Source: Candidatus Omnitrophota bacterium
GTDB taxonomy: Bacteria; Omnitrophota; Omnitrophia; Omnitrophales; JACQQS01
Length of the DNA stretch: 37,640 nt
Assembly (NCBI GenBank): GCA_016206925.1
Contig: JACQQS010000081.1
Coordinates: 1 to 37,640, forward strand
Direction of reading: 5' to 3'
Shown piece by piece: positions 1-37,640 of the stretch. The notes beneath the pieces are model-generated. The model was not told the DNA's origin and did no database searches. It worked only from the letters and a program-made list of their open reading frames with translations. The translations under genes and the position numbers were made by a program. Each line of letters begins with the position of its first letter. Position 1 is the stretch's first letter.

Positions 1-507
1 CTGAGTATCCCGTATAAAAAAATAGAACAAATTTTGTCTCGAGAAGATGACCCGCGCTTCCCGAGAATTGCGGGTACCTTACTTGCCCGGGTTAAGGATC
101 CGAAACAAGCTTTTGAGTTGATTACACCCGCGGCTTTTTGCCGCCGGTTCCACGCCATTGAAAATGAAATTAAATCGGATGAATGGACCAAAGAAAAGGC
201 GGCCTTTTGGAAGGCGACTTACCTTCGCTTGTCAAAGGACCTGCAAGAAAAAGAGGAAAGGATTCGAAAACCGGAAAGCATTGTATTGGATGCTTTCGAT
301 CGTGCTTTGGTCGAAAAGGTGATTCGGTCGAGAAAAGTTGCAGTGATGTCTCAAAAAGAATTGGCTCAATTTATGGGGTATAGCCAGCAATTTGTTTCTG
401 GTATTGAGACGGGCAGGGAAAAGATCACGTTGGAATTTCTAAAAAAACTGGCCCATATCACCGGACAGCGGATTGATTTGACCATCGAAAAATCCGGGAA
501 GCCATGA
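1..507 (+). CDS. XRE-family helix-turn-helix protein, 5' end cut by the window
   Basis: The reading frame is open from the first base of the window (CTG AGT ATC...) to the stop at 505-507, so the true start may lie upstream; a TTG at 34 is the first conventional start inside. The visible product is 168 residues. The last 55 or so form an XRE/Cro-type helix-turn-helix: SQKELAQFMGYSQQ followed by VSGIETGREKITLEFLKKLA. The N-terminal two thirds are mostly charged helix and are not recognised. Small proteins with a C-terminal XRE domain are often antitoxins or autoregulators. Here the protein sits upstream of a DUF4143 ATPase whose promoter overlaps an inverted repeat (704-727), so it could be that gene's repressor; this is inference. 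The DNA-binding domain is secure, the biological role is not. Confidence 0.75.
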   Translation: MSIPYKKIEQILSREDDPRFPRIAGTLLARVKDPKQAFELITPAAFCRRFHAIENEIKSDEWTKEKAAFWKATYLRLSKDLQEKEERIRKPESIVLDAFDRALVEKVIRSRKVAVMSQKELAQFMGYSQQFVSGIETGREKITLEFLKKLAHITGQRIDLTIEKSGKP

Positions 508-550
508 TAAGCTTCTATTTGCTATGGAAAAGCAGAAAATAAAAATTGCT

Positions 551-619
551 ACATTCGGCTGACCGTTGGTGCAAGTACCGTACGACGATTTTGAGGCTGT
601 TAAAGGCGATGAATGGTTA
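551..619 (+). repeat. Intergenic direct repeat, copy 1
   Basis: Bases 551-592 match 2501-2542 with two differences, and the core starting TGACCGTTGGTGCAAG also occurs at 1942. The tail GATGAATGGTTA (608-619) is shared with copy 2. It lies about 45 bases after the stop of the XRE gene. In the frame from 558 it reads as protein (ADRWCKYRT...), but there is no obvious start. Confidence 0.75.
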
Positions 620-703
620 TAACATATAAGGATAGAGAAAGTTTTAGTCCTCTCTTTAGCCTTATTTGACAAAAACAATCCTGAAGGGAATGTTTTCTAT
701 GTA

Positions 704-727
704 GACTGAATATGTTATAATTCAGTC
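704..727. promoter_or_regulatory. Extended -10 promoter inside a perfect inverted repeat (likely operator)
   Basis: GACTGAAT (704-711) and ATTCAGTC (720-727) are perfect 8-base inverted arms separated by 8 bases. An extended -10, TGTTATAAT, occupies 713-721, so the right arm overlaps the -10 element. No good -35 is present at the usual distance. A repressor bound here would block RNA polymerase. The ribosome site AGGAG (732-736) and the ATG of the ATPase gene (745) follow. The binding protein is unknown; the XRE protein upstream is the obvious candidate. Confidence 0.55.
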
Positions 728-744
728 AGTTAGGAGACCGTATT

Positions 745-1878
745 ATGTATATCCATCAATACCAGCTTCCAAAGCTTCAAAAGTTAGCCATTCCCAGCAA
801 GGTAGCGCTTGTCTATGGCCCCCGCCGCACCGGAAAAACAACTCTCCTTGAGCACTTCATTCAAGGACTCCATGAGCCGCATCACCTGGTAAGCGGAGAG
901 GACGTTTTTATCCAACAGGTTTTATCTTCCCAATCCATCGATAAACTCAAGAGTTTTGTTGGCCAAAAAAAATGGCTCATCATCGATGAAGCGCAAAAAA
1001 TCCCTAATATCGGCCTTAATTTAAAACTCATCATTGATCACATCCCGGATATCCGGGTGATCGCCACAGGTTCATCCTCTTTTGATTTGGCCTCTCAAGT
1101 GGGCGAGCCGCTCACCGGACGCAAATGGACGCTGCGCTTATTCCCGCTTTCTCAATTAGAGTTGAAAGAGACGGAAAACACGGCCCAAACGAAAGCCCGT
1201 CTCGAAAGCCGGCTCATTTACGGTTCCTATCCGGACGTGGTCTTGTGCGAGGACGATGAGATACGGAAACGTTACTTGAAAGAGATTATTTCCTCCTATC
1301 TTTACAAAGACATTTTGGAGCTTGAGGGATTGAAACATTCGGATAAACTTGTTCGGCTGCTTCAACTTCTGGCGTTTCAGATCGGAAAAGAAGTATCTTT
1401 TACAGAACTGGGCACGCAACTGGCTATGAGCAAGAATACAGTGGACCGTTACCTGGACCTTTTGGAAAAAGCCTTTGTCGTTTATAAGCTGGGAGGATTC
1501 AGCCGGAACTTAAGAAAAGAAGTCTCAAAAAATCCAAGGTATTATTTTTATGACACCGGCGTTCGCAATGCGCTGATTCAGAATTTTAATTCCTTGGATT
1601 TAAGAAACGACGTCGGGCAGATTTGGGAGAACTATCTCGTGATGGAGCGCCTCAAAAAACAGGAATATACGGGAATCACCTGCTCGAATTATTTTTGGCG
1701 CACCTATGACCGAAAGGAAGTGGACTGGATTGAGGAAAGGGAAGGGAAGCTTTTTGCTTATGAATTCAAGTGGCGCCCGTCTTCAAAGACTAGCCCACCG
1801 AACGATTTTATCCAAGCATACCCAAGCACGCGTTTTGAGTGCGTGGATTCGGAGAATTATTTGAAGTTTATCGTATAA
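745..1878 (+). CDS. AAA+ ATPase, AAA_14/DUF4143 family
   Basis: This is a 377-residue predicted cytoplasmic ATPase. The P-loop GPRRTGKTT is at residues 25-33, the Walker B segment LIIDEAQ around 78-84 (Asp81, Glu82), and a sensor-like ATGSSSF at 107-113. The C-terminal half matches the DUF4143 layout: a winged-helix-like segment (SFTELGTQLAMSKNTVDRYLDLLEKA, in two parts), then a PD-(D/E)XK-like core with EVDWIEE and YEFKW. Family members are common in accessory DNA of bacteria and archaea, and their physiological role is poorly known. ATG 745 is preceded by AGGAG at a good distance and by the promoter/operator at 704-727. It is flanked on both sides by copies of the same direct repeat, which suggests it arrived as part of a cassette-like patch. 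Confidence 0.9.
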   Translation: MYIHQYQLPKLQKLAIPSKVALVYGPRRTGKTTLLEHFIQGLHEPHHLVSGEDVFIQQVLSSQSIDKLKSFVGQKKWLIIDEAQKIPNIGLNLKLIIDHIPDIRVIATGSSSFDLASQVGEPLTGRKWTLRLFPLSQLELKETENTAQTKARLESRLIYGSYPDVVLCEDDEIRKRYLKEIISSYLYKDILELEGLKHSDKLVRLLQLLAFQIGKEVSFTELGTQLAMSKNTVDRYLDLLEKAFVVYKLGGFSRNLRKEVSKNPRYYFYDTGVRNALIQNFNSLDLRNDVGQIWENYLVMERLKKQEYTGITCSNYFWRTYDRKEVDWIEEREGKLFAYEFKWRPSSKTSPPNDFIQAYPSTRFECVDSENYLKFIV

Positions 1879-1941
1879 AAATCGGAATTCTCTATGAAAA
1901 GAGAAGCTACGCCAAAAAAGCTCTACTTGAAAAATTTTAGA

Positions 1942-2030
1942 TGACCGTTGGTGCAAGCTTTCCCGCCAACGCTTTGTGGCGGGTACTGTACGATGATTTT
2001 AAAAATATTAGAGATGATGAATGGTTAGAA
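1942..2030 (+). repeat. Intergenic direct repeat, copy 2, split by an inserted hairpin
   Basis: The core TGACCGTTGGTGCAAG (1942-1957) is separated from its continuation TACTGTACGATGATTTT (1984-2000) by 26 bases carrying a perfect hairpin, CCCGCCA / TGGCGGG. The tail GATGAATGGTTA (about 2016-2027) overlaps the start codon of the next gene. It lies 64 bases after the stop of the ATPase gene. Confidence 0.7.
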
Positions 2031-2461
2031 GATTGAGGGTTAAGATTCTCGCGCTGGTTATTTTGAGTTTTCTTGTAAGTCCAACCATTTGCCATGCAAA
2101 GGGAGTGTTTACAACTCCTCTTGTAATGGTAGGGACAATCGAAGATATGAAAACGGATGGCAATAAGATTTCGTTTCTTTTTACAGGGCAAATTTCAAAA
2201 AGTGAATGGGCTCAAGGCGATTGGGACCTCAAGGCGTTTGTCAAGAAACTACCTGTAATCGTAGATCAAACCTTCTTCTTTAAGGAAGAAGACCCCGTGT
2301 GGGGTTTTAGATTCGAGGAAGAAAAAGGAAGAGCTTCAGAATGTCTAAATAAAAGTGAAAACTTAACGATTACAATACATCTCCCAAATGTCTATTTTAA
2401 CTCTGCCATAATCGATAAGCTTGAGGGAAGGAATGCGCAGATCAAAGGGTGCAGAGAATAA
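2021..2461 (+). CDS. Unrecognised exported protein
   Basis: This 146-residue protein has a clear signal peptide: a basic MVRRLRVK start, the hydrophobic run ILALVILSFLVSP, and a plausible cleavage after CHA near residue 27. The mature part is about 120 residues, acidic and rich in beta-type sequence, with two cysteines (SECLN and the terminal KGCRE) that could pair outside the cytoplasm. No family is recognised. The ATG at 2021 lies within the tail of repeat copy 2, so the repeat supplies the start context; no strong ribosome site is visible. The DNA is AT-rich like the neighbouring cassette genes and unlike the housekeeping genes from 3 kb onward. The gene is probably real because of the intact signal peptide, but its function is unknown. 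Confidence 0.6.
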   Translation: MVRRLRVKILALVILSFLVSPTICHAKGVFTTPLVMVGTIEDMKTDGNKISFLFTGQISKSEWAQGDWDLKAFVKKLPVIVDQTFFFKEEDPVWGFRFEEEKGRASECLNKSENLTITIHLPNVYFNSAIIDKLEGRNAQIKGCRE

Positions 2462-2500
2462 TGGCAATTCCAATCTATGGACAAAAAGGTTTTCCTGCAA

Positions 2501-2575
2501 ACATTTGGCTGACCGTTGGTGCAAGTACCGTACGATGATTTTGCCTGTCCGCCAACGCTTTGGAGCGGTGGAATT
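2501..2575 (+). repeat. Intergenic direct repeat, copy 3, with an adjacent hairpin
   Basis: Bases 2501-2542 are nearly identical to copy 1. After GATTTT the sequence runs into a second copy of the small hairpin element, CCGCCAACGCTTTGGAGCGG (about 2550-2569), which here sits downstream of the core rather than inside it. It begins about 45 bases after the stop of the preceding gene. Confidence 0.7.
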
Positions 2576-2606
2576 TAAAGATGCTATCCGATTGTGAGGA
2601 CAAGAG

Positions 2607-2966
2607 TTGAAAAGTACAGTTATTATTTTAGCGCTGCTATTTCTTGGGATAGCTTCTTTTGAACTTTCGCCAGCCCCGTTTAAAACTGATATTGGTATGT
2701 TTGATTCTCAAGCTCAAGGTGAACAGCATCGATTCAACGACTATCAAAGGAAATCCGTTTTCGTCCATGGAAATCCGTATTTGAAATTCATTGGGAATGC
2801 CAAGGGAGTGAGGATTGTGGATCTCTCGCCAACCGCTCAACAATTTATGACCGCAAACATAAAATCATTGGTTATGAGGTTGATGTTGGGAGCGGTTATT
2901 CCAAATCATGGGAGTGTAGAGATGATAACGAAGTTCATGCGACAGCTAAGAAAAACGGCAGTTTAA
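2607..2966 (+). CDS. Unrecognised small exported or anchored protein
   Basis: This is a 119-residue reading frame with a TTG start at 2607, supported by GAGGAC about 6 bases upstream. The N-terminus, MKSTVIILALLFLGIASFEL, is a typical signal sequence with a short basic region and a hydrophobic core. The mature part contains QRKSVFVHGNPYLKFIGNAK and ends in a basic helix (MITKFMRQLRKTAV). No family is recognised. It is the last gene of the AT-rich patch, and no copy of the direct repeat follows it. The signal peptide and ribosome site favour a real gene, though a decayed one cannot be excluded. It ends 31 bases before miaB. Confidence 0.5.
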   Translation: MKSTVIILALLFLGIASFELSPAPFKTDIGMFDSQAQGEQHRFNDYQRKSVFVHGNPYLKFIGNAKGVRIVDLSPTAQQFMTANIKSLVMRLMLGAVIPNHGSVEMITKFMRQLRKTAV

Positions 2967-2997
2967 ATGATGTCGGGAAGAACAGTTTTGAATCAAT

Positions 2998-4524
2998 ATG
3001 AATACGCCCGGTACTGATCAATTACGGGAAATCGAAAAATCCGGAAAGCGTGTGTGTATACAAACCTTCGGCTGTCAGATGAATGAGTATGACTCGGAGG
3101 TGGTGAAGGCGGCTCTTGAGAAGCAGGGGTATGTCCTCACCGATTCGGAAGAGGCGGCGGATGTGGTGATTCTCAATACCTGCAGCGTTCGTGAACATGC
3201 CGAGAATAAGGCGTTCAATAAACTGCACTTGCTCTGCCGTGAGAAAAAAAATGGCCGGCCGAATCTGACCGTTGGGCTCATGGGCTGCATGGCAGACAAT
3301 TACAAAGAGAAACTTCTCAAGGATTTTCCACAACTGGATTTTGTCGCGGGCACGCGGAATGTGATGGACGTGACAAGATTGGTAAAGGAGATTGAAGAGA
3401 AGCGTAGCCGAGGCGTCCCGCCCCGGAATGACTCAGCCGGGCAAGATGCCCAGCCTACGCGATTGGGATTGGCTCGCAATGGCACCCAGACCGTCATTGC
3501 GAGGAGCCCCGCAGGGGCGACGAAGCAATCTAAAAGCCTGCAATTGGCAGCAATAAGTAAAGAAGGGTGGTGGGAGGAATATGCCGAAACGGTGCCGAGG
3601 CGCGAGGGCGTGCGGGCGTTCCTTCCGATCATGACCGGCTGTGACAATCTCTGCACGTATTGTATTGTTCCGAAGACACGCGGCAGGGAAGTTTCCATGC
3701 GCGGCGGGGAAATTGTGGATCAGGTGAAGAAGCTGGCGGATCAGGGCTACAAGGAAATTCAACTCCTCGGGCAAAATGTGAATTCCTATGGCCGCCGTTA
3801 TGTGGGCGAGGATGAAAGCTATCGAACGCGCAAGGAGCCGAATCGTTTTCCCGAACTGGTCGCCGCCGTTAGCCAAGTTCCCGGAATAGAGCGCGTGAGC
3901 TGGATGACATCGCATCCCAAAGATGCTTCGCGGGAACTTTTCGAAGTCATGCGCGATTATCCCAAGGTGACGCATTGGTTCCATCTGCCCGTGCAGTCCG
4001 GGAACAATCGGATTCTCAAGAGAATGGGCCGGGAGTATACTATCGAAGAATTCCACGAGAAACTCGAGCTCCTGCGCAAGCTCGTCCCCGGCGCCGCCGT
4101 TTCGACCGACATGATCGTAGGCTTTTCGGATGAAACCGATGAGGAATTCGAAGAAACACGCCGCGTGATGGAAAAATTCATGTTCGACAGCGCCTTCATA
4201 TTCAAATATTCGCTTCGCAAAGGCACGCCGGCCGATCGTTTGCCGGATAATGTGCAGCAGGCTGTAAAAGAAGAAAGGCATCGGGTTTTGCTCAAACTCC
4301 AAAAGGAGGTTTCGCGCAAAGTAAATGACGCCTGGATCGGCAGACAGGCGGACGTTCTTTTCTCCGGGCGAAGCCGCGTGAGCGATCAGGATTTAATCGG
4401 TGAAATGCGAAATCACAAGCGAGTCGTCGTGAAAGCCCCGGCGGCGTTCATGGGTAACGTGAAACAAGTCCGCCTGACACGGCTTAAGGACGAGACATTT
4501 TATGGTGAGCTATGCGAAGTGTAA
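2998..4524 (+). CDS. miaB: MiaB, tRNA-2-methylthio-N6-dimethylallyladenosine synthase, with repeat-encoded insertion
   Basis: This radical-SAM methylthiotransferase adds a methylthio group to isopentenyl-A37 of tRNAs reading UNN codons. The N-terminal iron-sulfur cysteines are in QTFGCQMNEYDS (Cys26), LNTCSVRE (Cys62) and LMGCMAD (Cys97). The radical-SAM CxxxCxxC triad is Cys215, Cys219 and Cys222 (GCDNLCTYCIVP). The C-terminus (about 440-508) is the TRAM domain. At 508 residues it is roughly 55 longer than usual. The excess lies between the N-terminal and radical-SAM domains (about 135-180) and is encoded by two palindromic repeat elements (3402-3532) that keep the frame open. This linker is variable in the family, so activity is probably retained. 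The gene overlaps the next one by 13 bases. Confidence 0.95.
   Translation: MNTPGTDQLREIEKSGKRVCIQTFGCQMNEYDSEVVKAALEKQGYVLTDSEEAADVVILNTCSVREHAENKAFNKLHLLCREKKNGRPNLTVGLMGCMADNYKEKLLKDFPQLDFVAGTRNVMDVTRLVKEIEEKRSRGVPPRNDSAGQDAQPTRLGLARNGTQTVIARSPAGATKQSKSLQLAAISKEGWWEEYAETVPRREGVRAFLPIMTGCDNLCTYCIVPKTRGREVSMRGGEIVDQVKKLADQGYKEIQLLGQNVNSYGRRYVGEDESYRTRKEPNRFPELVAAVSQVPGIERVSWMTSHPKDASRELFEVMRDYPKVTHWFHLPVQSGNNRILKRMGREYTIEEFHEKLELLRKLVPGAAVSTDMIVGFSDETDEEFEETRRVMEKFMFDSAFIFKYSLRKGTPADRLPDNVQQAVKEERHRVLLKLQKEVSRKVNDAWIGRQADVLFSGRSRVSDQDLIGEMRNHKRVVVKAPAAFMGNVKQVRLTRLKDETFYGELCEV
3402..3532. repeat. Two palindromic repeat elements inserted in frame within miaB
   Basis: The first element, 3402-3460, has near-perfect ends GCGTAGCC / GCCTACGC and two inner GC hairpins (GGCGTCCCGCCCCGG; GGGCAAGATGCCC). 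The second, about 3461-3532, is built around CGTCATTGCGAG...GAAGCAATC with a GCCCCGCAGGGGC hairpin. Related sequences occur at 4533-4571 and, in opposite orientation, at 28473-28582. Confidence 0.8.
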
Positions 4525-5339
4525 CAAGGATTGAGATTGCTTTGCCCCCTGCAGGGGCTCGCAATGACAAGATATTTACAGTTATCCTTGTTTTGTGCGT
4601 GCTTAATTTGCTTATCGCCGCGCCGGAAGCCGGCGCGAAAAACAGTCCTTATGTCGAAACGATCCGGCAATTTTTCCTAAAAGGGGAGTATGACCGCGTT
4701 ATCGAACAGATGCCAACGCTCAATCTAGACGAAAACAGCAGCGAAATGATGGAAGGCCTTTATTTCGTCGGGGTAAGCCTTATTAAAGTCGGCCGGTATG
4801 CCGACGGACGCGATGTCCTTTCGCGCATTGCCCAGCGCAAGCCCAAAATTAAATTCCGCGACCAGGTGGAACTCAGAATTGCAGACGCATTCCTTGCTGA
4901 AAGTGCGCTCAATATTGCGCTTAAGCGGTATCAGAATGTGATGACGGCGTATCCGGATTCATCCGGTCTTGCGCGCGCCTATGAGCAGAGCGCTTTGATT
5001 TGCCAGCGCCTCGGTCAGTTTGAACAAGCCCAGAGCTATTTTAAACTGCTTCAGATGAACTGCCCTTTGAGCTTTGAAGCCGCAAATCTCCGCCGCGGAA
5101 TTACGGAAAGGATTAGCCATTTCGGCGTACAGATGGGTACTTTCGCGAATCTCTTCAATGCCGAGCATCTCAAGACCGAGCTTGAGACAAAAGGTTTCCA
5201 GCCGTACGTTCAAACCGTCCGGGAAGACGCGGAGCCGCTTTACCGCGTTCTGATCGGCGAATTCGCTTCGAAACAGGAAGCGGAAACCGCGGCCCAGAAT
5301 TTGGAGTCCCTGGGTTACCCCGCCCAGGTCTATCCCTGA
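4512..5339 (+). CDS. Exported TPR protein with C-terminal SPOR domain
   Basis: This 275-residue protein is probably exported. A hydrophobic segment, IFTVILVLCVLNLLIA, at about residues 21-37 is followed by a possible cleavage after AGA. Residues 45-200 are helical with TPR-like spacing (for example the segments around DRVIEQMPTLNLDENS and RLGQFEQAQSYFKLLQ). Residues 203-275 are a SPOR domain (FGVQMGTFANLFNAEHLK... YRVLIGEFASKQEAETAAQNL), a peptidoglycan-binding fold that recognises glycan strands lacking stem peptides. A role in cell-wall assembly or division is the reasonable inference. Residues 8-20 are encoded by a palindromic repeat (4533-4571), so the start and the charged region before the signal helix may be an acquired addition. 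No better start is visible between the repeat and the hydrophobic segment. It is followed two bases later by nnrE. Confidence 0.8.
   Translation: MRSVTRIEIALPPAGARNDKIFTVILVLCVLNLLIAAPEAGAKNSPYVETIRQFFLKGEYDRVIEQMPTLNLDENSSEMMEGLYFVGVSLIKVGRYADGRDVLSRIAQRKPKIKFRDQVELRIADAFLAESALNIALKRYQNVMTAYPDSSGLARAYEQSALICQRLGQFEQAQSYFKLLQMNCPLSFEAANLRRGITERISHFGVQMGTFANLFNAEHLKTELETKGFQPYVQTVREDAEPLYRVLIGEFASKQEAETAAQNLESLGYPAQVYP
4533..4571. repeat. Palindromic repeat at the N-terminus of the SPOR-protein gene
   Basis: The element runs GAGATTGCTTTGCCCCCTGC / AGGGGCTCGCAATGACAAG and is the reverse complement type of the second element in miaB (CGTCATTGCGAG...GAAGCAATC). The central CCCCTGCAGGGG is a perfect palindrome. 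Confidence 0.75.
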
Positions 5340-5341
5340 AG

Positions 5342-6007
5342 ATGATCTCATCCGGCCGTTCCGTCAGCAGCGCGCGAATGCGTGAGCTCGATGAGCGCGC
5401 CGTTCGGGAATTTAAAACCCCAAGCCTTCTTTTAATGGAAAACGCAGGCCGCAGTGTGGCCGAGGAAATTTTGAAAACCGGCGCGGGGAAAATCGCCATT
5501 GTCTCAGGCAAAGGCAATAATGGTGGCGATGGATTTGTAGTGGCACGGCATCTTCACAATCACGGTCGGGATGTGGAAGTAACATTTATCGGCGAGCGCG
5601 GCCAATTGAAAGGCGATTCCCTCATTAATTTTGAAATTCTGGAGAAACTGGGTGTACCGCTTGGCATTCACACAAAAGATTGGGATTGGGGTGATGCCGA
5701 TTTGGTTGTCGATGCTATTTTCGGTACCGGCCTTTCCAAAAATGTGGAAGAACCCTACAAGTCGGCCATCGAGGAAATAAACAAACTTTCAGCCGGAGGT
5801 ACAACGGTTGTCAGTATCGATGTTCCTTCCGGTCTTAACGCTGATTCGGGTGAGGTCATGGGAGTTGCTGTTCACGCAGACATCACTGTTACACTTGCTT
5901 CGGAAAAAATGGGACTTCGAAAAGGGGACGGGCCTCGGTACGCCGGACAAATCGTCGTTGGTTACATTTCGATGCCACGGGCATTATTGAATCCAAACCA
6001 GTTTTGA
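5342..6007 (+). CDS. nnrE: NAD(P)H-hydrate epimerase (YjeF_N domain)
   Basis: This enzyme interconverts the R and S forms of hydrated NAD(P)H so that the partner dehydratase can repair both. The 221-residue product consists of only the YjeF N-terminal Rossmann-like domain. Its motifs are KGNNGGDGFVVARHL (nucleotide binding, about 59-73), DAIFGTGL (about 127-134) and SIDVPSGLNADSG (about 157-169). The fused dehydratase domain found in many bacteria (NnrD/YjeF_C) is absent, so the dehydratase should be encoded elsewhere. ATG 5342 follows the SPOR gene by two bases, suggesting co-transcription. The ORF ends at 6007 just before the tRNA promoter. Confidence 0.9.
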   Translation: MISSGRSVSSARMRELDERAVREFKTPSLLLMENAGRSVAEEILKTGAGKIAIVSGKGNNGGDGFVVARHLHNHGRDVEVTFIGERGQLKGDSLINFEILEKLGVPLGIHTKDWDWGDADLVVDAIFGTGLSKNVEEPYKSAIEEINKLSAGGTTVVSIDVPSGLNADSGEVMGVAVHADITVTLASEKMGLRKGDGPRYAGQIVVGYISMPRALLNPNQF

Positions 6008-6021
6008 ATTTTCTACGAGTC

Positions 6022-6051
6022 TTTACAATGGACTGAGCGATTCCCTATAAT
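6022..6051 (+). promoter_or_regulatory. sigma70-like promoter for tRNA-Leu
   Basis: TTTACA (6022-6027) and a perfect TATAAT (6046-6051) are 18 bases apart. The expected transcription start, near 6058, is about 29 bases before the mature tRNA, which would leave a short leader for RNase P to remove. Confidence 0.7.
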
Positions 6052-6086
6052 AGCCCTGCTTTGGCCGGTTGGCATAATCCCTTTAT

Positions 6087-6170
6087 GCAGGAGTGGCGGA
6101 ATTGGCAGACGCACCAGCTTGAGGGGCTGGCGGTGGCAACACCTTGTGGGTTCAAGTCCCGCCTCCTGCA
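6087..6170 (+). tRNA. tRNA-Leu (anticodon GAG)
   Basis: The acceptor arms GCAGGAG (6087-6093) and CTCCTGC (6163-6169) pair fully. The anticodon stem-loop is CCAGC-TTGAGGG-GCTGG, giving anticodon GAG, which reads CUC and CUU. A long variable arm (CGGTGGCAACACC region) marks a class II tRNA, and the T arm contains GGTTCAAGTCC. The length is 84 bases including the discriminator A. The 3' CCA is not encoded (CTA follows), so it must be added by the CCA-adding enzyme. Confidence 0.95.
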
Positions 6171-6421
6171 CTATGGTTAGCGTGTGAAGTAACAGCAACG
6201 GGTAACAAGTAACGGGTAATAAGCGAAAGCGGCGTTCATTGAAACGCTTGTGTGAGATTTCGTTACTCATTAACCGGAAATGAGCAATCGATTTTCTGAC
6301 ACCGGTGGATTGTAAATGGTTCTTCTGTGTATTTATGGTAGTTTCTTATATGCCACAATTTGCTTTTTGTTTTTTCCCGTTACTCGTTTCACGTTACTTG
6401 TTTCCTATCTTTGAGGTTCTT
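6171..6421. repeat. Gene-poor stretch with degenerate GTAACGGGTAACAAG-type repeats
   Basis: After the tRNA, 6190-6222 holds tandem variants of GGGTAACAAGTAACGGGTAA. Complementary-strand variants occur at about 6376-6408 (CCCGTTACTCGTTTCACGTT) and a weaker one near 6260. The reading frame of the next gene stays open across part of this region from a GTG at 6305, giving 39 unusual hydrophobic residues, but that part looks like repeat read-through and not like the enzyme family. I see no other gene here. Confidence 0.55.
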
Positions 6422-7792
6422 TTGCAGCAAAACCTTTTAAATAAAGACATTTTCCGCGCTTACGATATTCGCGGAATTGCCGACCGCGATCTCACCGATG
6501 ACGTTATTTATCGAATTGGGCTGGCTTTCGGCACGAGCCTCATACGGTTGGGCAAGAAACAGGCTACGCTCGGCCGCGACATCCGGCCCAGTTCCGTTCG
6601 AATCCGGACGGCGCTCGCAAAGGGCATTACCGAAACCGGTGTTCTCCTTCGCGATGTGGGTGTTGTTACGACACCAGCCTTTTATTTTTCAATCCGCCAT
6701 TTTAATGCCGACGGCGGCATCATGATCACCGGTTCTCACAATCCCGCCGAGTTCAACGGGCTTAAGGTTTGTATCGGTCACGATACGATTGCCGAGGAAA
6801 AAATTCAGCAATTGAGGGTGCTCGCGGAGTCTGGCGATTTCGCTGCCGGCCGGGGAATGGTTTCCGAAGCCGACGTGCTTACGCCGTACAAGGAGTATTT
6901 TCTGAAGCAGTTTAAGTTCAAGAGGAAATTCAAAGTGGTCGTCGATTCGGGTAACGGCACGGGTGGCATCGTGAATCCCGCCGTGATTCGTTCGCTTGGT
7001 CAGGATGTCATCGAACTTTACTCCGAGCCGGACAGCCGGTTTCCCCATCATCATCCCGATCCCACAATTGAGAAAAATCTGCTGGATATTATCGCCCGAG
7101 TGAAAAAAGAAAAGGCTGACGTCGGATTTGCCTACGATGGAGATGCTGATCGCGTTGGTGTTATCGATGACAAAGGCGATGTAATTTGGGGAGATAAACT
7201 GCTCATTTTGTTCGCGCGCGAGATTCTAAATCGCAAAGGCAGGGGCACATTTGTGGCGGAAGTGAAATGTTCGCAGACTTTTTACGACGACATTCGTAAG
7301 CGCGGCGGAGATGCCGTCATGTGGAAAGCCGGCCACTCGCTGATTAAGGCAAAAATGAGGGAGACGAATGCCGACCTGGGCGGAGAAATGAGCGGGCATA
7401 TGTTTTTTAAAGACCGCTATTTCGGATTTGACGATGCGCTCTATGCTTCCTGCCGGACCCTTGAAATCATGGACCAGGCCGGCGGAAAACTTTCCGCGCT
7501 GCTTTCCGACATTCCCAAAACGTATGCGACACCTGAAATCCGGATGGATATCGAAAATGACGAGAAGAAATTTCAGATCATCCGGAGAGTCATCGATTAT
7601 TTCAAACAGGACAAGCGTTATGAAGTGATCGACATCGACGGCGTCCGCGTCGTTTTCCAGGACGGATGGGGGCTTGTGCGCGCCTCGAATACACAGCCCG
7701 TACTTGTTCTTCGCTTTGAGGCAGCATCTGAGAAACGCCGCGGCGAAATTCAGAATTTAATCGAAGGAAAAGTCCGGGAATTTTCCAAATGA
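6422..7792 (+). CDS. manB: Phosphomannomutase/phosphoglucomutase
   Basis: This enzyme converts mannose-6-phosphate to mannose-1-phosphate (or the glucose equivalents) through a phosphoserine. The catalytic serine lies in TGSHNPAEFNG, the metal loop is DGDADRVG, the sugar-binding loop is GEMSGH, and the phosphate-binding segment near the end is RASNTQP. The protein is 456 residues from the chosen TTG start at 6422, which is preceded by GAGGT (6413-6417) and begins with QQNLLNKDIFRAYDIRG, matching the family's N-terminus. The frame continues upstream to a GTG at 6305, but those extra 39 residues are repeat-like. The last four bases overlap manC, so the two steps to GDP-mannose are coupled. Substrate preference cannot be read from sequence; the neighbour argues for mannose. 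Confidence 0.92.
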   Translation: MQQNLLNKDIFRAYDIRGIADRDLTDDVIYRIGLAFGTSLIRLGKKQATLGRDIRPSSVRIRTALAKGITETGVLLRDVGVVTTPAFYFSIRHFNADGGIMITGSHNPAEFNGLKVCIGHDTIAEEKIQQLRVLAESGDFAAGRGMVSEADVLTPYKEYFLKQFKFKRKFKVVVDSGNGTGGIVNPAVIRSLGQDVIELYSEPDSRFPHHHPDPTIEKNLLDIIARVKKEKADVGFAYDGDADRVGVIDDKGDVIWGDKLLILFAREILNRKGRGTFVAEVKCSQTFYDDIRKRGGDAVMWKAGHSLIKAKMRETNADLGGEMSGHMFFKDRYFGFDDALYASCRTLEIMDQAGGKLSALLSDIPKTYATPEIRMDIENDEKKFQIIRRVIDYFKQDKRYEVIDIDGVRVVFQDGWGLVRASNTQPVLVLRFEAASEKRRGEIQNLIEGKVREFSK

Positions 7793-8835
7793 TTTGGGCG
7801 GTCATTATGGCCGGCGGGCAGGGCACGCGTTTCTGGCCATTATCCAGTCTCGACCGGCCCAAACAACTCTTGCCGCTTGTGACCGAAAAAACAATGCTCG
7901 AAGAAACGGTCGCCCGTCTCGGCGGTTTTATTTCTTCAAAGCAGATTCTGATTGTTACCAACGCGCGCCAGGCGCCGCTCGTAAGAGCGCTTCTTCCCAG
8001 AATTCCAAAACAGAATATTCTTGCCGAACCCTGCGGGCGTAACACCGCGCCCTGCGTTGGTTTGGCCGCCTTGCTTGTGCGCAAGCGCGATTCAGATGGA
8101 ATTATGGTTGTGATTCCGGCCGATCAAATGATCAGCAGGAAAAAAGAGTTTCTCGCCACGCTCCGTTGCGCCGTCCGGTTTGCGGAAAAGTCCGGCGTGC
8201 ATGTAACCATCGGCATTAAACCTGCGTTTGCGGCAACGGGTTTTGGCTGGATCGAAGCGGGGAAGCGCATTTCAGGAAATGTGTTTCAGGTAAGACGCTT
8301 TGTGGAAAAACCGGCGCTCCCGCGCGCAACGAAAATGCTTCGCTCAAAGCGTTTTTCCTGGAACAGCGGAATGTTTATTTGGCGCGCCGATACGGTCCTG
8401 GATTCCATTAGGAAGTTTCTGCCGGATATTTACCGCGGACTTCAGCGTATTAAGCCTGCGGTCGGGACCGCGCGGTTTAATGCGCAACTGAAAAAGTTTT
8501 TTCCCAAGCTGCGCTCGATTTCGATTGACTACGGAGTTATGGAAAAAGCGCCGCGCGCCGTCGTAATCCGCGCCGACGTTGGCTTTAATGATGTAGGAAG
8601 CTGGGATACCGCCTCCGTATTCTGGCCTAAGGACAAATCCGGAAATGCCGTGCACGGGGAATTGATTGCCATTGATTCGCATAACAACGTTATTTTTAAT
8701 GAAATAGAAAGGCCCGTTGCTTGCATTGGAGTCGAAGGTCTTACCATTATTTCAGCCCCTGCCGGCGTTCTCGTCTGCGATTCCCAGCGCAGTCAAGACA
8801 TCAAACACATCCAGTCATTTATCAAGAGGCGATAG
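7789..8835 (+). CDS. manC: Mannose-1-phosphate guanylyltransferase
   Basis: This enzyme makes GDP-mannose from GTP and mannose-1-phosphate for polysaccharide or lipopolysaccharide synthesis. The nucleotide-binding signature is MAGGQGTRFWPLS near residue 8, followed by RPKQLL. Other family segments are EPCGRNTAPC (about 80-90), VIPADQM, FVEKP, WNSGMFIW and the late VGFNDVGSWD. The 348-residue length is that of the single-domain form; the C-terminal mannose-6-phosphate isomerase cupin of the bifunctional enzyme is absent. The ATG overlaps the stop of the mutase gene (ATGA). The gene converges with the minus-strand nucleotidyltransferase with only three bases between them, and no clear terminator hairpin is visible. 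Confidence 0.93.
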   Translation: MIWAVIMAGGQGTRFWPLSSLDRPKQLLPLVTEKTMLEETVARLGGFISSKQILIVTNARQAPLVRALLPRIPKQNILAEPCGRNTAPCVGLAALLVRKRDSDGIMVVIPADQMISRKKEFLATLRCAVRFAEKSGVHVTIGIKPAFAATGFGWIEAGKRISGNVFQVRRFVEKPALPRATKMLRSKRFSWNSGMFIWRADTVLDSIRKFLPDIYRGLQRIKPAVGTARFNAQLKKFFPKLRSISIDYGVMEKAPRAVVIRADVGFNDVGSWDTASVFWPKDKSGNAVHGELIAIDSHNNVIFNEIERPVACIGVEGLTIISAPAGVLVCDSQRSQDIKHIQSFIKRR

Positions 8836-8838
8836 TGG

Positions 8839-9507
8839 TTATTTTTGTAGGATCCGCTTGATTTCGCGCTTCCAGTCCAAGAAGAAGTTTACAAGATCGG
8901 GAAGGTTTAAAGGTTCTAGCAAAAGGTGCATTTCCGGTGAGTGCGCGTCAAAGGTTTTGAGTTGTTCGAATGCCACTCCCAGCCAATAGAGATCGAATCC
9001 CGGGTCTTTGGCAAAAGCCTTGTCGATCAACTCTTCTTTTTTAAAGTGTCCCTTAGTAATCAAAAAATAAACGTCGATAAAGTCTCTCAGTGCAGCCCTT
9101 CCAAAAAGTGCCAAGATTTTGTTGGAAGCGATGTCGGAAAGGCTATCCACCTTTAATTTAGGATATTCAGGAAAGTTTTTTGGAGCCTCAAAATGAAACG
9201 CTGCATCTTGGGCCAACTGTAAGATGGTGGATTCATTCTCGAATTTAATTAAAAACTCAACGAATGTTTGAATGGTGCGCCGTCTCTCAACGATCATCCC
9301 TTTAGACGCGAGCTTGTTTTGCAAGCGAAAGCCGAAAGGAGAAACGAGCTCTTCTACAGGTGTAAAGAAATCAAGGTCCTTACTTGTTCGATGTTGCGTA
9401 TAGAAATAGGATAAAGCCGTTCCGCCCGTGAGATAAAACTGATCGCTATCTCCGATGCCTCCAAAAAGTTGAAGAATCGTTTTCTGTACTTTATTGATGA
9501 TCTGCAA
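8839..9507 (-). CDS. AbiEii/AbiGii-type nucleotidyltransferase (putative toxin)
   Basis: This 222-residue protein has the nucleotidyltransferase signature of the AbiEii/AbiGii (DUF1814) group: LTGGTALSYFY (Gly28-Leu32 core) followed by KDLDFF (Asp44 and Asp46, likely metal ligands). Further conserved-looking parts are KVDSLSDIASNKILALFGRAALRDFIDVYFL, in pieces typical of the family. AbiEii proteins are toxins in type IV toxin-antitoxin or abortive-infection systems, and some transfer nucleotides to tRNA. The start is a TTG that overlaps the upstream small gene by 17 bases, so translation is probably coupled. The pair lies on the opposite strand to everything else in the window and is AT-richer, suggesting later arrival. 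The usual winged-helix AbiEi antitoxin is not present. Confidence 0.8.
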   Translation of the reverse strand: MQIINKVQKTILQLFGGIGDSDQFYLTGGTALSYFYTQHRTSKDLDFFTPVEELVSPFGFRLQNKLASKGMIVERRRTIQTFVEFLIKFENESTILQLAQDAAFHFEAPKNFPEYPKLKVDSLSDIASNKILALFGRAALRDFIDVYFLITKGHFKKEELIDKAFAKDPGFDLYWLGVAFEQLKTFDAHSPEMHLLLEPLNLPDLVNFFLDWKREIKRILQK

Positions 9508-9739
9508 GGAAATCGTTCCAGAAGTTTTTGACTAAGGGAGGTAGAAAATTTTCAATTCTACGAAAGGTTTCCTCAAATTTAGGGCGGCTAACTGTTTTTA
9601 AAAGACGTCTGACATCATCGGTTCTGCCCCGCGAGAGTACTTGCTGGACATACATCCTCAGATCGGAAGGATTATCGAGATCCAAAATCGTATCTGCTCT
9701 TAAAAACCAGAAAAGATGTTCATCAACCTTTATTTTCAT
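9491..9739 (-). CDS. Small partner of the AbiEii-like protein (putative antitoxin)
   Basis: This 82-residue protein starts at the ATG at 9737-9739, chosen because GAGGT lies 7 bases upstream; an upstream in-frame GTG overlaps that ribosome site. The sequence reads like the short DUF6922-type proteins often found beside nucleotidyltransferases (DLRMYVQQVLSRGRTDDVRRLLKT), but I am unsure of the family. It is helical and charged, with no DNA-binding motif that I can name. It precedes and overlaps the toxin-like gene, the usual antitoxin position. A role as antitoxin is inferred from position only. Confidence 0.65.
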   Translation of the reverse strand: MKIKVDEHLFWFLRADTILDLDNPSDLRMYVQQVLSRGRTDDVRRLLKTVSRPKFEETFRRIENFLPPLVKNFWNDFLADHQ

Positions 9740-9757
9740 TGCGTGCACCTCAAATAT

Positions 9758-9785
9758 AGTTTAACTTAGATTTAAATGAGGTCAA
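9758..9785 (-). promoter_or_regulatory. Likely promoter of the minus-strand pair
   Basis: On the minus strand TTGACC (complement of 9780-9785) and TAAACT (complement of 9758-9763) are 16 bases apart, placing a start site shortly before the ribosome site of the small gene. The -10 match is only moderate. Confidence 0.45.
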
Positions 9786-9849
9786 GCTGTTGTCTGGCAT
9801 TGTCTTAGCGCATCTCTGCCACGGGTATTTTCATTAGGGGTTGCCTACA

Positions 9850-9878
9850 TTGACATTTGAGAGATCGTCATTTAATAT
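9850..9878 (+). promoter_or_regulatory. sigma70-like promoter for trpS
   Basis: A perfect TTGACA (9850-9855) and TAATAT (9873-9878) are 17 bases apart. The expected start is near 9885, about 19 bases before the ATG at 9904. This excludes the in-frame TTG at 9841 as the normal start. Confidence 0.7.
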
Positions 9879-9903
9879 ACGATCACATAAGGACTTAGGA
9901 AAA

Positions 9904-10878
9904 ATGAAGAAACGCGTTTTAAGCGGAATGCGGCCTACCAGCAAGCTTCATTTGGGGAATTTCCTCGGCGCTTTGGAGAATTGGAAGCGGTTTGAGGGAA
10001 ACGATTGCTTTTATATGATTGCGGACCTGCATGCGCTGACGACCGAATATAATGGGCGGACGGATATTAAGGACACGGTGCTTGAGGTGGCCGTCGATTA
10101 CCTGGCGGCGGGTATTGATCCGGACAAGGTTACCTTATTTGTACAAAGCGCTGTAAAGGAACATGTCGAACTCGGTTGGATTCTTGCAATGGTGACGCCG
10201 ATTCCCTGGCTTGAGCGTAACCCGACATATAAGGAAATGGTACAGAGCCAGCCGGAAAAGGAATTAAATACGTTTGGCTTTTTGGGTTATCCCGTTCTCC
10301 AAGCTGCCGATATTTTATTATATAGTGCGGACGTAGTTCCGGTCGGTGATGACCAGCTGCCGCACATTGAACTGACGCGCGAAATTGCGAGGCGGTTCAA
10401 CAACATTTACGGGAAAGTCTTCAAGGAACCGGAAGCTGCTTTAACCAAGACGCCCCGCATTCCCGGAACGGACGGGCGCAAGATGAGTAAGTCATTCAAT
10501 AACGCCGTTTTTCTTGCGGACGCGCCGGCGGATATTTCGAAGAAGATCAGGAAAATGGTCACCGACCCGGCCCGCAAGCGCCGGGAAGACAAAGGGCACC
10601 CGGAAGTTTGCCCGGTGTTTACGCTGCATCAGCGGTTTTCACCGAAGGAGCTCGCGAGGATCGAGAAGGAATGCCGCAGCGCCGAAATCGGCTGTACCGA
10701 TTGCAAGGAAATTTTGACCGGTCATTTGACCGAATTCCTGAAGCCCATTTATGAGAAACGGCAGGAGCTGATTCAACAAAAAAAGCGCTTGTATGATATT
10801 CTTGAGGCCGGAAACGAAAAAGCCCGGGCTGTGGCTTCCGAAATGCTCGGTCGCGTAAAAGAAGCGGTAGGCATTTGA
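9904..10878 (+). CDS. trpS: Tryptophanyl-tRNA synthetase
   Basis: This class I synthetase charges tRNA-Trp. The HIGH-type motif is RPTSKLHLGNFLG near residue 10, and the KMSKS motif is DGRKMSKSFNN. Other family parts are MIADLHALTTEY, GFLGYPVLQAADILLY and VGDDQLPHIELTREIARRFN. From ATG 9904 the protein is 324 residues, the normal bacterial length. The frame is open to a TTG at 9841, but that codon lies upstream of the -35 box, and the family N-terminus (MKKRVLSGMRPTSKLHLG) begins at 9904. AAGGA (9889-9893) and AGGA (9897-9900) precede the start. A palindromic repeat follows the stop directly. Confidence 0.95.
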   Translation: MKKRVLSGMRPTSKLHLGNFLGALENWKRFEGNDCFYMIADLHALTTEYNGRTDIKDTVLEVAVDYLAAGIDPDKVTLFVQSAVKEHVELGWILAMVTPIPWLERNPTYKEMVQSQPEKELNTFGFLGYPVLQAADILLYSADVVPVGDDQLPHIELTREIARRFNNIYGKVFKEPEAALTKTPRIPGTDGRKMSKSFNNAVFLADAPADISKKIRKMVTDPARKRREDKGHPEVCPVFTLHQRFSPKELARIEKECRSAEIGCTDCKEILTGHLTEFLKPIYEKRQELIQQKKRLYDILEAGNEKARAVASEMLGRVKEAVGI

Positions 10879-10881
10879 CAC

Positions 10882-10975
10882 GGATGTCATCCCTGCCGCG
10901 CCGACCGCGCGGTGCCGTCGGACCAAGCGCCCGACCGGCGCTTGAACAAACGGCGCGAAAGCGGGGATCTAGGTG
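10882..10975. repeat. Large imperfect palindromic repeat after trpS
   Basis: The outer arms ATCCCTGCCGCGCCG (about 10889-10903) and CGGCGCGAAAGCGGGGAT (about 10951-10968) pair, with an inner hairpin around CAAGCGCCCGACCGGCGCTTG. It resembles the widespread GTCATTCCCGCG...GGGAATCC repeats. There is no U-run, so it is not a standard terminator. Confidence 0.65.
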
Positions 10976-11004
10976 CAATTAGTTAGTAATAAAAAGAGAC
11001 TAAT

Positions 11005-11850
11005 ATGCGAAATGAGAATGATTTGAGCTCTAGTGAAGTGGATTCCCGCTTACGCGGGAATGACAAGAGCAACGAAACACCGGTCATTCACGCACCGTCC
11101 GTCCGGCCGCTTGAGGTCCGTTTGGAAGTCTATGAAGGACCGCTCGATCTCCTGCTGGATATTATCCGCAAGAATGAAATCGATATCTTCAACATTCCGA
11201 TGGCAAAGGTCACCGAGCAGTACATGGAATATTTGAATACGATGAAAATGCTGAATTTGGACATCGCAGGGGAATTTCTGGTCCTGGCCGCAACGCTCGT
11301 CTATATCAAGTCAAGAATGATTCTGCCGCAGGAGGCGGAGAAGGCCGAAGATGAAGGCCAGGACCCTCGCGAGGAATTGGTGAGAAAACTTCTTGAATAT
11401 CAGGCCTTCAAAGAGGCCGCCAAGGAACTCGGCACGCTTGAGGCGGAGCGATCGCTGGAGTTTACGCGGAAAATCGCAGACCATTATTTCAAAGATCTTT
11501 CGCCGGAAGACGTGCAGATCGATTCGCTGAGCGCCAATCTCTATGATCTCGTCCTTGCATTCCACAAAGTTCTGAAATCGGCGGGGCATGAAACGTTTCA
11601 CGAAGTGCTTCAAGAAGTTATCACCATTGAGGAGAAAATCGAGGAAATCAAGCAGATTCTGGCCGCGCGCGCGGAAGTAAATTTTCTGGAGCTTTTTCCG
11701 CCGGAGTCTTCGCGGAACGAATTGATCGTCACGTTTCTTGCGATTCTAGAGCTGGCAAAGTCGAAATTCATTCGCATCGTTCAAAAAGTCCGGTTCGGCG
11801 ATATAATGATTGCCGCGCGTCAGCAGGGGGAGGTCAAGCGGGCAGTATGA
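11005..11850 (+). CDS. scpA: Segregation and condensation protein A
   Basis: ScpA is the kleisin subunit that bridges SMC heads and binds ScpB in the condensin complex used for chromosome segregation. The family start is visible at VRLEVYEGPLDLLLDIIRKNEIDI (in pieces, about residues 35-58), followed by the helical N-terminal domain. A winged-helix C-terminus follows (VNFLELFPPESSRNELIVTF... about 230-275). The first 33 residues are unusual: residues 11-21 (EVDSRLRGNDK) are encoded by a short palindromic repeat (11036-11068). The ATG at 11005 has only a weak AAGAG upstream; a TTG at 11120 would give a start closer to family length. It is followed by scpB with an ATGA overlap. Confidence 0.92.
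   Translation: MRNENDLSSSEVDSRLRGNDKSNETPVIHAPSVRPLEVRLEVYEGPLDLLLDIIRKNEIDIFNIPMAKVTEQYMEYLNTMKMLNLDIAGEFLVLAATLVYIKSRMILPQEAEKAEDEGQDPREELVRKLLEYQAFKEAAKELGTLEAERSLEFTRKIADHYFKDLSPEDVQIDSLSANLYDLVLAFHKVLKSAGHETFHEVLQEVITIEEKIEEIKQILAARAEVNFLELFPPESSRNELIVTFLAILELAKSKFIRIVQKVRFGDIMIAARQQGEVKRAV
11036..11068. repeat. Short palindromic repeat in the scpA N-terminus
   Basis: GTGGATTCCCGCTTACGCGG / GAATGACAAG contains the perfect stem ATTCCCGC / GCGGGAAT with a TTAC loop (11042-11061). This is the widespread type that translates as DSRLRGNDK in one frame and WIPAYAGMT in another. Confidence 0.8.
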
Positions 11851-12665
11851 TCAACACAAAACGGTTAGAGAAACAAAAACAAGCTGAAGCGGAGCGCAAG
11901 CTTAAGGAACTCAGGGAAGAGCTTGAGGATGAGCTGAGCAGGCAGCTCGGAGAAATCCCCGCAAAGACTCAGCCGAAGGTGGTTTCCGAAGAACTGGATA
12001 CATCCGGCGATGTCGATAACGAAACGGCCAAGCGCGTAATCGAAGCGCTCTTGTTTGCGTCCGGAAAGCCTGTCAGCATTCCCGAAATGAGAAAAGTGCT
12101 TAAGGGGAGTCGTGCGGAGGAAATTCATAAAATTGTTTTGGAACTCGCTGCGGAGTATGAGCGGGATCAGAGAAGTTTTCGCATCCAGCATATCGCCGGC
12201 GGCTGGGAAGTTTCGACGGAATCAAAGTACGCGCCGTGGATTTTGAAGCTCGAACAGCAGAAACGCGTGAAGCAGGCGACGATCTCTGCTCTTGAAACGC
12301 TTGCGATCATTGCCTATAAACAGCCGCTTTCCCGCGTGGAAATCGAAGACCTGCGCGGCGTGGATTGCTCAGCCGTGCTGACCACATTGCTGGAACGGGG
12401 TCTTGTGAAAATCGCGGGCCGCAAGGAAATTCCCGGGCGACCGTTTCTATACGGCACAACGGACAAATTCCTCGAGCATTTTGGGCTCTCCGCGATTGAT
12501 CAGCTCCCGAATATCGAGAACATCAAACAGCTTGTAGAAGGATTTATCAGCAAAGAAACACTTCTGAAACCGGATCGCCCCGTGGAGGTTCCGAACGAGA
12601 CGGTAACGGTAAATGAAGAAGAGACGCCTGCGGGCGAAAGTCCTGCAGCGGAAACGACATCATGA
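11847..12665 (+). CDS. scpB: Segregation and condensation protein B
   Basis: ScpB dimerises and binds ScpA to regulate the SMC ATPase. The core of two winged helices runs from about residue 58 (AKRVIEALLFASGKPVSIPE) to 215, including SALETLAIIAYKQPLSRVEI and the G-R-P-FLYGTTDKFLEHFGL segment typical of the family. Two extensions flank it: an N-terminal charged coiled stretch of about 55 residues (KQKQAEAERKLKELREELED) and a C-terminal acidic tail of about 40 residues. ATG 11847 overlaps the scpA stop, so co-translation is likely. The stop overlaps the start of pheA by four bases, tying segregation genes to aromatic amino acid synthesis in one transcript. Confidence 0.93.
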   Translation: MINTKRLEKQKQAEAERKLKELREELEDELSRQLGEIPAKTQPKVVSEELDTSGDVDNETAKRVIEALLFASGKPVSIPEMRKVLKGSRAEEIHKIVLELAAEYERDQRSFRIQHIAGGWEVSTESKYAPWILKLEQQKRVKQATISALETLAIIAYKQPLSRVEIEDLRGVDCSAVLTTLLERGLVKIAGRKEIPGRPFLYGTTDKFLEHFGLSAIDQLPNIENIKQLVEGFISKETLLKPDRPVEVPNETVTVNEEETPAGESPAAETTS

Positions 12666-13774
12666 AAAAAGACGGCGATAAACAAAAAGAGACTCCGCCG
12701 GAGGAGATTGAAAAGCTCCGCGAGAAGATCGACAAGATCGACGGCGAAATCATCGGGCTTTTAAACGAGCGGACAAAATATGTGCTGGATATCGCTCAGA
12801 TCAAGAACCGCGAGGGCCGCGAAGTCTATGCGCCGGACCGCGAATACGAAGTTTACCGAAAAATCGATCAGGTGAATAAAGGGCCTCTCAAGAGCGATTC
12901 GCTCAAGTCGGTTTACCGGGAAATCATGTCGGCTTCGCTTGCGCTCGAGAAGCCGATCAAGATTGCCTATTTGGGACCGGATGCCACATTCACGCACATG
13001 GCCGCGCTTGGAAAATTTGGCTCAAGTGTTTCGTACCAGCCGTGCGTCACGATTACCGAAGTTTTTACCGAGGTTGAGAAACAACGGGCGGAGTATGGCG
13101 TAATACCCATCGAAAATTCTACGGAAGGCGCTGTAACGCATACGCTTGACATGTTCATGGATTCGGATCTAAAAATCTGCTCGGAGATCATTATGCCGAT
13201 TTCACACAACGTCCTTACCACTTCGGCAAGTCTAAAGGACATTAAGCGCTTATATTCTAACCCGCAGGTATTCGGCCAATGCCGCGGCTGGATCGAGGCC
13301 CACCTTCCGCGTGTCGAGCTGATCGATACCGCTTCTACCGCGGCAGCAGCAGCGCGCGCATTAAAGGAAGACGGTTCGGCGGCCATTGCTTCGGAATTGG
13401 CGGCAACTATTTACGGCTTGAATGTTCTCGCGCGCGGCGTTGAAGACAGTTCAAGCAATGTCACGCGATTTCTGGTCATCTGCCGGACGGTGCCGGCGCC
13501 CACCGGGAACGATAAAACCTCGGTCCTGATTTCGATAAAGGACAGGGTTGGCGCGCTCTACGATATGCTTGATCCGATTAAGAATGCCAAGCTTAACATG
13601 ACCAAGATCGAATCACGGCCTTCGAAGAAAAAAGCCTGGGAGTATTTTTTCTTTATTGATTTGGAAGGGCATATCGCCGATCCGCATGTCAAAGAAACCA
13701 TCGACAGCATAGAATCCCAGGTACGCTTCTTGAAGGTGCTCGGTTCGTATCCTTCCGCAAAGATTCCTTCCTGA
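12662..13774 (+). CDS. pheA: Bifunctional chorismate mutase/prephenate dehydratase
   Basis: This P-protein converts chorismate to prephenate and on to phenylpyruvate, the committed path to phenylalanine. Residues 15-95 are the AroQ chorismate mutase helices (LREKIDKIDGEIIGLLNERTK in two parts). Residues 98-275 are the dehydratase, with AYLGPDATFTHMAAL, IPIENSTEGAV and the SSNVTRFLVI signature. Residues 285-365 are an ACT regulatory domain with ESRPSKKKAWEYFFFID, where ESRP is the phenylalanine-binding motif, so feedback inhibition by phenylalanine is expected. Length (370) is normal. The ATG overlaps the end of scpB. A few bases separate it from the aminotransferase that would complete the pathway. 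Confidence 0.95.
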   Translation: MKKDGDKQKETPPEEIEKLREKIDKIDGEIIGLLNERTKYVLDIAQIKNREGREVYAPDREYEVYRKIDQVNKGPLKSDSLKSVYREIMSASLALEKPIKIAYLGPDATFTHMAALGKFGSSVSYQPCVTITEVFTEVEKQRAEYGVIPIENSTEGAVTHTLDMFMDSDLKICSEIIMPISHNVLTTSASLKDIKRLYSNPQVFGQCRGWIEAHLPRVELIDTASTAAAAARALKEDGSAAIASELAATIYGLNVLARGVEDSSSNVTRFLVICRTVPAPTGNDKTSVLISIKDRVGALYDMLDPIKNAKLNMTKIESRPSKKKAWEYFFFIDLEGHIADPHVKETIDSIESQVRFLKVLGSYPSAKIPS

Positions 13775-13784
13775 GACAGCCCGC

Positions 13785-14894
13785 ATGTTCTTTCCGTCGA
13801 AACCTTATATTGATCAGGTGGTTCCTTATGAGCCGGGCCGTCCTATTGAAGAAGTGCAGCGTGAGCTCGGCATCCGGCATCTCGTTAAACTGGCTTCCAA
13901 CGAAAATCCTCTGGGCGTTTCACCTAAAGCAAGGCGGGCCCTTCAGAAACTTTTGCCCAATCTGCATTATTATCCGGAAAGCACGGCTCCCGAATTACTG
14001 AAGGCCCTCGCGAAATATCACGGCGTTTCGGGAAAGCAGATCATTCTGGGCAATGGATCGAATGAAATCATTGAATTCCTTTGCCGCGCGCTTTTGTCCG
14101 AAGGCGACGAAGTGGTGTCGGGCGAATGCTCTTTCCTGGTCTATCCTTTGATCACGCAGATTTGCGGCGGGCGGTTCCGCGTTTCACCGATGAAAGATTT
14201 TGCTTACGATTTGGATGCGCTTGGCCGGTTGATAAACGCAAAGACACGTCTGGTTTTTATCGCCAATCCCAATAACCCCACGGGGACTTACGTAACGCAG
14301 CAGGTGCTCGCCCGGTTTCTCTCGAAGGTGGGTGAGGAGGTCATCGTATGTCTGGATGAAGCCTATGCCGATTTTGCCGATGCCAAGGATTATCCGCGGG
14401 GGCTGAATTATCTGAAACAGGGCGCGGGGAATGTTATCGTGCTTCGTACATTTTCGAAATCACATGGCCTTGCCGGACTGCGTATCGGATACGGGATCGG
14501 CTCGGAGCGGTTGATTCAATACCTGCAAAAGGTCCGCCAGCCGTTCAATGTAAATGCTGCGGCCCAAGTGGCGGCCCGGGCGGCATTGGAGGATAAAGCA
14601 TATCTCCGCCGCGCGCAGAAGCTGGTTAAGCAAGGCCGCATGTTTTTATATAAGGGATTTGACCGGCTGGGGTTGAAATATGTGAGAAGTCAGGCAAATT
14701 TTGTTTTGGTAGATCTGGGGACCGATTCAAAACCCGTGGTGGACGGACTCTTAAAGAAAGGTTTGATTGTGCGGGGGGTCAAAGCCTATAATTTGCCCAC
14801 TTTTATCCGAGTTTCCATCGGATTGCCTGCGCAAAATACGCAATTTATCAAGATGCTCGATTTGATATTGAGGCGCACAAAAGGAGAATCATGA
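13785..14894 (+). CDS. hisC: HisC-family aminotransferase (histidinol-phosphate/aromatic)
   Basis: This is a PLP-dependent class I/II aminotransferase of the HisC type. The PLP lysine is Lys225 in [17 protein letters not shown]. Other signatures are [13 protein letters not shown] (about 34-46), NPNNPTGTY and LDEAYADF (Asp-Glu-Ala-Tyr). Its 369 residues fit the family. By sequence it would be called histidinol-phosphate aminotransferase, but no other histidine gene is nearby. It lies between pheA and the DAHP synthase gene and only four bases overlap the latter. I therefore infer that it serves, perhaps in addition to histidine synthesis, to transaminate phenylpyruvate and hydroxyphenylpyruvate. 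Both activities are known for this family. Confidence 0.9.
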
Positions 14895-15907
14895 TTATCG
14901 TAATGAAGCCGGATGCCACGCCGGCGCAAGTGGAACACGTTATCGAGAAGATAAAAGAACTGGGTCTTAAACCCAACGTATCCAAAGGCGTTGAACGGAC
15001 GGTCATCGGAGTCATCGGAGTAGATGATCGCGCGCGGGTCGAGCCGCTTGAGGTTTATCCAGGTGTTGATTCCGTTACCCCTATTGGGCGGTCGTACAAA
15101 CTGGTAAGCCGCCGGTTTCACCCTGATAATTCTGTGATATTGGTCGGCCCGAATACCGCCGTTGGCGGCGAAAAAATTGTTGTCATGGCTGGGCCCTGCT
15201 CTGTAGAAAGCCGCGAACAGCTCAAGGCAGTGGGTGATGCGGTCAAGAAGGCGGGTGCGGCATTTCTCCGTGGCGGCGCTTTCAAGCCGCGTACTTCTCC
15301 TTACAGTTTTCAGGGTTTGGGGGAGGAGGGATTGAAATATCTTCGCGAACAGGGGGATGCCTGCGGTCTTCCGGTGGTCACGGAAGTTATGGACACGCGC
15401 CAGGTGGAATTGGTTGTTCAATATGCTGATATGCTTCAGGTCGGCGCAAGGAATATGCAGAACTTTGATCTTTTACGGGAGGTCGGGCAGGCCAAGAAAC
15501 CTATTCTTCTAAAGCGCGGGCTCTCCTCAACAATTGAAGAACTGCTTCTTTCCGCGGAATATATTGCATCAAAAGGGAATATGAAGATCGTTCTCTGTGA
15601 ACGCGGTATCCGGACATTTGAAACTGCAACACGCAACACCATGGATTTAAGCGCTATTCCGGTGCTTAAAGTAGAAACGCATCTTCCCGTCATAGCCGAT
15701 CCATCGCATGGCACGGGCAGTTGGACATACGTCCTTCCCATGGCCCGCGCTGCTGTTGCGGCCGGCGCCGACGGCATTATGATCGAAGTGCATCATGCCC
15801 CCGAAACGGCAAAAAGCGACGGTCCTCAATCGCTCAAGCCGGCTAAATTTGAGATGCTCATGAAAGAAATCAGAGCCGTTGCCGAAGCTATCGGTCGAAG
15901 TGTGTAA
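14891..15907 (+). CDS. aroF: 3-deoxy-7-phosphoheptulonate (DAHP) synthase, class I beta
   Basis: This enzyme condenses phosphoenolpyruvate and erythrose-4-phosphate, the entry step of the shikimate pathway. The N-terminal 70 or so residues form the ferredoxin-like regulatory domain of the Thermotoga-type enzyme ([20 protein letters not shown]). The barrel follows with [51 protein letters not shown] and [10 protein letters not shown]. At 338 residues it matches the Thermotoga maritima/KDO8P-synthase-like group. The regulatory domain in this group mediates feedback by tyrosine or phenylalanine. It overlaps hisC by four bases; a palindromic repeat separates it from tyrA. Confidence 0.95.
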
Positions 15908-15927
15908 AGTGAAAAAATGCAAGTGAA

Positions 15928-16017
15928 AGCTATCAGCCGTCAGCTATCAGCTTTCAGTCAAAAGCGATCAGCATAAATGCGGTCAGTGACTGACGGCTGA
16001 TAGCTGAAGGCTGAAAA
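15928..16017. repeat. Inverted AGCTATCAGC-type repeats between aroF and tyrA
   Basis: AGCTATCAGCCGTCA (15928-15942) is the exact reverse complement of TGACGGCTGATAGCT (15991-16005), a 15-base stem around a 48-base loop. The left side also repeats CAGCTATCAGCTTTCAG in tandem. In the transcript this could form a long hairpin ahead of tyrA. Confidence 0.75.
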
Positions 16018-16025
16018 GAATTTCT

Positions 16026-16874
16026 ATGCCTCGCAAGATCGCTATTATTGGTTTGGGGTTGATGGGCGGCTCGCTCGGTCTGGCGCTTAAACGGGCCAAA
16101 CCCAGGCCGCGTGTCATCGGTATCAGCCGCTCAAAAAGCAAGGTTCGAAACGCCGTCCGGCTTGGAATTATTGCGGAAGGTACAACTTCGCTTGCAAGCG
16201 GGGTAAGATCGGCCGATCTCGTTGTCATTGCGACTCCCGTTCATACCGTGGCGGCACTCGTTGCTGTCATAGACCGGTTGGCCAAACCGGGCACCGTTGT
16301 GACCGATGTGGGGAGTACCAAATCCGAAATTCTAAAGACCATTCATGGGAAAAAGCTGAAAAACGTTTTGTTTGTAGGATCACATCCCATGGCGGGTTCT
16401 CATCAAACAGGATTCGCGGCAGCGCGCGCCAATCTGTACAAAGATGCATGCGTTTTCGTTATCCGTGAATCGGCGGCGGATAAAAGGGCTCTCGCGAACG
16501 TTGCAAAACTCTGGCGTTCGGTGGGCGGACGCGTTGAAACCGTTACGGCGCGCGCACATGATCAAATTGCGGCAGCCATAAGTCAGTTGCCCCATCTCGT
16601 TGCCATAAGTTTGGTCAATAGTGTTTCCAGCCGGTCGCTGCGTTTTGCCGGGAACGGGTTTCAAGATACCACCCGTGTCGCCCAGGGTGATCCGCACCTT
16701 TGGGTAGATATCATACGGACGAATCGCCGCAATCTTGTCCGAGAAATAAATAAATTCAGCCGGAAGCTGGTACATTTGGCCAAGATATTGAAGAACGATC
16801 AAAAAGGAAAACTTCTCGCCGAGCTTGCCCGGGCGAAGAGGATTCGCAGCCGGATCCAAAAACCCGAAAAATGA
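16026..16874 (+). CDS. tyrA: Prephenate dehydrogenase
   Basis: This NAD-dependent enzyme oxidises and decarboxylates prephenate to 4-hydroxyphenylpyruvate for tyrosine. The Rossmann motif GLGLMGGSLG is at residues 8-17. Family signatures GSHPMAGSHQTGF (about 119-131) and HDQIAAAISQLPHLVA are present, followed by the helical dimerisation domain. It is 282 residues, with no chorismate mutase or ACT domain, so mutase activity is supplied by PheA. It could alternatively use arogenate; that cannot be decided here. The start ATG 16026 has only a weak AAAGAA upstream and follows the palindromic repeat. The stop overlaps the start of the cmk-plsC gene by four bases. Confidence 0.94.
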   Translation: MPRKIAIIGLGLMGGSLGLALKRAKPRPRVIGISRSKSKVRNAVRLGIIAEGTTSLASGVRSADLVVIATPVHTVAALVAVIDRLAKPGTVVTDVGSTKSEILKTIHGKKLKNVLFVGSHPMAGSHQTGFAAARANLYKDACVFVIRESAADKRALANVAKLWRSVGGRVETVTARAHDQIAAAISQLPHLVAISLVNSVSSRSLRFAGNGFQDTTRVAQGDPHLWVDIIRTNRRNLVREINKFSRKLVHLAKILKNDQKGKLLAELARAKRIRSRIQKPEK

Positions 16875-18154
16875 TTATCGCCGTAGACGGTCCCGCCGGT
16901 TCGGGAAAATCGACCGTATGCCGTGAAGTTGCCAAACGTCTCGGCCTGCGTTATGCAGATACCGGCGCTATGTACAGGACGCTTGCCCTTGCCTCAATCC
17001 GTGAAAAAATTTCACCCTCCGACACAAACCAGTTAATTGAACTTGCCCGGCGAATCCCGCTTGAAATACACACTTTAACGAGCGGCCGGTTCGAGATCTT
17101 TCTGGCTGGCGAGAAAGTCACCGAAACCATCCGCGAGCCCGCCGTCAATCAAATCGTAAGTTTGATTGCGCGCATTCCCGAAGTCCGCACGGAAATGGTC
17201 AAACGGCAGCGCGCTCTAGCCAAGAGCGGCTATCTCATCATGGAGGGGCGGGACATTTCAACCGTAGTTCTGCCCGATGCGGAGTTCAAGTTTTATTTGG
17301 ATGCCGATCCGTCCGTGCGTGCGGAGCGACGTTGGAAAGAAGATCAGGCCAAAGGCACCGTGTCGCCGCTTTCACGCGTTCAGGAGGACCAGGCGAAAAG
17401 GGATGAAATGGACCGCACGCGGGACGTGAGTCCGCTTCGCGTTGCCTCAAATGCGATCTGCATTGATACGACCGGGAAAAGAGTCGGCGAAGTCGTACAC
17501 ATTATTCTCGGAAAAATGAACGTGAAAAGAGAAAAGTTTAACGCGTTCTACGCGGTGACGAGACGATTTCTTTGGCTTTTGGCAAAAGCGGGATTCGGTC
17601 TCGAAATTCAAGGCGCCGAAAACATCCCCCAGCACGGTGGATTTATCATTGCCGCAAACCACCGGAGCTTTTTAGATCCTGTTGTTGCGGCCATCGCTTC
17701 ACCGCGGCAATTGACATTTCTCGCGCGTCACACGCTTTTTCGCAACGTTCTCTTCGGTATACTCATCCGGGGCTTGAACGCCCGTCCGATTAAACGGGCT
17801 TCCGCCGATCGAAATGCCCTCCGTTTGGCGGCAGGACTGATCATGGCGGGGAACGGAATACTTTTGTTTCCCGAAGGAACGCGCAGTGCGGATGGAGGTT
17901 TTCTGACACCTAAGGGTGGTTTGGGTTACCTGGCGGTTAAATTGGGCTGTCCGGTGGTTCCGATGTGTATTAAAGGTACTTTTGAGACATTTCCACGGCA
18001 TGCCAAATGGCCAAGGCAGGGCAAGATTTCCGTCCGCTTAGGGCGGGCTGTCCATGGGGATGATTTCGGCAAAGGTATCGATGATGGTGATTTATATCTT
18101 CTTATAGTTAAAGAGGTTATGAGGAATATAGAGATTCTCTTTTCCAGCGCTTAA
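16871..18154 (+). CDS. cmk: Fused cytidylate kinase and 1-acylglycerol-3-phosphate acyltransferase
   Basis: One 427-residue reading frame carries two enzymes. Residues 1-215 are cytidylate kinase, which phosphorylates CMP and dCMP: P-loop GPAGSGKST at 7-15, RYADTGAMYRTLA, and GRDISTVVLPDAEFKFYLDA. Residues 220-427 are a PlsC-type acyltransferase with the catalytic NHRSFLD (HX4D), the FPEGTRS phosphate-binding motif and a late CPVVPMCIKG. This step makes phosphatidic acid at the membrane. There is no stop or frameshift between them. An ATG at 17516 could in principle start a separate acyltransferase, but it lacks a good ribosome site. In many bacteria cmk and plsC are separate neighbours ahead of rpsA, so fusion of adjacent genes is a natural origin. 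Confidence 0.9.
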   Translation: MIIAVDGPAGSGKSTVCREVAKRLGLRYADTGAMYRTLALASIREKISPSDTNQLIELARRIPLEIHTLTSGRFEIFLAGEKVTETIREPAVNQIVSLIARIPEVRTEMVKRQRALAKSGYLIMEGRDISTVVLPDAEFKFYLDADPSVRAERRWKEDQAKGTVSPLSRVQEDQAKRDEMDRTRDVSPLRVASNAICIDTTGKRVGEVVHIILGKMNVKREKFNAFYAVTRRFLWLLAKAGFGLEIQGAENIPQHGGFIIAANHRSFLDPVVAAIASPRQLTFLARHTLFRNVLFGILIRGLNARPIKRASADRNALRLAAGLIMAGNGILLFPEGTRSADGGFLTPKGGLGYLAVKLGCPVVPMCIKGTFETFPRHAKWPRQGKISVRLGRAVHGDDFGKGIDDGDLYLLIVKEVMRNIEILFSSA

Positions 18155-18208
18155 ATAATTCTTCAAATACTCCATAACTTCATCTTTAAATTAGGAAGGG
18201 CACTAGTA

Positions 18209-18214
18209 TATAAT
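18209..18214 (+). promoter_or_regulatory. -10 box of an rpsA promoter
   Basis: A perfect TATAAT lies directly before the ATG at 18215; the -35 (TTTAAA, 18185-18190, spacer 18) is weak. A start near 18221 would put ATG 18215 outside the mRNA, favouring ATG 18263 as the translation start. Confidence 0.5.
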
Positions 18215-18262
18215 ATGCGACTGTTTTTCATTTCTTCCCGAGGGGGTTGTACAAGAAACCAA

Positions 18263-19930
18263 ATGAAGTTTATCGAAAAAAAGAAAACACCCAAGAAACC
18301 AGCTAAATCTTCCACATCAGAAATACCCGCAGATAGTCAAGAAAATCAGCTCGCCGCGCTGTATGAATCCAGTTTAGCCGATGTTCAGGAAAACTCGATC
18401 GTTCAGGGTGTTGTCGTCGAAATCAAGAAGCGGCAAGCCATCGTCGATATCGGTTACAAATCGGAAGGAATCCTCGACATCGATGAATTTCCGGAGCCGG
18501 AGAAAATCCGTGTCGGCAGTGAAGTAGAAGTCCTTTTCGAATCCTATGATGACGAACAGGGCATTGTCATTCTCAGCAAGCGGAAAGCCGACCGCCTCAA
18601 ATGCTGGAACGACATCGTAGCGACTTCCGGAGAAGGCAGTATCGTCGAGGGGAAAATATTCAAGAAGGTCCGCGGCGGATTCATGGTCGATATCGGTATG
18701 GAAGCATTTCTTCCCGCTTCACTGGTTGCATTGAAACCCACCAAGAATCTGGACCAGTTTTTAGGCCAGACGCTGAAGTTCAAGATCGTTAAATTAAATC
18801 ATCGGAGAAGAAATATTGTCCTTTCCAGAAAAGATTTTCTGGAGCAGGAACAGCAGTCTCAACGGTCGAAAATTTTGGGCGAAATGACCGAGGGCAAAGT
18901 GCTGAAGGGCCGTGTGAAAAACATTACGGATTTCGGCGTATTTATCGATTTGGGTGGCGTGGACGGTCTTCTGCACATTACCGACATGAGCTGGGGGCGC
19001 GTTGCACACCCTTCCGAACTGGTTTCTCTGGGCCAGGAGCTGGAGCTGACGGTGGTCGGTTACGACAAGGAGACGCAGCGTATTTCTTTGGGATTGAAAC
19101 AGCTTACCTCGAATCCCTGGCAAACCGTCGAATCGAAATACAAGACCGGAAGCCGGATCCGGGGCAAGGTGGTCAACATATTGCCCTACGGAGCGTTCGT
19201 CGAGCTTGAAAAGGGTATTGAAGGACTGGTTCATGTGAGCGAGCTTTCCTGGACCAAACGTATTGCCCATCCCTCTGAAGTGCTGAACGTGGGCGATGAA
19301 GTGGAAGCCGTCATTTTGAACGTTGATGTTGCCGGCAAAAAGATCGCGCTTGGGATCAAGCAGATAGAGGCGGATCCCTGGAAAGATGTGCACGAGCGTT
19401 ACAAGGTTGGCCAGACCATCGAGGGTGTTATCCGGAACGTCACGGATTACGGCGCGTTCATCGAGCTTGAACCGGGCATCGGCGGCCTCATCCACATTTC
19501 CGATATGTCCTGGACAAAAAAGATCAATCATCCGACCGAGGTTGTGAACAAAGGCGACCAGGTGAAGTTGAAAATTCTAAGTATCGATGCGGAACAAAAG
19601 AAAATTTCGCTTGGCATTAAACAGCTGGCCAAAGATCCCTGGCTTGAAGTCACCGAAAAACTTCCTGTAAATCAAATCGTAGAGGGCCGGGTGACCAAGG
19701 TAACTAATTTTGGTGTCTTTGTGGAGGTTTTGAATGATATCGAAGGGCTTCTGCACATTTCCGAAATTCCGGAAGATGTGGCCACGCTGGAGGAACGTTT
19801 CCGGCCCGGCGATGAAGTCCGGGTCATGGTCCTCCGGGTCGATCCGCCCGCGCGCAAGATCGCTTTGTCGCTCAAGGGCGTATTGGTCGGTTCCGGCCGT
19901 CCCCAGGTTAAAAACGAAGAGGACGAATAG
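18263..19930 (+). CDS. rpsA: 30S ribosomal protein S1
   Basis: S1 helps the ribosome bind and unfold mRNA leaders. The product has six S1 RNA-binding repeats at about residues 45-111, 127-192, 213-283, 298-370, 385-457 and 472-544. The last four are typical, with phrases such as NITDFGVFIDLGGVDGLLHI and HVSELSWTKRIAHPSEV. The protein is 555 residues from ATG 18263, close to the six-repeat Gram-negative form. The upstream ATG at 18215 is in frame and would add 16 residues, but it sits directly after the TATAAT box. The ribosome site is poor: GAGGGGG ends 16 bases before ATG 18263, as often in S1 genes. tyrS follows after 37 bases. Confidence 0.93.
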   Translation: MKFIEKKKTPKKPAKSSTSEIPADSQENQLAALYESSLADVQENSIVQGVVVEIKKRQAIVDIGYKSEGILDIDEFPEPEKIRVGSEVEVLFESYDDEQGIVILSKRKADRLKCWNDIVATSGEGSIVEGKIFKKVRGGFMVDIGMEAFLPASLVALKPTKNLDQFLGQTLKFKIVKLNHRRRNIVLSRKDFLEQEQQSQRSKILGEMTEGKVLKGRVKNITDFGVFIDLGGVDGLLHITDMSWGRVAHPSELVSLGQELELTVVGYDKETQRISLGLKQLTSNPWQTVESKYKTGSRIRGKVVNILPYGAFVELEKGIEGLVHVSELSWTKRIAHPSEVLNVGDEVEAVILNVDVAGKKIALGIKQIEADPWKDVHERYKVGQTIEGVIRNVTDYGAFIELEPGIGGLIHISDMSWTKKINHPTEVVNKGDQVKLKILSIDAEQKKISLGIKQLAKDPWLEVTEKLPVNQIVEGRVTKVTNFGVFVEVLNDIEGLLHISEIPEDVATLEERFRPGDEVRVMVLRVDPPARKIALSLKGVLVGSGRPQVKNEEDE

Positions 19931-19967
19931 TTTTTAACAACCAACCTATTCCACGGATTTTCCCGCG

Positions 19968-21182
19968 ATGACCGTTGATGAGCAGCTTCGTGTATTTTGC
20001 CGGGACACCGTAGATTGCATCGACGAAGCAGATCTCGAGCAGAAGCTCGCACGGTCCCTCAAGGAAAAGAAGCCCCTCAAAATCAAGTATGGCGCTGACC
20101 CTTCTTCTCCCCACCTGCACCTCGGCCACACCGTGCCGCTTAGAAAACTCCGGGCCATTCAGGAGCTCGGCCATCAGATTATCTTCTTGATCGGCGATTT
20201 TACGGCCCGTATCGGAGATCCGTCTCAGCAATACCAGACCAGGCCGAAGCTCGGCCGAAGCGAAATTGCGAAGAACGCGAAGACATACCAGGAGCAGGTT
20301 TTCCGGATTCTGGATCGAAAGCGGACAAAGGTGGTCTACAACTCAGCGTGGCTCGACAATCTCAAACCGGATGATTTTCTGTCGCTTATGAGTCAATACA
20401 CCGTAGCCCGCATTCTGGAGCGGGATGATTTCAGCCGGCGTTACAAAGATAAAAAGCCCATTACACTGTTGGAATTTATGTATCCGCTTCTTCAGGGTTA
20501 TGATTCCGTCGAACTTAAATCAGATGTAGAACTTGGCGGCACGGACCAGAAATTCAACCTGTTGGTCGGGCGCGAACTTCAGCGGCTCTGGAACCAGGAG
20601 CCGCAGGTCGTTTTGACGCTACCCATACTCGAGGGAACGGACGGCGAAAGAAAAATGAGCAAGAGCCTTGGCAATGCCATTGGTCTGGAAGACACACCCA
20701 CGAATATGTTTGGCGGCCTGATGTCGATACCGGACAAGCTGATCGCGCGGTATTTCCGTTACTTAACGGATACGGATGAAAAAGAATTGAAAGCACTCGA
20801 AGGTGGTTTGGAGAGCGGAAAGCTCCATCCGCGGAAAGAGAAAGCGCGCCTGGCGAATTGCCTGGTCTCCATGTATCACGGTGCCGGGGAGGCCGCCCGT
20901 GCGGAAGCTGAATTTGACCGGGTATTTAAGTCCGGAGATCTGCCGGATGAGATTCAGGAATACCGCGTGAAAGAAATGAAAATGGATCTCGTCAGCCTGT
21001 TGGCCAAAGTGGGACTTGCGGAAAGCAAGGGCGCCGCGCGGCGGCTTATCCAGCAGGGAGCGGTTGAAGTGGACCGCCGGCTTGAGAAGGAGCCAACCGC
21101 TGTCATCTTGTTAAATGAGCCGCGGCTCATACGCTGCGGCAAGCGGAAGTTTGCGCGCGTCTCAGGAGTGACGCATGATTAA
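19968..21182 (+). CDS. tyrS: Tyrosyl-tRNA synthetase
   Basis: This class I synthetase charges tRNA-Tyr. The HIGH-type motif is PHLHLGHTVPLRK (about residues 48-60), and the KMSKS motif is GERKMSKSLGN. GDFTARIGDPSQ and the ELGGTDQKFNLLVGR segment belong to the TyrRS type that is sometimes called TyrZ. Residues 340-400 are the C-terminal S4 RNA-binding domain (SKGAARRLIQQGAVEVDRR). The 404-residue length is normal. It follows rpsA after a short gap with no obvious ribosome site. Its stop overlaps the ABC ATPase start by 8 bases, so that exporter may be expressed together with it. Confidence 0.95.
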   Translation: MTVDEQLRVFCRDTVDCIDEADLEQKLARSLKEKKPLKIKYGADPSSPHLHLGHTVPLRKLRAIQELGHQIIFLIGDFTARIGDPSQQYQTRPKLGRSEIAKNAKTYQEQVFRILDRKRTKVVYNSAWLDNLKPDDFLSLMSQYTVARILERDDFSRRYKDKKPITLLEFMYPLLQGYDSVELKSDVELGGTDQKFNLLVGRELQRLWNQEPQVVLTLPILEGTDGERKMSKSLGNAIGLEDTPTNMFGGLMSIPDKLIARYFRYLTDTDEKELKALEGGLESGKLHPRKEKARLANCLVSMYHGAGEAARAEAEFDRVFKSGDLPDEIQEYRVKEMKMDLVSLLAKVGLAESKGAARRLIQQGAVEVDRRLEKEPTAVILLNEPRLIRCGKRKFARVSGVTHD

Positions 21183-22149
21183 AGTAGAAAATGTAAGCAA
21201 GAATTTCGGAAAGACCAAAGCCCTGGACTCCGTCAGCTTCGAAGTACTGCGCGGTGAGGTTGTCGGAATTCTCGGTCCGAACGGCGCGGGCAAGACGACG
21301 CTGATACGCATTCTGACCGGCTTTTTCCCGCCCTCGGAAGGAAAGGTATTGATTGACGGTTTGGATCTTTCGAAAGATTTGAGGGCCGTACAGCGCCTCA
21401 TCGGATATCTGCCCGAATCGGCGCCTCTTTATAAGGAAATGACGCCGCATGAAATCATCACTTTTTCGGCAAGAATGAAGGGCGTAGACTCCGCTCTTTT
21501 GAAGCGTGATGTTGAAAGAACGCTGGAAATATGTGGAATTGCATCCGTGAGAAATTGTCTGGTCGGGACGCTGTCAAAAGGTTTCCGGCAGAGGACAGCG
21601 CTCGGAGCGGCTTTGGTCGGCTCGCCGCGCATATTAATATTGGATGAGCCGACCAGCGGGCTTGATCCGGAACAAATCATCGAGATCCGCGATCTCATCC
21701 GGAATTTGAGCGGGGATCGGACGGTCATTCTTTCCACGCATATTCTTCACGAAGCAGCTCAGTTGACGGAACGCGTTCTGATTCTCCAGGGCGGGCGGCT
21801 TCTGGCTTCCGACAGGCTGGAAAATTTGCGGGAGGCGCTCAGTTCAAGTCAGGATATTTTGGCAAGCATCGCAGGCCCTTCATGGCAAATTGTGTCATGC
21901 ATATCCGGCATTCCTTTGGTGACCGAGGTGCGGCTGGTCACCGAGGCTTTGGAAGACGGAAAACCCGCTCAATATTTGATTCGAACCTCGGATCCGGATT
22001 TGGTTTGCGCGGAAATATCGAAGCGGCTCGTGGAATCCGGTTACCGGTTGGCTGAACTCAAAAGATGCGTCCCCACACTTGAAGAAATTTATTTGAAGAG
22101 CGTACGCCGGAGCGCCTTTCAGAAACTGGTTGTCTCTCCCGCAGATTGA
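21175..22149 (+). CDS. ABC transporter ATPase, GldA/CcmA-like
   Basis: This ATP-binding subunit probably works with the permease encoded next. Walker A is GPNGAGKTTLIR near residue 34, the signature is LSKGFRQRTALG (the GldA/NosF-like variant of LSGGQ), and Walker B is ILILDEPTSGLDP with the switch histidine in STHILHEA. The protein is 324 residues; the last 100 or so form the extra C-terminal domain seen in export-type ABC-2 ATPases. The order ATPase, ABC-2 permease, GldG-like protein and DUF4340 protein is a recurring cluster in many Gram-negative phyla. In Bacteroidetes, GldA/F/G support gliding, but in most genomes the substrate is unknown. The start overlaps tyrS. Confidence 0.92.
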   Translation: MIKVENVSKNFGKTKALDSVSFEVLRGEVVGILGPNGAGKTTLIRILTGFFPPSEGKVLIDGLDLSKDLRAVQRLIGYLPESAPLYKEMTPHEIITFSARMKGVDSALLKRDVERTLEICGIASVRNCLVGTLSKGFRQRTALGAALVGSPRILILDEPTSGLDPEQIIEIRDLIRNLSGDRTVILSTHILHEAAQLTERVLILQGGRLLASDRLENLREALSSSQDILASIAGPSWQIVSCISGIPLVTEVRLVTEALEDGKPAQYLIRTSDPDLVCAEISKRLVESGYRLAELKRCVPTLEEIYLKSVRRSAFQKLVVSPAD

Positions 22150-22157
22150 GCCGTCTT

Positions 22158-22934
22158 ATGAACGCTGTTTGGGCCGTCTTTCAGAAAGATCTGGGAATCT
22201 ATCTGAAGTCCTATCCCGCCTATCTTGCCGCCGCCGTATTTCTGGCCGTTACCGGCTATTTTTTCTACTGGGAGCTGAATTATTTCAGCCTTGTTTGTTA
22301 TCGCGTGGCCAGCAGTCCCGAGCTTCAAGGTGAGGGACTTAACCTGACCGATGCCGTGCTCAGTACATTTTTCATGAATACGGCCGTAGTGCTCCTGCTG
22401 GTTCTTCCCATGGTCAGCATGCGTTCGTTTGCGGAGGAAAGAAAACTCGGTACCCTCGAAACGCTGCTGACGTATCCGGCCAGCGACGCAGCCGTGCTTT
22501 CCGGCAAATTCATTTCGGTCTGGTGCGTTGCGCTGATCATGGTTGCGCCCACGGCCATTTTCATCCTCATTTCCAGGTCTGTCGGAGGCGTTTTTGATTT
22601 GCGCGTTGTTGCCACGGCATATACGGGTTTGTTCCTCTTGTGCGGGGCTTTCGCAGCGCTCGGGATTTTGACTTCGGTGATGACCGAAAGTCAGCTGGTG
22701 AGCGTTGTTCTGTCGTTCGGTTTTCTTGTGCTTTTCTGGATGATCGGATGGGGGGCCGAAATTTTGGGCCATCAGCCGGCAGCGGCGCTCCAGGCGCTTT
22801 CCATATTTGAACATTTCCGGAATTTCACGAAAGGCATCGTGCATGTTCGAGACGTCGTTTATTTTGCGCTTTTTACACTTTTCTTCCTGATCATAACCAA
22901 AGAGCGGCTCGGAACCAGGCGGTGGGCCCGATGA
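22158..22934 (+). CDS. ABC-2 type permease, GldF-like
   Basis: This 258-residue inner-membrane protein has about six membrane segments: around AAAVFLAVTGYFFYW, AVVLLLVLPMVSM, VWCVALIMVAPTAIFILIS, GLFLLCGAFAALGIL, VVLSFGFLVLFWMIGW and VVYFALFTLFFLII. The stretch SMRSFAEERKLGTLETLLTYP is the characteristic cytoplasmic loop of ABC-2 exporters such as GldF and NosY. ATG 22158 is preferred; a TTG at 22146 in the ATPase stop region would add four residues. The end overlaps the next gene (ATGA), so the subunits are co-translated. The transported substrate is not known. Confidence 0.9.
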   Translation: MNAVWAVFQKDLGIYLKSYPAYLAAAVFLAVTGYFFYWELNYFSLVCYRVASSPELQGEGLNLTDAVLSTFFMNTAVVLLLVLPMVSMRSFAEERKLGTLETLLTYPASDAAVLSGKFISVWCVALIMVAPTAIFILISRSVGGVFDLRVVATAYTGLFLLCGAFAALGILTSVMTESQLVSVVLSFGFLVLFWMIGWGAEILGHQPAAALQALSIFEHFRNFTKGIVHVRDVVYFALFTLFFLIITKERLGTRRWAR

Positions 22935-24325
22935 AGCGGCAGTTTTTCTGGAACAGTTTCCATCTCACTTTGTATGTCCCGGCACTGGCGGGAATCTTTG
23001 TTTTGCTTTATGTACTGCTGCTTCCGTTTGACAGGCGGTTTGATTTGACCGGAGAGGAAAAATTCACGCTTTCCGGCACAACGCGCGAAGTGGTGCAAAG
23101 AATGAGTGAGCCGGTCCGGATTCATGTCTTTTATCATGTGGATCAACGAAATCAGGCGGATCGCTTGAGCGAATTGCTCGAGAGTTATCAGGCCTTGAAT
23201 CGCGAGGTCAGCTTTCAGCTGATCGAGCTTGACCGTGAGCCGCTCAAAGCGGCCCGATGGGGTGTGGAAAATTACGGTGAAATGGTGATTGAGAAAGACA
23301 AAAGGCTTGAGCGAACGTGGAACTGGACGGAAGAATCGATCACCAACGCGCTTTTGCGTCTTGAAAATCCCGCCCGGGCAGAAATTTATTTTACCGAAGG
23401 TCATGGCGAACTTTCATTGAATTCGGATGAACGGCGGGGCCTGGGCCGGTTAAACAGGCGCCTCATTGAAGAAAACCGCGTCCCTTCACCGATTTTGCTT
23501 TCGGAATCGAGACAAATCCCAAAAACCGCCTCGGCTGTTTTCATCGTGTCGCCGAAAGTTGATTTTTACGAGGAGGAAATTGAGCAGCTTGAGGATTACT
23601 TGAGGCAAGGCGGATCGCTCGCTATATTCCTGGATCCGGTGACGGAATCAAAGACCCTTCTGCTTGAAAGTTTTCTCGCCAAATATGGAATTCAGGCCGG
23701 CGAAGATGTTGTCATCGATGAGAAGAGCAAGGCATACAGTGCGGATTCCGTGGTCACGCCGGTATACCGGTTTACGGAACATCCCATGACGAAGGATATT
23801 CGCGGTGATGTGCTTCTGCCGCTTACGCGTTCCATCCGCCCGGCATCTGCCCAGGTAAATCTAACCGATTTGACCGTGGTCGCCGTTTCTTCGCCCATGA
23901 GTTGGGCCGAGACCGATCTGGGAAAGTTGGAAGAAGGAACGGCAGTCTATGGCGAAGAAGACGGAACCATCGGGCTTGTGCCACTAGCGGTGCTGGCCGA
24001 AGGGCGCTCGGACACGGCTCTGGAAGGCGGCCGCGAAGCGTATCGAATTCTGGTTGTCGGAGACTCTGATTTTATCAGTAATTCTCTGATTCGGTTTGGC
24101 GGTCATCAGGCATTTATATCGGGCGCGCTTTCCTGGCTTGTCCGCAAAGATGCTCCGTTGACGATAAAGCCTAATTTTGTCAAGGCCGGTCCTCTCTATT
24201 TGACGCCTTCAAATCAGATACTCCTTTTCCTGGTCATTGTAGTGATGATCCCGCTTTGCGTTGCATTGAGCGGATTCATCATCCATTTTCGCCGTTTTCA
24301 TCCGGCGTCCCTCCCGGCTAATTAG
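22931..24325 (+). CDS. GldG-like ABC-associated membrane protein (IFT52/GldG fold)
   Basis: This 464-residue protein is anchored at both ends. A first membrane helix lies near residues 13-32 (VPALAGIFVLLYVLLL) and a second near 430-450 (ILLFLVIVVMIPLCVALSGF). The large part between them is periplasmic and has the GldG/DUF4350-like order: LTGEEKFTLSGTTREVVQ, VRIHVFYHVDQ, IYFTEGHGELSL, VFIVSPKVDF and LRQGGSLAIFLDPV. It probably forms the extracytoplasmic part of the exporter. The ATG overlaps the permease stop; an in-frame GTG at 22922 is less likely. It is two bases from the DUF4340 gene. Confidence 0.88.
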   Translation: MKRQFFWNSFHLTLYVPALAGIFVLLYVLLLPFDRRFDLTGEEKFTLSGTTREVVQRMSEPVRIHVFYHVDQRNQADRLSELLESYQALNREVSFQLIELDREPLKAARWGVENYGEMVIEKDKRLERTWNWTEESITNALLRLENPARAEIYFTEGHGELSLNSDERRGLGRLNRRLIEENRVPSPILLSESRQIPKTASAVFIVSPKVDFYEEEIEQLEDYLRQGGSLAIFLDPVTESKTLLLESFLAKYGIQAGEDVVIDEKSKAYSADSVVTPVYRFTEHPMTKDIRGDVLLPLTRSIRPASAQVNLTDLTVVAVSSPMSWAETDLGKLEEGTAVYGEEDGTIGLVPLAVLAEGRSDTALEGGREAYRILVVGDSDFISNSLIRFGGHQAFISGALSWLVRKDAPLTIKPNFVKAGPLYLTPSNQILLFLVIVVMIPLCVALSGFIIHFRRFHPASLPAN

Positions 24326-24327
24326 CC

Positions 24328-25674
24328 ATGGCCCGGAAATCTTTTTTTGCCCTGCTTGTTTTCGGCGGCTTGCTCGCCGTTTACCTGATTTACTTCAGAC
24401 CGCAGCCGGGCTCGCAAGTCTTGACCAAGGGCGCGCCGGTTTTTCAGTGCCGCTCATCGGAAGACATTTCTGCGATCAAAATCGTCCGAAAGGAGAAACC
24501 GGCTCTGCGTGTCGAAAGATTGGACGGTGCCTGGCGCATAACGGAACCTTACCGCGGCAATGCCGATCAGTTGATCACGGGCGGAATGGCGGTTGCTCTG
24601 TGCAAAGCACAGGCGCTTGAGGCCATAACCGTATCAGCGGAGGGGAGCGGGCAATTTGAATTTGATTCTGACGAAGCATTTAAAATAAAAGCGGCGGCTA
24701 AAAACGGCGCACCGGCGAAAACCCTGCTTTTAGGATCCCACCATCCCGTACGTGACGTGTTCTACGCCTCTTGGGAAGAAGAACCTCAAATTGTATTTCT
24801 TCTTGAAGGCCAGCTCGTTCGGGCGTTAAACAAAAGTGAATACGCGCTCCGCGAAAAAAGGATTTTTCACTTTCAGGAACGGAGTGCGGCGCGTCTTACC
24901 ATCAGTTTGTTCGGTTCTTTCGTCCGCTTGTTCCGCGGCTTGGACGGCCGCTGGCATTTACAGGGCACGCAGACGGAAGATGCCGGCTTGGACGAGAATG
25001 CCTTGAAGGAAATTTTTTCGCAGATGCGCAATCTTTTTGTGAAAGAATTTCTCTACGATGAAAATCCGAGAGACCCCCAATATGGGGTAATCAACTCAAA
25101 AAGTATGATCTCTGTATTGTGGGAGGACGGCCGCGTCGAAACCCTTTACATCGGGAAGCCGGTTAAGGACAGAAACGCTTACTATGCAACGAAGGGCCCC
25201 GAGGATTCCCCGCTGGTCATGGTCGCCAAACCCAATGTGCATGCGCTCGTGCGGTTGCCGGAAGATTTTCTGGACAGGCGCGTTTTGGATTTGGAGCCGG
25301 GTGAAGTGGATCGGTTCGAATTCATTCATGAGGGGAAGACAACGTCATATGAAAAAACGAAAGAAAGCAGGTGGGGAGATCCGGCCGGGAAAGAACTTCC
25401 CGTCGAAGTTCAACAAGTCGTCTCTTCCGTCATAGCGGAAATGTCGCTTTTGCATTATGACCGCATCGCGCCTTACAAAGCTAGGGAGGAGCAGGATAAA
25501 TTGACGTCATTCCGATTTCTCAAGAATGACCGGAAAGAAGTTGTATCGTTTTCGTTGCTTCGCAAGGGCAACCGCTATTTCATTTCCAGACCGGATCGAT
25601 CACAGCTATTCCAAATTTCCCGCGTTGACAGCGAAGTCCTCCGGGCTTTAATGTCCGCTCTGTTCTCCTCCTGA
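24328..25674 (+). CDS. DUF4340 protein, partner of the GldG-like exporter
   Basis: This 448-residue protein has one N-terminal membrane anchor (FFALLVFGGLLAVYLIYF, about 6-23) and a long periplasmic part. It matches the DUF4340 pattern, with the repeated phrase type RVERLDGAWRITEPYRGNAD and RLFRGLDGRWHL, then a beta-rich segment (VETLYIGKPVKDRNAYYATK) and LPEDFLDRRVLDL. DUF4340 genes almost always follow gldG-like genes, as here with a two-base gap. The function is unknown; a scaffold or substrate-handling role in the exporter is plausible. The operon ends here: 87 bases and a new promoter follow. Confidence 0.88.
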   Translation: MARKSFFALLVFGGLLAVYLIYFRPQPGSQVLTKGAPVFQCRSSEDISAIKIVRKEKPALRVERLDGAWRITEPYRGNADQLITGGMAVALCKAQALEAITVSAEGSGQFEFDSDEAFKIKAAAKNGAPAKTLLLGSHHPVRDVFYASWEEEPQIVFLLEGQLVRALNKSEYALREKRIFHFQERSAARLTISLFGSFVRLFRGLDGRWHLQGTQTEDAGLDENALKEIFSQMRNLFVKEFLYDENPRDPQYGVINSKSMISVLWEDGRVETLYIGKPVKDRNAYYATKGPEDSPLVMVAKPNVHALVRLPEDFLDRRVLDLEPGEVDRFEFIHEGKTTSYEKTKESRWGDPAGKELPVEVQQVVSSVIAEMSLLHYDRIAPYKAREEQDKLTSFRFLKNDRKEVVSFSLLRKGNRYFISRPDRSQLFQISRVDSEVLRALMSALFSS

Positions 25675-25723
25675 AGCTTTTCCGCCGGCATCGTAAGTAG
25701 CTCATTTCAAATAAGTTGTAAAA

Positions 25724-25752
25724 TTGACACCCTTGGCGATTTGTGTTAAATT
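25724..25752 (+). promoter_or_regulatory. Extended -10 promoter for yggS
   Basis: A perfect TTGACA (25724-25729) is 17 bases from TAAATT (25747-25752), which is preceded by TGT (extended -10). The expected start, near 25759, lies only about three bases before the GTG at 25762, implying a nearly leaderless mRNA. Confidence 0.6.
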
Positions 25753-25761
25753 TACTGCTTC

Positions 25762-26448
25762 GTGAATCCGATTGCTGAAAATCTTTCTCGGGTGCGGGCC
25801 TCTATCCATGCGGCGGCATTGCGTTCGGACCGCGATCCGCACAAAGTAAAGCTTGTTTTGGTAACGAAACAGGTGGAAATCGAGCGCATGCGTCTGGCAT
25901 ATGAACTGGGCGAGCGGGATTTCGGAGAGAACCGGGTTCAGGAGCTTGTTGAAAAATCGGGATTGCTTCCGAAGGATGTCCATTGGCATTTAATCGGTCA
26001 CCTGCAGACAAACAAAGTCAAAGATGCAATGGGGGTATCGAGTCTGATTCATTCTGTGGACGGTTTAAGACTGGCGGAAAAAATTAATTTAGAAGCCGGG
26101 AAAAAGAATATTAAGTCTGAAGCGCTCATCCAATGCAACACATCCGGAGAGGCGGGCAAGTTTGGTCTCCCAGCCGGTGCAGTAGGTCCGTTTTTGAAAC
26201 AATGTTCAAGCTTCCGGAACTTGGTATTTCGCGGATTTATGACCATGGCGCCTTTCGGAGCAAAGGCGGAAGTTATTCGAAATTCCTTTGGGGAATTACG
26301 AAATATTTTGGAACATGCGCAGAGCCGGTTTCCTGAATATCCGTTGGAACATTTATCGATGGGCATGAGCCAGGATTATGAGATAGCCGTTGAAGAAGGC
26401 GCAACATTGGTGAGAATCGGCACGGCTGTGTTCGGACAGAGGAATTAA
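25762..26448 (+). CDS. yggS: YggS/PLPBP family PLP homeostasis protein
   Basis: This PLP-binding protein buffers pyridoxal phosphate and affects amino acid metabolism; it has no known catalytic turnover. The PLP lysine is in KLVLVTKQVEI (about residue 36), with FGENRVQE, WHLIGHLQTNK, CNTSGEAGKFG and LSMGMSQDYEIAVEEGATLVRIGTAVFG (in parts) matching the family along its length. It is 228 residues. GTG 25762 fits the family N-terminus (NPIAENLSRVRASI), although no ribosome site precedes it and the promoter ends right there. proC and yggT follow directly, the classic yggS-proC-yggT order. Confidence 0.93.
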   Translation: MNPIAENLSRVRASIHAAALRSDRDPHKVKLVLVTKQVEIERMRLAYELGERDFGENRVQELVEKSGLLPKDVHWHLIGHLQTNKVKDAMGVSSLIHSVDGLRLAEKINLEAGKKNIKSEALIQCNTSGEAGKFGLPAGAVGPFLKQCSSFRNLVFRGFMTMAPFGAKAEVIRNSFGELRNILEHAQSRFPEYPLEHLSMGMSQDYEIAVEEGATLVRIGTAVFGQRN

Positions 26449-27258
26449 ATGCTAACCAAAAAAATCGGCATCGTCGGCTGCGGAAATATGGCCCGTGGAA
26501 TCCTTTCGGGCGTCATTTCGTGCAAGCTCGTTAATCCGAAGAGCATTTTCGTTTATGATTCGGCGCGCAAAGCATCCGGCGCATTCAAGAGTAAATTTGG
26601 TGTTCAAGCGGCCCCGGACGCCCGCTCTGTTTTTCAAAGGACGGACGTTGTGCTCCTGGCTGTAAAACCGCAGAATTTAAGTGATGCGCTAAAAGGTCTG
26701 CGTGAAAGTAAAGTGCGTGCGCGGTGGTTGATAACCATTTTGGCGGGCGTACCTCGAAGTAAAGTAAGCTTATTTCTTCCAAAGACCGTGAGGGTTGTTC
26801 GCGCTATGCCTAATTTGGGCGCTACGGTCGGCGCCTCTTATACCGCATTGTGCGGATCCGACCGACGCGCCGTGGCGCTCGCCGGGAAAATATTTGAAGC
26901 TTGCGGCACCGTTACTTTTGTTTCGGAAAGCAAAATGGATTTGGTCACGGTTTTGGGCGGGAGCGGACCGGCATATTTTTTCCTGCTTATGGAAATTTTG
27001 GCAGAACAGGGAATTAAATGCGGACTTTCAAAGAAGGTTGCCGAAACCCTGGCGGTTCAAACCGCATGGGGCGCTGCAATGCTCGCGAGCGTTTCCCGCT
27101 CCGCCTCGCCTTCCATGCTTAGGCGTGCTGTGACATCCAAGGGTGGCACTACCGAAGCGGCTGTTCGGTGCATGGAAACGATGGGTATTCGAAAAATTTT
27201 TGGCGAAGCAATCCGGCGCGGACTAAAAAGAGCGCGTCAGCTGGGCAGGAGGTCGTAA
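26449..27258 (+). CDS. proC: Pyrroline-5-carboxylate reductase
   Basis: This enzyme catalyses the last step of proline synthesis, reducing pyrroline-5-carboxylate with NAD(P)H. The N-terminal Rossmann motif is GIVGCGNMARGI (about 7-18). AVKPQN and VRAMPNLGATVG are family segments. The signature near the C-terminus is VTSKGGTTEAAV preceded by GGSGPAYFFLLMEI. At 269 residues it has normal length. It begins immediately after the yggS stop and its TAA shares one base with the yggT ATG, so all three genes should be co-translated. Confidence 0.95.
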   Translation: MLTKKIGIVGCGNMARGILSGVISCKLVNPKSIFVYDSARKASGAFKSKFGVQAAPDARSVFQRTDVVLLAVKPQNLSDALKGLRESKVRARWLITILAGVPRSKVSLFLPKTVRVVRAMPNLGATVGASYTALCGSDRRAVALAGKIFEACGTVTFVSESKMDLVTVLGGSGPAYFFLLMEILAEQGIKCGLSKKVAETLAVQTAWGAAMLASVSRSASPSMLRRAVTSKGGTTEAAVRCMETMGIRKIFGEAIRRGLKRARQLGRRS

Positions 27259-27554
27259 TGTTTATTTTTGGTAATTTCTTGATTGCGGTTGCAAAGGTTT
27301 TGGATTCGGTTCTGTGGGCTTATTCGCTCATACTTTTTTTCTGGTGCATTATTTCTTGGGTAAGCCCGGATCCGTTCAATCCCATCGTGCAATTTCTGCG
27401 TGCGGTAACGGAACCGGTTCTCTCCAGAATCCGGCAGTACATGCCTTTGATCGGACCATTTGATTTCTCGGTGATCGTGGCATTTCTCCTGATTGTTTTT
27501 TTAAGGTCATTTCTGATCAAGAGCCTGTTTGACCTGGGGCTCGTTTTGCGGTGA
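27258..27554 (+). CDS. yggT: YggT family membrane protein
   Basis: This 98-residue integral membrane protein has two hydrophobic segments, LDSVLWAYSLILFFWCIISW (about 16-35) and FSVIVAFLLIVFLRSFLI (about 73-90). They are separated by the family stretch SPDPFNPIVQFLRAVTEPVLSRIR. YggT proteins are widespread beside proC and yggS; roles in cell shape or osmotic tolerance have been proposed. ATG 27258 is chosen because a perfect AGGAGGT (27247-27253) lies just upstream and the family begins here. The frame is open further upstream to 27168, but only within proC. A four-base overlap leads into a DUF167 remnant. Confidence 0.9.
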   Translation: MFIFGNFLIAVAKVLDSVLWAYSLILFFWCIISWVSPDPFNPIVQFLRAVTEPVLSRIRQYMPLIGPFDFSVIVAFLLIVFLRSFLIKSLFDLGLVLR

Positions 27555-27604
27555 GGATTAAAGTCAGCGTCTGGCCGCGCGCCGCGACAAATTCATTAAA
27601 ATGA
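27551..27604 (+). pseudogene. Remnant of a YggU/DUF167 gene
   Basis: A GTG overlapping the yggT stop opens 17 codons, VRIKVSVWPRAATNSLK, ending in TGA. This resembles the first strand of DUF167 (YggU) proteins, which begin with IKVKVxPxAKKN and are normally encoded directly after yggT. The remainder is missing. Position plus likeness suggest a decayed gene; the match is short, so chance is possible. Confidence 0.4.
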
Positions 27605-27618
27605 GAGAGGACTAAGCA

Positions 27619-28464
27619 ATGACCATGCAAACCACAGTGGAAGGCGGACTTTTATCCAGAATAGATAATGCCGTTGCCGCAATTCGACAGAAGACAAGCA
27701 TCAAGCCGAAGGCGGGCGTGATTCTCGGAACGGGATTGGGCCAATTAGTAAACAAAATCAAGGGCGGTGTTAAAATAGCCTACGGTGAAATTCCGCATTT
27801 TCCCCGCACGACGGTCGAATCCCACGCCGGACGTCTGCATATCGGCGACCTCAGTGGAAGACCTGTGGCCATGATGGAAGGCCGTTTTCATTATTATGAA
27901 GGGTATTCGCTCGAAGAAGTTACGTTTCCGGTCCGTGTCATGAAAGCGCTCGGCGCTGGAATTCTTATTATTTCAAACGCCGCCGGCGGCCTTAGCGTAA
28001 AAGAATACCGCAAAGGAGATCTCGTGCTCATTAAGGACCACATCAATTTTATGGGTGTCAATCCGCTCATCGGTCCGAACGATAACCGCCTGGGCATCCG
28101 GTTTCCCGATATGATCGAACCTTATTCTGAGCGGTTGAGGAAAGTGGCGCACAAGGCCGCAGACAAATTGAAAATGAAGTTGCACGAAGGCGTTTATATC
28201 GGGGTAACCGGCCCGTGCCTTGAGACGCGGGCGGAATACCGCTTTATGCGCAGTAGCGGCGCCGATTTGGTCGGCATGTCGACCGTGCCCGAAGTCATCG
28301 TAGGCGTTCATGCCCAGCTTGAAATACTTGGGATCAGCGTAGTCACCGATTTATGCGACCCGGACAATCTGAAACCCGTGGATATCGAAGAAATCATTCG
28401 CACGGCCAATGAAGCCGGCCCCCGGCTGAACGATCTGGTCGAAGAAACCATTCGATTATTGTGA
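27619..28464 (+). CDS. punA: Purine nucleoside phosphorylase (inosine/guanosine type)
   Basis: This enzyme cleaves purine nucleosides with phosphate in salvage. Its 281 residues match the trimeric PNP-I type. GVILGTGLGQLVNKI carries the phosphate-binding Ser/Thr-Gly loop. Further segments are VESHAGRLHIGDL, MEGRFHYYEGYSLEEVTFPVR, SNAAGGLS, GPCLETRAEYRFMRSSGADLVGMSTVPE (in parts) and VVTDLCDPD near the end. ATG 27619 has GAGAGAGGAC 7 bases upstream; an ATG two codons later is also possible. An MTA phosphorylase activity is less likely because the SNAAGG and MSTVPE forms are of the PNP type. It is separated from ileS by a composite palindromic repeat. Confidence 0.92.
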   Translation: MTMQTTVEGGLLSRIDNAVAAIRQKTSIKPKAGVILGTGLGQLVNKIKGGVKIAYGEIPHFPRTTVESHAGRLHIGDLSGRPVAMMEGRFHYYEGYSLEEVTFPVRVMKALGAGILIISNAAGGLSVKEYRKGDLVLIKDHINFMGVNPLIGPNDNRLGIRFPDMIEPYSERLRKVAHKAADKLKMKLHEGVYIGVTGPCLETRAEYRFMRSSGADLVGMSTVPEVIVGVHAQLEILGISVVTDLCDPDNLKPVDIEEIIRTANEAGPRLNDLVEETIRLL

Positions 28465-28472
28465 TTCTCTGC

Positions 28473-28582
28473 ACCGTCATTGCTAGGCAAAGATGTAGGC
28501 GGGGCATCTTGCCCCGCAGAATTAATCCGGGGCGAGACGCCCCGGCTACGCGTCGCGCCTTCGGCGCTCCTCGCAATGACAC
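28473..28582. repeat. Composite nested palindromic repeat between punA and ileS
   Basis: The outer arms CCGTCATTGC (28474-28483) and GCAATGACAC enclose an inner element (about 28495-28552) with ends GTAGGC / GGCTAC and two hairpins, GGGGCATCTTGCCCC and CCGGGGCGAGACGCCCCGG. The inner element matches 3402-3460 of miaB in opposite orientation. It may form RNA hairpins but has no U-run. Confidence 0.8.
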
Positions 28583-28594
28583 AATAGGTCAATT

Positions 28595-31444
28595 ATGAGT
28601 ACCAAGAATTACAAAAATACGCTAAATCTCCCCAAGACCGATTTTCCCATGAAGGCGGATCTGCCCATCCGCGAGCCGGATATTTTGAATAAGTGGCAGG
28701 ATGAGAAACTCTACGCCGCCATTCACCGGAAATCGGCCGGCCGGTCGAAATTCATTCTTCACGACGGCCCTCCGTATGCCAACGGCCACATTCACATGGG
28801 CCATGTGCTGAACAAAGTATTGAAGGACATCGTCGTGAAGTTTGAAACCATGCGGGGCAAAGATGCGCATTATGTCCCCGGCTGGGATTGCCACGGTCTT
28901 CCGATCGAGCATCAGTGCCTGAAGGACATGGGCAAGCGCAAGGAGCAGGTGGAGCGCGTTTCGTTCAGAAAAGAAGCGCGCAAATACGCAGAGAAATTCG
29001 TAGACATCCAGCGCGACGAATTCAAGCGGCTCGGTGTTTTCGGGGATTGGGAAAATCCGTATCTGACCATGAATTTTTCCTATCAAGCCGCTATTGCGGA
29101 GTCTTTTCTTAAGCTTTTCGAAATCGGCTACATCGAACAGCGCTTGAAGCCGGTTCCGTGGTGCTTCGACTGTGAAACCGCCCTCGCCGACGCCGAGTTG
29201 GAATACGAAGATAAGACTGACAAAGCGGTTTATGTAAAGTTTCCTATGGGGCATAATCCATTAGGTCCTGAATGGATCAAAGATTTTTCATATCTTGTTT
29301 GGACAACAACGCCGTGGACAATCCCAGCTAATGTTGGCATAGCGGTTCACCCCGATCTTGGCTATGTTTGCGTTGAAACAGAAAAGGGTAAATTTATTTT
29401 TGCCGAAGCGTTGTTGGATATTGTTCTCAAAAAGCTAGGCATTATTCGTCATCGCGTAATTAAACGATTGAAAGGGGTAGACTTTCAGCAGAACCATAAT
29501 GCGGTGCAACCGTTTATTAATGAAATCACGTACCCGCTCGCGAACTCAAAGCTAATTCTAGCTGGCTACGTCTCCAGTACGGATGGGACGGGAATCGTTC
29601 ACATTGCGCCCGGTCATGGTGAGGAAGATTATCAATATGGACATTTAAAAAATCATCTACCGATCGTCTCGCCGGTGGATGAAAAAGGAAGATTTACGGA
29701 TGAGTTTCCGCCGTGCAAAGGAGAAAATGTTTTCAAGGCTAATTCCAAAATCATCGAGCTACTCAAACAAAAAGGCGCGCTGCTTCACGAGGAAGAATAC
29801 AAACATTCTTACCCCCATTGCTGGCGCTGTAAGAAGCCGATTATTTTCCGGGCGACGCCGCAGTGGTTTTTAAAAATTGAGGAGCGGAGTCTTCGTAAAA
29901 AAATTCTGGATGAAATTCAAAATAAGATCACATTCATACCCGATTGGGGCAAGAACAGAATCGGCTCGATGGTGGAAACACGCCCGGACTGGTGCCTTTC
30001 GCGCCAACGTTATTGGGGCGTCCCTATTCCAGTGATCCGCTGCGCGACGTGCGCAAACTTTTTTTACGTAAAGGAATCACATGAAAAAATTGTCTCCATT
30101 TTTGAAAAAGAAGGCGCCGATGCATGGTTTGCCCGCCCGGCGGAAGATTTTCTTCCGCCTGGTTTTAAATGTAAGAAGTGTGGAGGACGTGAATTTAAAA
30201 AAGAAGAAGATATCATCGACGTCTGGTTTGATTCGGGGGTGAGTCACCAAGCCGTATTAAAGAAAAACAAGGAGTTGGGGAAACTTCCGTGCGCGATGTA
30301 TCTGGAAGGTTCGGATCAGCACCGCGGCTGGTTCCAAAGCTCTTTGATTACGGCTGTTGCGCTTGACGGCCAATCGCCTTTTGAGCGTGTGCTGACGCAT
30401 GGGTTTATCGTGGACGGCGACGGCAAGAAAATGTCCAAGTCAAGCGGCAATGTGACATCGCCGGAGAAAATGATGGCCGTGTACGGTGCCGACATTCTCC
30501 GGCTGTGGGTGGCCTCCTGTGATTATTCACAGGACATCCGCCTGTCGGAGGAGATTCTGAAGCATACGGCGCAGGCCTATGTAAAGTTTCGGAATACGTT
30601 CCGGCATCTCCTGGCAAATTTGTATGACTTTGACCATGAAAAACATTCGGTTCCTTTCGAGCAGATGGAGGCGGTGGATCGTTGGATCATCGCCAAGTGC
30701 ACCCAACTTTTGAAGGAGGTAGAGCAGACCTACGAAAATTTTCGATTTCACGAAGTTTACAAAGCTGCCTATCAATTTGTGGTTGTCGCGCTCAGCTCAT
30801 TTTATTTTGACGTGCTGAAAGACCGGCTGTACACAGCGGGCAAAGATTCGCGCATACGGCGGTCGGGCCAAACCGCCTTTCATTACATCCTGATTTTCCT
30901 TTCGAAGATTTTGGCGCCGCTCATTCCGTTTACAGCTGATGAAGTGTGGCGCTGTCGGGCAAAGGTCTCCGAGGCCGACAGCGTTCACCTGGCCGATTGG
31001 CCGGTCTTTGAAGACAAGTTTATGGACGAAACATTATTGGGAGAATGGGAGGATCTGTGGATGGTGCGGGAAGAAGTCATGAAAGCACTCGAAGAGGAAA
31101 GAGAAGCGGGAAAAATCAGAGCGCCGCTTGAAGCAATGGTCGAGATCAGAACGGGGGACAAATTGCTCTGCGATTTACTCAAGCGCTACGAAACGCAGTT
31201 GCGATTTTACTGGATTGTCTCCCAGGTGTCGATTGCCGAAGATCCACGCGCGAAAGAAAAAGGTCAAAAGATTTTGCTGCCGCACGCGGAAAAGCAGGTT
31301 TTCCTCGATCTCTCCGTTCATCCTGCCAAAGGGAAGAAGTGTGAGCGCTGCTGGAATTTTTCCGAGGCGGTGGGTACATTTCCGGAACATCCCCAGCTAT
31401 GCGATCGTTGTGTTGAAGTCGTGGCAACGGAGGCGGTCTCCTAA
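28595..31444 (+). CDS. ileS: Isoleucyl-tRNA synthetase
   Basis: This class I synthetase charges tRNA-Ile and edits misactivated valine. HIGH is PYANGHIHMGH (about 62-72), and KMSKS is DGKKMSKSSGN. The CP1 editing domain (about 200-430) has YLVWTTTPWTIPANVG and TGIVHIAPGHGEEDY. A C-terminal zinc finger has CERCWNF and CDRC. At 949 residues it has the bacterial length and zinc finger. Codon choice and GC fall markedly over about 29210-29950: hand counts give 40-43% GC for 29221-29520, against 57-58% in sampled lines on both sides. This stretch coincides with the editing domain. AGGTC (28586-28590) precedes the ATG. Confidence 0.96.
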   Translation: MSTKNYKNTLNLPKTDFPMKADLPIREPDILNKWQDEKLYAAIHRKSAGRSKFILHDGPPYANGHIHMGHVLNKVLKDIVVKFETMRGKDAHYVPGWDCHGLPIEHQCLKDMGKRKEQVERVSFRKEARKYAEKFVDIQRDEFKRLGVFGDWENPYLTMNFSYQAAIAESFLKLFEIGYIEQRLKPVPWCFDCETALADAELEYEDKTDKAVYVKFPMGHNPLGPEWIKDFSYLVWTTTPWTIPANVGIAVHPDLGYVCVETEKGKFIFAEALLDIVLKKLGIIRHRVIKRLKGVDFQQNHNAVQPFINEITYPLANSKLILAGYVSSTDGTGIVHIAPGHGEEDYQYGHLKNHLPIVSPVDEKGRFTDEFPPCKGENVFKANSKIIELLKQKGALLHEEEYKHSYPHCWRCKKPIIFRATPQWFLKIEERSLRKKILDEIQNKITFIPDWGKNRIGSMVETRPDWCLSRQRYWGVPIPVIRCATCANFFYVKESHEKIVSIFEKEGADAWFARPAEDFLPPGFKCKKCGGREFKKEEDIIDVWFDSGVSHQAVLKKNKELGKLPCAMYLEGSDQHRGWFQSSLITAVALDGQSPFERVLTHGFIVDGDGKKMSKSSGNVTSPEKMMAVYGADILRLWVASCDYSQDIRLSEEILKHTAQAYVKFRNTFRHLLANLYDFDHEKHSVPFEQMEAVDRWIIAKCTQLLKEVEQTYENFRFHEVYKAAYQFVVVALSSFYFDVLKDRLYTAGKDSRIRRSGQTAFHYILIFLSKILAPLIPFTADEVWRCRAKVSEADSVHLADWPVFEDKFMDETLLGEWEDLWMVREEVMKALEEEREAGKIRAPLEAMVEIRTGDKLLCDLLKRYETQLRFYWIVSQVSIAEDPRAKEKGQKILLPHAEKQVFLDLSVHPAKGKKCERCWNFSEAVGTFPEHPQLCDRCVEVVATEAVS

Positions 31445-31590
31445 GCCTTTACTGCTGTTATGTTTTCTATCTGAGTAAAATTCCTTTCAGTTTCTTGATC
31501 CCCGCGCCGATATATCTCAATAAATTTATTTTTAATTGCTTTCATACCTAATTCTTCGTACAAAGGAGTTTCCTTAGATTTCGTGGTAAA
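31441..31590 (-). pseudogene. Minus-strand gene remnant, 49 codons, no start
   Basis: Reading the minus strand from 31590 gives 49 codons of protein-like sequence (FTTKSKETPLYEELGMKAIK, then NKFIEIYRRGDQETE...) ending in TAG at 31443-31441. It has no upstream start: a TAG stands just before it (31593-31591). Reading on above that stop gives more protein-like residues, EYAGRWYPSRILS. I suspect the C-terminal end of a decayed gene. The family is not recognised. It just touches the ileS stop and underlies the kinase promoter region. Confidence 0.35.
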
Positions 31591-31604
31591 CTAGCTTAAA
31601 ATTC

Positions 31605-31633
31605 TTGACGGATACCACCTTCCGGCATATTCT
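31605..31633 (+). promoter_or_regulatory. sigma70-like promoter for the kinase operon
   Basis: TTGACG (31605-31610) and TATTCT (31628-31633) are 17 bases apart. The expected start near 31640 leaves a 17-base leader containing GATGGGGT before the TTG at 31657. Confidence 0.5.
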
Positions 31634-31656
31634 GAGTTATAAGATGGGGTTGCCGC

Positions 31657-33222
31657 TTGCGTTACGCAAAAAAGCGAAAGAAATTTCTACTCAAGCTGCT
31701 GGTTCTTTTAAGCCTATTCTTCCTGGCCGAAGCGGGGAGATCTGCAAGTTCGACTCTAGCCGGTTTTTTTCCGCATAATAAGTTCTTTCATTCAGAATCG
31801 TTCCACCTCATTTTTGTGGTTTCGCTGTTTGCATTTCTCTACCGTCCCATCGATCATTTTATTTTTTCTATTTTCCGAAGAGTGTTAAGCCGTTGTGGGG
31901 CGGACTATTCAAGAGATATCGAGTTTCTGTATGAAGAAAGCAAGGCGCAGATGCCTCTCAAAGAGCTCGGTAATCTTGTTGTAAACACATTGGCCGAGGC
32001 CCTGGGTTCCGCGGTCGTAACACTGCTCGTGCTGGACCGGAAATCGAACGCTTATGCGGCGATGTCTTCATGCGGCCTGAAGCCTTCGGACATGTCGAAA
32101 CTCCGCTTTACGGATGAGCATCTCATCGTACGATTGGCCAAACAGGAAAACGAACCGCTGGTCCGCGATGAATTGATCATGCACTTTTCATGGCAGGAGG
32201 CTAATGTGGTCGTGAGCGAATTTCAAAATCTGCGCGCCGCCATGATTGTACCGGTCTCCGTTCACGGACAGCTTATCGCTTTATGCGCTATGGGTCTAAG
32301 AGCGGGCGCGAAAGCGTACACGGCCGAGGACAAAAGGCTTTTTCAGGAATTTTCATCCAAAATGGGCCGGGTTTTGGGACAGGCACTTGCGATGCACGAG
32401 CTTGAATCCATGAATCTGGAGCTCAGGGATAAACAGGCTACACTTCTCCAGTCTTCCAAATTATCTGCCATTGAACAGCTCGCAAGTGGTTTTGCCCATC
32501 AGATTCATAATCCGCTTACCATTATTTCCGGGAAGGCGCAGGTGCTTCTTCTCAGAAAGGAGAAAATGGGCATTTCAGAGGAGGTTGCGCGCGAGCTTCA
32601 GACCATTGTTAAAGAGACGCGCCGCGCTGCGGATATCACGCATAAGCTGGCGGCATTTTCCCGGCCGCGTAAACCGGTCCGGGAGCCCCTTGATTTCTCC
32701 CAGATCGTGGAAGATGCGCTTTCGCTGATTTCTTACCAGGCCTCCTTGGATTCTATTCAAGTAATCCGGCATATTCAGAAAGACCTTCCTCCGTTTATTG
32801 GAACCGTTCCGGAATTTCGCGAGCTGTTTCTGAATTTGCTGTTGAACGCGGTTGATGCCATGTCCGGAGGAGGCACGTTGATGATTAAAATCAGGCACCT
32901 GCCGGCAACTTCAGAAATTGAAATTAAAGTCAGCGACAGCGGGAAGGGAATTCCCGCAGAGCATATTCCCATGCTGTTTGACCCGTTCTTTTCAACGCGC
33001 CACGATCGCGCGGGCCTCGGCCTCTTTATTGTGCAAAAAATCGTGTATCATTATGGCGGGACGATTAAGGCTGAAAGTCAGGAAAATCAGGGAACTGTTT
33101 TTGTGATCCGGCTGCCTGTGTTAAAATCGTCCGCTCATCCTTCTCAAGGATCGTCCGATTCCCCTGCGTCGCCGCAGGACAGGGGGAGGTCAGCATCAAA
33201 GGAGGTGCACCAATATGCCTAA
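31657..33222 (+). CDS. Membrane histidine kinase with GAF domain
   Basis: This 521-residue sensor kinase has two membrane segments near the N-terminus (about 9-26 and 47-65), leaving little outside the cell. A GAF-like domain spans about 90-245 (MPLKELGNLVVNTLAEALGS... RAAMIVPVSVHGQLIALCAMG). It is followed by a coiled linker and the dimerisation/phosphoacceptor helix with His281 in GFAHQIHNPLT. The ATPase domain has N box NLLLNAVDAM, G1 DSGKGIP, F box FDPFFST and G2 GLGLFIV. The start is TTG 31657, with GGGG 7 bases upstream. The last 35 residues are low complexity and overlie a GC hairpin and the ribosome site of the next gene. The signal is likely sensed in the cytoplasm or membrane. Confidence 0.9.
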   Translation: MRYAKKRKKFLLKLLVLLSLFFLAEAGRSASSTLAGFFPHNKFFHSESFHLIFVVSLFAFLYRPIDHFIFSIFRRVLSRCGADYSRDIEFLYEESKAQMPLKELGNLVVNTLAEALGSAVVTLLVLDRKSNAYAAMSSCGLKPSDMSKLRFTDEHLIVRLAKQENEPLVRDELIMHFSWQEANVVVSEFQNLRAAMIVPVSVHGQLIALCAMGLRAGAKAYTAEDKRLFQEFSSKMGRVLGQALAMHELESMNLELRDKQATLLQSSKLSAIEQLASGFAHQIHNPLTIISGKAQVLLLRKEKMGISEEVARELQTIVKETRRAADITHKLAAFSRPRKPVREPLDFSQIVEDALSLISYQASLDSIQVIRHIQKDLPPFIGTVPEFRELFLNLLLNAVDAMSGGGTLMIKIRHLPATSEIEIKVSDSGKGIPAEHIPMLFDPFFSTRHDRAGLGLFIVQKIVYHYGGTIKAESQENQGTVFVIRLPVLKSSAHPSQGSSDSPASPQDRGRSASKEVHQYA

Positions 33223-33583
33223 AATTATGGTGGTGGATGACGAGCTCGAGATATGCGCTTTTTTAAGAAGCTTCTTTGAAGAAAGGCTGTACGAGGTTGT
33301 GACGGCTACTTCCGGAGAAGAGGCATTGAGGAAGATTGAGAAAGAACGCCCTCAGGTTGTTTTGCTGGACATCAAGATGCCCGGCAAGGACGGCATTGAT
33401 GTCTTACGCGAGCTTAAGCAAAAATTTCCAAAGGTCAAGGTTATCATGGTCACGGCCGTGGAAACTTCGGACAAAATCGAACAAGCCATAAAACTTGGTG
33501 CAGACAACTACATCACCAAGCCCCTCAGTCTTGAATACCTCGAGATGGATGTAAAGGACAAGATCACCAAACTTGTTGATTAA
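33215..33583 (+). CDS. Stand-alone response regulator receiver
   Basis: This 122-residue CheY-like receiver has no output domain. The acidic pair Asp8-Asp9, the phosphoacceptor Asp52 in LLDIKMPG, Thr at VTAVE, and Lys102 in ITKPL are all present. The ATG overlaps the kinase stop by 8 bases and is preceded by a very strong AAAGGAGGTG site, so this protein may be made in excess over the kinase. With no effector domain it must act by protein contact, most plausibly on the GAF-HD-GYP protein encoded 12 bases downstream; that link is inference. Confidence 0.95.
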   Translation: MPKIMVVDDELEICAFLRSFFEERLYEVVTATSGEEALRKIEKERPQVVLLDIKMPGKDGIDVLRELKQKFPKVKVIMVTAVETSDKIEQAIKLGADNYITKPLSLEYLEMDVKDKITKLVD

Positions 33584-33595
33584 CGAGGTCCTCTC

Positions 33596-34864
33596 GTGAC
33601 CGGCTTTGACTACCAGGAAGCATTGAAGAATGCCTCTAGGAGCATGGTGCGGGTTAAAAATCCGCGCCGCCTGCTCAAGATGATCACGCGCTTTATCGAT
33701 CGTGAAGTGGGTGTCACGCATTCCTCCGTGCTCATGTATGACCACACCCGGGGCCGGTATATCTTCGTTGATTCCAAAGGCGGCCTCAAATTTCCCGTCA
33801 ACCTCGTTAAACTGGACCAGGACAATCCGCTCATCCGCTGGTTCCACGAAAGGGAGCTCGGCAGCCTGGTCAGCCGCGATTTTGTAAGCAAGGCCCAGCT
33901 TTTCGGTTGGTTACATAATGATCACCTTTTGAGTCAGGATCCTAATTTAATGGAACGGCTTTTGGGCGTGCAGGAGGCGCTCGAAATTTTACGCGCTTCT
34001 GTGTGCGTTCCCGGATATTATAAATCCGACTTGGTGGGCATTTTGATCCTTGGCGAAAAGCTCAATAAAAAAGATTTTGATATTCAGGAGCTCACCTTTT
34101 TTCAAACACTTGCCAACGACGCGGCGATGGCCATAAAAACGGCGGAATTTCAAGATGATCTAGTTGCTCAAAACAGGGAATTAAAGGATAAACATAGCGA
34201 GCTCGAACACCTCGTCGGTGAGCTGGAAGAAATGCGGAGGAAGGAGCGGCGGAGCTATTACGAAATTGTTCTTTCTTTGGCGCGGGAAGTCGATGAAAAA
34301 GACCACTATACGTACGGGCATGTCGAGGAAGTTGAGCGATTGGGCCTGCTTACGGCGCGCTCACTCGGCCTGAATCTGGAAGGAAGGCGGCATGACATCC
34401 TGGCGGCCGGGCTTAAGCTTCACGACGTGGGTAAGATTGGAATACCAGATGAGATTCTCAAGAAATGCGGCAAGCTCACAGAAGCGGAATACCTAGTGAT
34501 GAAGGAACACCCCAGAAAGGGAGCGCGGATACTCGAGCCGCTCGCCAATTTCGAGGAAGTAGCCAAGATCGTATTGCATCATCAGGAGAAATTTGACGGT
34601 ACCGGTTATCCGTACGGTTTGAAAGGCGAGGAAATTCCCATCGAATCGCGCATTGTTGCCGTGGTAGATGCCTTTCATGCCATGACTTCCTCGCGTCCCT
34701 ATCGAAAAGCCCGTAGCATTGAATATGCCAAGGCGGAATTGCGCAAGTACACGGGCACTCAGTTTGACCCTCAGGTGGTCGAAGCCTTCCTCAGCGAACT
34801 GAATCAAATGATCCGAGAAGAGACTGCTTTGAACTCGGATGTTCCTCTTGACCGGGCATCGTAG
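33596..34864 (+). CDS. GAF-HD-GYP protein, probable c-di-GMP phosphodiesterase
   Basis: This 422-residue protein has an N-terminal GAF-like sensor region (about 15-185), a coiled coil (about 185-220, NRELKDKHSELEHLVGELEE) and an HD-GYP domain (about 225-405). The HD pair is His276-Asp277 in LHDVGKIGIPDEIL. HHQEKFDGTGYPYGLKGEEI carries the GYP motif (Gly337-Tyr338-Pro339), and VVDAFHAMTSSRPYRKA follows. The metal and catalytic residues are therefore intact, so hydrolysis of cyclic di-GMP is expected. The start is GTG 33596, with CGAGGT upstream. It closes the three-gene signalling operon. No clear terminator hairpin follows. Confidence 0.92.
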   Translation: MTGFDYQEALKNASRSMVRVKNPRRLLKMITRFIDREVGVTHSSVLMYDHTRGRYIFVDSKGGLKFPVNLVKLDQDNPLIRWFHERELGSLVSRDFVSKAQLFGWLHNDHLLSQDPNLMERLLGVQEALEILRASVCVPGYYKSDLVGILILGEKLNKKDFDIQELTFFQTLANDAAMAIKTAEFQDDLVAQNRELKDKHSELEHLVGELEEMRRKERRSYYEIVLSLAREVDEKDHYTYGHVEEVERLGLLTARSLGLNLEGRRHDILAAGLKLHDVGKIGIPDEILKKCGKLTEAEYLVMKEHPRKGARILEPLANFEEVAKIVLHHQEKFDGTGYPYGLKGEEIPIESRIVAVVDAFHAMTSSRPYRKARSIEYAKAELRKYTGTQFDPQVVEAFLSELNQMIREETALNSDVPLDRAS

Positions 34865-34937
34865 CCCGCCATAGTCACATCACGTAATCTCGGTTAACCT
34901 GTTTCATCAGAAAGACTTAGCTTAAATCCGTAATGAA

Positions 34938-35004
34938 TTGACTTTGCGGAAGCCCTTCTGTATAATCCCACGCCATTTGACAAGCGTTTATGAGCATTTA
35001 TACT
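34938..35004 (+). promoter_or_regulatory. Tandem promoters for the DksA/TraR-like gene
   Basis: Promoter 1 is TTGACT (34938-34943), 17 bases, TATAAT (34961-34966). Promoter 2 is TTGACA (34977-34982), 16 bases, TATACT (34999-35004). Both are close to consensus and would start transcripts near 34973 and 35011, upstream of the ATG at 35029. Confidence 0.7.
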
Positions 35005-35028
35005 TCATTAGCCATAAAAAATTAGAAT

Positions 35029-35427
35029 ATGAACAATAACAATATCAATAAAAGATCTATTCAAGAATTAAAAGCCCGCCTCCTGGTGATGCGCAATGAG
35101 ATTGCCGAAAGCATTCGGCATATTGAAAAAGACACCTTGAACAAATCACAGCGCGATGCTTCCGGCGATCTTTCCGGATATAGTTTCCACATGGCCGATA
35201 TGGCCACCGATAATTTTGATCGGGAATTCAATCTCGATATCGGTTCCAAGGAACAACAGCTTCTCAATCAGATCGAGAATGCGCTTTCCATGATTGAGGA
35301 AGGAACGTACGGCAAGTGTGAAGATTGTGAACAACTCATTTCTATCGAACGGCTGAGAGCCGTCCCTTTTGCCCGCCTGTGCATTAAGTGCCAAGAAGCC
35401 TCAGAAAAACGCGAGAAAGAAGGTTAA
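35029..35427 (+). CDS. DksA/TraR-family zinc-finger protein
   Basis: This 132-residue protein has an N-terminal coiled coil and a C4 zinc finger: Cys97, Cys100 (KCEDCE), Cys118 and Cys121 (CIKCQ). DksA-type proteins enter the RNA polymerase secondary channel and adjust transcription, often with ppGpp. The stretch GDLSGYSFHMADMATDNFDREF resembles the short Gram-positive YteA/DksA-like group more than E. coli DksA, and the coiled-coil tip DxxDxA is not evident, so effect and ppGpp dependence are uncertain. Tandem strong promoters stand upstream. The end overlaps the lspA frame by 40 bases. Confidence 0.85.
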   Translation: MNNNNINKRSIQELKARLLVMRNEIAESIRHIEKDTLNKSQRDASGDLSGYSFHMADMATDNFDREFNLDIGSKEQQLLNQIENALSMIEEGTYGKCEDCEQLISIERLRAVPFARLCIKCQEASEKREKEG

Positions 35428-35867
35428 GACTTTCCCTGTATGGCCTGGTTTTTCTGGTTATTGTCATTGACCAGATTTCTAAGGCTGTGGTCCTGCATCA
35501 TCTATCCGGAAGATCTTTCGCTCCGGTCCGTATCATCCCCAATGTTTTCCACCTGACTTTTGTACGCAATACAGGCATTGCCTTTGGCCTGTTCCAGGAA
35601 AACAGTTTTTTTCTCACAACTTCCATATTTATTTGCATCGTCCTTCTTTTGCTGATTTCGCTCAAGCTTCGAAACGCGAGGAAATCTTATCAGATGGCTT
35701 ACGGCCTTGTGATGGGCGGTGCGATGAGTAATTTCATCGACCGGTTGCGTTTGGGTTATGTCGTGGATTTTTTCGATTTTCAGATTTGGCCGGTCTTTAA
35801 TGTCGCCGATTCTTCTATTACGGTGGGTATTATTATCCTGATGTTATTCACGCTTATGGAGCCCTGA
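35388..35867 (+). CDS. lspA: Lipoprotein signal peptidase
   Basis: This inner-membrane aspartyl protease removes signal peptides from diacylated prolipoproteins. It has four hydrophobic segments and the conserved parts VIDQISKAVV, FVRNTGIAFGLF, GGAMSNFIDRLRLGYVVDFFDF (in parts) and FNVADSSITVG. The catalytic aspartates are Asp118 (NFIDR) and Asp141 (NVADS). The usual GGxxGN before IDR is here GGAMSN, a small variation. The GTG start at 35388 lies inside the DksA-like gene and gives 159 residues; a later non-ATG start is possible because the first 12 residues are not typical. The stop shares one base with lgt. Confidence 0.9.
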   Translation: MPRSLRKTRERRLRLSLYGLVFLVIVIDQISKAVVLHHLSGRSFAPVRIIPNVFHLTFVRNTGIAFGLFQENSFFLTTSIFICIVLLLLISLKLRNARKSYQMAYGLVMGGAMSNFIDRLRLGYVVDFFDFQIWPVFNVADSSITVGIIILMLFTLMEP

Positions 35868-36625
35868 TGTATCCGGAGCTTTTCCAATGGGGATCGGTTA
35901 CCATTTACACCTACGGGGCGCTTTTCGCACTGGGCGTTGCCTTGGCGGCATTTATGGCAACGAGACGGGCGGCACTCATTCAGCTCGATGCGATGACGGT
36001 ATTTGACTTGGTTGTTTGGACGGGCCTGATCGGCATTGCCGGTGCCCGGCTGGTCTATGTCGGAGAAAATCTGGATTACTATCTGTCTGATCCCCTCGAG
36101 ATGTTCAAGCTTTGGCAGGGCGGCCTTGTTTTTCACGGCGGCATTGCCGCCAGCCTGGTTTATGTGTTTGTTTTCGCGAGAAAGCGCGGTAAAAGCTTTC
36201 TTGCCGTGCTGGATTTTTTGATGCCTTATGTGGCGCTGGCCTACGGCATAGGACGGATCGGGTGTTTTTTAAACGGCTGCTGTTACGGAACGCCGTTTGA
36301 CGGCTGGTGGGCCGTAGAATATCCTTTTTTGGATTATCCGGTCCACCCGACACAGATTTATTCTGCCGCGGTCGGGTTTTTGCTGGCCGGGTTTCTCCTC
36401 CGGTTAAATTTGAGCAAGAGTTTTGAGGGGCAAACATCGGCGGCCTATTTCATTTTTTATTCTGCCGCCCGTACGGCCATTGAGTTTTATCGCGGCGACA
36501 AAGTTCATGGCGTGCTGGGGTTTTTTACGGAGGCGCAGATCGTATTTCTTTTCCTATTGCTTGTGTCGCTCGCCGTTTACGTTTTTCTTTGCCTCAAGTG
36601 TGGGAAGGCGCCATGGAAAAGCTGA
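35867..36625 (+). CDS. lgt: Prolipoprotein diacylglyceryl transferase
   Basis: This membrane enzyme transfers diacylglycerol from phosphatidylglycerol to the lipobox cysteine, the step before LspA. The protein is 252 residues with about seven membrane helices. The Lgt signature is GRIGCFLNGCCYG, and the periplasmic-side motifs HGGIAASL and HPTQIYSA are present, together with FYRGD near the C-terminus. Together with the adjacent lspA it gives the first two steps of lipoprotein maturation; lnt is not in this window. It overlaps lspA by one base and the pseudouridine synthase by 13. Confidence 0.95.
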   Translation: MYPELFQWGSVTIYTYGALFALGVALAAFMATRRAALIQLDAMTVFDLVVWTGLIGIAGARLVYVGENLDYYLSDPLEMFKLWQGGLVFHGGIAASLVYVFVFARKRGKSFLAVLDFLMPYVALAYGIGRIGCFLNGCCYGTPFDGWWAVEYPFLDYPVHPTQIYSAAVGFLLAGFLLRLNLSKSFEGQTSAAYFIFYSAARTAIEFYRGDKVHGVLGFFTEAQIVFLFLLLVSLAVYVFLCLKCGKAPWKS

Positions 36626-37536
36626 TTCGCGTTTGCGTAGAGGAGAACGAAAAATCCGAACGTGTGGACAGTTATCTCGCAAAAAAGCTTTCTGGTGAAT
36701 TTACGAGAACGATGATCAAAAAATGGATCCAGGAAGGACGTGTTCTCGTCAACACACAAAGCGTCAAGCCGCATTTTCATATTTCTCCCGGCGATACGAT
36801 ACAGGTGAAGCCGGTCCCGCCGCCGGTGGATTTCAGCAAAGCGGAAGATATCCCGATCCAAATCATTTACGAGGACGATGATCTGTTGATCATCAATAAA
36901 TCGGCGGGGATGGTTGTGCACCCGGGCGTAGGCAACAAGGAAGGGACGCTGGTAAACGCTCTCTTGTTTCATGTCAAAAAACTTTCCACTATTTCCGGGC
37001 CGATGCGGCCGGGAATTGTCCACCGGCTGGATAAAAATACATCCGGATTGATGGTAGTCGCCAAGAATGATTGGACGCACGAGCGTCTGGCAAAACAATT
37101 TAAATCCCGTACCGCCACGCGCATATACAATTGTTTCGTGAAAGGAATTGTCCAGCATGACGAAGGCTGCTTCGATGAGCCTATTGGCCGTTCCGCAACG
37201 GACGCGCGGAAGATGCGTGTCGACCCGGCAAGCGGCAAGCCGGCGGTCACTACTTTTTTCGTAAGGAAACGGTTCGTGAAGAGCACGTGCCTTGACGTAA
37301 AGCTTTACACCGGTCGCACGCATCAAATTCGCGTGCATATGGCTTACCACGGGCATCCCGTACTGGGCGACAAGGAATACGGCGTGAAATCAACCTACAT
37401 TAAACGCCAGGCGCTGCACGCCGGAAGTCTCGAGCTGGTTCACCCCCGCACCGGCAAAGGGCTTTCCTTCCATGCGCCTCTTCCGGATGACATGCAGTTT
37501 CTCCTCGACCGGTTGAACGAACCCGTTGACTCATAA
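36613..37536 (+). CDS. rluD: RluD-type 23S rRNA pseudouridine synthase
   Basis: This RluA-family enzyme isomerises uridines in 23S rRNA (RluD: positions 1911, 1915, 1917 in E. coli). Residues 14-75 are an S4 RNA-binding domain (ERVDSYLAKKLSGEFTRTMI). The catalytic Asp140 is in VHRLDKNTSGLMVVAK, followed by GRTHQIRVHMAYHGHPVLGD and a late ALHAGSLELVHP. Length is 307 residues from ATG 36613, supported by GGGAAGG (36602-36608). An upstream TTG in frame lies within lgt and is less likely. The exact rRNA target cannot be proved by sequence. A weak terminator-like hairpin follows. Confidence 0.92.
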   Translation: MEKLIRVCVEENEKSERVDSYLAKKLSGEFTRTMIKKWIQEGRVLVNTQSVKPHFHISPGDTIQVKPVPPPVDFSKAEDIPIQIIYEDDDLLIINKSAGMVVHPGVGNKEGTLVNALLFHVKKLSTISGPMRPGIVHRLDKNTSGLMVVAKNDWTHERLAKQFKSRTATRIYNCFVKGIVQHDEGCFDEPIGRSATDARKMRVDPASGKPAVTTFFVRKRFVKSTCLDVKLYTGRTHQIRVHMAYHGHPVLGDKEYGVKSTYIKRQALHAGSLELVHPRTGKGLSFHAPLPDDMQFLLDRLNEPVDS

Positions 37537-37544
37537 TAAAAGGT

Positions 37545-37567
37545 AACCCTAGGAGGACGGGGTTTTT
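37545..37567 (+). terminator. Weak intrinsic terminator after rluD
   Basis: AACCC (37545-37549) and GGGTT (37560-37564) can pair around a 10-base loop, followed by a short T run (37563-37567). The stem is only five pairs, so strength is doubtful. The rest of the window end, to 37640, is pyrimidine-rich and shows no gene. Confidence 0.25.
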
Positions 37568-37640
37568 GTGGGGTAAGATGAATGAAAAATAGCCGTAGTC
37601 ATTTCTTTCTTTTTGCTCCTTTTTCTTTCTTTGTTAACAC

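Follow-up and report, generated by a model that had tools for sequence, protein, structure and literature searches.

Two superfamilies of REPs, distinguished by a GTAG or a CGTC tag, were described by Di Nocera et al. 2013 (PMC3733652). The GTAG-tagged superfamily comprises families GTAG-1 to -24, which occur in high copy, often as head-to-head dimers, and are RAYT-associated (PMC3733652). Members of the CGTC superfamily carry a CGTC (or TGTC, CCTC) tag, a complementary stem of 8–9 bp that starts with AT, a loop of 4–5 and a CCA tail; Rickettsia conorii RPE-6 and RPE-4 correspond to CGTC-1 and CGTC-4 (PMC3733652). Repeats of both kinds have also been reported within genes in several species (many genes of Opitutus terrae, Thauera, Rickettsia conorii and others), and in two species 43–82 residues are encoded by inserts that consist of clustered repeats (PMC3733652).

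Here we describe a related case in a genome of an uncultured phylum, probably Omnitrophota since the MiaB of a same-phylum genome (L038) shares 94% identity with its counterpart in ‘Candidatus Omnitrophica bacterium 4484_213’ (L040). The window, which is the whole stretch of DNA analysed, is 37,640 nt long and contains the tRNA-modifying gene miaB (Table 1). We are confident that palindromic repeats were inserted in frame into the linker of this gene, that they now encode 44 extra, mostly disordered residues, and that the enzyme tolerates them.

THE INSERT IN MIAB

The miaB ORF scores 421.5 bits against the MiaB family model TIGR01574 (cut-off 355.3) and has Pfam domains UPF0004 at residues 18–118 and Radical_SAM at residues 210–389. 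Cluster cysteines 26, 62, 97, 215, 219 and 222 are all kept, and these are invariant over 110 sequences, gaps aside. An AlphaFold model (38 sequences) has a mean pLDDT of 84.9, and the best Foldseek matches of the predicted structure are the MiaB structures 7mjz, 7mjx and 7mjw. In cysteines, family score and fold the enzyme is thus otherwise intact, as the preliminary description held.

An alignment was made with 109 homologues, of which 29 come from genomes belonging to its order, class or phylum. From position 113 to position 214 the protein has 102 residues, against 56–64 in 107 of the 109; the outliers are one partial sequence with 25 and a same-order MiaB (L010, G036:C45) with 79. The preliminary description had estimated about 45 extra residues between the N-terminal Fe-S and radical-SAM domains; the alignment gives a net excess of 44, and no homologue has an equally long linker. 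The insert is absent from all 109, although we infer the empty miaB site at the protein level only, the nearest relatives compared being of the same order and ~47% identical. Its GC content is 64%, compared with 52% in the remainder of miaB, and no clear target-site duplication was found beside it. L010 has, read by eye, a 21-residue insert at the same linker that is unlike the repeats, and this unrelated insert suggests that the inter-domain linker of MiaB is a permissive site. In the AlphaFold model pLDDT falls below 50 at residues 144–165 and 169–190, while the flanking domain blocks mostly lie at 80–98.

The insertion might instead be neutral, in a gene that is decaying or inactive: insertions are commoner in dispensable genes, and many of the other matches in this genome fall in giant proteins for which Pfam gives few hits or none. 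This we judge improbable, given that the miaB frame is full length with its motifs all intact, that no other protein in the assembly (86% complete) exceeds the TIGR01574 cut-off, and that MiaA is encoded in the same assembly. As the sole MiaB found in a genome that also encodes MiaA, the enzyme with its insert is probably functional. The simplest reading is a working MiaB, whose activity we infer, with its linker extended by a disordered stretch.

Table 1. Features of the miaB locus and of repeat copies elsewhere in the window
Feature	Position	Strand	Details
miaB	2998..4524	+	508 aa; tRNA-2-methylthio-N6-isopentenyladenosine synthase
Net insert	3403..3534 (best placement)	+	132 nt = residues 136-179; in the linker joining UPF0004 to Radical SAM
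GTAG-tagged head-to-head REP dimer	3402..3460	+	GTAG 3404-3407, CTAC 3455-3458; translated RSRGVPPRNDSAGQDAQPTR; alignment A1, n=18 copies; model R1 73.5 bits
Degenerate reversed CGTC-type arm	3461..3483	-	minus strand reads gCCATTGCGAGCC / CATTGCGAG; junction type as in L123, L127, L138
CGTC-tagged REP	3492..3532	+	translated VIARSPAGATKQSK; model R2 62.1 bits, genome's best; CGTC tag
SPOR/TPR protein ORF	4512-5339		Pfam SPOR; overlaps miaB end; begins MRSVTRIEIALPPAGARNDK
Further CGTC repeat	4529..4568	-	read as IEIALPPAGARND near start of next ORF 4512-5339; model R2 E=1.8e-8
Intergenic composite copy	28477..28580	-	two CGTC-type arms enclosing a GTAG dimer

COMPOSITION OF THE INSERT

Attribution of the insert to two adjacent palindromic elements, as first proposed, was nearly right; three pieces are visible. 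The first begins GCGTAG and ends CTACGC and contains two GC-rich hairpins, with the pattern CGTAGCC...GCCTACG in the 18-copy alignment. Judged by its unpaired terminal GTAG followed by a short palindrome, and by its occurrence as multicopy dimers, it belongs to the GTAG-tagged REP superfamily. The second piece probably represents a composite's right-hand arm. The third appears to fit the CGTC superfamily by tag and stem start, with differences of detail in stem and tail: among 44 copies of the genome's CGTC family, 38 have CGTC (25) or TGTC (13) before ATTGCGAG, and the ATTGC/GCAAT ends fit the AT stem start, but the stem is longer and interrupted and the tail is mostly CTC. The repeats of the insert occur in the genome in excess of chance; a search with 171 bases around it found 36 places at E<=0.001. 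The further CGTC repeat downstream of miaB may encode the n-region of the signal peptide of the SPOR/TPR protein.

CGTC-type arms lie on both flanks in 5 of 27 GTAG dimers. The exact junctions AAGA-ACGTAGCC and CCTACGY-GATCGTCG are common to L131, L137, L129, L136 and L147, small differences aside, and the identity of junctions among several copies suggests that whole composites spread as units. On its right side the miaB insert has a junction like that in three other copies (Table 1). Repeats within repeats are also seen inside genes (L162:1929-1978 and L165:1478-1527; also L135, L141, L142, L157 and L158), and GTAG dimers within open ORFs hold or adjoin a CCCGCGAAAGCGGG-type repeat and a GCTTGGCCGAGCGGCGGTCGG repeat.

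REPEATS ACROSS THE GENOME

The 2.01 Mb assembly was surveyed by searches and by reading the stretches around matches. Model R1 (GTAG dimer) matched 29 places and model R2 (CGTC arm) 31, both at E<0.001. The survey for other in-frame insertions that had been proposed at the outset shows recurrence: 21 sites lie well inside 19 long ORFs (miaB and about 18 others), with the remaining copies at ORF starts, at ORF ends or between genes. These sites were picked for lying in open ORFs, so that the rate of gene-breaking insertions is not fairly readable from the counts.

Recognisable families with internal repeats include MacB, polysaccharide deacetylase, UbiE, phosphoglucose isomerase (PGI), MGMT, a DUF3485 protein and a PcRGLX-like protein; many other repeat-bearing ORFs are the giant proteins mentioned above. 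MacB (L146:49-2298, minus strand) has 85 residues between ATPase and permease compared with 18 in 5lil, and this excess of 67 consists of three CGTC repeats. The polysaccharide deacetylase has gained about 30 residues relative to solved homologues, and UbiE only about 11. UbiD is doubtful as an insertion case, with no clear length gain over E. coli UbiD. At gene starts, the CGTC-repeat end GCAATGAC seems to give the downstream ATG (L123:1429-1980; L127, L133, L139, L147 and L151): YqgF starts MTQILGIDYGTKRIGLA, and five other genes start MT followed by a signal-peptide-like stretch.

This recurrence in about 19 ORFs also bears on whether the repeat was misplaced within miaB during assembly, as short-read metagenome bins can misjoin at repeats. 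Such a misjoin would link unrelated flanks; here the two flanks of the insert join up, in the correct frame, as successive halves of a single gene, and we regard an artefact as most improbable.

Among 57 relatives the GTAG dimer has matches only in G004, at two places, which points to its expansion in this lineage. The CGTC repeat is found in 37 of 58 genomes (this one included), patchily across the phylum, with none to about 100 copies each. Genes with Y1_Tnp occur in 45 of the 58 genomes. In the 86%-complete assembly a standard RAYT transposase was not found, only one divergent Y1_Tnp match: this sole Y1_Tnp-like protein (L152:577-1929; 450 aa; E=3e-6) is encoded about 2 kb from a GTAG dimer on C83. 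It has a repeat-derived N-terminus and a hydrophobic segment and is possibly a domesticated relative.

READING FRAMES

The preliminary description had noted that the intergenic copy shares the open peptide frame of the miaB insert, and had suggested that the element family lacks stops in that particular frame. The minus strand of the intergenic copy does read VIARSAEGATRSRGVSPRINSAGQDAPPT, yet this copy is open in four of the six frames. For GTAG dimers generally, about 3.8 of six frames are open against 3.6 in dinucleotide shuffles, and for CGTC arms 4.6 against 4.6. Open frames being no commoner than in the shuffles, the lack of stops reflects base composition, and the idea of one stop-free frame is not borne out.

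The GTAG tag always gives TAG in one frame per strand. A bias of frame or orientation, raised as a question at the outset, is absent from CGTC repeats inside genes, which use both orientations and all five non-stop phases. The GTAG dimer may prefer the RSRG frame inside genes: all seven internal copies with an intact GTAG are in it (probability about 0.016 if two open frames were used equally), in a small sample whose copies are not all independent.

The frames also bear on whether the insert is DNA or RNA only, with hairpins that the ribosome skips or that are cut out of the RNA, so that MiaB is of normal length. Mitochondrial bypass elements provide a model for skipping, and the hairpins of the insert are strong (RNA fold -59.8 kcal/mol, z -2.6). 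Bypass would work without an open frame and with an insert of any length, however, and among the internal copies (at sites chosen within open ORFs) the frame that holds TAG in the GTAG dimer and the one that holds TGA in the reversed CGTC repeat are never used; nor did incidental reading show a gene that an element had evidently broken into two parts. We give this explanation very little credence.

PROPOSED ORIGIN

An in-frame insertion that is now translated would account for the locus by the following order of events. Non-autonomous repeats, a GTAG-tagged REP dimer and CGTC-tagged REPs, some of them perhaps mobile as nested composites, would have inserted into the inter-domain linker of miaB. 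One or more events would have added bases in a multiple of three, the GC-rich repeats being stop-free in the resulting frame, so that the gene would now encode 44 extra residues where the N-terminal cluster domain joins the radical-SAM domain, an insert that the enzyme presumably tolerates. The same process has probably acted at about 20 other places in the genome, and where a needed gene took an insertion that was out of frame or carried a stop, selection presumably removed it.

More speculatively, and in our view rather unlikely, nested repeats of this lineage, in which CGTC arms surround a GTAG dimer that has itself taken in further repeats, could serve as raw material for protein-coding linkers. 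Inside proteins the dimer would be kept preferentially in one frame (RSRGVxPR...AGQDAxPTR) as a hydrophilic disordered peptide that is tolerated or useful, and the linkers of conserved enzymes would be steadily lengthened.

COMPARISON WITH KNOWN SYSTEMS

We found no literature linking MiaB to palindromic elements and nothing relevant on palindromic repeats in Omnitrophota. As intragenic REPs have already been reported in several species (PMC3733652), the phenomenon is less novel than first suggested, a new case of a kind already met in Rickettsia and a handful of other bacteria. The parallel drawn with the Rickettsia palindromic elements, in another lineage, holds: by tag and stem start the CGTC half appears to fall in the superfamily of RPE-4 and RPE-6. 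With the present case, apparently tolerated in-frame insertion of palindromic repeats is seen in the genome of an uncultured phylum, with both tag superfamilies combined in one insert and many conserved enzymes affected. In effect it is a series of linker-insertion experiments done by nature, and it allows a test for a preferred reading frame in such repeats.

Like GTAG-tagged REPs and BIMEs (PMC3733652; PMC8266576), for which intragenic cases of 20–30 aa are already known, the dimers described here have a GTAG head then a hairpin and lie head to head; unlike them, they come without a flanking RAYT gene that we could find. The resemblance to CGTC-tagged REPs, RPE-4 and RPE-6 among them, lies in the CGTC/TGTC tag, the AT stem start, the mostly inverted dimers and the many in-frame ORF copies, whereas here the tail is mostly CTC rather than CCA, the inner hairpin is often longer, a nested GTAG dimer is often carried and the phylum is another. 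Rickettsia RPE-1 is described as a longer palindrome; RPE-1 and similar protein-coding palindromes (PMC10969869; Ogata 2002 via PMC3733652), like the repeats described here, form in-frame inserts in unrelated proteins and are apparently tolerated.
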